Positions 1-64,000 of a stretch of DNA of 64,000 bases are shown here, in pieces. Source of the DNA: Tipula vernalis (taxonomy: Eukaryota; Arthropoda; Insecta; Diptera; Tipulidae); assembly GCA_958295665.1 (NCBI GenBank), contig OY282558.1:31827045-31891044 (forward strand), given 5' to 3'. The notes under the pieces are model-generated. The model did not search any database, was not told where the DNA came from, and was given only the letters and a program-made list of their open reading frames with translations. Within the stretch, counting starts at the first letter, position 1; each line of letters starts with the position of its first letter. The position numbers were made by a program, and so were the translations under genes.

Positions 1-417
1 ATCTAAATGGTTTTTATTACTGCCTTCTGCAGATAACTTTTCTACATTTACTTCTTGATATGGTGAAACAAGTTTGATGTCGTTATTAAGCAAGCCAATT
101 GAACTTATAAATCTGTTTCTACATCTCAGAGGTAGTGATCTATCCCGATGTATTTTTTTCCATAGTCATTCGTATCGGTGGCAAATTAAACGTAATTCTT
201 CAATGGATGCGAGAGGCAACTGTAGAGTTAGTTGCTGTAACTCGAAAGTCCTATTATCACGAATAATGTCTAATAACTCTACTTCTAGAAATGGTTGATG
301 AAATCGAATGTTTAAGGTCTCTATTTCGCGAATAAATTCAGTCAATGACTCAGTAACACGGCGTTTTCGGGTTTCAATAAGTGATTCAGTGATACTAAAA
401 CGCTGAAGCAGTCTGTC
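1..417 (-). pseudogene. LTR-retrotransposon gag (capsid) remnant, truncated by window edge
   Basis: Read on the minus strand from about 417 down to 1, one frame is open for about 75 codons, hits a TGA after the residues CHRYE, and then continues open in the same frame to the window edge. The segment has the look of a retrotransposon capsid: RKRRVTESLTEFIREIE, then RFHQPFLEVELLDIIRDN, then ASIEELRLICHRYE. The spacing (basic patch, EFI helix, NxRxHQP, ELL-IIRxN) resembles Ty3/gypsy-type gag of insects, from family knowledge only. A stop or frameshift also precedes it. I infer a dead fragment whose rest lies left of the window. The exact superfamily is uncertain. Confidence 0.6.
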
Positions 418-1162
418 TCAGCCGGTTGTAGGATCGTATACTGGTTACTGTATAGATTTTGCGGAATTTATGTAATGGGAGTTTGCGGTCGATTTAAGTT
501 CCTAATGTTTTGTGGCAGATGTAAGTTGGGAATAGTTGAGTAATTTTAGTATAAAGGTTACCTTCTGGTACATTGGAGTAAAAAAGGAATGGTTGGTGGC
601 ACCGGAAAGTGATATTAATTCGAATAAACTTTTGGGCTTAACTCAAGATGAAATTAGTGTCGATTGTCTTGTTAAGGAAATTGACATGACTAATAGTCCG
701 TATTAGAAGGAATCTAATAATAATTTTGAGACTAGAAGCACACACAAATTTTAGTCATAAGTTGAGGTTGGAAATAAATTGTTGGCCAATTTTAATTTTA
801 ATTTTAGTTTAATCTATCACATTAAGTAAAGTGAATAAAAAGTAAATGTTTTTACTTGAATTTTCCAACATTTTGCTTAATAACTAATCAACTTCCTTAA
901 AAATAGAAATTCGTGTTAATTCGTCTGCTAACAAGAAATTTTCCAAAAATAAATTCAGAAAAAGCATTTCGTTTTTTATTCGCCCGGTACAGTACTTGCT
1001 ACTATTTATGAAGGTTTCAATTGATTGATTCAACTCTAGTTGCGACCTACATTAATAGACCAAAACTTAGATAGTCTCTAAATTATCTAAAATTATGACA
1101 CTTTTGTCTAGTTGCACAAAACAGGGCCAACCGCCAGTTAATAGTTATTTGTGTATCAAGAG

Positions 1163-1252
1163 CGCAAAGCGCCAGTTTGTCACGCGAGAAAGGAAATTGC
1201 TGGCCGACGGGACGGAGGCCAGCAACCTTTCGAGCGTGACAAACAACTTTGC
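1163..1252. repeat. GC-rich imperfect hairpin
   Basis: The left arm begins GCAAAG, contains TTTGTCACGCGAGAAAGG and ends GCTGGCC. The right arm begins GGCCAGC, contains CCTTTCGAGCGTGACAAAC and ends CTTTGC. The two are reverse complements with a few mismatches around a loop of about 10 nt. It is conspicuously GC-rich against its surroundings. Short open frames on both strands here are by-products of the palindrome. Confidence 0.75.
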
Positions 1253-1482
1253 GGACGTGTTTCACACTTTATTTTTCCTACAATCATTTTAAAAAATATA
1301 ATAAAAAGATAATTTTGTAGTAAAATTTACTATACTGACAATACGATTTTATTTTAGGACCGACATTTTGTTCAATCGAGTAGTCAAAGATTTTTTTTAT
1401 TTTTCATAAAGAAAAACAAAAATTTGGTTTGATGTTTTATACAAACATTAGTCTTTCTTTAAACATGCGTGCGGTTTCAAGT

Positions 1483-1517
1483 TTTGTCACACGTTTCTAA
1501 GAGAAACGTGTGACAAA
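1483..1517. repeat. Perfect 16-bp palindrome with 3-nt loop
   Basis: TTTGTCACACGTTTCT, a 3-nt spacer, then its exact reverse complement. The TTTGTCAC core is shared with the hairpin 230 bp to the left, so both may derive from one element family. A hairpin RNA or cruciform is possible; no function can be assigned. Confidence 0.8.
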
Positions 1518-1605
1518 GTAATTTGTTTATTAACTGTCAAAAAAACAGACACTTTGGGCTTTGAAAACAGAGAAAAAAAGCCTGCTTTTCACGGCGATTG
1601 TAGGA

Positions 1606-1792
1606 AAATAACATTTCCTCCCTTCCTTCTTTTATGGAATTGCGGTTTGTTTCATAGCACAAAATCAATGCAACTGATTAAATTTGTTGGGAGAATTAAA
1701 TATTTCTCTAACGATTTCGTTGAACTAAAGGACAAATATAATATGAAACAAACCGCAATTTCATAAAAGAAGAAAGAGAGAAAATGTTATTT
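1606..1792. mobile_element. Foldback/MITE-like element with 51-bp inverted arms
   Basis: Arms at 1606-1656 and 1742-1792 are near-perfect reverse complements (core TGCGGTTTGTTTCATA on the left, TATGAAACAAACCGCA on the right), around an 85-bp loop. There is no coding capacity. The length and structure fit a small non-autonomous inverted-repeat element. No target-site duplication could be settled by eye. Confidence 0.65.
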
Positions 1793-3946
1793 AATTGAGG
1801 GCTAGCGCTTTTTTGTGCAACTGGGTATTACTAGTTAAATTTTTAGTTTCTTTTTGAAATAATCGAAATTTAGAAGTCTTTATTGAATTTAACCATTTAT
1901 TAATCGGATCGGTTTTTTACTACTAGAGTTTTGAAATATTCCAAAAACTAATATTGGCTCTCACACAAATTTTAATGCAATTAAGCAATATAATATGTAC
2001 ATCTAACACTTTATTATTTTTAAGAAAGCGTGGCTAACATTTAATTTGTTTGACCCGACTCTGCAACCAGTAATAATATCACAATATTATTTTGTATAAA
2101 TGATCATTATTTGTTGCTAATTACTTTTATAAAATCGTGCTTTATCCAAAGAATAAGTGAAAGTCAAATCATTTTTCTAATCGCTGCTTATTTCCTTGAT
2201 ATTGATACAGTAATAGACGTAATCAATTCAAGCAAAATTATTCCGCTTTTATGTCATGTACTATTGACTCAAAATCATCGCTTCTTTAATATGTGTGTGT
2301 ACCGTAATATACTTCCGAACTAATATCGGTTATACAATAAATATTATTCCCTGGAGCTAATTATACAATTTATACCGCACCTCTTTTATCACATGTGGCC
2401 GATGATCAATAACCTAAATAACTCTGGGATATTATAATAACTCAATCAAATATTGTAATGACCATTCATAAACAATAACTCTAAGCTCTATTGAACGTGA
2501 CTTAGTTATGATTATATAATCTTCACTTAAAATAGCTTTTGTCTTGTCATAACGATATTGTTACGATTTAACCAACTAAAAATCTTTGGGGTTTCCTTGA
2601 ATTTGCTCGTTAAAATGGTACAACATAATCAACTCTGTATAATATAAAGCTGCATGCGGCCACATTTTAATGGTTTCTTTTGTACTGTTTGTCTTAATGT
2701 TATTTTAATAAATTAGATCAATATTTTATATATAAGTTGTTTTGATTTACTCGTACTTTCTAAGAAATTATTGAAAAGTGAAATTAAACATTTTTTTTTA
2801 ATGAATGACTTGGTGGTTTTTCATATTTTAATGATTTGTATATACCAAGATATGTATTTTGTGACGTAAAGTGTGCAATTTTGTTTGCAACACGAATTAG
2901 GTCAGTTCAGGTGATTGAAAATGAATTTTAGTTTTGAGATACTTCCGTATAATTTATTTCGATTGCAGATTAGTAAAAGATATGCAAACAAAAGAACACA
3001 ATTGCTTAACCGCGCGCGCATTGTATAAATAATAGAATATAACAATGCTGTATTCATACCTCGTCTCCTATTCATGTCATGGACCTTTTTGTTAAAAAAT
3101 AAATTTTGTAATTAAATTATTATTATTTAATTAAATAATAAAATATGTAAATAAACATTTTAATTAATTTATGTATAATCTTGCTATCCATATTGTATCC
3201 AAATAACAAGAAATACATTTCAATATATTGTATATAAAAACGGAAGAAGTTTTATTTTACTCGACCATGACTTATCCGTAAACAAATGGCTAAATCGTAA
3301 ATTAATCGTGTGTGATTACGGTTTGTTTGTTTAATGCATATTGTAATTAAAATTTGTAATTGTGAAATATGAGTAGCTTAATTTGAATATTGTACGAGAT
3401 AATTTTCTATATACAGGGTTTAATAATCCCGCCGAATTTAAATTTTTAAGCTCACGATTTCAACGAACATACAATTTTGATTGACATTCTACGATAAATG
3501 TACCTCAAAGAGGAGCTGCAAAAAGTTTTTCTTAACTGTGAAATTTATCTCTTAAAGACAATAGACGTTTCTTTTTTGATCATTTAATCTGGCATGCATA
3601 AACATATTTGTAATTATTTTCATAATCGTGAACGTCTTCTCCATAAGCATTATATTGATATCATTACATATCATTAAACGAATGTTGAAAGTTTCCACAT
3701 TGCTTGCATACATTCGATATTGCAATTATTTTCTATATCGACAAAAACGTGTTGAATCTAATCCGAATTTCCTGATTTACACAAATCACCAGCTAAATTA
3801 ATTATCCACTGGGTTATTATTCACAATTAATTTCCGTGCTAAATTTGAATGATTTACGGTTAAATTGTAGAGAAATTCTGTTAATTGCAAATTGCAACAA
3901 TTTATCAAACTGCAATAAACCCAAATTCTTTATTATTTATTCACAG

Positions 3947-4727
3947 ATTATGTCACAGCACAAACAAAACGATCTTCTCGATCGGGTGGCCTACAAACAG
4001 GTTCACAAACCGGTCCAACAGCACGTTCATTGGGATCAAATCCAAAATCATCAACATCGTCATTAGTAGATTTTGATTGTCCAGAAGAGTTTGGATATTT
4101 TCCACATCCAAATGATTGCACACAGTACTATGTTTGTGTATTTGGCGGTGCCCTCTTGGAAAGCTGTACTGGTGGCTTAATGTATAGTCACGAGCTACAA
4201 ACATGTGATTGGCCGAGAAATGTTGGTTGCGAGATTAGCGAGAGTGACGGACCACGACCACCTCCACCACCAAGACAACAACAATTATCAAGTAGAGTTC
4301 GATTCTCATCATTGCCATCCGAATCTCAATCACAACCGTTACGTGCTCGTGAAGATTACAGACAAGCACCACAACCGCAACAACCAACAGCACAAGCTCA
4401 ATTTCGCACATTACCACCACCGCCGGAACCATTACGTATAGCACCCAATCCTGTGATTACATCTCGCGGTCAACCTCGTCACTTGGAAGAAGAACGCCAA
4501 GAAAGCGATATAGCCAAATTGTATGCTGAAACTCATGAAACTCTACCACCAATAGAAGAAGAGGAGTCGGACAGACAACAGCGAGTATATCGTGGCCAAC
4601 CAAGCACAGTTGGACAAGTACAACGTGATCGCGATGGTTTACTTCAACAACAAAGTTTTAACGCAATCCCACAAACCCAAGGGAAATTGGGTTCTTTCTC
4701 TTATACCGCCCAACCTCAGCAATTCAG
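3947..4727 (+). CDS. Cda5: Cda5 exon with peritrophin-A (CBM14) chitin-binding domain
   Basis: The acceptor is TTCACAG and the donor CAG|GTAACA. The frame is open from the acceptor, giving a Ser/Thr/Gln-rich lead of about 40 residues before the domain. The domain has six cysteines in the expected spacing: DFDCPEEFGYFPHPNDC, then YYVC, LESC, QTC and NVGC. It is followed by a Pro/Gln-rich tail. The domain should anchor the enzyme to chitin. The exon starts mid-codon (two bases of a codon) and ends with two bases of the next. Confidence 0.88.
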
Positions 4728-7700
4728 GTAACAATTTTTGATTAATTTCCATAGATTTTCACGCGAATTTTATTTTCTTCTATTATGTATATGTAATTTT
4801 TGTAGTGATCAAAATTTACAAGACTTAGACTCGTCAAATCGAACGCTAGACCGAAAAAAACGTGACACAAATGAACAAACCGAAGAAGTGACTGAGTATG
4901 TAGTGGTTGACGATTCGACAGAAAAATCACCGGATGGTACAAAACGGAAACGATCAAACGATGAAGAAGACTATGAAAATTACGAGTATGATGAGGCAAC
5001 AAAACGACTTGAGACACTTGAAATACAAAGAACACCTAGACAATTAAGACCACTGCCGCACTTTCAACCAATCTCATGGCAATTCGAAACCTATAATCCA
5101 TCAACTCAAACGCGCCCCAGTCAACAAATATTTAAACCCAGCCTTCAAATAAATGAAAATTATAATCCATTACTGACTGGAGTGAGCCAATATTACAAAC
5201 CTGGGAACCAATTTATTGGCCATTCGGGGTCAAATGTGTTTAATATCGTGAATGGTAAGAGTACGTCGATCACACGGAATAATAAAGAATCACGTCAAAA
5301 TTATAAGCCTACACCAAAATCAATCCCTGTGTACTATGGTCCAAGCGGTAGCGCATACACAATTCAACCGAATCCAAAACGGGTGCCATCGTCAACAGCA
5401 GAGCCCGAGAACTTTTCTTATTTCCACCTTGGAAATAATATTAAGGCACCAAAGCAAAATCAATACTTACAGCAACATTCAACACCAAAGAATCCATTTT
5501 TACCTTATAGTACGGTTGGAGGTTTTTACAATAACCAACCAGTAACAAAACCAACACCAACGGATCCTTACAGTTCACTTTACCATATTGGTGATGTATT
5601 CGGCGATATAAATTATAATCAAAAACCTGTGATTTCAGCCCAACCGCCATCAAAGTTACCATCGTATTTAAATCCGAACAGTTTTATTAGTTATGTGCCG
5701 AATTTTGTGATACCAAATAATTTGTATCCCGTACCATCAAATGCGCCTCCGACTCGTAAAACAACAACGAGCACGACTACTACAACCACAACTACTACGA
5801 CGACCACACCAAAACCAAAAGCAATACCTAAACCAAATTATAATTTGCATTCCGATAATTTCTTCGTACAACATTTGAATAATTTCAAGCAACCACAGCA
5901 ATCCTCCATTTTTACATACCATATTGGAAGTGAAAATCAAAATCCACCCTCAAGTTTTTATTCCACTGGATCAAATTTGGCATCATCACAAACTACCACC
6001 AGACCTTACTATCAAAATACGAATGCAAATCAACAACAAAAAGAACCGAATTTATTCTCAAACTTAAATTTTGATTTTGACAAATTCGCAAATGGTCCGG
6101 CTAATTCGAACGGAGATCCAAATTTTATGGATAAACTCGAAAAAATTCGTAACGAAACAAAAGTTAACAAGACAAAATTGTACAGTAGCCATTATTTAAG
6201 TACAGCGCCACCATTTCGAACAACAAGTCATAATGAACAAGATGAGTATTATGAATATGATGATGAACAGACAACATCGACGAAAACAACAACAAAAGCT
6301 CGAGTGAACATTAAGAGTTCAACCGCAATTCCATTGAGTAATGAAAGTGATGATGACGATTACTATTATGATGATGACGATGAGGTACCAGACAATGATT
6401 ATATATTACCACAAAATAAATCAAAATTCATGCCGATGACTGAAACAATGGCACCCAAACCACTAATTTATTTTGTTTCGACCACACCCACCCCATTTAC
6501 TCGTAAACCAACTCCACCAAGCACAATAGTTCCACCAATAATTGATTTCCCAGACGAAGATAATATCTTCAAACAAATTAAACCGATTACGAATGTCCCA
6601 CGTTATCTGAATAAATCAACATCGAGGCCATATACGATACGACAACGCATACGACTAAGCTCAACGACACCCTCGCTAGAACTGAACAATTTAAAAATTG
6701 AAACATCAACCACATCATCGACTAGAATAACACCAACGACACGAAAAGTTTATACGATTAAACCACAACGTAGCCGTGGACAACCTAAATGGAAAACGAC
6801 TAAACGACCAGACAAATATAATTTGGAACTTGACGAAAAATTACCGAACAGGTATTTAAGCGTTTAATTACTATTTTATTTACTATTACTAATTATTGCG
6901 TGTAAGTACTGTACAGATCTACTAAATGACTAGGTTTATTATGTTCAGTGTATATTGATTGTAAAGAGTTCTGGTCCAAAAACCGTAAAATATTGAAACT
7001 AAATCAATCTAATCTACCCCATTTAGAGTTGAGTCATCATCACAAACACCTGTTTCGTATAATCAGCCACAAAGACAACAAGTTCAAAACCAAAACAACC
7101 GCAACTATTATAACACCACAACTGCCCAAGGGTATAGTGAACCACAACAATACGATAACTACTATTCAATTTACGACGATGATGTTGAATTGTACCGAGA
7201 TGTTGGTATGTATTCATAGTGATGCAGCATATTTATGTAGATGTTAAATGTGATTTGATTTTATGTATAGATTATAGTCAACAATACAGTACATTAAAAC
7301 CTGCAAATAAGCAATCAACATATAGAACACCAACCACAACCACAAATGCTCCGGTTCCACAACGTGAATCATATTACATTCAACAAAAGCCACAGTATGA
7401 AAGACAGCCACAGACTCAATCACCACCCCAACCAGCTCCAACACAACAAATCTATACAGAGGACTACACCGATGATGAGTTGATTGCTCAGGTAAAACAA
7501 GCTTTAAGGTAGGCATTTAAATTGAGCTAACCTCATAAACACGTTTAACTTATAGATCGAAGAGGACAGTCCGTACAACATCCGCGGAACACAAAATCAA
7601 ATAAGGTAACAAATTTTATATATTTTTAAATAGCATCTTATATGTGTATTAGTATAAATCGTTTAATTTATTGAAACATATAATATATATTCATAACACA

Positions 7701-10700
7701 AACATCATAACTTTGTCCGTTTGTACTTTTGTAAATATTTCTAAATGTTTGTCTTAAAAAATTTACAAAAAATTTGATAAACTCTAACAGGGGAGATAGA
7801 AACGATTTAAATTCAATTTCTGACCGCCCATTGGTAACATCAACTTATCGTAAACCACAACAATATCCAACAACACCACGTTTTGTATCTACAACACAAG
7901 AACAATATACATATCCTGTAACAACACCAAGAACTACTACTACCACAACAACGACCACTACTACTACTACTACGCCACCACCTACAACAACACAATATCC
8001 AACAAGGTACTACAAACAATTTTTTTCGTTTGTTAAATTTCCTAAGTGCTATAGGAACATTTTAGTAGACTTTTTTTTGTTTTTAGAGCTTTTTTTTTTG
8101 TGTGTCAAAGTGATCTGCTTAGTATATGTTGTTGATATAAGAATTGCTTATTATAAGTTAAATTTATTTTGGTATTATCATTAATTTGCTTATAACAATA
8201 ATAGTTGGACGCCGCACTTGCTGAAACACTTTACTAATGATTATGTAAGCTTTTGATGAAATGCACATTGTTGTACACAAATTTTTGTACTAAACTCAGA
8301 TTTAAAATCCATTCTTAAAAAATTTTGATTTGATCGAAGGCAAATTATTGATAACACTAAAAAAAATTGTAATTAACAGGCAAACGATTCTTATGAACAC
8401 ATTGTGCACAAAAATTTTGTAAATTTTGTAAAATTCATCTAATCTCATCAAACGAATGCCGTTACCGATATAAAATTGGCATTACTGTGATTAACCAAAA
8501 ATGTAATCATTTATTATTTGTGGTATCTTGTATTAGTTACGTTAGTTAGAATATAGCTAGAGTTGTCCAGACATACTCATAAATAAATTAATTAACAAAT
8601 CACACATTTTACAATAATTATTAACAATTATTTATATTTTAATTTAAAAATTCGGCTAAATCCAAATTATTTAGTTAGTAAATGCGCACTTAAATGTGAT
8701 AAGCTTTTTGTCTTTTTTTTTCAAATTTAATTAAAAGTATTCTCCAAAACGAATATAGCGAATATTTTTAATCCATCAACAGATCAGCACACACTTCTGA
8801 TGGTATCAACAATAAAAAGACGCCTAAATCATTTATATTAACACTTACGGCACGCGCGGCTCCTCAATCAATCAAATCCTTTCAATTCGATCCAACAAAA
8901 CCCAATCAAACTCTAAACTCTAATTCCCAACTAGACAACAGTAGTGAAGAATTAGTTGAAAATGCTGATATAATAACCCTAAATCCTAATCCAGATCCTT
9001 CAACCACTACACCAATACCAAATCGTAATCATAGCTTAGTAGCGACAACAGATACAGACAACAAAAATTCAACAACACAACAAAAATCACGTATTATAAC
9101 ATTAGGCACTGGTTTCAATTTTAACTCACGAAATCATAATCGTAATTTTATCTCATTCAATGATTTTAGTGAATTAGATAATAAGACTAACAACAGTAAT
9201 AGTACAAGTGAAAATAAAAAATTTGTTGATTTTATTGTTTCTGATGTAAAACCACAAAGTTTCCAACCACCATCATCAACAACACCATTACCACCACCAA
9301 ATCGTTTCCATAAAAATCCATCAAACATCGAATTAACATCTGATCAATTACCAAATTCGATTAATAAAACAATTACATTGACATTAACATCTGGTTTAAC
9401 AGCTGGATCAATTCCAGTCTCGACTAGCAGAAATAGTAGTGGCACCATCACTAAAGGTCGGGCGGAAGTGTATCCGTTATATTTTAAGCCACGAACAGAA
9501 AATACAACAAAACGCGAAATTTATCAACAACCACAAGAATTTCAGTTGCCCCGAGATAAATATACGGTAACTTTAAGTCCCGTGACATACGATATCGATG
9601 ATTATGAGCCAACTACATATCAACCTCGAAATAGTAATTGGAAATTACAATTACCTCGAATCCCAGAACCATTTAGTGTTCCAGTTTCTAATTCCGTTGA
9701 ACAAGTAGCCGCGCCCGATGACGATAGTGAAAAAAGCGACTCATTTTTAAGTTATAATCGTAAACCATATTCTAGTTTTGTATTCCGATCGACCACACCC
9801 ACCCCTAGTATTAGCACAACCGTGGATATTAACTCTGAGCATAGAGCATTTTTAGGTCAGGTCCTCTCAAAATTATCGAATCTAAAAACTACAAGTAAAG
9901 GGTTTCAATACCGTAATCGTGATTTTGATGTACCAACAACAACTGAATCTGTAGCAGAAGCGCTATCCACAACTGAACCTCTTTTGCGGTATACAACGCG
10001 AGGCCTAGTATTCAAAGAATCGATCACAAAAAGTTACGAAATTACAACGGAAAAACCGATTATATCGCCGTACAAAAGCCTCGAAAGTTTGTTGAGCGAG
10101 AATGAAAAGAAACCAACATCTTTTAAAAGTATTATTAACAACCCGACAACATTATCCCCACCACTTACAACCATGACAACGATGGCATATCGTACATTTC
10201 CATCAACACAAAATTATTTTAGAAATTTTTCTAGTTATCGTACAACTGTACCACCCGCAACTACAACGCCATTTAGAAGTTACTTTTTAATTACGGCCCC
10301 ACCAAAGAAAAACATCACCTCCACGACGACGGAGCGGACTACTAAGATACCGTTTACCGAGATTATAACGCCCACGACTACAGCAAGTACTAGCACAACG
10401 CCAAAACTGACTACAACCGGTACAACAACAACAACAACTACTACTACTACCACTATGGAAATTCCTACCACTGCACGTACAGCAACAACTACAACAACAA
10501 AGACAGAACTACCAAATACCGAAGAGTCTAAACCATCAACCGAATTTCATTACCGTGGTAGATTCCGACCAACACTAACGACAGAAAATGATGAACCAGT
10601 TACATATCAATTGAGGCGCCATCGTTTCTATTCAAGACCGACAACAGAATCACAATCGACCGATTCTTTTACTCCATATCGCCGCAAAATATTACGAGGC

Positions 10701-13700
10701 CGTTACTCGACCACGACACTACCAACAAAACCAAAAGAACGTGAACAATTATTCAAACAAATCACAAATGATCAATTTGATTTCCAATCATCGTCATCAT
10801 TATCATCGTTACGACCAACCCCATTACCATTGGTATCAAATCCGACTACCACATACAAAACATTCCGAACACCTCAACCATCATTAAAATACAAAACTTA
10901 TCCCAATGATGATGGTGATGTTGATGATAATGATGATGATGATCAAAATGGTGATGACCATCAAGACGATGTAAAAGTTGTTGAGTTAAAAAATGAAAAT
11001 ATAAAATCACGATATCATTACGATACAGACGAACGAATTGAAGAGCGTAAAAGATTCCGGGCTACAATGGAAATGCCAGAAATCAATGTTCCAACAGAAA
11101 AAGAAATGATTTTATATAAAGAGCTAAGTGAAATGGATGATAATGATGATGATATCGATGATATCGAAGAGATGGGAATAATCGATGAGGTTAATTTTGA
11201 AACAACGACATTGACTAGAATACCAACAACAAGTACGACAAGTACGACGACAACCACAACAACAACAACAACAACAGAAAAACCAACGACGACGACGACA
11301 AAAAGAAGTACAACAACGACAGAAACACCGATTACGACGACGACAACAACAACTGAAAATCCGACAACACCGAGTACGACCGAACGGATAATTCCTTCTA
11401 CTTCAACACAAAATCCTAGAGTGATTCTCCCGCCGCGTGTTTCCCGTATAAACAATGCCATCAAAACAACAATCGCAGCTGCATTACCCGGCCGGACTTC
11501 ATCTCCATCATTATCATCATCATCGTTGTCGTCGTCTGGTTTGAAATGTACGGATAATTCACCGAATGCAAAATGCAACGAAATTCCATCGAGGTACAGC
11601 ACAAAAAAAAAACACAAAATTTACCTTGTACAGCAACGTACAAACAATTTAATCTAATTATTTACTTCTTTATGCTGCTAACGAAATTTTTCCGTGGCTG
11701 ATTATTTAATTTCTTTTTTAATTTAATTTCTAATTTTCATTTACCTTTTTTTTAATTTTTTTTTTTAATATCATATACCTATATCCATATCACTTGGAAT
11801 AAAATGAGTTAAACAAACACGCATTAAAATAAAAAAGATAAATTCGCACAAAACTAAAAAAATTATAAAATGCATGGAACTCAAATTATGTTACGATGAG
11901 TTAACCCAATATATGCACCGTAGTTTTTAGATAGACAAAAAATAAAGTTTTGTATAGGTCACAAAATGCATGCGGCATAATTAAAAAGGATATAAATCAG
12001 AACCTGGTTAGACTTTATAAATACCAATAGATTGTGATACGATGACAATTTAAGATATACACATTAATGACGAACGTTTTGAGAGCCTGCGCAAATTTAG
12101 TAAAAGCTCTATGTCAATTTATATATTGATAGCCTAGTTCCATCCTTCATCCATCTTTAACAATTATCCTTTATAATTTTAAAACAAAAAAAAAAAAACA
12201 CAGACATTTGACTTACTTCATACTAATCTTTTGCACTCTACTAAAATTAAGTACACCCGGAATTTGTATTAGCACTTTGACATTTTATTTATTTATTTCA
12301 GGTTTAGTGTATTTGTCCCTTAGCATCTACACAGACAATTCGATCTAAATATCGATTAGGGGTGCCACATTGCATGTTTGCGTCATAGCTAAAAAGTTAG
12401 TTTAGAAGAATTAGCGTCAAATTTCTGATCCGTAAGAGTATACGGCTATTCGGATTTTTCAATACATACATAAATACGCAAATCAAAATTGTTTTTGGTT
12501 TATGTCCCGGTTATGTCACCAATCTGTATCTTATTTTCGATTAAAAAATCTCCAATAATTTTTGGGGTTTTCGTTCGTTTCCATGCAACAATTTTTATTC
12601 GCTGTTTAAATAGAGAAAAAGCAATTTAAAATGTGCATGCAAGTGGTTTTATTCGACCAAAACCTTGTTTTAGCAATATTTAGAGTTAAGGTGCTATTCC
12701 ACTTGACTAAATTGACTGATAGTAAAATTAAAGGAAGACAAAAATATACATTTGCTGGATGGGCGAATGAAACAAAAACCCTACTCAGTCAAAAAATATT
12801 TGTGTCTGTAGTAGTGTGACTGCAATAAAAAGTATCAAATTGAGGACATTTTATAGCAGTCACACTAACACAAATGCATAAAATTCGCAATATGATGAGA
12901 AATATTTCCCGCACACTAATTATTTTATGGTTATAATATTTTTATACCGCTTCTCCTTAAAATTTTACTTTAAAAAGTAAAACTAAAAAACACATGACGT
13001 TTTTTTGGTAGAGATTTGTTTAATTTTTACGGAAAATATACTAAAAAAGACAATTCTGATATGAGTATTAATAATATTTAATTTTTTAGATAATTTTGAG
13101 ATGTATAACTAACCGAATTAATAGTAATATCTAGTTTTTGTTAATAATTATTGATTATGTTTTTGTGTGCTGTCAAAATTTCTCCTGAAAATTTTGCTAT
13201 AAACAAAAAAAACTTTGTCTCTGTCTATTACATAGAGTTTCGAACTTTTTTCTCGTTTCCTCATTTTTTACTATCAGTCAATTTTTCTAGTGGAATAGCA
13301 CCTTTACTCGTATGTAGAAGCTATACTTTGTCATTGTGACTTTAGTTTAATATTCATTATCAATATTTAAACAAAGCACTGAAGTTTAAAATGATGAAGT
13401 GATCAAAAACCAAAATAGTTGATCAACAAATCAAAATTTTAAATTCGATGTAATAAAATGTACCGGCATCTCAGCTCTTTACAAATTTCGAATAATATTG
13501 AAAAACACAATTATTCACAACAAATTTCGATTTTACCCAAAAAACTTCGAATAAATTTAGAATCCTACAATAATCTTATAAAATTAAGAAATTACTAAGA
13601 ATCTCGAATTACTTCATGTGAGACCTTCGGGAAATGTAGATTAATCCAAAAATCTTAAAATCTAGAATTTCGAAAATCTTATTTCGGTAAGATCAAGTTT

Positions 13701-16700
13701 CGACTGATATCGAAAATCTCCAATAATCTCAACAAGTAATAAAATCTCAAACAAATTCTGTTACATAATACCCAACACCAAGCCAATCTGAAATAAGCTT
13801 AAGAACCTCGAAAATCCTTTTAAATATCGAAAATCTCGATGTATCACTTTAATTCGGTAACATGTCGCATCTGCTACAGCTCTTTACAAATTTAGAGTAT
13901 AAACTCGAATGAACCCAAAAATACACTTTGTGTACAAAATTATTTAATTCACTTTATGGCACGCGTGGAAATTTATATCAATCATTTATAACTTTCCTAC
14001 TTAAGACCATTCTAAAACTGTAATTGAAACAGTTACTCAAACGTTTAACATCCGATTTTAGCACCTAAATGGATATTATCGTATATTTTGTCCAAAATAA
14101 ACTACAGATTCTTGAAATTCACCCGAAAAAACTCACCCGTGATTTTCTAGTGAAATACGTCATATAAGTCGAGAATTTAAATTGTTTTATACCAAATTCA
14201 CCGGCGACTTTTCTCGGTGAATTTCAAGAGTACCGGCACAGGAAGTAGAATGTAACCACAAAAACTAGTACCAGCCACACTTCAAAGTAATTGACCGATT
14301 CGATCGTTTGCCATTAAGGTGGAAGCAGATGTGTATAGCATATCTGCATGTATGATATAGGCAGATCTGTCTACAAATGTGCTACATTTTGCTCTATATT
14401 TGTTAACATTTATTTATTTAGAAATAATGAATTTCCATCCTCCATTATTATGACAATTGTCAGAATTTTTTTATTTTCTGTCAAAATTGATTTCTTTTAC
14501 GTCATATAGCCCACTTATTCGCAGCCAAATTACAAATAGATGCAACTTGCTGCATTTTACTTGGACTTGGATCCGTGCTACCGCTACAAACGTGTTTTTC
14601 AATTTCCGTCCATGAAGATTTCTGCGCATCTGTTTCCAGCAAATAGCAACAATCAGTTCTTTTATTATATTTATTTTTTTAACTGCGCTGAAGCAAAATT
14701 GACTGCAATATCTCGTACTATTTGCAATAAAAGCGCAATTCCAACATAAAATCTATTCAGTTATTTCGTACTCGAATTTATAATATTACCAAAGCCGGTT
14801 AGTATATGAATGCAACACATAAATTGCAAGCGTAAAGAAATTCAGTTCAATAAAGCACGAACAAAAATATTTTTATTTAATTTTACCAACAACATCTTGG
14901 AGAAAGCTGATTAAATGTTACATTAGCTAAATGTTTTGAAGAACCATGATTAACTTGATTAAAAAGCAATATTGTCTGAGGATCCATAACACCATCAAAC
15001 ATCATCAAAAATGTTGAATTAACTGTAACAGAATTATCTTCAATGCTTATCTTGAAAATATCTAATAATCTCGAAACAGAATGAACTCGAATAGTCTGAA
15101 ATATAACCTAACATTAAATAACTCAATACTAAGCAGAATATCGGAAACATAACCCCGAAAAATTCGAATAATGTGAGAATTCTAAAAAAATATCGATAAT
15201 CACAAAAAATTTAGAATTTCCCGAAAAATTGCAATAAGCTCAGGAATCTAAAAAAATCAGGAAATCTCTAAGAATCTCGAATATTCTGAAAAATATAATA
15301 CAGCCATTGTACGGATAGTATCGAAAATATTGAATAATGTCGATATTTTCGAATAACTTCGGTGCCAAACAACTTCTCGCTATTTAAATCCGGAAATCTG
15401 AATAATTCCAAGAATCTCGAAAAAAATTGAAAAAGTCGAAAAATGTATCAAATCCTTAATAATATCGGGTTAATAAAATTCAATGAGAGAAAGTCGATTG
15501 TTACTTTTACGAAGATCTTGAATAAAATTAGAATTCTAGAATAATCTTAAAAATCAATAAATCACTAACAATCTGTAATAAAAAGACATCTCAATACTTA
15601 TCAATTCAAAAGCAGAAAAACCACTTTCTCGGAAAAATAACTGGAAGAAGATGCCAAAACACTTAACGCTACTTAGTCAACAACGGAAATATTGGTTGAT
15701 CCAAATATCTCAAAAATCTCTGATTTCAAGAGTCCCACCGAACCCAATGCTATACGCTTCATGCATTATGATTTTTATTTGTTGTGAGGCTCAATCAACC
15801 ATTTCATTAACATATTTTGAACTAAGGTAACCAATAACTAAGGTATGCCAATAACAAAGTAGAGAATGGTAGTGATGCTAATGATAAAGATTTAATTAAG
15901 TACAGTAATGAAATTGATGACGCCTCCAGAAAATTAATGTTGCGAAGTCGATAAAAAAGAAAAACTGAATTAAAATTTTAAATTTTCTTTCATTCTAATA
16001 ATAACCGAGTATCCCTGCGAGAAATGCCTTCGGCTATTTCAGTAAAGAACCTTTTTGTTATTTTAAAGAAAATCCAAATGTATTTGGAATATGTAAGTTA
16101 AAAGGTTGCTATGAAAATTTAAGACTATTTATTACGGTCCTTTTTACGGTCTATCCAGTCCATTTTTACAATTTTTTTTTATCGTGTGTATGAATGCTTT
16201 CACTTCAAAAAATGTTGGAAAACTTTCCCTCTACACCCACCTACTTAGTCACATTAAAATTCGAACATTATTCACTTACCAATCGATTTCCGAACAAGTT
16301 TGGTAACTTCACAGCGCTGAGCAGTAAACAGTGTTTTTGTGAAGTGATGTCTGTCTCTCTGTATCCTCTCTACAGCACAGATGGTTTAACCTTTAACCAA
16401 TCGAGCTGAAACTTCATAAGCATTAAAGCTTTTTTTCTTAAATTGGTAGGCCCTAAATGTTAAAAAAAAAATTAAAAATTTTACAAAATTTGCTTGATAG
16501 GCTTCTCAAAATTCTCCGTTTATAAAAGAAAGTAGTCGTGTGTTCGCTCACCTCAATTGTTTTATCTGACGTTTATTTTTTTATTACCTCTGGCCGGTCG
16601 GACCATTATAGAAAGTTGGCAATCCTATTCGTACAATACCTTTTGCTGTAAACAATAAAATTTTCTAATTTTAATCACAATAAATAAAAATAAAAATTGG

Positions 16701-19700
16701 TTGTAAAATAAAAAAAGCAAAATTTAAAAATTAAATTCATAAAAATAATAATTCCTCGCGTTTGAGATAAAATAAATTCTATTTTCATATTTACCAAAGC
16801 ACAGATAACTTTTAACCCAAACTTCACATTACGTTTACGTAGGACCATTAGACAATTTTAATAATTCATGGCCTTTATTAAGCTCTGTTTCGGCGATTAT
16901 TAGCCACATTTCATGACACCAAGTAATTTGGGATCAGATCAAAGTTTACATTGAAAACAATAAAACAAAATTTGTTTTGTTCTAAAATTTTGAGATGTGT
17001 GTCGTTTGAATACACACTCTTTTACTGTTTTTTGTTTTTTTTTTTATTAAACCGTAAAAAATACATTGAAAAATAAACAAATTGTACTAGATTGGTTTTC
17101 TTTTACGTAGCGCAGCCTACCGATTCACAGCTAAATTAGAAATAGAGGCAACTTGTATAGTAAAGGATAATGCATGAGTGATGCACGCAGATACGCATTC
17201 AAAACAAATGTGCTGCATGCAGTTTTTTATTTTTTGACGTTTATTTGATACATATTTAATTTTAATAAACAATTGTTTTATATGAATGATACCTTATTTT
17301 GTCACAAGTTAATTAATTTGTATCCTCCGTTTTGGCACTTTTCACACAAAATAATTGATTGAAAAAACAGAAAAATTACACAAATTGTACTAGATTTGTT
17401 TACTTTTACGTAATGTAGCCTACCGATGTGCAGCAAAATTAGAAATCGACTTGTGTTTCGTTCCTTATAAAGTACATAGTACATTTTTATCCTTAAATAA
17501 ATTCGCATTTTATTAATCGCATTAATTGAATTTACTTAACCGCTGACACTAATGGATTATAGCTGGAGCATTAAATTTCCAAATTTTTGTTTCTTGTCTA
17601 TTTATATAGCAAATTTAGTTATTGACGATTTTAAAATCATAATTGAATCATTAAGGTAAGTGAGTTCAAATACTCGATAGTGTACAATACATACTGCAAT
17701 GTTTACTTAAATCAGCGTGATAATCTGGCTCAATTTTTAAAAACCCCTTATATCTGTAAAGTTAAAATCTATAATTACTAAAATGCACGAAACCTGTCTA
17801 TAACCGGTATGATTACGTTTACCAAATCAAAATTTCCAATCTTATCCAAATTCCCTACATAAAAATACTACCAACTTCTGTATCATCGAGCAATAATATA
17901 AAAGGCATGTGGTTGATATCATCAATCGCAAACCGCACAATTCACACACATCAAACTTCAATAGCGCATGTTTCTATACCAAAAAAACTATATCTTGTAA
18001 CCAAAATTGGCATAGAGCACAATCAAAATCCATAAAAAACATGAAATAAATTCTAATATTCTAAATACATTTGTTGTGTTTTAATTAACAAAAACAAAAT
18101 TAGTACAGTCTAGAACTAACCTAAAACCATTCAACCAGCCCTGCTACAAAACCAGGTTTTGAATATACATACTATATACCTAAATATTAAAAGCTTAACC
18201 CTAGTTTAACTAAATTCTAATGTATAATAATTAATATGTTTCTCTACTGTAGACTTACCATTACTGTATTTTATAAATTATATTACGTTAACACGCACAC
18301 ACAGCTTTAGCTTTATCACAATTTTTTCTAATTTCTAATCAAATAAATTACAAATTATTAATAATAAAATGTTAACAAATGATTTTATTATTAAATTTAG
18401 AACAAATACTAGAACACGCGGAGGATCCCATTATAATACTCAGTCTGATCAATCATCAACTGTTAATTCGAATCGAGGAACTCATCCACCGTAAGTACAG
18501 TTCATGCGCAATTTATCATACGAATATTTTGATATATTTGGAAATTACAATTTTGTAGACGTGCCCGACCAACATTGAAACCATCTCAAACGATTGTATC
18601 GAAGGCACAAGAATTTGTCGACATTTATAGATTCCCGCCAACCCGACCAGATCCAGTATATCCACAACCAACTGTTGACAAGACAGCAGCTAAATGCCGT
18701 AAAGATGTTTGTCTACTACCCGATTGTTATTGTGGAGGAAAAGAAATTCCAGGTAAGATAGCCGCGACACAAAATACATAGATTCGAATACTCGAATGAA
18801 ATGTTTAAATAATTTGTATTTTATTTAAAATTCGGCCCCCTAAAGGTAATTTAGAAAAAACTGAAACACCACAGATAATACTTTTAACATTTGATGACGC
18901 CATCAATGAAATTAACAAGAATATTTATTCTGAGCTATTTCATGTGGGTCGTAAAAATCCCAATGGATGTAATATTTCGGCTACATTTTATGTATCACAT
19001 GAGTGGACCGATTACACATATGTACAAGATATGTATGCCGTTGGGCATGAGATGGCATCACACACGGTTTCGTAAGTTACTGCGCGCGTATGCCTAGAAA
19101 TTAATAGGTTCGGTTCGAAATGGGGATCGCAATAACATATTCTACGCCATCATACATACTGTGTTTAATGTCTGATTCTCTTTATTATTTGCATTTTTTT
19201 TTTACAGCTAAACTACATAATTATTTTCGTTTATGAATAACATAATGTGTATATCTAATTTATTTTCTATTTTCATTTCATTTCATTTTATTGAAAAAAA
19301 AAAACATTTTTAAAACCATAAAATTTTGACAAAAACAAAAAAGCTGAACTTCCCGTGGAAGAAGTACCCCAAATTATATTACTGACATTTGACGACTCTG
19401 TAAACGATTTGAATAAACAGCTCTATCAAGATCTATTTGAAAAGGGACGTGTCAATCCAAATGGTTGCCCAATTGGTGCAACCTTCTATGTATCACATGA
19501 ATGGACCGATTATAGTCAAGTACAAAATTTGTATTCAGATGGACATGAAATTGCGTCACATACAGTCTCGTAAGTTTTTAGTTTTTTTTAGATCTAGTTT
19601 GGAATAAAATTCAACACTTTAAACACACACAAGTAGTTATATATATATATACAATATACAACCAATTAAATAAAGAAAGCACATCCTGGAAATAAAATTC

Positions 19701-20736
19701 CCAGCACTAAATGCCTTATATGCATTCCTTTGTACTTAAATCCTGTACAGTTCATTTTATTATAACACAACTAACTTTCCTATTTATTTACTAACCTGGC
19801 TGATGACTTCGAGATGAACATAAAACTAAAATAAATATTTATCATCCTCGCAAATATTTAGACATAGTTTTGGTGAACAATTCTCACAGCGGAAATGGAC
19901 CCGTGAAATTGCCGGACAACGTGAAATTTTGGCTGCTTATGGCGGAGTAAAATTAGAAGATGTTCGTGGCATGCGCGCTCCATTCTTATCGATTGGTGGC
20001 AATAAAATGTTCAAAATGTTGTACGATTCTAACTTTACATACGACTCTTCCATGCCAATCTATGAAAATCGTCCACCAAGTTGGCCATATACATTAGACT
20101 ACAAAATATTCCATGACTGTATGATACCGCCGTGTCCGACACGCAGCTATCCCGGAGTTTGGGAAGTACCTATGGTAATGTGGCAAGATTTGAACGGTGG
20201 ACGTTGTAGTATGGGTGATGCTTGTTCTAATCCACCAGATGCCGAAGGTGTTACAAAAATGTTGATGAAAAATTTCGATCGTCATTATTCAACAAATCGT
20301 GCTCCACTTGGTTTGTATTATCATGCTGCATGGTTTACACAGCCTCATCACAAATCAGGTTTTATCGAATTTTTGGACACCATCAACGCAATGAAAGATG
20401 TATGGATTGTGACAAATTGGCAAGCGCTACAATGGGTACGCGATCCAACACCAATTTCACGGATGGGCTCATTCCAACCGTTCCAGTGCAATTATCAGGT
20501 GAGTTATGGACTTATTTTATTTACCCAACCGATTTTTAAAACAAATTTATTTAAAGGATCGTCCAAAACGTTGCAACAATCCAAAAGTATGTAATCTATG
20601 GCACAAATCAGGTGTACGCTATATGCGTACATGCCAACCATGTCCTGATATCTACCCATGGACAGGAAAATCTGGCATCCGATCATCACGCGTCGACAAC
20701 GAAATTGATGAGGAAGTTAAGCCAACAACCAATTAA
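3947..20736 (+). CDS. Cda5: Chitin deacetylase 5-like protein (chitin-binding domain, mucin-like linker, deacetylase domain), 5' partial
   Basis: Secreted enzyme family that N-deacetylates chitin in cuticle or other extracellular matrix. Frame-consistent exons: 3947-4727, 4806-6851, 7027-7205, 7271-7491, 7556-7605, 7791-8006, 8783-11593, 18401-18490, 18559-18752, then either 18846-19071 or 19344-19569, then 19862-20498 and 20557-20736 (TAA). Using one alternative exon, the visible part encodes about 2542 residues. A six-Cys peritrophin-A domain lies near residues 40-95, followed by about 2000 residues of Thr/Pro/Ser/Gln-rich linker. The last ~410 residues hold the KCRKDVCLLPDCYCGG entry motif and the deacetylase motifs TFDD, SHTVSH, RAPF, DSSMP and YYHAAWF. 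The first visible exon needs one base from an upstream exon, so the signal peptide is not seen. The gene assignment rests on the CBD plus CDA architecture and on neighbouring Ir21a. It could be named differently in other insects, but the CDA family is secure. Confidence 0.9.
4806..11593 (+). CDS. Cda5: Cda5 linker exon block (mucin-like, low complexity)
   Basis: Six exons: 4806-6851, 7027-7205, 7271-7491, 7556-7605 (50 nt), 7791-8006 and 8783-11593. They encode Thr/Pro runs (poly-Thr from ACN repeats near 5770, 7940, 10425 and 11250), acidic D/E/Y patches and Asn-rich segments. The Thr/Pro runs are expected to be heavily O-glycosylated and extended, holding the deacetylase away from the chitin-binding domain. 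The unit 7027-7605 joins in frame only if the exon ending at 7491 uses its upstream donor CAG|GTAAAA. The 2811-nt exon at 8783 is open throughout, well upstream of its first ATG. Confidence 0.85.
12689..13303. mobile_element. 615-bp non-autonomous TIR element inside the Cda5 intron
   Basis: Terminal inverted repeats of about 40 bp: the left end starts AGGTGCTATTCCACT and continues into ATTGACTGATAGTAAAA, and the right end is its near reverse complement ending AGTGGAATAGCACCT. Both sides are flanked by TTA (12686-12688 and 13304-13306). A 3-bp TTA duplication is typical of PIF/Harbinger elements; that assignment is inference. A smaller inverted pair, AGTGTGACTGC/GCAGTCACACT, lies inside near 12815-12865. 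No transposase is present, so it would have been mobilised in trans. Confidence 0.65.
13440..15740. repeat. Degenerate AT-rich repeat field built on TCTCGAAAAATC-like units
   Basis: Two clusters (about 13440-13900 and 15040-15740) are dense in variants of AATCTCGAAAATCT, AATAATCTCGAA and TATCGAAAATAT in the same orientation. The phrase CAGCTCTTTACAAATTT recurs at about 13471 and 13879. Unit length is not constant, so this looks like an old, decayed satellite or simple-sequence expansion rather than a clean tandem array. Confidence 0.5.
14492..14554 (+). repeat. Dispersed repeat family, copy 1
   Basis: Contains TTTTACGT, then TAGCCCAC, CGCAGC, AAATTA, AAATAGATGCAACTTG. The same order of motifs is found at 17077-17157 and 17380-17453. 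It is probably a fragment of an interspersed element; the neighbouring text AAATGTGCTACAT (14376) also has a counterpart, AAATGTGCTGCAT, near 17205. Confidence 0.5.
17077..17157 (+). repeat. Dispersed repeat family, copy 2
   Basis: AAATTGTACTAGATT followed by TTTTACGTAGCGCAGCCTAC, CAGCTAAATTAGAAATAG and CAACTTG. This is the best-preserved match to the copy 300 bp downstream, with which it forms a direct repeat. Confidence 0.55.
17380..17453 (+). repeat. Dispersed repeat family, copy 3
   Basis: AAATTGTACTAGATTTG, then TTTTACGTAATGTAGCCTAC, CAGCAAAATTAGAAATCG and ACTTG. It is a direct repeat of the 17077 copy. The phrase AAATTGTACTAGATT also recurs near 37907. Confidence 0.55.
18846..19071 (+). 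CDS. Cda5: Cda5 alternative catalytic exon A
   Basis: A 226-nt exon carrying PQIILLTFDDAINEINK, a GRKNPNGCNISATFYVSHEW stretch and GHEMASHTVS. It supplies the Asp pair of the first metal/catalytic motif (TFDD) and the first His of SHTVSH. The exon is entered after one codon base and leaves after two, exactly like exon B. The donor is TC|GTAAGT. The acceptor context (CCCCCTAAAG) is short on pyrimidines. The preceding intron is only 93 nt. It encodes about 75 residues and is closely similar to exon B, so one arose by tandem duplication. Confidence 0.88.
19344..19569 (+). CDS. Cda5: Cda5 alternative catalytic exon B
   Basis: Also 226 nt with identical phases and the same GTAAGT donor. It carries PQIILLTFDDSVNDLNK, GRVNPNGCPIGATFYVSHEW and GHEIASHTVS. 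Differences from exon A cluster in the segments after TFDD (AINEINKNIY versus SVNDLNKQLY), at NIS/PIG and at TYVQDM/SQVQNL, which could tune substrate contacts. The acceptor is preceded by an A-rich stretch (AAAAACAAAAAAG) with no polypyrimidine tract, suggesting a regulated weak site. Joining A directly to B would break the frame, so a transcript should use one or the other. Confidence 0.88.
19862..20736 (+). CDS. Cda5: Cda5 constant C-terminal deacetylase exons
   Basis: Two exons, 19862-20498 and 20557-20736, separated by a 58-nt intron. The first begins with the second half of the His motif (SHSFGEQF) and contains RGMRAPF, YDSSMP, PGVWEVPMVMWQDL and LGLYYHAAWF, matching the remaining motifs of the family 4 carbohydrate esterase fold. 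The second adds a Cys-rich tail (RCNNPKVC, MRTCQPCPDIYPW) and stops at TAA 20734-20736. Confidence 0.92.
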
Positions 20737-20757
20737 GCTGTAACTTGATAAAATTTT

Positions 20758-20763
20758 AATAAA
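20758..20763 (+). terminator. Cda5: Cda5 polyadenylation signal
   Basis: AATAAA, 22 nt after the Cda5 stop; a second AATAAA lies at 20793-20798. Either could serve; the surroundings are AT-rich, so chance occurrence cannot be excluded. Confidence 0.5.
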
Positions 20764-21506
20764 TTTATTATTTATTATTTATAATTTAAAGAAATAAAAC
20801 AAAACAAGAAAAAAAAATATTTAATTAAGAAATAATTAAGAACAAAATTTGGATACAACTTTTAAAAAAATTATATGAACATTTCACTGTCTTGGAAAAC
20901 CACCGTAAAATTTCTGGAACAAAATTTGTTTACTAAGCTAAAATTATAAAATTTGTGTTCCTTTATATGAAACAAAAAAAAATTATAAATTATAATTAAT
21001 CATTAAATATATATGTATTTTAATTTATGTTATTAAGGTGTCTTATACATAAATTGATGTATTACATACCTTTATAACATAATATTAAAAGCAACGTAAT
21101 AATTTAATTTATGAAATAAATTAGCACAAGGTGATAAATATAAATAAATAAATAAAAAACAATAAAAAATTTAAAAAAATAATTAAATATTGTAAATAAT
21201 TTTCAAAATTAAATTATATAATTTGCCTTATAATAATTTTATTTTTTATGCATCTTCTCCATTCTTTGTAATTATAATTATATTGTAATAATTATATTTT
21301 TAATTAGAAATATGAACAACATAATTTAATTTTTTATGAATGATTTTTATAATTTTTATTCTAACCGTTTGTCTGCCAATTTCATATTTTATTGTAGCCA
21401 TCATTCATAGAAATTAATTTTAAAATTATAATAAATTCAATATTTTGTTTATACATAATTTAATATTGTAATTAAAAAACATTTAAAAATAAATAAAAAT
21501 TGTAGT
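20764..21506. other. AT-rich gap between the 3' ends of Cda5 and Ir21a
   Basis: Nothing but AT-rich, homopolymer-rich sequence. It should hold the 3' untranslated ends of the two convergent genes. Confidence 0.6.
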
Positions 21507-21512
21507 TTTATT
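21507..21512 (-). terminator. Ir21a: Ir21a polyadenylation signal
   Basis: AATAAA on the minus strand, 57 nt beyond the Ir21a stop. It is plausible by position only. Confidence 0.45.
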
Positions 21513-21568
21513 TCTCTACAATTATAGCGACAAAATTAGATTACATGTTAGCATTTAGGGGCACAAAC

Positions 21569-24255
21569 CTAACAAATGTTTGGGTCATCGCAATAAACAA
21601 TTTTCTCGCCAAAACTATCTTCAACATTGACGAGAAATGGTGTTGGTGGACGATTTATTTCAACTTTCAAAAATTTCTCGTTTTCCAGATTTTCATGAAC
21701 TCTTTTATCGACTTGCACATATTTCTCCTCATCCTTGGTATACTTCTTACTCAGATGATGTGCCACATCAGAATCCAAAAGCAATTCTCCATCGACCACA
21801 ACAAATGATGAATGTCTTCGATTAGGGCCATCATGCAACTCTTTCAATATGTTCTTGTGAATTATTTCTTCAAACACAGACGAACTTCTAGAATGATGGG
21901 TTCGTCGACGTGTAAGACGTTCATGTTCTGGAGGCGCTGTAGGCGGATTCACGTCATTCGTCTCTGGATCGATTTCAATTCTTAAACTAGGAGTTGATGA
22001 TATACCAGTTGGTGGTGTTTGTAAGGAATTTGGATTAAATGAACTCATTGTCGCTATATCGGAATCGTCGGTACCTCGATTTTTTATAAATTCTCGACAA
22101 CGATTGGTACACCCACCAACCCATTCGGATATTAAAACACTACCGGCTATAACAAATCCGATTCCAAGTAATAGAAACATACCTTCAGTGTCGGCTAACG
22201 TTAGACCACGTTCTTCTTGTTGGGCTATTCGTTTTGTTGCCCCTTTAGATGCTTGTAATAAGCGGCCGCTAGATGAACGCTGCATTGACCATGATACATC
22301 AGTTACCAATTTCTCCATCAATCCGCTCGACTGAAATCGCAATATGGCATCGTTGAATCGTTCTTTATAAACAGAGTTCTTCGGAAATGAAAATGAAACG
22401 CCAAAAAATGAAAAACACTCATCACTAATATGAAGAGCTGACCGTTTTCCAATTTCTCTGTAATTGGAAATGGCGTTAATCGCAAAATCTAGACACATTA
22501 TACAAAATGTTACATACTTAGCCGAAAAGTTGGACTGTACGATGTATGACAGCTGAGATTTTGACCCCAAAAATGCGTAAGACCAGAAAAAAGCTTTCGT
22601 CACATTACTCAATCCTTCCTCCACATTTACTACAAATTCCAAATTTTTCAGCAATTTGGCCGTTTGCTTATGAGTTGAATTGACAAACCAACGTTCCCAT
22701 CCATCACGATCAAGTGTTCCGATTCGATAGAATCCCCAAAGTAACTGATCTATACTATCGACTGTTTCAGGAAATACAGGAATCGTAACAAACGCAATAA
22801 TAGATCCAGTATAGCAAGCTGTGATGATAATCGTAAATATCCAATACCATCCAATTAGCATTCGGGTAGATGTCTTCTTAGTATTACTCCAAGAATTTGC
22901 ACCCGTAAATGTTAAACTATTTGTAAACGTGCCGAACACATACCAAAACATGTTTTCAATTTCGCCGAAATTCCCAATCAAATGCTTAAGTGTTAACTTA
23001 TTGGAATAAGTTAGAGGGAATATCGCTAAAATGTATGCGGCAGTAAGTGCAACCCAAACGGGCCATTGAAATGGGCCCATAATTGCACGATATCTTGATA
23101 AAGCTTTTGACGTTAATGTAATAAATGCAGCACAATCGGTCGAATGAGCTACCGATAAATCTGTTAATTCGGATCGATCCTTAGTCACATAAATCCCTGA
23201 CATACCAATATCGGCACGGCCCCTTTTAACCTCCTCAACAACTGAATCACCGGCCCTAGAATATACTAAATTAAAAAATTAAATGGGAAATATTATGATT
23301 CTTACCCAAGTTTAAGATTAAAAGGCTCCACAATCTCAAATGTAAAGTTTAACATTTTTCCAAAATGACTGAGCAGACGATACTCGATTCCATCCCATTT
23401 GATTTCTTCTTGACCCACATTGTTGGTCGACCGCTTTCGAAATATGAACGGATGTTGATTGGCTGCAGCAACAATAAATCGATGACTCGAAAAACCTTGT
23501 TTCAATTTAGTAGGAAATAAATTAACATGAGGTCGTGATAATCGCCCATTGATCCAACTGGTTAGTACAACCGGTTTATTTGAGCCGAGACCATCCGTAT
23601 ACAATAGGTGGGTATATAGTACATAAGGCCGTTCCTTAGTCCTATCGGATGAATATGATTCACCAATGACCAGCAAATTTATGATATCACTCGATAGTGG
23701 TGACGCCAAAAATTCTTGTAATTTCCATTGCGATGAACGCGGTACTATAAGCACTTTATTCGTAGTTTGTGGCCCAATAATTTTACGCGTATGCAACGGA
23801 TCCTCGATAAATAGAATAAAATTTCGACAACTCGAATCGACCGGTATTAAAATCTTACGATTCTCAATCGTATGATTCTTGGTGATTGCACCATGTAAGT
23901 AACTGGTTGGAAATTTTTTAAATAAATATTGTAGTATTTGATTGTCCACACGCAGAACATACTGATCGTATAGGATCAGTGGCACACAGTCAGTAAAATA
24001 TTTTTCAATCACCTTTAACAGAAGTGTGACCAATGAAACGGTTTGATCAAATTCTGCTAATTTATCGGTTTCAAAATTTCGATGCCATATCTCACGCTGG
24101 GTCTTAGGCTTACCACGAAATGTTGGATCTACATATCGTTTGACGGTACGTTTTAAACAAAGAGGCTCATCGTAGGATATATTTTCACTTGTTTCAATTA
24201 ATGTTATAAAAGTTATTGTAAAAATGACTATGATTATTATTAATTTAATCCACAT
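21569..24255 (-). CDS. Ir21a: Ionotropic receptor 21a-like (IR21a)
   Basis: Variant ionotropic glutamate receptor. In flies Ir21a works with Ir25a and Ir93a as a cooling sensor, and in mosquitoes it contributes to heat seeking (family knowledge). Two exons, 24255-23306 and 23255-21569, are joined across a 50-nt intron after a GG base pair; total about 878 residues, the usual Ir21a size. A hydrophobic signal peptide starts MWIKLIIIIVIFTITF. The first ligand-binding half ends in GRADIGMSGIYVTKDR near residues 327-344. M1 is WPVWVALTAAYILAIFPL (~381-398). The pore region follows (~418-440). M3 contains TACYTGSIIAFVTIPVFPET (~462-481), where glutamate receptors carry SYTANLAAF. M4 is GMFLLLGIGFVIAGSVLISE (~675-694). 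A cytoplasmic tail of ~185 residues follows. The FPETVDSIDQLLWGF and GTLDRDGWERWF stretches match my memory of Ir21a. Its 3' end faces that of Cda5. Confidence 0.85.
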
Positions 24256-24789
24256 TTTGGTTTTAGGACGGTCGAACTTTAATTGAAAATTATTTCAATT
24301 GGGAACTTTCTTTATATAGAATTTCTGTGGAAAATGAGGGAAATGTAATTTTTAATTATAAAATATTTTATTTAGAAATGTCAGCGGGAACACCTGCACA
24401 TAAAATATGATGGAATTTTATCGATTTAAATTTTGTGCTACGACTCACCAGTGATTATTAAGTTTTGTAATATACTGCTAATTAAAGTGGGTATCCTTTT
24501 CTGAATTGCCGCTAGGATATTGATTCCAGTCAATCATCTTATTTACTTAAAGTATATTTTAAATCTGTTGGAAAACCTACCTCTGAGCATTATGAGCTTA
24601 ATCAACAGATAGCCAATTACAAAATATTCCACTACTATCAGTAGAATAATTTTTAATTCAAGGAAGCAATTTGGTTTGGAACTTTACCAAATTCATCGTC
24701 AGTTAACAGTAAAAAAAAAATAAAAAATGTTGGTGACCATTTTGCCTTTTAGCACAAATTCTGTATTGTAGCACAACAATTATAGCCAA
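24256..24789. other. Upstream flank of Ir21a, nothing recognised
   Basis: AT-rich sequence with no supported gene. It should contain the Ir21a promoter; a TATATA run lies about 60 bp upstream of the start codon on the minus strand (TATATAGAATTT near 24312-24323 on the plus strand), which is only suggestive. Confidence 0.4.
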
Positions 24790-25890
24790 AATCAGCCTAT
24801 TTTCTTATACTGACGCCCCTCAGCTTCAAGCACTTGTCGTATGCGCCTATCTTGTGACAAGTGAACCATGCATTTTGGTTTTCGAAGGACAATGGGAAGG
24901 AGGGGAAGGGGAGGCGGGAGGGAAGGGGGAGGAGGGAGGGGAGGGAGAAGGGGATGAAGGGGAGGGGTACGGTGATGATGTTTCAATATAATTTGTCTTT
25001 AGCCATTTTCCAAGTATCATGGAATCCTTGCACAGGTATGGTATTACGCATTTGAATGCTTTAGGTATTTCACCTGTGTCCATATAGTATACGCCAAACA
25101 TTTCAGTATTCGAACGCCGTTAGCAAACTCTGAATCACAACCGTATCTGCGTTGCAGTTCAAGTAACTGTACTTTCCCCCACAGAATTTGCAAGCAACCT
25201 TTAAATATTGCGTTCTTGAAAAATTCCTTGCCGGCTAATGAAATTGTTTTTTTTTTTCAAAATCGGTCATGATGATGGTGGGGTTCGGATCAAGTCCATT
25301 GAAGGAACACAAACCAGAAATGTAATAAAGAAATTTATCATATGCACTTCTTTTTTTTTTTGCTCGACATTAGGCAATATATAATTGGAACTATCGTTTC
25401 ATGAACCGTAACGCAAGTAGTAACCACAGCAAAAGTTCCATCTATAATCCAAAATTCCGCATTTGTCAAAAGTGTTAGACTAAGAAGCGTTCCAAATATT
25501 ATATTTCGCTCTCTGCCGAATTTTTCATCACACAGAATGAAAGCTTCACCTTCAATATTTTTAATTTCCTATAGAACAACGATATCAGCTAAATTTTGTG
25601 GCACACTAAACACACCCTTACGCTGGCGGGCGATCTTCGGCATTACAATTTAGCTCGCTCGACAAAATAATTTTAGACGGGATCATCGCAGTTGTCGCTG
25701 CCAATGTTCAAACTTCCGTATTTACTATGTGCATATGTTTTACACTAGCGTCAGGGTCATGAACGTGTGTTGATGGCCTTATAGAAATGTTGTACCCGCC
25801 ATCAATCAATTTCGTTAACAGTCTTCCCTTGCATAACAGCACTAGCTCATCTTTACAGCGTTTCAATTTTACAACTTCTATTACCTCCAT
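24790..25890 (-). pseudogene. Decayed MULE-type (FLYWCH-associated) transposase
   Basis: Minus-strand pieces in order. 25890-25708 has a short open frame with CKGRLLTKLIDGG and HVHDPDAS, like the tail of a FLYWCH zinc finger that binds DNA. About 25560-25370 has NAEFWIIDGTF followed by VTVHETIVPIIYCLM, the first Asp block of the MULE transposase. About 25290-24970 has IIMTDFEKKKTISL, a GC residue pair in FKGCLQILWGKVQLLELQRR, RYGCDSEF and FKCVIPYL, the second Asp block and following helices. A last scrap, DRRIRQVLEAEGRQYKKIG, reads near 24860-24800. Stops and frameshifts separate the pieces, and a polypurine tract interrupts the 3' portion. The MULE assignment follows from WIIDGTF plus TDFE. 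Domesticated FLYWCH/MULE genes exist, but this copy is not intact. Confidence 0.65.
24894..24968 (+). repeat. 75-nt G-rich polypurine tract
   Basis: Almost pure G/A, with many GGGG and GGGA runs (only a single C and T interrupt). It is far more GC-rich than anything nearby and lies within the MULE remnant. Four or more G-runs could form a G-quadruplex or triplex. Confidence 0.85.
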
Positions 25891-26269
25891 TTATTGGGCA
25901 CTTTTTGTGTTTTTAATGTTTTTATTATGTCAAATTATACTAAATTTTATTTCCGGCTACTAACTACTAAAAACAAAAATATAAGTAAAGCATTTTTTTC
26001 AGTAAATATATTAGTAGTTAATTTTAAAAAAAATTATAGTGAAAACGGTAAATCGTCAGTGGTGAACTGTTATAACGGTGAATTAAACAGGCGGTATAAC
26101 GTAAGGCAGTGAGGTTGTTTTCACGGGTTTCTGCTAATTATAGTAAGTGGAACTGAAAGAGAAACTGTTCGGAACGATCATTGAACGATATTTCTGGATT
26201 AGTTTTGTCTTGTAATTCTAGGTTACCAGTAAAAATAGTTAGTTATTGTTGTAAATATATGTAGTTATT

Positions 26270-27444
26270 ATGGCGCGGAAAAAAAAGAGCAGCCAAGAGC
26301 TTCGTAAACTTTTCGGTAGAGTTTCTATTCATGAGGTGTCAAATGAAGAGGAAATAGCAAACGATAATATTGATGTGGATTTTTCCCGATTGCGACGAGG
26401 GTGAACAAGCTAAGCCGATAAACGTTTGTGATTACGACGAGGAGGACCATGTTCAGTCAATAAATTTTGATGATGATGAAAATTTTAAACTGGTACTATG
26501 CCCAACTCAGTTACTAGCTCTCTAAAAAATCATCCCAGAAACATTGGTGAATATTATCATGCCTGAAACCAGTAGAATAGCACGGCAGTTTTATACAATG
26601 ATTAGTAAAATAACAGAAAAATACCGTGCTTCGTATGACAAGCTAATTCGGTGGAAATGTATGCTCTGATCGGCATTTTAGTTTACACCGCGCTCATAAG
26701 AACTGGGACGAGCGATTGGATGAATTGTACCGTCTTGACGACCGTCCATTTTATCGAGCTATGATATCCGACAGGAGCGACTGACTACCGCTGGATTGGC
26801 AGCCGCAGCATTCCAGATCGCTCTTCAAAACTAGAGAAGTATGAAATTATTCTGGCTATTGAACCCAGAAGTTTATGTTAATGATCAGCCAGTTAGGCCT
26901 AAATTGGTTGATTACGCCATGAATTTAGTTCTATCGGATATCCGTACCATACGTTAGCAAAAGAAGAACAATTACCATGAACAAATGTTCACAATTTGCA
27001 GAAAAAACTACACTACTTGGAACAATTAGACAAAATAAACCCGATCTTCCCAAAGAGTTTATAGTTAGGCGGTATTTAAAAAAATGAGAACTAAAATCTT
27101 CAAAATTTTGTTTCATTTATGAGTTTTATCCTAAAAAAAATCGTTTCTAAAAGAATTGGTTATGCAACTGGTGCAGGCCAGCTCTCCAACCCACGAAAGT
27201 TAAAAAAAATGTAAGAACAGCAATCGACCTAATAGATTATAAAGCGTTACCAATTAAACGGGTATCAACAGGGGAAGAAGTGACGGCTAAGACCTTTAGC
27301 AAACGGCCAAGATGTTACTTGCGCCCTCGATCATCTGATATGAAAACCACAACAAGTTTTCATTTTTGTAATGAGCCATCTTGTCCGAACCACACCAAAA
27401 CCCTATGCATAGAATGCTTCAAAGAACGCATGGTTAAAACATAA
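26270..27444 (+). pseudogene. Decayed piggyBac-like transposase
   Basis: A start MARKKKSSQELRKLFGR opens at 26270 and breaks after about 43 codons. Later, in shifting frames: an acidic stretch; PETSRIARQFYTMISKITEKYR; VEMYALIGILVYTALIRTG; and ELYRLDDRPFYRAMISDRSD. The last two resemble the piggyBac E-x-AFxGI and RPIFRATMS blocks. Near the end, RPRCYLRPRSSDMKTT is followed by a Cys/His cluster (FCNEPSCPNHTKTLCIECF) like the C-terminal zinc-binding CRD of piggyBac proteins, then a TAA at 27442. At least three frameshifts or stops break it. I saw no intact terminal repeats or TTAA pair, so its ends are undefined. Confidence 0.6.
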
Positions 27445-28553
27445 ATTGTACTAATTAAAATGTGATTTTCTTGTGAATATAGTTACTTTATCAATAAAAA
27501 TATAAATATATGAAGATATCCATGGGGTCAGATTTACACAGACAACGTGATAGTAAGCTATACACAGAGTGAAAGTTAAACTATGAAACGATATTTATTG
27601 CAGATTTATAGGGGCTTCACCCTTTTAGCAATGTGAAACAAAAACAAATTGAATATATTTTTATATATACTATTTTTTTGTTTGTTTAATTTAATAATTT
27701 GCATGATAATATAATTTTATTGGTTTTATGTATAGTAGCATATATAATTTCAATAAAAATAATAATTATATCATTCAATAATTTTATTTAAATAAAATTT
27801 TAGTTTTTTTTTTTGTGTAAAACACTAAATTCAATTAATTAATTAATTAATAATAATAAAGATGAATATGTATAAATAAATTATAAAATACTGTACATTT
27901 ATTATTTGATTAAAAACCAAAAAAAATTAAATAAAATTGATAATAAAAAATAAATATTTATGTTCTCTTTTTGATTCTAATTTGTAATTATGTATTTAAA
28001 TGTTATTTTATATTTTTTCAATAAAAAAATATTAATTGTTATATTTTATTATATGTATAAGTAGTAGTTGTGTTGTTGTAGTAAACGAAATTTTTACTAT
28101 AATTTTCTTTAATTAATTTACAAAACATAATTTTTATTAATTATTTACACAAAAATAAAAAATATATTATTGTTCGTTCGATAATGTTTATATAATGTTT
28201 TTTTATTTGTATTTGATTTCTAAATTTTATTAAGTTAATTAATGAAACAACATTTAGGTATAATTTTAAATATTTATAATAAAATGATTCTCCTAGTTTT
28301 TTATGTTCATTTTTTGAGATTTTTGTTTTGCTTAAATATAATTTTAATTTTTTTTAATTAAATTTAAAAAAAAAAAATAACATACATAATAATATTTACA
28401 TAATATATTCTACCCCAAATAATTTTTTGTGAGAAATAAAATAAAATAAAATTTTTATGATTATTATAACCCATTGTTTAAAACTAAAAATTATTTTGTA
28501 AGTATTGTAACATTTTTGTTTTCGCTGTGTACACACTTTTTATTTTAATATTG
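27445..28553. other. AT-rich intergenic stretch downstream of Rsf1
   Basis: Very AT-rich (long runs of A/T, TTAATTAATTAATTAATAAT near 27835). No gene is supported. It should include the Rsf1 3' untranslated region; several minus-strand AATAAA matches occur but cannot be ranked by eye. Confidence 0.55.
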
Positions 28554-31500
28554 TTATGTATCTAAATCGTCTTGTTGCGAACTAAAGTAACTAACAAGAC
28601 CACTAAATTCACTCGTCGGTCCACTATTGCTATTTCCATCCAAACCAGTAGTATCACCAGGATCGCCACCATCCTGGCTTTCTTCGCCCCTTGTGTCATC
28701 ATCATTGGTTGTCTCAAATTGTGATGCATTTTCTGCAACTGTAACGGGAATAGATTTTAGCGGTTCATATTGATCAAATGATGGTGGTTGCTCTGGTGAT
28801 GATTGTTGGTGTCGTTCGGCTGGTACGGCAGGAACAGCTTGATTTGGTGATGGATAAAAATCGCCATATTGTGATGTTGGTGTTGAAAATGATGGTGGTG
28901 GAAGGGTTGGACCCCCTAAATGATAATTTTGAAAATTTAAAAACAAATTGTATAATTCTAAACAATATTCGAATAACTAACCGGAATAATCCCTGGGAGG
29001 TGTTGGTCCTCGTACCAAATGAGCTTGGGTCGAAGGTATTTGCAAAGGATGTAATGGATTAGAAGGTCCCGTAAATCCATGCAACATTGATGGTCTAAAA
29101 TAAAATTGCATTCAATTTTTAATTTAATCTAATAAATATTTCGTGAGCATACCTAAACATATGTCCACCGCCTGGCTGCCTGGAATCTGAAGTCAAATAA
29201 TGTGGGCCCGGTTCAGTAACAGGGGGCATTCCTGGCGGAGGATTACCACTGAATGGAGGACGCACAGGATGATGTGGTGGCCTTGGTATTGGAGGTGCAA
29301 AATATCTCGACGATGCTAAAATTAATGTACATTTTAATTATTATCTCTTTTCGAAAGTATAAAACAACCACTACCTTGTGGAAATGGCGGTGTTTGATGT
29401 GGTCTAGATGGTGGTTGTTGTAGCCGTGTGATCACAGACGCCGTAGCACTTGACCTAGAAGGAAATATTTGATTTGGTGGTCCGACGAGAACCGATTTCA
29501 CAGGCGATTCAAGGACGCCTCCAGCGGATGAAGATGTTAAACGTTCAACTAATATTGGATTAGATTTCTTCTCTACCTGAGTATTATGGGTCTCGCCCGA
29601 TTTCGATACAGGAACGCCGCCATGGGCTTGGCTTAAATCAGCTAAACCAGGATTTGGTTTGCTTGGATCTCGTAATGGTGTAATCTTCTTACGGCGACCA
29701 CGTCTTTTCAAAGCATCTAATTCAGATTGGCTGGCCGCATTTAATGCCTCTGCAGAAGGTAGTGTTAGTGGGATTATTGGATTCGAAGGATTTCGTGTAC
29801 TAGGCGAAGGGATTAAGGAATTTATAACCGACGAAGAATGAGTTGATGGGATTGATGTAGGTGGCATGGGTGATTTTTGATTGGCTACAGATAACACGGT
29901 TGTTGGAATGATTGGTTCGTTTGCATTCGGAATTGGATTTGGTACAATATTAGGTGGTATATTAGGAGGTAGAACAGTGACATTAGGAGGTGCCATTCTT
30001 ACAGGATTTGAATGCATAGTATGTGCAGGGGGGATTTGATTCATAATATGAGGTGGCAAATGCCTTTGCATTTGGAATGCTCTTGGACCTTGAGGACCTG
30101 GTGGCATGTGCGCTGAAGGGGGTAAATGTGCCATTGGGGGCAAATGAGCCACTGGTGGCCGAGACATCATTTGTTGCTGTAACAGCGACGGCATTTGTGA
30201 TGGTATGTGTGTTGCCTGGTAACCAGTTGACCTGGGTAAACCTAAATCCAATATTGATTTCCTGTTGCGCTTTTTCATATCAAAATCTGGCCTTAAAAGT
30301 CGCATTGTATCACTCATCGATGGCATAATCATGTTCGGCATTTGTGACGGTCCCGGAGGCATAAGAGATGAATGCATCCCAGGCGGTAAAGGATTCCCAT
30401 GTGATAATATTGACGATGGCGGGTGATGCATTGGCCGTGTTTGTGGCATCATTGGAGCACTTGTAATAGGCGGTTGAATAGTTTGAAGATGTATCAATGG
30501 AGTTGGGCCAATCGGTTCTGCGGGATTTATAATCGGCGGTATTATTGGCTCTGGCATAGATTTTTCAGGTATAAGATGACTTTGTTTCGTTTTCTCGAAC
30601 TCTTTTTTCCGATTTATCTCGGCCTCTTTTAATTTTTTATTTCTTATCGCCTCGCCAGCCAATTTCAATTGTTGTTGAGCGAAATCTTCCTCTTCCATCA
30701 TTTTGGCGATTTCTTCTTCGTCCATTTCTTCTGGATCAAAATCTTCTGGTAATTGGTCATCGAATTCTTCATCAAACTCATTGTTTTGCTTATTTTTTAA
30801 GAAATCTGGATCCAAAACTTTAGCATTTTGAATTATTTGTTTTGGAACTGTTGAAATTGAGTCGCTTATAAGAGGCTCCTCAATAGTTGATTTTAATGGT
30901 TTGAGTACAGGCGTTGCCATGACTTTAGCTGCGTCAGTATTTTTTGCGGCCAACATTCGTTTTATCTCCTCTTGTTTCTTAATAAAGAGAGCGCGCTCCT
31001 CTGGTGGTGTATCGGGTCTTTTTACACCAGGTCTTATGCCGTCATCTGAACTATCATCAAAATCTTCTAAGTATGTGATTTTGCGACCTCGCGTCTTACG
31101 AGCTTTACTTTCATCATCAGATTCATCACTATCTGGTTTGGCCATCACTTTCTTCTTCGTCATGCCAACCTTGAAAGATTTTTCATCATCATCAAGCTTC
31201 TTGGTTTTCTTTCGATGTATCATAATCGCCGGCCGCTTTTGAACCGCTGTTTGCTTCCTAATCGATGTCTTCCGTCGTTTATTTTTTGGCTTCCATGCCC
31301 CGTCACTGTTTGAATCACTATCTGTCGATGTGTCGCAAAGATCTTCACTATCGATATCCTCCTCTTCATCATCATCGTCATCAAAATCAGAGAAATCGGA
31401 TTCTTCCTTCTTTTTCCGCTTGCGCACAGGTCGTTTGATTTCATCCGAATCATCACTGTTATCATTAATGAAAGCTTCAACACGTCTACGACGTTGTCGT

Positions 31501-34500
31501 AATCTGCGTCCACCGCTCTTATTTTTCTTTCTTTTTTTCGACCATTTATTTTCCAACGAACTTTCACTAGCAGAGGAAACTGATACTTCTTCTTCATCCT
31601 CGGAATCAGACGAACTCCCTTTAAAGTCCTCATCCGAACCATCATCGTCGGATTCAACGTCAAGGCTATTTAGTTTACGCGACTTTTTCCTTCCTTTACG
31701 ATTGCCACTGTTGCTGCTCCGTTTAATAATGCTAGGACGTCGAATGATATCTGAAGTTTCACTTTCGGCATCAGAGTTCTTCTGCTCATCCTCCTCCTTT
31801 AGAAGATCATCTTCGTTTAATATTTTCTTAGATTCTGGTTCCTCTAAATCCATTTCATCAGTCTTTAGTTCTGCAACTACATCTTTTACATCTTTTTCAT
31901 CAATATTTGTTCCTTCTTCTTTAACGTCTGTGTGATTTACGTCTTGTTCCTTAAGTCGTTTCTCTTCCTTATCCGCTTCGATGATAGTTGAAATATCTTT
32001 TCCACGACCTAAATTTCCGGCACCTTTTACCTCGTCCATTTCTTCTTTAATAGCTGAATTTATTAAATCATCAAATTCATTAAATCGGTAACTAACTGCT
32101 GCTTGACGCCTTTTGCGCAATTTATAAATTGGTTCATCATCTGAACTGTTTTCAGAGTCACCGCTTGATGAAGACGAAGAAGATGAGGATGACGATGTCA
32201 ATGAAGATTTTCTTCGTTTCCGTGGGTCGTCATCTTTGTCGTCCTCCTCCTCGTCGTCGTCAGATGATCTTTTCCTTCTCCTCGGAACACGAGCTCGATT
32301 ATGATTCTTCTTACGGCCGCGTGCCCTCGGTTCTTTTTTTGAAATGGGTAACACATTTTGCGCACTAACATTTGCGTAAATCATTCGACGTTTTCTATTT
32401 TCTTCGAGTTCTTTCTGTTTGATCATCTCATCAAACTCTTCCAACTGGACAGTAAATATGTTGATTAGTTTTTGATGTTGGCATGGTGGACAATACCAAT
32501 CACCTTCAGGAATGATAAATAAAACTGGAGTGAGACATGAACAATGATAACCTTTGTCGCAAGTGTCACAAAGAAGGATCCATTCTGGATGATCGTGCTT
32601 ACCGCACTTTTGACACGCATGCTCGGGACTCTCGTCAGTGTCATCTTCCTCCTCCTCAGCTTCTTTTGTTTTATCTTTTTTAACGGTTCTCGCTCGTTTC
32701 ATTGGTTCAACTTGAGTTTCGTCTTCCATATCTGATTCAGGGGAAAATTCGTGATCGGATTTAAGCGGAGGTAACTCTTCATCTTCTTCATGTTCTAAAA
32801 TATCAAGTTCTTCGTCGTTATCCTCTGAATCACTACTTCCTGAAGACGTTTGCCAAGGCTGACTGCCATCCTTCTTTTTCTTCTTCTTTTTCGGTTTCTT
32901 TAATATTTTCTTTTCCGATCCACTGTCACTCTCTTCTTCCTCCTCTTCTTCACTTTGCTCGATATCCGCATCTGGATCACTATCAACCGCATCTGGATTT
33001 TTCTTTTTCTCTTCCTCTTTCTTTTTACGATCTGAACTTTCTTTCATTTGCTTTAGAACCATTTCTTCTAATTTACGACGTTCAGCCTCTTCTCTTATTT
33101 TCAATTGGGCTATGCGTCTTGATTGTCGTACCGGAGTTTCATTTTCGTCTTCTTTAATGATTAAAGCTGGTTCAATATCGTTTCGCTTTTTTCGTGCGCC
33201 TCCACGCTTTTTTATCGTTTTAGATTTAGATTCTGACTCGGTATCATCAAGCTCCAATGGATCTTTAGAAATTTTTTGTGCCTTTGGTTTCCTACCGCGT
33301 TTGGCTGGTATACTCGCCGGTGTGGTTTCTAATTTCAATGATTCTTCCTCGTCTTCATTAAAATCCAGCGAAAACGATTGAACATTTTTCGGTGCCTCTT
33401 TCGCATCGCTTATCATTTTCGCATTGCAATCTTTTATATCAATTTCGGGAGCCTTTAAGTGATTTGGCTCAATTTTATTCTTTGTGTCTGATTCATCTTT
33501 AGAAAGATGCTCAACTTCCGTTATTTTGATTTCTGGGATTTTAATCTCCTCTTTGGGATTAGGTGTTTGTGGTTCAGGTACTTCATCGGTGTTTACACCT
33601 TTTTCCTCCTCCTTTACTGATTCTATATCTGTAGAGGTTATTGTTTTGGAATAAGGCTTAGGCACTGTATTTGTATTATCATTGCATTCCGATTCGGATA
33701 TTTTAGTAATTTGATTCAATTGCACTTTATTCGACGCTTCCTCGATATCGGGTTCGGGCGAGGCGATTCCGTTTAGTTCCACAGATGGTTCAGAAGAATC
33801 AGCTACATCTTCTGTAATACTTTTACCTAGTTTAGAAGTTTTGCTTGCTGGTTGCTTAGGTTCTGACAAATCGTCATCTTTCTCCTTAAAACCTGCAATG
33901 CTCGGTTTAACCGCTTTTGGTGAAGTTTGTGGCTCTTCGAGTGTACAATTTGGGGTACTTGATTTTTCATCGTTTGTTGAAATAATGGGTTTAGTAATGG
34001 ACGCTTCTGACGGTCTAGGAATATTTGCACTTGACAGTTCTTTAAAAGACTTTGTTAAAACTGTTTCTTCTTCTGACGATTTATCAGCTTTTGCTAAAGA
34101 AGCATCTTCTAATTTATGAATTTTTGATGATGTTATAATTTCCTTAGGTACAGCGATAATTGTTTCGTTTAATGTTGCAGATGTGATAACCACATTTTCA
34201 ACAGTATCTCGTTTTGGAGGAGAAACCAGTTCAGATTCATCAATCATTTCCTCCTTGGCAATTGGAGAATTTACATTTTCTGGTAATTTTGTATTCGATG
34301 GTGTGAGAATAACCGGTGCACATTCTAGATCAGATGATTCTTTAGCTTTCGAATGTAAAAGATTTACACTTTTAACGCCTGCGTCAATTGTTCCCTTCAA
34401 TTTGAGTGAAGTAGTGGCTTCCTCAAAAGTCTCAACACTAGCAGAAATGCTAGATTTCAAAAGTGTAGAGGTAACATTTTCCTGTTTTTCAGTAGAGACC

Positions 34501-37500
34501 AAGGTTTGAACATCCTTTGGAAGTACAGCTATCATTTTTTCAGATTCTTGGTTTGTAGACTTTTTTGTTTTTGGTAGTGTTGCTGTGATAAATCCGGATT
34601 TTAGAACGGAAGAGTCTTTAAGTTTACGAAATGTAATCGATGCTTTTTCAGATTCTATCTTTGTTGCTATTTTTTCCTTGAACATTTCTACAATCCTTTC
34701 AGAGTCGTTTGTAGTAGATTTTTCTACTTTAGCAGTTTCGAGCTTCTCGGGTTGTTTGACAATTGATATTTCAATTTTAGAAGAAATGGTTGTAGTTGCT
34801 TTGATTTCTATATCGTCCTCAGTAGGAACTTTGATTAGTTCTTTACTCAAATCTTCAAAGTTCTCTTTACTATCAAAACTGTGTGATTCCACTTTAGAAG
34901 GTGTGGGCTTAGCATCGTCAGATTTTGTTACAATCATTTTTTTGACCTCTGCATTATTTTCTGTCAAGTTAGGAATTTCTATCGATCCTTTTTCTTCGCC
35001 AATTGTTTTATCTAATTGAGAACCAATCATCGAAGATTCAGAAGTTTCAGTAACTACTTGGTCTTCACGAATAATTAATTCATCCTCGGTTTGGGCAAGA
35101 GGGTTAAAATTACTCGCAGAACTCGTTAAGACTATATCTTTAAGTTGATCCACTTGGTGTTTGGCACAATTACTTATTTTTAATTCATCCACCTCTAAAA
35201 TAGATTTAGTCGCTATTTTGACATCATTTTCAACTGTTACCGAAACCCTTATTACATTATTATTCCCGAGAGGTTCAACCATTTCTACCGGAGGCGTTTT
35301 AGTCCTATTTCCAATGTCAATTTTATCTTTCTTGCATATATTTGCTGATTCAGCCATTTCTGGTGAGTCGATTTCCTTCTTGTTTTCAGGATCCACTTTA
35401 TCCTCATTAAATTTGGCTAACGGTTTTGATTGCATTATTTTTTTATCCCTCTCAGGCGGATTGTTTTTGGCGACTAAAGGATGTAAGTTATCTTTATCAG
35501 TCGAACAGGTTTCTTTATTTTCCAAACAAGTTTCACTAATTGTTTCAACAAGGGGATTGTCATTAGTTGTATCAACTTCTGCAACAGTTATTTTTTCTTT
35601 CGTGAGTCCTGATGTAGATTTTAGTTTACGCTCATTTTCTGATTCTTTATTAATTTCTGCTGATTCTGTTACTTCGTTCTTGGAATTACTTAAATCTGCG
35701 GTTACACAAGAATTGGAACTTAAATTATTTTGATGAGATTCTGCTTCGTTTTTAGTCGTTTCATCGGACGGAGTACGATCTTTTTTGGCTTCGATTGTTT
35801 GTGGTTTTGACGAAGCAGTGTCATCTTTAAGGCTTTCGGTCCGACCAATTAAATCGACCTTAGATCCACTTTCACTGATTCCTTCTTTTGCATTTCCTAC
35901 TTGACAAGCATTACCGCTCCCTTCACCATAGAAATATATAACGTCTTCTTCAATAACTTCACTAAATTCTACACTTTCACTTGACAAAATTTCCAATAAA
36001 GTTACTTTGCTAGAATTGCCCACTTGACATGGATTGCCATTTCTTTCGCTAAATTCGTCACATATACTTGATGTGAATTCCAGAAAAGTGCCTTTGTTAT
36101 CAACACCATTTCCTTCGCCGGAAACTTTTACCACTGGATCTTCAATAGGCTCACTCACCTCTGGATCTTCCTCGCCTTCGAAACCTTCTTCCTCTTCATC
36201 TTCCTCTTCTTCGACCTCCTCCTCTTCTAGTTCTTCTTCATCACTGTACTCTTCCTCTTCCACAGACTCTTCTTCCTCTATATTTTCATTTTCGGATTTG
36301 TTTTTATCTTTATGCTGCTGGCCGAGAAGAGTTAAACGTTCCTTCGGCTTCTTGGAATCAGTCTCATTTTCGATTTCATTTGCTCGCTTTTTAGGGTGAA
36401 CAAGCGGTTTTTTTGAAGGCGGTTTTGAGGCCAATAATGAGGGCCGTGATTGTTGTTGAGGTTCTGATTTATCTTCAGTTTTTGTTTCAGCTGTGATCTC
36501 TTCTTTCGAAAGCTCTCCTTCATAATCTTCCTCCTCCTCCTCCTCTTCCTCCTCCCCTTCGTCATCCATTTCCTCATCGATATCAGATACTTCTATCCGG
36601 TTTTTAGTTATTTTCAAAATAATATTCTCTTTTTCACCGTCATTGCCATTCCCCATCACTTCAACTTTCGAAGTATCCCCATTTTTAACTGTGCTACTCT
36701 CGCTCGCTTTTTCATTATTGATACTATTACTACTGCTATCCTCATCGCAAACACTTAGCGATGGCGTTACCGGTTTGTCAGATTTTAAGCCTTGTATTAA
36801 CTTAGCAAATTCATCTCGATTACTAGGAATAAACAAAGATCAATTTATAACTTATATGAGCCTAGAAATAGACATCTATTACCTAGCCACAATTTGCCAT
36901 GTTTCTTCATCTAGGTGTTCTTGGTAAATACGAATTAAACACGCCTTATTATCTATTGTACTCCAATAGGCATTGCCAAATTTATCACGGCCTATTGGGT
37001 GTGATCGCATATCAGCCGCTTTCATTGATCCTACAGCTGTCCTCAGCTTACCATTTCGATCGAATTGACTTTCAAGGAGTGACTAAAATGTAGGCATACA
37101 AAATGTTAATTCTGACATTATGTCCATTTGACCTAAATGTTTTCCTATTACATAAACTCCACTAGATAATATTACCTTCAAAACATTTAATTTAACCGGT
37201 AGCCGAGATTTTTTATATCCAAATCGTTCGACTTCCCATGCATCTTGATTTGAATACGTGTGACAAAATTTAACAAGTGCCCGTTCCCACAGTTCAGGAT
37301 GTACGGTGTACCGATTTTTTCGCAATAATTTAACCAACAAATCCAATAATTCTGGTGGCACTATAATTAAAAGTTGAATAAAACATTACATTTTAAACAT
37401 TTTTAACTCAAGAGCTTCACGACCAACATTCATAATCGCATTGACAAATCAATGTAGCCAAAACCATCCATACCTTCGTCAGTGTTCTCAATAAAATTTT

Positions 37501-37630
37501 GTAGATTAAGAAAATTCGGATATTCCAGTCCACATAGTTGACCAAATTTTTCTAAAAATACACATATAACAGCAAAATTTGGATCATTTGTGCAAGATGC
37601 ATCACGATCACCTCCAGCAGCAGACGCCAT
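28554..37630 (-). CDS. Rsf1: Remodeling and spacing factor 1 (RSF1), PHD-finger chromatin remodeller subunit
   Basis: Nuclear partner of the ISWI ATPase in the RSF nucleosome-spacing complex. Seven exons, all in frame: 37630-37474, 37360-37176, 37082-36883, 36822-29375 (7448 nt), 29315-29153, 29094-28982, 28915-28554; about 2875 residues. The N-terminus matches vertebrate RSF1 in order: DPNFAVICVFLEKFG; VPPELLDLLVKLLRK; ELWERALVKFCHTYS; then HPIGRDKFGNAYWSTID and ETWQIVAR, the WHIM region (residues ~10-195). A PHD finger lies near 1582-1632, with C-x2-C, C-x2-C, H-x2-C and C-x2-C ligands (CQKCG, LLCDTCDKGYHCSC, WYCPPCQ). The rest is Lys/Glu/Ser-rich, with a poly-Ser run, acidic patches and basic nuclear-localisation-like clusters. 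The last 600 residues are Pro/Met/His-rich. The name is secure from the N-terminal block plus PHD; fly orthologues carry varying names. Confidence 0.92.
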
Positions 37631-40600
37631 GTTTTTGTGTTGAGTGAATTTTTATTTTATTTGTTGTTGTTGGTTCGTCGCCGATTTTTTTTTCCGTCTT
37701 TCAAATCATTAAATTTTGTTTTTTACCTAATTCTATATTTTACAAAGATGATATATTTCTTATATTTATGATTCACATTATATTACGGTTAGATTCAAAT
37801 TGATTTGTTATTATTTTTAATATATAAACTTTTTAATAAATTTCAGAAAAAAAATAACAAATAATAAAATACAAAACCATGACAGTGGATGGCTTCTCTA
37901 AAACAAAATTGTACTAGATTATTTTTTAGTATGACAAAAAACGAAGTAAATTTGGGGTTGCCAGCGCAAAACTGTGTTACCGACTATCTAGGTAATGAAG
38001 ATTTTGAAGGAATTTTTAAAATTAAATTTTTTTATTCAATAAACAGTTAATTATCATATGAGTTTAATTGTGATTAATTAAATTAGTATTAATGTTTAAA
38101 GGTACAATTTTAACCAATTTACAAACAAAGATATCACAATGCAAAGATATAAAATAATAGCACAGGGGAATTTATGGGTGCGTCCAAAATGCATAATTAA
38201 ATGAATATCTATTAAAATACACATTTATGATTATAATAAATTCCATTATTTCCTTCGTGTCTTCGAAATTGAAGAGAAATAGCCAGAATCCGCAAATTCA
38301 GTCATATAACTATCAAATCCAGTATTTTACTTGTTAAGAGTTGCACCTATTTTGAGCCTTAACTTCTTACCACCGAAAACTAAAAGAAGTCAACGACAAC
38401 ATTTGCTACTAAAATGTAAACTATTAATTAAATTCCAAGAGCATTTGAACGACTTTAAGGCTGAAAAATGTAAATCAAACAGTATTTCATAATTGTGAAA
38501 CTTATCGTCCAAATAAGTTTACACACATAATATTCTAAAAACGAAAACTATATTTCAAACACTTGATTCGCAAACGATCATTAAAAGTACCGTAACTATC
38601 CACTAACAGTTCAATTAAGTTCTACTAAATAGTTTTACTTATTTTTAGTATTTACCCTAATTATAAATATGCAAAGTCAATTCAATAGTTCTTTATTCTA
38701 CACATATTATTCATTCAATAGAATACAAAATAATAGCATATTACTTCTTTAAGATTGTTACAAAAGTGAAGTAATATAATTAAAACAGGAAGTTCATATA
38801 GAATTTAATTATATTCACTTACATATTTGGAATTATGCATTTATGGATGAATATTACCATAGCCACCTTTAATATAGTCGACAAGATTTAGATAAACGGT
38901 TAGAAAATTTGTTTTATTATTTTAATTCATTGCATAATCCATTGCTATACTATTTAGAGCAATATACTTTAATTAGTAAAAATTAGCATAAATAAAACAT
39001 TACAAATAATGTCTGCTAAAATATTCGTCGAGATATCAAGAACCACGTGATGAGTAATAGAGAAAGTAGTTCGTCTGAACTGCGCCAGATCATTGAATAT
39101 TATTGTTAATAGAGGAAAGTAAACATTTGAGTCATAGAAATATGTATTTGGAATATTTTTCTAAAACCCTGATGACAAAATATTTTATTTTTAATATTTT
39201 CAGACAATTGTTCAACAATTTCCTTTCAAATTAAGTATTCTGTTTCTTAATTATTATTCAAAATTTGTATAATTCATTTTTTTTATAAAATAATTGATGA
39301 TTTTTTTAGGGGCTTGAATGTCATTGACTTTGATATTTTACCAAAAAATAATTGAAGTTTGCTTTTTTTTTTTTTTTGAAATATTTTAATAAATAAATAG
39401 TTAAACCGAATGCCAAATTAAAAAATATATAAAATTTAAATATTTTTATAGTAATGTAACGGTATGGATTTATTTTAATGTTTTGCTTAAATATTTTTTT
39501 TATGAATAAAACTTCTACTTTGCATATATTTCACTATATTTTACATAAGTCGTACGAATGTTGCGGAAGAATTTTTTTTTTTTTTTTGATTAATGGATGA
39601 GTTAAATTCTTTAGAATGAAGATATCGGATTATAATGTGCCCTGGTGACATACAAAATTGTGTCTACATCCTAACATATTTTAGAGTTGGTTATATTTAA
39701 ATTTGCATTTAGCACAAAAATAATTCTAAGTTTTGTGCGGTAACTTAAAATGGATTAGATAAATTACAAGACGCAATGATTATTACTTTATAGTTAGCCA
39801 TCGTATTATACATATACATTCCTATTTATTTATATAATTCAAATAATAACGCCAATAGCATTAAATATCATAAAACTTATAAATACCTTTCATTGATATA
39901 CAACAATTTGTTATTTTGTAAAAGTAATTCCAAAAATTTCATTTAAAATAAATCAAAATATTATTTATTAAAAATCACATTAGTACTCTCTAAAACCGGA
40001 CTAATTGAAATTTAACTATGCACGGTCACTTAAAAATTAGGTCAAACATTTATTTCTATATAGAAGGGCTTCAAACGTTTTTTTTTTAATTATTCCCAAC
40101 TATATATGAGTACATAACTATAAACTATTTACGATCATTTGAATAGATAACAAAAAAAAAACGAGGAATAGAAAACATAATTAAAATGACAACAAACGGT
40201 TTATTTAACTATTTAAAGAAAATGTATTAAATAGTAAAAATATCTATAATAGTAATATGAATAGTTTATGTACATATACATATTTGAACATTTATGACGA
40301 GTAAATAATTTTAATTTGATTTCAAATCGAGAAATGTATTTAGGTACGAATTATTTCACTACAAAAATTCACAAAAGCACTTGTGGTCAATTTTCAAGAA
40401 AAATTAGTTCATGCATCTGTTTTTTCTCATCCAAATAGTTCCGATGAAATCAAAACTATTATTATTATTTATCTCGCGCTTTTATTATATGTAAGTATAG
40501 TAAAACCAACGTTTTTAATTTCATTATCAATACCCAATTATCATTTCTCTCTGCTCGTACGTTTTCATTTTATCTTATTTTCATTCAACATCTTTCTGTT

Positions 40601-43600
40601 TTTATCACAGTTCTTATTTGTCAAATTCTTCACATAACTAAAACACATATACTTACATATGCATAATAAACATAACAATTTGGCCAACTTTTCTTATTTT
40701 TATATATGTAGTTTCTTACTTATAGTAATAATAATAAATCATCTTATTTCAGTTTCAATCGATTATATTTTTTTGCGAAATTCATTCAAAATTAGTGAGA
40801 ATGCGAAATTTAACAATAAAATTAATTACGATAATATTAGAAATTGATTGAAATAACAATTTCGGGTTCGTCGCTTACTACATAAAACTTTTTTGATATA
40901 GGATTTTAATTGACATCTTTTGTTATATTCGTTTATAAAAATTAGAATGCTTTGAAAATTTTATTAATTCATTTTGAAATATATTCATCGCATCACCATA
41001 CGCACAGGTTATGTTCCAATTTCGCCGCGTATTTTAATTGTATACACTTGTACAACAATGTTTCCGATAACCCTTCGGTATTTATTTTTTTATATCCAAT
41101 TTTACATTATATATTCATCATTTTCTTACGTTTGTACACGCACACATATAACATATATAGCTTTGTGTATAAAGCCCCAAGAAAAATAATTCAGTATTTT
41201 TATAATGTGTAATTGTGTATAGAGAGACAAGAAACCGGTTAGTTTGTATTTCTTAAAGTCGATCTTTTCAAGTTGTTTTCTTAAATATATATTTTTTAGA
41301 TTATTTGTTAATTTTTTGTTATTTGCCTTGTTGTTGCTGCTTATTTTATTTTAGAAACAACACGGATTTTATGTCTCGTACTAATACAATATTTTCAATC
41401 ATTTGAAGAAAAGAAATAAAAGTATCTGTATATTGTTTAGGAAAAAAGGGGGAGTTGTGTGTTGTACACAATAATTAAGGTGTATGGATTGGTTAGGTTT
41501 AGTACGTTGTAAAATTTATTTGTACCTGATTTTATGTTCCATATTTCTGATTTTAATCAGACTTTCTATTTTTATAACAGAAATTGCTCTAACCTAATTT
41601 CAGAACCACCATAACAATCAAAGCACGCAGGATTTGCAATTAGTAGACAATGACAACTATATAAGAAACACCAGACAAGAATGAAAGTGAATCCCTCAGC
41701 GAAATATTGTCAATCTACTATGTGGCAAATAAAACTAATAGGATTTTAATTGCCATTGTCTAAGAATTTAAACAATAAACTTTAACAACAATTTCATTAA
41801 ACTTATACCTATCTTATTTTCATAGGCTCTGAAAAATTTCTGTAGAAATTTCAAATAATTTCCGAACAATGCAACCAATTGATTTATGAAGCTAAAGGTG
41901 CGTAAATACTATGCCGATTGCAATGTGGAATAGGCAGTTCGTGTCAAACGACAAGGCATGCTTAATTTAACCTGAATAGTGCAGGCCTCTGTCAAAATAA
42001 ATGAAGTCGAATTACTGATCGAGTATGGAACTTTCCAGTAAAAAACGGTTTTTTTAAAAAACGGGAATTTATTTCAATTCATTTAATAATTTCTCTTTAT
42101 TTTTAAGTGACAAATCTTATTATATGGCCAACATTTGGGAATGATTGGGTAAGTAAACATTTGGGAATTATTGGAAAATTTTGGCGGGAGCCTTCTGTTC
42201 CTTTTTCTAAAATAAAAACAAAAAAATTTGCAAGATTTATGCCGAATTTATATTTACCCAACCGCACAGACAAAACTTATTGTACAACGTACTAATAAAC
42301 ATAATATTGCTATTCCTACTTTTACATCTACCTTTTGGCATACTAAATAAGAAACAAATATTAAGAAAAACTACAAATTTTTTTTACTAAATAAAAAAAA
42401 ATCACCTTCACCATGGAAAAGAAAAAAATTAATTCAGTGAGTGTTTAGTTTTCGTTTGAGAAAGTTGTAAGGCAAATTGAAATAAAAATTATTATTTATT
42501 ATACAATCTACTCAAATCAATTAATAATTAACTAATTAAAATGGTTATATTTTAATTAATTAATATCGTGTGATTAAAACAAAAACATGTGGATTATTTT
42601 TTTAATTTAATTTATATTATAAAAATAAAATATTTAAATTTAATTTAAGAAAAGTTGATGACCTTTTTGAGATCTAGAGTGTTTTTTTTTAGTTAATTAC
42701 TAATTTAATAAGAGAATTTAACGTAGTTAAAAATATTTTATTATTTAATGTTTTTAGTTTAATTTAATATTTTTTAATTTTGATTATGATTTGTTTCTGA
42801 TCGTGAATTAGGTCAAGTTGAATAATAATAAAGTATTTTTTTTTGATTTCGTGGCAACTTCATTTAATAAATTTTGTGTTTAAAATAATTTATTAATTTT
42901 TTCCTTGTCTAACAGCTTTTCTTAAATAAAATTTTTAAATTATAATGACTTTATGATAATTACTAATAATTATTGTGTGACTCAGTGCCAAATATTTATT
43001 TATTATATTTTATAGTTTATAGTTCGAGCAAAATAAAATATCAAAATAAAAATTAAGTGATTATTAATTTTGTATAGTATAATTAATAAATTCAACGTAT
43101 CGAACGATTCTTTTATACGCAACAAAAAATATATTTGGATTAAAATTTTGGATATTAACTAACCGGTAAGTTTTAACGCTTTGAAATTTTTATATTTTGT
43201 ACAAAATGGTTAAAGGAATCCTATACCTATACCCAAATCTTTGTTGTCGGATGATTGACATAAATAACATCCCTCATCTATAATGTATTTCTTTATTTAT
43301 TAATGGATTTGCCGGTCAACTTAACGATACAAAAAAATGTTTCTTAGAATCCTAGGTAGGGTTTGTTTATAAAAGAAAAATAAAGCACAACAAAATCTTG
43401 AATGGAATTTCTTAGTCACAAACAACGTACAACCTCTTCTGTCATAAATGTCAAATGTTAATTTGATTTTGAATGGTACGGCTGAGAAGAAATTAGTAAT
43501 TCCGCTTTTATTTAAAGTTCATAATTTTGACATTTAAAAAATGTATAAACGTTTAGTAGGTAAATTCAGATGAATCGAAATATATCCCAAAAAATATAAA

Positions 43601-46600
43601 ATCACATTTTTTCCGGATGTAGATATATTTGTTTGTGCATTAGTTGTATTAATTTAACAGCTTCTTCTATTAATAAATTATGTATATGCAGCTATAATTA
43701 ATCCAGCAACAAAAAAAACTCAAGGGGTTAATGTATTCTTTTATTTATTATGTTGCTTGACGATGAATACCATGTTAGGGTGCAGATCATGCACCTATTA
43801 ATTATTTTCAAGGTTTAAAATTTAATTTTCATTAATCAATCAAGCCGCATTTTATTCTTGATATAATAATTGTTATACCATCTGTATCTTCCAAGTCCAT
43901 CTCACAAAATTCTCAAACAATAAATCGGACTGAAATTTTTGAAAGACATGAGAACCAAAAAACTCCACCTTGGAATTAATTTTGTCTAAATCCCAACCAT
44001 AACACAAATTATTTTCAAATTAAATTTAATCCTACTGTGAAATAAGAAATACTAAAAATTCTCATAATTATGCTTCAAAGTGTAGATTATGACTTCAATA
44101 TTTAATAAAGTGCAAAGAAATAATATACAGATGGTATTAGGACTTTGTTTATATAAAGCGAGATATCGATGAGGTAATCAAATAAAATTTACTAAACTAT
44201 TTTATTCGCACCTGACAGTAATTTTGTAAGCATTTGGTTTTTTATTTATCTTCTAAAAGTGGAAAGCCTTGAAATATTTCTTTTAAATTAATTTCGTAAA
44301 AGATATACAACATATACGAGATGAAAATATAAAATCTGCTAACCGTATCATTAAAAAATTTGCCAATTATTTTATAGAGGCATAGCAGATGTGCCAACTG
44401 CAAAGTGGATGTATTTCTCAGGATAACAAATTTAAATTTTATGGTATATTTTGGTTTTAATTTTGTTTGGCCGAGAAATTTATTTTACGATGGTTTCTCT
44501 ATCTGTTAATAACACAGTCAAAATATTTTAACACAATTTTATTAGTTTTATGAGTGGTTTAACACCTGTGATGTGAGCCCTTTTCTAAAGAAATTATTTT
44601 AGAATTATTTAAGCAAATAAGTTAAGGCGAATTCAATTGTGAAATTGAATTCAAAAAAATTGGTTTTTACGACAAATTGTTTAACAAATTAGAAACGATT
44701 TATTTATCGCTCGCACCCATCAAATACACTAAAAAGCTTATTTAACATACTTACTGTGTACATTTTCACATAAAATTATGACTTTATATGTACCTACATC
44801 AAAGAAAGTTTATTTTTATAATCTATTTATGTCTAAAGTAAATACAATCCGTTTAAAATTCGTATTCGAAATTTAAAAAAAAAAACCGAGTTTAAATGTC
44901 ACATTTAGAGCACATTCCGATTCAAATTTATAATGCTTTGAAAAATTGAGAAAGAATTTTTGATGATTTAGTGCGTGAACAAATCCATATCCAATCATCA
45001 CTTTCATTATCCAACCATAATCAATATAATTTTAGAATTATCTGCCTACTTTTCCCCAAAATTGATAAGACTTCTTGATTTCTCCATGGTCGTCCAGAAA
45101 ATCGAAACTTTGTGTTGGTGTTTAAATTTTGGTTTAATCAAAAATTTATGGCATATCATTAACACAGCTTCAAGTCAAAATATTTAAAACTGATTTCAAT
45201 GCCATATCACCAATGATATGTGGTTATGCTTATGAATCAATCAATTATTGTCTGGTTAATTTTATAACTAAGTAGAAAGTGTCGACATTAACTCATATCA
45301 TTATTAATAAAATAATAAATAAATTAATTTTCTATTTTCTATATTGACATGACATACAATGAATATGTCTTAATGTCTCATTTTGACTTCCGTTTAGTAG
45401 ATTTATTCTTTCATAAAAAAAAATACATAATGTACGAGTGTACATAAACATAGTTGGTGAAATTTCTATATCTATTTGTATCTAATCTATCTACTACTCA
45501 TATTAAAATTATGATACATACGTTTGATTTGTTTTGGTGTGTGTCTTGTAAATGCCTTAAGATTACAAAAGATGAAACTTTAAATAAACGCAGAGAAGGT
45601 AGAAACTTATAAAATATGTGTATGATAGGTAAATATAACGTAAGAAAATAATTTCAATCGTTTTTTTCACTTAAGTAAGTAGGACAAATATTATGTGAAT
45701 TAATATAATTATTAAAGTGGTTTTGGTTGATAAATTACTGCGGTGTGAAACAAGCGTAAGCGATATTGATTTTGGAGGACGGTTTAGTTGTAGAGTGGGG
45801 CGACAAAGATTGATATAGTTAATCGCGACAAGTACCTAACTAAAATTAGAAAGCTGTATATTAGATTAAAAAAAAAAACAAGTTTTATTACTTTAAATAA
45901 GTTATAAGATGATGGATGGATATAAGCATCTAGATGAAACAGGTTGATTAAATTTTCAAATTTCTTTTTTATTTTTTATTTTAATTATACATATACTAAT
46001 TTTTATTTGATTATATATATATTCATTGTCATTATCACTTACCTAACAAGGTTGAATATTAATTTGCATATTACATGCGTGTACAATATTGAACATATGT
46101 ACGAGTAATTATTGTGATTTTTATATTAGGTCAGTACTGAGCACAAAAATATATGTCGTGCATTATTTACTTACCATCATCTCAACACATTATGTAGATG
46201 TGATGAGTGTTTAGTCTATACAATTTGTTTTTGTTGTATGTTCAAGACGTCGAGGCGTGGAAAAAATGTATTTGAACAATACAAATAAAAAATGTAAATT
46301 TCATAACAAAACAAAATATTTAATGAAATGGAAATTATGTTATTTTTGAATGTTAGACTCACGATTATATAATACACGTTATTTCGTATCTCTGTTACTG
46401 CGTGAATTTTCACGGTGTACGATCACCAAAAATTATCGTATTTCCCAATAAATTTCCGTTCATTTTATATACCACAGGTTCGCTCTCGCTCACCACAATT
46501 ATGTATCTGAACTTTAAAATTATTTTTGCAAAACAATTGAAACTTTTAATATTTAATTAAAAAAACACAAAATTAAATTAATTCTCATGATTTCTATATT

Positions 46601-47109
46601 AAATAGTTTTGTAATATAAAACAACTAAAACTTTAAATAAATCAATTTTTTTTAATTGTGTGAATTCTATTCATTGTTAGTGAATAGTGAAAACTATGTC
46701 GGTTTTACTAAGTGTATACGTACGAAGGAATGATTGGTAATTCTATTTTTATAGAAATACTTCAATATAAAATTAACATGTTTAATATTATACAAACTTA
46801 TTCGTATATGACGGATACAATCGACGAAAAATTGGAAATGATTTGAATACTGATTATGGTGAGACATCATCACATCAACCAAATTTTATCAGTAGTAATT
46901 TACAATCTATTAAATAGTCAATAAAGACCCTCAAGACATTATTCCGGTTTGATAACCAAACCCATGGTTTATGGTAAAATAATTTAGCTAAACAAATTCT
47001 GATCGCCAAGCAATCAAAAAATAATTATTTGGTAACAGCCGCATTAATTTATTGTTTTCATTACATCACTCGCAGTTTACTTTTTAAAACTTCTGCCCTA
47101 TTTGGTGGT
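37631..47109. other. Gene-poor AT-rich region upstream of Rsf1
   Basis: About 9.5 kb with no supported gene. Short open frames are compositional. It holds long A/T homopolymers, many TTTTTATTT-like runs and scattered ATATAC microsatellite-like tracts. The Rsf1 promoter must lie at its left edge just above 37630, where GTTGTTGTTGGTTCGTCG and an AAATTGTACTAGATT repeat scrap (37907) are seen. Confidence 0.55.
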
Positions 47110-47139
47110 ATGATTGTTAGTACAATTTAATAAACTATT

Positions 47140-47400
47140 ATTGTTGTATTGCCATTTTTTCTCGAAACTTCTCGACATTGTGCAACAACTTAAAGAACGC
47201 AATGAACTGTTGTCGGAATCGCTGATAATGACCAAGATTCGTTACCATATAAATATAATTATTATCACAGTGCATGGGATTTGGTACAAAATGCTGATCG
47301 AACACTTGAAAATATGAAACGGTTGTTCTCGGTTGTTGACATAAGAATCGAGAATGAAAGCTCAAGTAGAATATTATAAGGCGAAAGAAAACCGACAGAA
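47140..47400 (+). pseudogene. Ty1/copia-like gag remnant
   Basis: In shifting plus-strand frames: LLDIVQQLKERNELLSESLIMTKI, here broken by a frameshift, then LPYKYNYYHSAWDL, QNADRTLENMKRLFSVVD and IRIENESSS. The order (LP-KYxxF/YxxAW, then a TL-x-L-xx-L helix and an E-R-E segment) fits the UBN2-type gag of copia elements. After that ENRQKWRLF reads in another frame. No LTR or integrase was found, so it is an isolated, broken fragment; the trailing 47400-47640 may belong to it but is unrecognised. Confidence 0.5.
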
Positions 47401-48074
47401 GTGGAGGTTGTTTTAAATGTGGTTCCAAAATCAAAAATTCAATTTGACTGGCTACATTAATACGTACAGCAATAACATCATAAATTGGATGGCATGCAAT
47501 GAGCTCGTTCGAAATTCAACTCTTTTAACTCATTTTATAATAAAATCGTTGTCAACTAGAGTCGTTGTGGTAGTACATCGAGGTGAAAATAGTTTGTTCG
47601 GAGCTTATAGGCGGGAGCATCCTGTTTGAAACTTGATCACTCAAATTCCGCGAGGATTGACTAGAACGGCTGGGATCCGAAATTTTACCTCAAGTATTAG
47701 GTTCGATGCTTGAATTATCCCAATTGAGTTCTATCACTTGGTTTTTTAAATATTATTCTGTTAATGCTTACTATAAGTCAAGCGAAAGGAAACCTGATTC
47801 AATGATGGGTAAATTTGTCATTTTGGGATTTCCACTAATTTACTGGATGAATAAAAAATGTTGTAATTTCTAAGCTTTAATTTATTAAAAATGTATAAAC
47901 ATTTTAAATATTTTTTAATTATATTTCTTTCTCTTTTACTTAAGAATAAATGAAAATGTTTTTGTTGCATAAGAAATGTTTCTTCTAGATTATTGTAGTC
48001 ACATTGGCCGCTGTATACTAAATTTATAATTTAAAAAAAAAAATTATAAATCAACACCAAATATTAATAACTAA

Positions 48075-49514
48075 TTAATAGTTAATTAATTTGGTGCTCT
48101 TTTTAAAGTTTATGTATTGATTTGTTTGATTTATGAGGCATAGCCCCACATATAAAATATTGTTCCCAGCATTCACATCTTTGTTCCAATTAATTTTACA
48201 TTGTGAACAGTACTGATAACGGTAAGGTGATTTTGAAGTTTTATTTTCTTTATAACATTTCGAGCACAATTTAGTTGTTCGAAATTCATCGATTCCTATT
48301 ACGTCGGCGTATTTTTTAAACGCCTTTAACAATTTGGGTTGTATCGTCCTAATATATCCTTTCATGGGAGAATTACTAGATTTTTGGTTGATCCAATTAT
48401 TATTAGAGCTTTTTGTGCAACTCCTCCGATAATTTCAATTGCCAATTTATTACATGCTTTTTCAATACAAATGAATTTTTTTAGTTTAAGTCTTGCAACT
48501 TTTCATCGTCCACATTCTGCTTGTCTTTTGTTAAAATTTGAAAGTTGATAATTTGTATATTCTAAATAATTTTTCGACATACGAGATATTTCCGGATTTT
48601 CGGTTGAATGGTCATTTATTTAATTTTTTTAATCTTGTATGAGCTCCTGTTAAATTTCGATAATAACTATTTTTAATTTTGATAGGTATTCCATTTCTTA
48701 TTCCACCAACAATTAATTTTAGACCCGGATCTAATCCAATTTTCACGTCGTAATTGTTTATGTTTCTCGTCTTATTTTGATTAGATTACCATTATAATGT
48801 TCATCATCTTTATTTGATGTTTTTTTGTTTTTATTATTAAACAATGCGCCTTGTTTGGTAATTAAAAATGATACAGAAACACCATCTGTTGAAATGGAAT
48901 AATCAAATTTTATGTTAACTGTTTCAGGAAAAATAAAATATTTTCTCCATTCTGTGTCTCTTTGAAATGTCCCCCATACGCCTTTAAATAATTTTTGAGA
49001 ACACAATAAATTATATAATGCTCTTGTGTCGTATTTAATATGGTGTAAACCAAATTAGTGAATGGGTATTAAATTAAAAATTTATATTGTTTTGCTCTTC
49101 ATTTTGTCTTTGTAATTTATAAAAAAATTGTAAATGTTTAAAATATCTTTTCGAATTTTTAATATCATCAAATTTTTCTCCATTCCAATATAATTTATTT
49201 TTTAATTCATTTAATAAATTTTCATTTGGTTTTTTTGACTATTTTTTGTAAATAAAAAATCCAAAGAATCATAATTGTTTTTTTCAAATTTATTAAAAAA
49301 TTTCGTACTCTTTTAGAAGCATGCATCCATATATTATTATGGAATATTGTTTCATAATGATTTGCCGCAAATGTGAATTGATTGGTTTTAAAGCACGAAT
49401 CATATAATTTTTTAAATTAATTCGTTTTTACAATTTGTTTTTAATCCACATTTTACTGTAACATTTATTTTTGGGGGGTTCGTTATTCCTCCCTTCGACT
49501 TTTCTTTTTGGCAT
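48075..49514 (-). pseudogene. Decayed Fanzor (eukaryotic TnpB-like RNA-guided nuclease)
   Basis: Minus strand, about 480 codons. A start MPKRKV (basic, nuclear-localisation-like) at 49514 sits just after a pyrimidine-rich TTTTAG acceptor. Then scraps such as NHYETIFHNNIWMHASKRVR; KLYWNGEKFDDIKNSKRYF; an open block 49006-48758 with EWRKYFIFPETVNIKFDYS and STDGVSVSFLI; the RuvC-I motif KIGLDPGLKLIVGG near 48731; ICIEKACNKLAIE near 48460; and an open block 48365-48075 with DVIGIDEFRTTKLCSKC, YCSQC and WNKDVNAGNNIL. The D to TT spacing is 151 codons, followed by a C4 zinc ribbon and a K/R-D-x-N-A motif, the arrangement known for TnpB and Fanzor. Several stops and at least two frameshifts show it is dead here. 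Fanzor1 versus Fanzor2 is not resolved. Confidence 0.82.
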
Positions 49515-49647
49515 TTGTATCTAAAAGACAAAAAAAAAAAATCATGTAATGGTTTTTTTTTGGGATGATATGTTTATTGACATAAAAAAACCAAATTAGT
49601 GTTTTTCATTAGCGAAAAGGATTAAAAAATTAAAAAAACGAACAAAA

Positions 49648-49862
49648 TTATAACGTGTCCCGACTGCCGATTCCGTTCTATTGCTGTCACTATACCCCCT
49701 AATTGTACCAAAAAAAAAAAATATTTGAACAAAGATAGGTATAATGAAAAAAGGCGATAGCTCGTCAATTGGCTCTATTCTTATACCCACTATCATGCCC
49801 ACCAATGTATCTGGTCAGGAGTTTCCGCAGCATGATTGTGTATATAAAAACATAGGATCAAG
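49648..49862 (+). repeat. Diverged direct repeat, copy 1 (5' side of the Fanzor remnant)
   Basis: Shares with 50142-50345, in the same order: GACTGCCGATTCCGTT, CACTATACCCCCTAATTGT, GCTCGTCAATTGGCTCT, ACCCAC-ATCAT-CCACCA, TTTGGTCAGGAGT-like text and a GATTGTGT...AAAAACAT end. About 490 bp separate the copies. No coding match is recognised; it looks like part of an interspersed element. Confidence 0.7.
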
Positions 49863-50141
49863 GTAATACATATATGTATTTCATTCCGACCCACAAATTT
49901 GTTTAAAAATTTCATGTTTTAAAGACTAAATGAAATATGTAATTAGTAACACCAGAAGCCAATAATCACATAATTTTAATTATTTATAAAACTAGGTTTA
50001 AATTTTACCATATATTAAAATTATTTTTAATTGTTATAATTAAAAAAATTAAATTAAATTTTGAAAAATATATTTTGATTTTAATTACGTATGGGACCTT
50101 AGAATTAATTAAGAAAAAAAAAAAAATAAATAATGTAAATG

Positions 50142-50345
50142 AGCACAGACTGCCGACTCCGTTTTATCACCATCACTATACCCCCTGATTGTCCCAATAA
50201 TGGGACACAGATAAATATAGCGAATACGAAGATAACTCGTCAGTCGGTTCTGTTTTTGCACCCACAATCATATCCACCAGTGCATTTGGTCAGGAGTATC
50301 AGCATCAAGATTGTGTGAAAGCAAAAACATGGCCAAGTATCAATT
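50142..50345 (+). repeat. Diverged direct repeat, copy 2
   Basis: Partner of the repeat at 49648. It contains GACTGCCGACTCCGTT, CACTATACCCCCTGATTGT, ACTCGTCAGTCGGTTCT, GTGCATTTGGTCAGGAGT and GATTGTGTGAAAGC, matching copy 1 with scattered substitutions and small indels. Confidence 0.7.
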
Positions 50346-50761
50346 TGCAAGATAAAAATAGTAATAAATTATTTAATATTAAAACTAAAACAAATTTTTA
50401 TTTAATTTTTTATTATCTAATAAATTTAATTATGCACATTATTTTAATATATTTTCACTGAGAAAAATGTGTATTGGACATACACAAATAAAATATAGAA
50501 AATTAAGGTTTAGGAGGTTTTACTAAATTTAAAAATATTTTCTCGATAGTATTAAGTGTGAAAAATATAAAGTGGAGTGTAAGGTTTAAAACTGGCAAAG
50601 AATAGGTGATTTAACAAGTTTTCGGAAGATGAAAATTTAATCCCAAAGAACAATGACAATGTGTTAAATACTATCCGAGCCATTAGTAATTGTGATGATA
50701 AAATTTAAGATAATATGTTTGTAAAACCAATGAAAATTATTTTTATTTTAAATTTTTATTG

Positions 50762-51642
50762 TGTCTCGTCTATATCACGTCTCGGAAGTGGTCTTAAAAT
50801 TTGTTCAAAAAATCCCAACGAATCTTATCCCTCACATTTTTATTAGAATCTTATTATAAATTTTTAGTCTTACTAGATTGAGAATAGCTTCCGCTTTCAA
50901 TTAAATCCCCGCAAGGATAAATCGAAACTCTGCCTTGGGCTAGGCAACTAATTATGTTCAATATTTTTATATAATTTCGAGGCAATGATAATGCTGCATC
51001 GTTCAATAAACCGAAATTGAACATTTGACTTGAAGCGTTGCAGTTTATAGAACACATAGCCAAACAGAATATAATTTACTGTGAGGAAATGAAATGTGTA
51101 CGTCATATTGATTGCCAATTGGACTCTGGAGAACTGTGTTATATCCAAATTAGTGTGTTTTGGCGTTAATTAGAAAATATAGAAACAAATTTTGTTATTA
51201 CATTAGCGAAAAAGATTAATTATGGTTGTTATTTCTTCCGTTAGTATCTCTTGCGGAAGAAATAAAAGATTGGGCGGCTGTAAAAATTACAACACTCAAG
51301 GTCAATGTTATATTTAAGTTTATTGAATGAGGCAGTATTTCGAGTTGTTGACAAATCAGTTGGCTCTCAATTTGCTCTTCCACGCAATAATGCTCCCATA
51401 CACAATAAGTATCATTGCCTCGAAATAATTAAAATTATTGAATATAATTAATTGCCAAGGGCAAGGCAGAGTTTCGATTTATACTTGCGGGTATTTTAAT
51501 GAAAGCGGAAGATATTCTCAATCTAGTAAGACCAAAAATTTATAATAAGATTCTAATAAAAAAGTGTGGGATAAGAGTCGATGCGATTTTTGGAACAAAT
51601 TCTTGGACCACTTCCGAGACGTGATATAGACGTAATAGAGAG
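50762..51642. repeat. Long inverted repeat, ~235-bp arms around ~410-bp spacer
   Basis: The left arm 50762-50998 and right arm 51408-51642 are reverse complements with modest divergence. Shared landmarks on the right arm: ATCATTGCCTCGAAAT, AAGGCAGAGTTTCGATTTAT, GAAAGCGGAAG, TTCTCAATCTAGTAAGAC, TTTATAATAAGATTCTAATA and CCACTTCCGAGACGTGATAT. Read from the tip, one arm could encode GRVSIYPCGDLIESGSYSQS, which I do not recognise. It is either two head-to-head copies of one element or a foldback element. Transcription through it would give a long double-stranded RNA. Confidence 0.8.
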
Positions 51643-51989
51643 CAATAAAAATGTTGCAATGGTTAACTTGAAAAATGGGGAGTTAATATTCATCCAATTA
51701 AAAAACATGAAAATTGTAAAGAAAATCATAGAATTAATTTGAAAAATTTTCCAAAAAAAAAAACAATCAAAATAGAAATAAAAAAAATTAGGAATACGAC
51801 TAGGAAATAATATTTATAAAAAATCAATTTAATTTCCCAATATTAAGAAGATTTAATTATAACAGACCAGAACATGAACGTGAAATCAAAATATCGGAAA
51901 TAATTTAAAACAGAGTGTTCTATGTTTACTATCTAAATTTACTCATACCACATATACTCACAAATTTGAAAATAATTTTATATATGGTG

Positions 51990-52307
51990 ACATAATTAGA
52001 TTAATTAAAAAATAAATTCGAGAGGAATGGACAGGTACTTACGAAAATTTATCTAAGTATACATACATTATACACAACTCTTTCAGACAATTTCCATACA
52101 ATTAATGGTTTAAAGAATTTGATTTTAATTTATAAAGAGATAAAAGTTTTAAATAGACTAAGATCAGGCCATTCCTTTAATAACATATTCAAATTCATAT
52201 TTGGTTTTGAAAAGTCTCCTAATTGCATAGTATACAATACGATAGAGTATAACGACCACATATTTGATGATTGTACCAGAATTAATTCCCCAGTAATAAA
52301 TGAATAA
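51990..52307 (+). pseudogene. C-terminal scrap of a non-LTR retrotransposon polyprotein
   Basis: Out-of-frame pieces EREWTGTYENLSKY and HNSFRQFPY precede an open stretch from 52119 with LNRLRSGHSFNNIFKF, EKSPNCIVYNTIEYNDHIF and DDCTRIN, ending at TAA 52307. The order (RLRSGH, then SPNC, then E-x-DHI-x-x-DC) is the familiar end region of insect jockey/I-type LINE ORF2 after the RNase H area. Only this 3' piece remains. Confidence 0.6.
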
Positions 52308-52341
52308 ATAATTTTTTTTAAAAATAAATTTAATTAACACT

Positions 52342-53300
52342 TACCAATTAATTCGTTATGTTTTAAATTCAAAATAATTTGTTTATTCTAAATCAACTGT
52401 ATGAAGAATGAAGTATCTGGAAAAAATAAAGAGAAAAAATGTTTTATTAATTTTTTTAATTAGAATAAATAACACTAACAAAATCAATAACAAAATTATA
52501 AAAAGAATTAATAAAGGAAAATAATTTCTTCCTAATATGACTATTTTCTGTCTTTTTTTAAAAAAAATATTTAACAAATGATATTAATCAAAATCAATAA
52601 ACATTTAGAATATAATAATCTATTAATTAATAACATTTATTGTTTTACGATATGAACAAATATAATTGATTACCTATTCGAGCTTATGAGGCACATACAG
52701 TTTAAAAATATAAAAAAAAACATTTAAATTGGTTATAATTAATGTAGACAGACATACTGCATTTGCTTAAATTGTTATAAAATTATTTAAAAAAAAAATA
52801 ATAATAAACTTACCAATTAATTCGCTGTTTTAAATTTAAAATAATTTGTTTATTTTAATATATATTAAAATTCTATTATATTTAGCTTAATGAAACTAAA
52901 TATAACATTATTTTATTTGTAAACAAATATAATTATGTACGTATATAAATTTGAGAACGTAATACCGAATAGTTTAAAATTTCATGAATATGATTTAAAT
53001 TAATATTATAAATATCATGACTGGATATACATTGAACAAGGCAAGATCTAAGCGGAGCACAATCAGCAAATATAAAAAATAAATAAACATTTTAATGATT
53101 TGAACACAACTATAACTTAAATAAAACACGTGGTGGTATCAAAATTTATATATGGCGGGTATTTTATATAATTATATACGTAATTATAATTTGTTATTAC
53201 AACCAAAATTTTATTATATTTAGGTGCTTCAAACTAAATATAACATTATTTTCTTTGTAAAAAATATAATTACGTATATAAATTTGATAATATAATATCC
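52342..53300 (+). repeat. Nested direct repeats
   Basis: A ~50-bp unit beginning CTTACCAATTAATTCG and containing AAAATAATTTGTTTATT occurs at 52342 and again at 52811. A ~95-bp unit with ATTATATTTAG, AACTAAATATAACATTATTTT and ACGTATATAAATTTGA occurs at 52867-52965 and 53203-53300. The pattern suggests repeated local duplication of an AT-rich segment. No coding content was seen. Confidence 0.6.
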
Positions 53301-53389
53301 CCCATTAAAACAATTTATAAAAAAAAACATAATTAATTATTATACAAATATATAATAAATTCACCTGTACACGGCAGTCTAACTGAGTC

Positions 53390-54490
53390 GAACTGAATAC
53401 TTTTAACCTGAACCTGTACCTGATACTCAAAAGGTTCGAAGTATCAATTGAGTACTTTTTCAAAGTATCAGGTAAAAAGTATCAACTCATACATTCGACA
53501 AACAGTTGCATTTTGGTATGGTTTACTTCCTCATACCATATACATAATTTGTTTTGCGAGAAAGAATGAATTGTATATCAACTTATAATATTTTGGGATG
53601 TTTGCTACTGAGAAATAGAGACAAATAGCTATGCATGTATCAACCTAATATATATATACCTATATTAATGTATTCATCTCTCTCACAAATCTCACAAATA
53701 ATATTATCAATGCATCAAAACAGATCAAACATATGTATATGAGTTTACGTTTTCCTTTCACATTGAACTGATACTTTTACTTGTACGTAATTGATACTTT
53801 GAGTCAATTGATCCTTTTCGCTACATTTGCGTGATACTTTATATAATTTTTTATAAATTTAACCAAATCTTCTCGATTCCTATTTGTTTGAATTACTGGA
53901 CTGGTTTAATTTATTGGACTTAAATCCTTAAACATTGATAAACATTTTATTTGAAAATTAATTAAGCAAAAAAGAATACAGAAGTTTGGTTAAATTTATA
54001 AAAAATTACATCATAAAAATTATCTAAAGGTATCAAGCAAATAACGCAAAAGAATCAATTTGTTCAAAAGTATCAATTTGATCCCAAGTATCAATTCGGT
54101 TCAAAGTATTAATTCGGTTGGAACTTGGAAGTATCAATTCAGAATTTGGTTAAAAGAGTAAAAGTATAAAACCATATTCAAACGTTTGTCCTCTTTTGGT
54201 GCATTGCTGATATTGGTTTGTGAGAATGAGAAGTATGTAGGGATATAACAAACACACGTTAAATTTTTATTATTTAAAAATGATGTACATAATAATTTGC
54301 ATATTATCCAATAAAATAATTATGATGATCTATCCTTATTTATTCCTACCTAATAATTAAATTATTAAGATTTTAAGAATAATTTTAATTTAATTCGTCA
54401 CATTAAACCAAATTAACATAATTTTACTCGAAAAAATTAGGTTGAGCGAAAAAATCGAAAAATGTATCAGGGTCGAAAGTATCAGGTTAA
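53390..54490. repeat. Cluster of GTATCA-containing short repeats
   Basis: Many copies of AAAGTATCA followed by ATTCGGTT, ATTTGATT, ACTCATA or GGTTAAA, concentrated at 53420-53500, 54030-54170 and 54455-54500, with GATACTT variants on the opposite strand around 53770-53845. Spacing is irregular. This looks like a degenerate minisatellite or the inside of an unrecognised element that the TIR element at 54511 later entered. Confidence 0.55.
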
Positions 54491-54510
54491 AAGTATCAGG
54501 TTCTTGACTC

Positions 54511-54715
54511 AAGCCGCGGCCAGACGATTGCAAATAATACAAGAATATGATGCTATTTGTGAAATGACAAATCGTGTGGACAGAAAACAAATACAAATAT
54601 ACATGTTTGTGCCCTATTGCTATACAGGCGATCGTAGTAGACAGCCAAATTCGTATTTGTCCAATATCGCAAACGTCATATTCGTCTACTATTTGCAATC
54701 GTCTGGCCGCGGCTT
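54511..54715. mobile_element. ~205-bp MITE with perfect 26-bp terminal inverted repeats
   Basis: The left end AAGCCGCGGCCAGACGATTG plus CAAATA (54511-54536) is exactly repeated in reverse complement at 54690-54715. Similarity continues imperfectly inward (GAATATGA on both arms). The GC-rich ends stand out in AT-rich surroundings. It has no coding capacity. A target-site duplication cannot be fixed by eye (CAA occurs on both sides). Confidence 0.8.
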
Positions 54716-55180
54716 CAAAAGTATCAATTGATATACTGATACCTAAACGTATTGATTAAACCCATCGCACGGCATCACTAGAATGAACTAGATTTGAAAA
54801 TTTTAAACAAAAGAAATATTTATTCAATAAAAAAAAAATCAAAGATCATTTGATTGGTTATTCGAATATTATTATTATTTCAAATTGGTCGATAAAGTAG
54901 ACGCTAGAACGGAAGTTGGACGATATTATTTTAACCGTACTTTTTTGTTTTTTTTATAAATTATTCATGTGCTGGCCTCTTTTGTTGAGCTCCATACTCA
55001 GAAAATATTTCACTTTAGGCCAAAAATTAACCATAACTACTGTTATAGTAACATTTTTCGTATTTATAACTCTCAAAATCCATCAGTATAAACATTGCTA
55101 CAAAATATCCAAAACACAAAATTAAATTCGAATTTCGTATCGTATTTTAGACATGTTATTACTATAAATTCGGGCCTTAG

Positions 55181-55325
55181 TGTTTTTCCAATTGACCACC
55201 ATCAGTAACCAGTACTTATATGCACTTATGGTTAATGTCTTTGCTAGATTTACTATAGTTAAATCACGAACAAAGACATGAACTATAAGTGATTATAAGT
55301 ACTTAAGGTGGTCGATTGGAAAGAC
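55181..55325. mobile_element. ~145-bp hairpin element (MITE-like)
   Basis: The outer arms match in reverse complement: TTTTTCCAATTGACCACC at the left and GGTGGTCGATTGGAAAGAC at the right. The inner arms match too: AGTACTTATATGCACTTAT with ATAAGTGATTATAAGTACT, and GTCTTTG with CAAAGAC. The loop is about 25 nt. Such near-complete foldback is typical of small MITEs or microRNA-like hairpins. Confidence 0.7.
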
Positions 55326-58300
55326 AATAATACATTAAATTTTTAATTATTTCCTTTGTAGTTCTTCGTTAAATAATATTAATTGTTAAGATGCCGTCCT
55401 GTAATCGCTGCTTTGTAATGCTGCGGAAGATATACAAATAGAACATAACGTAAACACGAGTGAGACAAAGTACGTTGGCGCACCGGTCCCGTCGGTTTGA
55501 AAGCTTTAAATGGAGTATTTTAAATTTTCAGGGCAGTATTTCTAGTCGAAATACATTAGCCTAAGACATAAATCCTTTTTGGTGTTTTGTATGAAAAAAA
55601 TGACGATTCAGCCACTTATACTCAAACTGATTTTAGTTTTTGAACCAAATTTAAATATTAAAAGAAAAGTGTTTTATTTAGTGGTTTAGGGCTCTTTATC
55701 TATTTCATATCCGGTCTCCGCAACTCTCCACGAAATCACAGATATTTTTGGGATCACAGATGGAATATTTATTTAACCACTTTTGTGTATTTACCTTAAC
55801 TATTTGTCTGCAGCCTTAGAGTAACTTTAGCTTGCAACACTTTCATTTCACATGCGTAACTATGGGCTCGAAGTTAAAGCAACATAAAGTGAACTGTTAT
55901 TATCTGTGAGATAACTACTTGGGGGTTAATTTATAATTTTTTCTCTTTGGCTGGCAGTCATTTTTTCAGATATGTCACTTCAAACATGTCGAAATTGCAA
56001 ATACACTTACATCATTTTCACAAAGCTAATTTTTGAGAAGACCTCCTGAGTATCAAAATAAAACTGAAAGACAATTTCAGCAGTCATTTAACCTTGGCAG
56101 ACAAGAAAGATGCCTGGAAGCTGGGTTTTATTCAAATGCAGTGCGATATGAATAAGGCAAACTTTTCGTGTTACACGCCTTGAATTCAATATTCTCAAAT
56201 TTTTTCTTTGGCTATATGTAGCATAATTTTTATATTCTGGAGGTCTTAACCTAAACAAAGAATTCAAGAATTTACTTTCAAGGCGTACTGCACTACTGAA
56301 ATTTGCGATATGGCACTGCATAAATCCAGATTTCCATACATCTTTCTAGTCTGGAAAGATTAAATTACTGCAGAAATTTTCTTGCAGTACAACTTTTATA
56401 TTCAAGAGATTGATTATAAATATTTAGCCAAACCAGATAAAAAGTGCCCCCCAAGAGTGCCATTGGGGCGATGCTAAACAAGCCTTGATAACCAATAATT
56501 GTTAAACATTTGAAATTTTTTTTAATTCTACCTTTTTCGCACAGTGAAGATTTATTTGATACTAAAACTGATTTTGTTTGAGTAATTAAACAACTTCCAG
56601 TTGGTTTTAAAATTCTATTACAATACATTTCGGGACCATCAAACTCATTTTATATAATATTACGTACATATTAGGAATTACCAAATATGTCTTAAACAGA
56701 ATTAAAACTCATTTTGATTTATTCTGTTGTACTTAAATAACAGTAGATTTGAAGCAATCAATTTGAACATTACAATTTTAGAGGAAATGCCCACTAGGAT
56801 CTCAAGGCCCTTAAATTCTAAATTCTAAAAGCAAATACAAATTATTTCGATTGTTAACTTGTATGTATCATATTTCCATCCAAGTGTTGAATGGAAATTG
56901 CACGACAATAGAACATGAAATATTTTAAATATATAACGAGACGTTGTAATAACTCCACACCTATTTTCAATATTCTTAATAAAAAACTGTTTCAATAAAT
57001 TAATGAAATTGATTCACATTTAACGAAAAGTTTGTCACCATAACCTAAATAACAAGACAATATAATAAAATGTTGAAGATGATCACCCAGAAAGAAATAC
57101 CTGCAGCGCAGTAGATCAAAAGTTACGACATTTAACTTATCGATAACCTAATTTTCCCTCTTTTGAATATAATCTTTTATCGACGTATTTTCTTTGACTT
57201 TAATCCAACTAGGTATACAAAATAAAATCTTTTTCTTCAATAACATCAAATCTAGAGAGTTAAAAAAGAATAATAAATGTTTCAAATACATATACGAGTG
57301 TCGAGTATGTATTGCATATTGAGTTAGCGCAGAATGGGATATAACGGATTTACATATTGTTGTTCAGTGTTGTAATTTATACGATTATTGACGTATGCAT
57401 TTATTTATGCTTTGTGCTTTCGAGTAGTAGTACTAAGATCAAAAATTGAGAAAATTGTCGGTATAAAGGCAAAAAAAAAACCAAAAAAATTAAATCTGCA
57501 CTGTGAGTAAACGAAGTACCATAATTTCCATATAAGATGTTTAATAAATGTTACATAATATTTTTTATCAAAAGTTTCTATTTTATAATTATAGTCTTAA
57601 AAAAAAATTTATATTGCACAGAAATAACGTTTTTTTCTATACGAGTTTATTGTATGTAAAATTTATATAAATATACTTTAGTATATAAATATGACTGTTA
57701 TGCAACCGAGAAAACTATGATTCGTGATATATGATCGTTTTTGAATTTGCCTTGAAATATTTTTTTTTTGTACTCGCATGTAAATATACGGTAATTATTA
57801 AAAGATGTCGAATTGAGGTGATACATTTGGACATAAGTGTGGAGTGCGGTTTGGCGGCTAATATTCGTTAACCGAAACAAAAAACTGACATTTACTTATT
57901 TGATATTGATTCTAATCTGTTCAGCATTACATAATATTTACAATACTAAATAAATGCAATTCGGCAATGAAATATATTAAACAAATAGAAATTAAGGTTA
58001 AAGAAATATCTGAATTCTTTCGCATTTTACAAATATGTTATTTAGCTCAATTTACACTTCTTAATCAAGTCTAACTCCGGCTCGTAAATATATTTCTTTT
58101 ACGTTTACAGTGGGTACCGCTATTGTTCTTCATCAATAAGACAATACAAACACACATATAAAAAAAATAAAAAAAATCGTTACAGTATGACTAAATCTTC
58201 AACCGGTTTATTTCCACAATACTCGTTTATTGGTATAAACTAGACCAAACCCATCGATGATCACGACACAGCCAACAAAATAAAATGTGTATAAGATTTA

Positions 58301-60985
58301 AATGAATCATGCAAGAAGTATTTTATAAGTTTAATTGATTTTTTTTATTTTTAATATTCGTTAATATCAAGTCGTTGGATCATCATTTAACCTTTAAAAA
58401 ATGGTTGTGTCGTATTTTAGTTCCATCATCGTTTCTTCTCGTATAAACCGCACCGCGTCTTAATGTATGTAAATTACACATTTCAATAAAGTGTAAATTT
58501 GTTTAAGTTAGCTGAATAAATAAAATTGTCATATTTTGTTGAATAATTTGTTTAATTAAAATAATAAATAAAAATGCGGTGTGTATTTTGCGATCTAATA
58601 CTCTCTATTATGTGCGTGAGTTTATTGTACACCACAAAATTTTAATTAAATCAATTTCATGATGTAATTTTATTCAAAATATGTATGTACTTAAATTATA
58701 TAAAAGAAAATGTCTCTTTTAGAAAGTTAAGATATTATAATAATATAATAAATATTTGGAAAAATAAACAAAAATTACATTACATTTCAATTAGATGCGG
58801 TTTTAGGGCTTTAAGGAAAGTATAACGAATCGAGGAAATGGTTAAGCGATTATTAAACTGAGCCACAAAGTAATCGATTACAAAACTTAAATTTAGCTAC
58901 ATATTGTTCTCATTCAAGATTTAACACACCTTACACGACTTTGATTTATAAACAAAAATAATTTTTCCAATATACAAGAAAACTTGAAACGTTACAACAT
59001 ATTTAAGAAACAGTTGTTACAAAAATATATGAATACATTTTATATTGTATGCACAGGGGTCACAATTATTTATATATATCAAAGAACATCATCTTCACAT
59101 GAAAATGTTGCTTTGTCTTTTGCAAAATGCAAAAGAAAAAAAAAACTGTTTGAGTTCATGTAAAATTGTACAATAAATATAATTTTAATTAATATAATTA
59201 AAAACAAAAACAACATAATTATGTACAAAACTATTGTGTGATGATTTTCACAAATTGAAAGTGGAAAATTTCACTTGAATGTTGTGAAAATTATAATTGT
59301 CTTGTTTATTTAATATTATTTATTGTATTTGTGGTATTTTTTGACAAATTTTAACCGAATTTCAATGCTATATTTACATAATGAAGGAAAACTAGACGCA
59401 TTTCCGGTAAATTAAAATTATTCACTTCCCACGACAATTCAATTTTGTTTTAATAATAATTTGTCAATGAAAATTTGAATGACATTGTTCAAGTTGACAA
59501 TTATTTTACGGTATATCGGCTGTATCTTTAAATCACTTTATTATTATATAGATAATATTGAATAGCGCACAAGAATGAATAAAATATAAGATTACGACAA
59601 TCGATAGATGAATTTTGAATTTTGGTGCGCCACTCTTGGTGACGTCAAGTTACTACAGGAAAAACAAATAAATCCAATTGTCTTGACTTACTTGAGAAGA
59701 ACGTCACTAAATGTTATTGATCTTCGCACTATTCAGCATGTTTTGTTGATTTATGTTGGTTACCAGTTTTTGACATAACTAAAAATATTTGAAAGTTTTC
59801 AACTTCGTAATCAGTTGGAATGATTCAACTCAACCATTATTGCTTACCTTCACGAGATATATACATATAAACAAAACCATTCTTAATAACTACTGAATTG
59901 ATCTTGAACCATAACCGGTTTTTATAGATTTTTTCTTTTTTCTTTTTTGAGTCAGGGACTTTACACAGAAACTCCAAAGTGCAAACGAAAACGAAAATTT
60001 TCCCTCCGAAAAATTTCTCATCTTAATCGTACACCATCCATAATGATACGCGTAGATAAATCAAAACTTTTTCAACATTCCAACCGCATAGTTAATTTGC
60101 ATTTTCACTTTCTTCAGCAACAATATAAAAATGAAAGTTCTAATAAAAAATGTTTACACAAAATAATTAAAAACTTTATCTTATACACTCGTACAGTGCG
60201 AATGAAAAACTCTTATTCAATAGGGCGCGCACCAAAAAAAAAAAAAAAATAAAAAAATCTTACATCGAGCAATGCTTTTATTCATTCATTCGACCATGAA
60301 TTTTATTCATCATTTGTACAAAAGTTTATTTTTAGTAACAAACATTGGATTCACGCTGAAGTAACTAATATATAACAACTTTAAAACATTATTGTTGTAA
60401 TAAAATAAATTTAAATATTTATGAAAATCCGAGACAACATTGTTCTTGGTTTTTACCTTCATCATCATTATCAGACCAAATGGAAACAATCAGGTTCGTT
60501 GTGCTTAAAAATGGCAAATAAGTATTTTATTTAAGAGGATATTGAATATTTACTCGGTAATAATAAAACAATAAGAAGTTGTCTAAACTTATTGCGTGAA
60601 TTGATCATGATTTCGAATAATGGCTATAATAAATATTTGATGATTTATTTATTTAGATTTGGTTTTTGTTTTATGATTGGGTAATTTGCATAAGAATTTT
60701 GATTTTAGGCTTGTATATTGATACGTGGCTAATGGAATGCTTTATTTCGCACGCGGTTTGTTTCATCGAACAAATATTATGTACCAGGTTTACGAACAGA
60801 ACGAGTCATACGTTATAATGTTAACGTAACGACAATTCAAAAATGTCCTTCAACAAACTTACTTTCGCTATTAAATAAAAATAAAAAATGTGCATACAGT
60901 AAAAAACCATTATTTATAAGATAATTTTGTTCTTGAATCAATTCCCTGCAAAAAAAACTAATTTTTATTTCTTTTTCTTTTTCAG
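55326..60985. other. AT-rich intergenic or upstream region, nothing recognised
   Basis: No gene supported. Short open frames (for example 59947-60252, ending in an A-rich run) lack conserved features. The region is the upstream flank, and includes a 5' untranslated intron, of the secreted-protein gene beginning at 60986. Confidence 0.5.
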
Positions 60986-61677
60986 GAGCCATGAAGACGT
61001 GTTCGGCGGCCATATTTATTTGGCTGGCCGTTATAGTTTCGCCCACATTGACACAGGTACTTATTAAAATTAAAACTAATTACGTAAAACAAAAAAATTA
61101 TAAACTTACGATGATGGTCTTAAGAATTTCAAAGCATATAATTTAACAGTTAATAATTGTCCAAAACACCGTTACCACATCAACAAAAAGTAAAACAGTC
61201 AAAATAAAATTCTTGGTGCGATCGATGTAAACTTATTTTTTTAATACTCTTCATTTAAACGAATTTTGTGTTCAACAAAGTAAATATTTTGCCTTTTATA
61301 AGTCTTATAAACACGACCATAGTGACGATTAGTAATTAATTACCACAATTGCAAGCACTGTGGGTGTTTTTTAAAATTGTTGTAGCTAAAGCAGAAACTA
61401 ATTTGCTGGACTGGTTTAAATATGTGCTTGTAAATGGAACAATATTCAAATTCAAATATACACGTTCTTATACTCGTATTATACAATAAGAATGAAACGG
61501 GATTTTTAATTTTTTTTATTTTATATAATGATGTCATTGGGTAAGCTGTCAAAGATTGCGGAAGAAAAAGAATTTATGACAATTTAAATTTTTTTTTTTA
61601 TTTGAATAAAAGCTCACCTAATTTTAAATTAATTCTTTTTTTTTTTTTTTTGCAGGAATTTTTTTCTTGTCCGAATG
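60986..61677 (+). CDS. First coding exons of a secreted protein, possibly an obstructor/CPAP3-type chitin-binding cuticle protein; 3' partial
   Basis: Exon 60986-61056 follows a pyrimidine-rich TTTTTCAG acceptor. Its ATG at 60991 opens MKTCSAAIFIWLAVIVSPTL then TQ, a clean signal peptide, ending at CAG|GTACTT in phase 0. After a 599-nt intron with a long T-tract acceptor (TTTTTGCAG) comes a 22-nt microexon, 61656-61677, reading EFFSCPN plus one base, with a perfect donor G|GTAAGT. EFxCPxxNG right after a signal peptide is how several insect obstructor/CPAP3 peritrophin proteins begin; that similarity is from memory and rests on few residues. The next exon must lie beyond the 2.3 kb that remain. 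The upstream acceptor implies a separate 5' untranslated exon to the left. Confidence 0.6.
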
Positions 61678-63351
61678 GTAAGTGAAGTAATTTTATATTA
61701 TTTGAATAGATGAGGTATTTTTTTTTGTTTTATTAAGTGAAAGTCCATAAATAAATCATTGATTGATCAGTCATGCAAGAAATTTATTTACAAAATATCT
61801 GATTAATGGAAAAATTTGTTTTTTGTTTTTATTCGTGTAGGTTTACAAAATGCAGAATAAAATTACCTTTTAATCCTTCAAAATTGTTTATTTAGGTAGG
61901 TTATGGAATAAAATTAAGAACAGGTTACGTTTACATTCGAAGTGTTTGGGTGTAAATGTAATTGCTTAGCATATTTATTTCATTTTGTAATGTAATGTAA
62001 CAGGTTGGAGGATATGACAGGGAGTAGATTCTGATTTTTCGTTTTGCACAAAATTATTTTCAAATTAATTCTTACTCACACGTATTTTATTTAAACAACA
62101 TACACAACAAAAGTCATCGCAATTAAAACCAATGACAATTTTTGTGACATTTAGAAAAAGTCACTTGACCAGAATTGATTTTTACTAATCACAGTTATAT
62201 CGTCATTAAATAGCATTTAAAATGTTAGTACAAAATTGCAAAAAAAAAATGTCATTAGTCATTTGATCAGAATCTATCACATACTCGAGCATACCACCAC
62301 TATAAGTGTCAATAAAACTTTAATACGATGTATATGTCAATGTTCAGAAATAGTTTTCATTATATTTATGTATATGGTGAATAACACCAAAAAATATTGA
62401 GCTGTCAAATCATCAACTTACACATCCTGTTACAAATCTAAATATGTGTATAGAAATAATTTCGAATGCCTATATGAGCATGCCCTTGCATGCACATTGG
62501 CTTGCTTGAACAATATATCGCATGTTAGATTTTGCGATGAATAATTTATTCCCTGGCCTTAGTTATAATGTTGAATCTCTGGTAAGACCTGCGGCAACTC
62601 TTCTACTGATTTCATTATTTAATATCCCGGTTTAATATTTTTATGCAAATAAAACTGTGATAACTGGTACTTCCAACAGTACTAAGTTACTCAGAAGTAA
62701 AATTCCAAACAAGAGACATGGGAAAAGAACCAAATCTGTAATTTTATTTAATTCATGCTCGAAGCTGTCACAATTTTTAGATTTTTTTTTTTAAGATAAG
62801 CAGTTAATCTGATAGCTTATGGACCGGGCGCTGTGGTGTAATAAAATCTAACGAAGAAAGAAGAATTATGAAATCTCAAAATCAACATTTCAGTCTAATC
62901 CAGAATATCGAAATTAAAAAAATTCATCCTGTATCCTTTAAGAATAGACAAATGCGGTGATGTACACGCTTGAATTTTGTTTTATTAGTCAGGTTCAAGG
63001 TAAACAAACATGTTAGGAAAAAAATCAGTGACTTTCAGACTCTTATTTGTACATTAAAGCTAAATTTGTAATTTCTATGAAAAATATAGTTAAAGCTACT
63101 AATTTGTTGAAAACAGTAAAGTAAAATAAAAGATGTTTTTTGGACGGAAATCTAATATTACCATGTTGAGGCGGTAGTCGACCAGATGTTTCACTAAAAT
63201 TGTCACTAAAATTTCTTCGCATCAAATGATATGCTTATGTATATCTCCTTTATTGTCTTGGAGATTGGGGCATAAAGCAGGAATTCAGAGTACAAATTCA
63301 ATTTTGTTTACAATAACCTAGTGTAAAATGGAATTGACTTCTTTAACTTTG
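61678..63351 (+). other. Intron of the secreted-protein gene, nothing else recognised
   Basis: AT-rich, no supported exon that would continue the microexon in phase. It presumably forms the start of a long second intron. Confidence 0.45.
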
Positions 63352-63620
63352 TTAGATTTTTCTAGGGCCTGTGATTCCATTAATCACAGAATTCTTTATT
63401 AAAACTATTATCTCAGTTTCTTTCGATAATTCTTTGTCCGGTTTCATTCCTGTAATTTCCAGCGTTCCGCAGGATTCAGTAAAGAATCCTCTATTATTTT
63501 ATATGTATATTAATGACATAAAATCCTCTATTCCCTAGTTTCAAATTTTCACTGATGACGTCTAAATTTATAGAAATAATTATTTAGATCGGTTTCTAAT
63601 GGGCTCGTTTTAAATGCAAG
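63352..63620 (+). pseudogene. Non-LTR retrotransposon reverse transcriptase fragment
   Basis: The first frame has LDFSRACDSINHRILY then a stop (RT block LDFSKAFDxVNH). After a one-base shift, from 63464, VPQDSVKNPLLFYMYINDI is followed by a stop and then FTDDV, which match the VPQGSxLGPLLFxxYINDI and catalytic F/Y-x-DD blocks. These are order-correct RT motifs of a jockey-like LINE, broken by a stop and a frameshift. It sits inside the inferred intron of the secreted-protein gene. Confidence 0.75.
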
Positions 63621-64000
63621 TAAATCTTAGTAAATCTTCAAAAATAAGCAGCCTTTTTATCTTTATAGGAAGTTGCTGTTTAGTAGGGGTCATTTCTATA
63701 ACTTCCTCTAATTCCTGTTAAATGCTGTTGTAGGTCATTAAAAAAAACCTTCTTTGCTGGGGGCAGTTTCACTCAGTTTCTAATTCCTTTGCAAATTAAG
63801 AGATTAGGATCGACAAAATTATTTAAAGCAAACGTTTTGGAATGGCGGGACTGATAGGCAATACATAAGCAATTTTCTTATTTTTTTTTTTGTTTCGATG
63901 ACTTTGCTTCCTTTTCTGCTTCTTCTTGTATTACTAAATTATAACATAATTTAAATAATTAATATAAACATTATATGTATGAAAAGGTTGAAATGGGCGA
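63621..64000. other. Sequence after the RT fragment
   Basis: Possibly further decayed LINE sequence, but I recognise no domain. The window ends here. Confidence 0.4.

Follow-up and report, generated by a model that had tools for sequence, protein, structure and literature searches.

A Fanzor1 fossil and its intact relatives in the genome of Tipula vernalis, with folded modules on both sides of the gene

The broken gene and its element

The window (the whole 64-kb stretch of Tipula vernalis DNA analyzed here) carries, on its minus strand, a degenerate Fanzor1 gene embedded in a larger element that has numerous sister copies in the same genome. The features are listed below in window coordinates.

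48006..50423, minus strand: minimal Fanzor-carrying element common to the sister copies (limits of blastn homology; termini putative)
48011..48101, minus strand: two-hairpin module (SL1, SL2) just after the stop codon, candidate omega-RNA scaffold (minimum free energy, MFE; layout in other families)
48075..49514, minus strand: degenerate Fanzor1 ORF, start to stop codon (motifs; 14 indels against the intact frame of the relative L019)
48078..48434, minus strand: open C-terminal piece with RuvC2, TNB zinc finger and RuvC3 (PF07282; match to the database protein P0003)
48255..48290, minus strand: DEFRTTKLCSKC, with the relocated Glu, TT and the first CxxC (Glu and Cys the same in all 11 relatives aligned)
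48723..48737, minus strand: GLDPG, with the first catalytic Asp (RuvC1) and the Fanzor-type DPG (Asp invariant in 11 of 11)
48761..49054, minus strand: open middle piece with TDGVSVSF (similar to the intact relative L024)
49411..49414, minus strand: site of missing coding sequence, about 200 bases compared with sister copies (extra bases in L009, 3549 to 3758)
49660..49860, minus strand: leader block, inner copy (covariance model R1, 171.8 bits, the copy being part of the model; z −3.07)
50146..50335, minus strand: leader block, outer copy (R1, 188.3 bits, the copy likewise being part of the model; z −3.69)

The preliminary description of this DNA had read a Fanzor fossil from a series of minus-strand motifs, and all of these are present in the claimed order when the strand is read in three frames. 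MPKRKV lies at the start codon (49514) in the first frame, TDGVSVSF (48889) is in a frame different from that of MPKRKV and GLDPG, and GLDPG (48737), DEFRTTKLCSKC (48290), YCSQC (48212) and KDVNAGNN (48182) return to the first frame. The distance from the catalytic Asp to the first Thr is indeed 151 codons in a single frame, but that frame is broken by seven intervening stops. The series GLDPG...DEFRTTKLCSKC...YCSQC...NKDVN fits the Fanzor1 motif D-X(125,275)-[TS][TS]-X-X-C4 zinc finger-X(5,50)-RD (PMC3627910), with KD in place of the RD that is kept in the relatives L019, L020, L022 and L024. The window gene also shows the two marks reported for Fanzors (PMC10711439): the DPG at RuvC1 and, six residues ahead of the four-Cys zinc finger, the Glu.

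The 119-aa piece 48078–48434 matches the Pfam family PF07282 (Cas12f1-like_TNB) with 34 bits (E 3.4e-8; cut-off 26.3 bits). In single pairwise comparisons, the same piece shares 56% identity with the 543-aa P0003 over 93 aa (E 8e-37), and the piece 48761–49054 shares 58% with the intact in-genome Fanzor L024 over 95 aa (E 4e-38). Pfam yields no match above the cut-off for this middle piece and none for the third open piece, 49222–49416. The PF07282 score and the two identities imply that the motif series is not due to chance. Thus, the reading as a Fanzor fossil is borne out by the PF07282 match, the Fanzor forms of the motifs and the frame-breaking mutations, and the intact relatives tie the gene to Fanzor1.

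The gene was killed by frameshifts, stops and a coding deletion of ~200 bp. Seven of the 14 indels relative to the L019 frame are not multiples of three. The deletion, of 202–208 bases, lies after window position 49414, near codon 25 of the L019 frame. Loss of an intron was considered as the cause of this 208-bp gap and rejected: the missing bases form an open coding frame in L009, so that the gap represents a deletion of coding sequence. Differences between the window copy and L009 amount to 0.127/0.106/0.235 at codon positions 1/2/3, with a similar pattern against L011 and a weaker third-position excess against L010 (0.119/0.099/0.157); the excess is absent in the pairs L009–L011 and L012–L013. 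The third-position excess indicates that purifying selection acted on the lineage until the gene died. No full-length open frame was seen in L009 to L014.

The element extends beyond the 48075–49514 span of the gene, with homology from ~48006 to 50379–50451. The right limit, 48006, is where the blastn homology with L009, L010 and L011 ends, and the left limit falls between 50379 and 50451 depending on the copy (L009, L013, L014, L022, L028, L042). The alignment of same-genome copies, which had been proposed as the way to define the ends, therefore gave homology limits but not the true termini of the window element. An AT-rich palindromic stretch at window positions 53163–53385, also found upstream of the Fanzor copies L013 and L023, may be a MITE or else mark a left end farther out. 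A foldback element with 210-nt arms that are 89% complementary and 446 nt apart occupies 50767–51632, a short way upstream of the Fanzor element.

Assignment to Fanzor1

The window gene is a Fanzor1 fossil, an assignment for which the profile and predicted-fold evidence comes from the relatives and not from the broken gene. A search of a 5.8-billion-protein database with L019 retrieved 16 proteins at E ≤0.001 among the best 7989 candidates, and 7 of the 16 are 47–50% identical to L019 over 84–88% of its length. In the alignment of 11 relatives, Asp, Glu, Asp and the four Cys are invariant. L019 alone has weak sequence matches in the PDB, the best being to Cas12f (E 0.008). The profile of 15 relatives matches SpuFz1 (8gkh; E 1.6e-22) and GtFz1 (9.2e-15), followed by mimivirus L79 (9b0l, titled Fanzor2; 2.9e-9) and LaTranC (7e-9), both of which rank ahead of any Cas12f. 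For the AlphaFold model of P0003 (mean pLDDT 84.7), a protein 50% identical to L019, the top seven hits in the PDB are structures of SpuFz, PpFz and GtFz (E 1.6e-18 to 4.6e-15, TM 0.60–0.74), with SpuFz the best by E (1.6e-18); next come Cas12f and TnpB (E 3e-7 or worse, TM ~0.3), and the TM to the mimivirus Fanzor2 is 0.26. The profile checks and the same-genome search proposed in the preliminary description, run in a closely similar form, both turned out in its favor: Pfam reports PF07282, the relatives' profile ranks Fanzor1 first in the PDB, and the genome yields at least 43 DNA matches from the 40 candidates scored among 99, intact copies among them.

Relatives in the same genome

The genome comprises 1.27 Gb in 340 contigs, three of which span 371–464 Mb. 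Besides the matches found with the window copy, a protein search with L019 gives at least 76, from the 71 candidates scored among 465. The survival of intact relatives had been predicted, and 10 full-length open frames, each with the MPKRK start, were read in three families (L019, L020, L022, L024, L025, L026, L033, L034, L035, L036); six of the ten are copies of the C3 family, with partly similar flanks, and may include segmental duplicates. The intact relatives are ~67% identical to the window copy at the DNA level, and the coding parts are ~64–68% identical between the families that bear the leader block. Very recent intact copies (99.5% identical) coexist with decayed ones.

The L024 family consists of six copies of ~1.85 kb that are 97–99.5% identical, with the ends TCCCTTTC/GAAAGGGA adjoining TA. 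The right end, GAAAGGGA followed by TA, is found in 6 of the 6 copies; the left end, TA followed by TCCC, is exact in two of the five copies that keep it and one base off in the other three. These ends were weighed against the terminal inverted repeats and TA duplication of Tc1/mariner-like elements; no transposase frame was found in the L024 element among frames of at least 140 aa. The C3 family has TC...CTAG ends and a 3' hairpin and is perhaps Helitron-like; Helitrons start with TC, have a 3' hairpin ~10 nt before a CTRR end and insert between A and T. The C3 3' end, CTAG followed by T, is present in all five copies read (L017, L019, L020, L021, L030), with the second hairpin ~10 nt before it, and the 5' TC in three of three (L019, L020, L021), preceded by A in the two that share a flank. 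The C3 gene is a single open frame through the nuclease domains. After the nuclease domain, the 3' ends of L019, L021 and L017 contain an intron-like stretch (GTAAGTG...TTTATAG), and a 138-bp unit that includes it is repeated in some copies of this group; L022 and L028 repeat 189 and 141 bp, respectively, in the same region.

A tandem array at C2:301391867-301488479 (L015–L018) consists of 30 units, mostly 3226 bp apart. The units encode an N-terminally truncated Fanzor (matches start at residue 153–155 of L019), and 29 of the 30 have no stop in the matched part. In the stretches of the array that were read, a further frame directly precedes the Fanzor frame; the one that was scanned contains DUF1759 (PF03564, E 1.5e-19), which we take to be a BEL/Pao gag-type domain. 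By eye, a non-LTR element and a mariner-like gene break up the array.

Several other arrangements were observed. At L011 (2452–5162), a 5'-truncated Fanzor adjoins a helicase gene that looks SMARCAD1-like by eye, and part of the last coding stretch of that gene (LPNELILE...) is repeated after the Fanzor. At L010 (4870–5481), the first Fanzor is followed directly by a piece of a second, different one. An insect origin agrees with frames of chitin-binding, chitin-deacetylase-like and ionotropic-receptor-like type that were recognized by eye in the genome.

The right end

Just after the stop codon, the window sequence 48011–48101 folds with an MFE of −23.6, compared with a shuffle mean of −8.95 (z −5.98). 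Ten right ends were folded, from the C3 family, L022, L028, L038, L024 and the window group, with z-scores from −2.58 (L024) to −5.98 (window). Nine of them form two hairpins (the second one imperfect in L014) and L012 forms one. The layout is alike across the families, and the letters differ widely between groups. The covariance model R2, built from nine right-end sequences of one group (the window group lies outside it), recognizes its own group and, with weak scores, the L024 family, which is outside the model, at the expected spot in six of six near-identical loci (E 0.01–0.04); because the palindrome is also matched on the reverse strand at E-values of this order, the support from L024 is modest. 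R2 finds no match in the window group. The notion that the module is a single sequence family was accordingly rejected, and what connects it to the window group is layout and position.

The omega-RNA of SpuFz1 and PpFz1 has the order SL1, SL2, guide (PMC11423790), and in Spizellomyces punctatus a 75-nt scaffold lies between the stop codon and the right end, with a guide of 14–15 nt beyond it (PMC10432273); the candidate scaffold described here occupies the same place. By analogy with this layout, the right-end hairpins are likely to be the omega-RNA scaffold.

The leader block

Upstream of the start codon, at 0.15–0.82 kb, the window contains two copies of a strongly folded block of ~190 nt. 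The fold of the L022 block has −85.7 kcal/mol, compared with −55.1 in shuffles (z −7.3). Identity to the L022 block is 86–92% in the window (outer copy), L009, L012 (outer, partial), L013 (outer) and L028, and 75–80% in the inner copies and L014. Hence the best block copies are 86–92% identical across families, compared with 64–68% for the coding parts of those pairs.

Applied to 12 copies of the block, RNAalifold does not recover the whole L022 fold; it gives 34 pairs (the second arm and a small hairpin), six of them with changes on both sides, and a covariation term of −1.09. A 71-pair structure was derived from L022, which is one of the 13 sequences it was then placed on and so favors a high pairing figure: 93.0% of the cells pair, compared with 35–56% when the structure is slid. 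Across these 13 copies, 10 pairs change on both sides (shuffle mean 5.7; 9 of 500 shuffles are as high), as do 19 cells (shuffle mean 7.9; none of 500), and 5 of 500 shuffles attain the covariation score; ‘further pair types' are not raised (495 of 500). Among the cells unlike L022, which are not independent since the copies are related, 48 are Watson-Crick, 62 G-U, 22 A-C and 36 other, and the excess of G-U over A-C fits folding of the sense strand. The corresponding counts in the first arm are 6, 16, 4 and 16; most of the support therefore comes from the second arm, and the first long arm, which rests on the L022-derived structure, is less well supported. Rfam reports no family at gathering score anywhere in the 64-kb window; in five block-bearing loci it gives five matches at E up to 5, none of them on the block. 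A narrow test, the exact 23-letter core pattern of the block against viral_contigs, gave no matches. The available parts of the open-licence literature describe no structured left block of a Fanzor, which is weak evidence of absence.

The genome search with the whole leader gave at least 50 matches, from the 40 candidates scored among 45, which were grouped into 39 places, some of which match only the leader parts outside the block. These places were compared with an incomplete list of 45 Fanzor places that leaves out the array. Among the leader matches scored, 17 of the 39 lie upstream of a Fanzor gene in the same sense. Sixteen, one of which is the window, are within 3 kb of a listed Fanzor, all upstream and on the same strand at 46–1141 bp, although as related copies they do not represent 16 independent events; at the 17th, L043, the Fanzor is 106 bp downstream of the leader. 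No Fanzor was found within ~2.2–2.45 kb downstream of the leader at L044 and L045. At C3:1764 kb, four block copies stand in tandem upstream of a Fanzor with a period of 288–294 bp. R1 finds no block in the C3, array and L024 loci examined. The block as a general Fanzor part was therefore rejected; with three families lacking it, the block is not needed for every Fanzor element.

Discussion

Fanzor1 is already known from insects, 13 families being listed for Mayetiola destructor (PMC3627910, Table 1), and from arthropods (PMC10432273); Fanzor1 guide RNAs of insect viruses have also been reported (PMC10711439). The Mayetiola elements (Bao and Jurka 2013, PMC3627910) resemble, by their description, those found here, being from an insect, with many families per genome and the same motif, but the available part of that description mentions no structured leader block. 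SpuFz1 (PMC10432273, 8gkh) shares the fold (TM 0.73 to P0003) and the catalytic residues at ~14% identity to P0003, whereas its element has inverted repeats of ~30 nt and, in the part of the source available, no mention of a structured left block. The Fanzor1 genes of Chlamydomonas Helitron2 (CRe-1 to 3, PMC3627910) are carried by a Helitron-like element with a 3' hairpin, as may be the case for the C3 family; they consist of multiple exons, in contrast to the single open frame between TC...CTAG ends in C3.

Three alternative explanations bear on different parts of this picture. The gene could be a TnpB- or Cas12f-like one of bacterial origin, brought in by contamination, a symbiont or recent transfer, as the Cas12f1 name of the Pfam zinc-finger model and the weak match of L019 alone to Cas12f might suggest. 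Yet the ~40 places outside the array are nearly all in the three contigs of 371–464 Mb, the gene has the DPG and the shifted Glu, and Fanzor1 comes first by fold and by profile with TnpB and Cas12f far behind, which makes a bacterial source extremely improbable. That the right-end hairpins act only as DNA signals of transposition, as at Helitron or IS200/605 ends, and not as an omega-RNA scaffold, is considerably less far-fetched but still quite improbable. The C3 family, with its second hairpin so close to the CTAG end that adjoins T and its TC left end, looks Helitron-like in just this way; the L024 family, however, has different ends beside TA and nevertheless carries two hairpins in the same place after the stop, and the two roles can coexist.

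The leader block might, in turn, be a small SINE- or MITE-like mobile element, unrelated to the genes and near them by chance. This is consistent with the 23 of the 39 leader matches for which the incomplete list has no Fanzor within 3 kb, with two of the three unlinked places that were fetched, where none follows within the downstream interval given above, and with the absence of the block from the examined loci of the C3, array and L024 families. It is at odds with the uniform placement of the 16 copies near listed Fanzors, all upstream and on the same strand, with the 17th such case at L043, and with the homology shared by the families, which begins 44–116 bp outside the block. On balance we consider a chance neighbor unlikely, albeit a more serious contender than the other two alternatives. 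Most likely, the block belongs to the left end of the element or to a 5' leader RNA; it may serve in left-end recognition, as a leader RNA or as a promoter unit. A bolder version, to which we give somewhat less than an even chance, is that a second conserved structured RNA sits at the left end of some insect Fanzor1 elements, sometimes in tandem, and works with the nuclease or in transposition; it may be, for example, an extra guide-like RNA, a regulatory RNA or a structure for RNA/ssDNA recognition at the left end. In that case a structured RNA would flank such an element on either side rather than on one only.

Taken as a whole, it is highly probable that the window contains a dead copy of a DNA element with Fanzor1 as its only recognized gene. 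The living copies would follow an RNA-guided scheme. In these, the gene would encode a RuvC/TNB nuclease, and the transcript through its 3' end would fold into the two hairpins of the omega-RNA scaffold, with the guide supplied by the sequence that directly follows the right end of the element. The complex would then cut matching DNA beside a short motif, e.g. at a vacated donor site, and such cutting would favor the keeping of the element. The second, larger folded module, doubled in the window copy, lies just upstream of the gene. Direct support exists for the family membership, the broken state, the intact relatives, and the layout and position of the two hairpins; the omega-RNA role of the hairpins, the use of a guide and the cutting are inferences.

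Few animal Fanzors are described in the open-access papers, to the extent that these were available. In the Tipula vernalis genome, intact, recent and decayed copies occur together, with differing ends, a similar right-end layout and a leader structure, and the 30-unit array of truncated Fanzors is a further oddity. The fossil adds a member to a known kind, and it is the leader block that most deserves further work. This genome makes it testable, in an insect, whether a Fanzor guards the donor site and what the second structured RNA would do.
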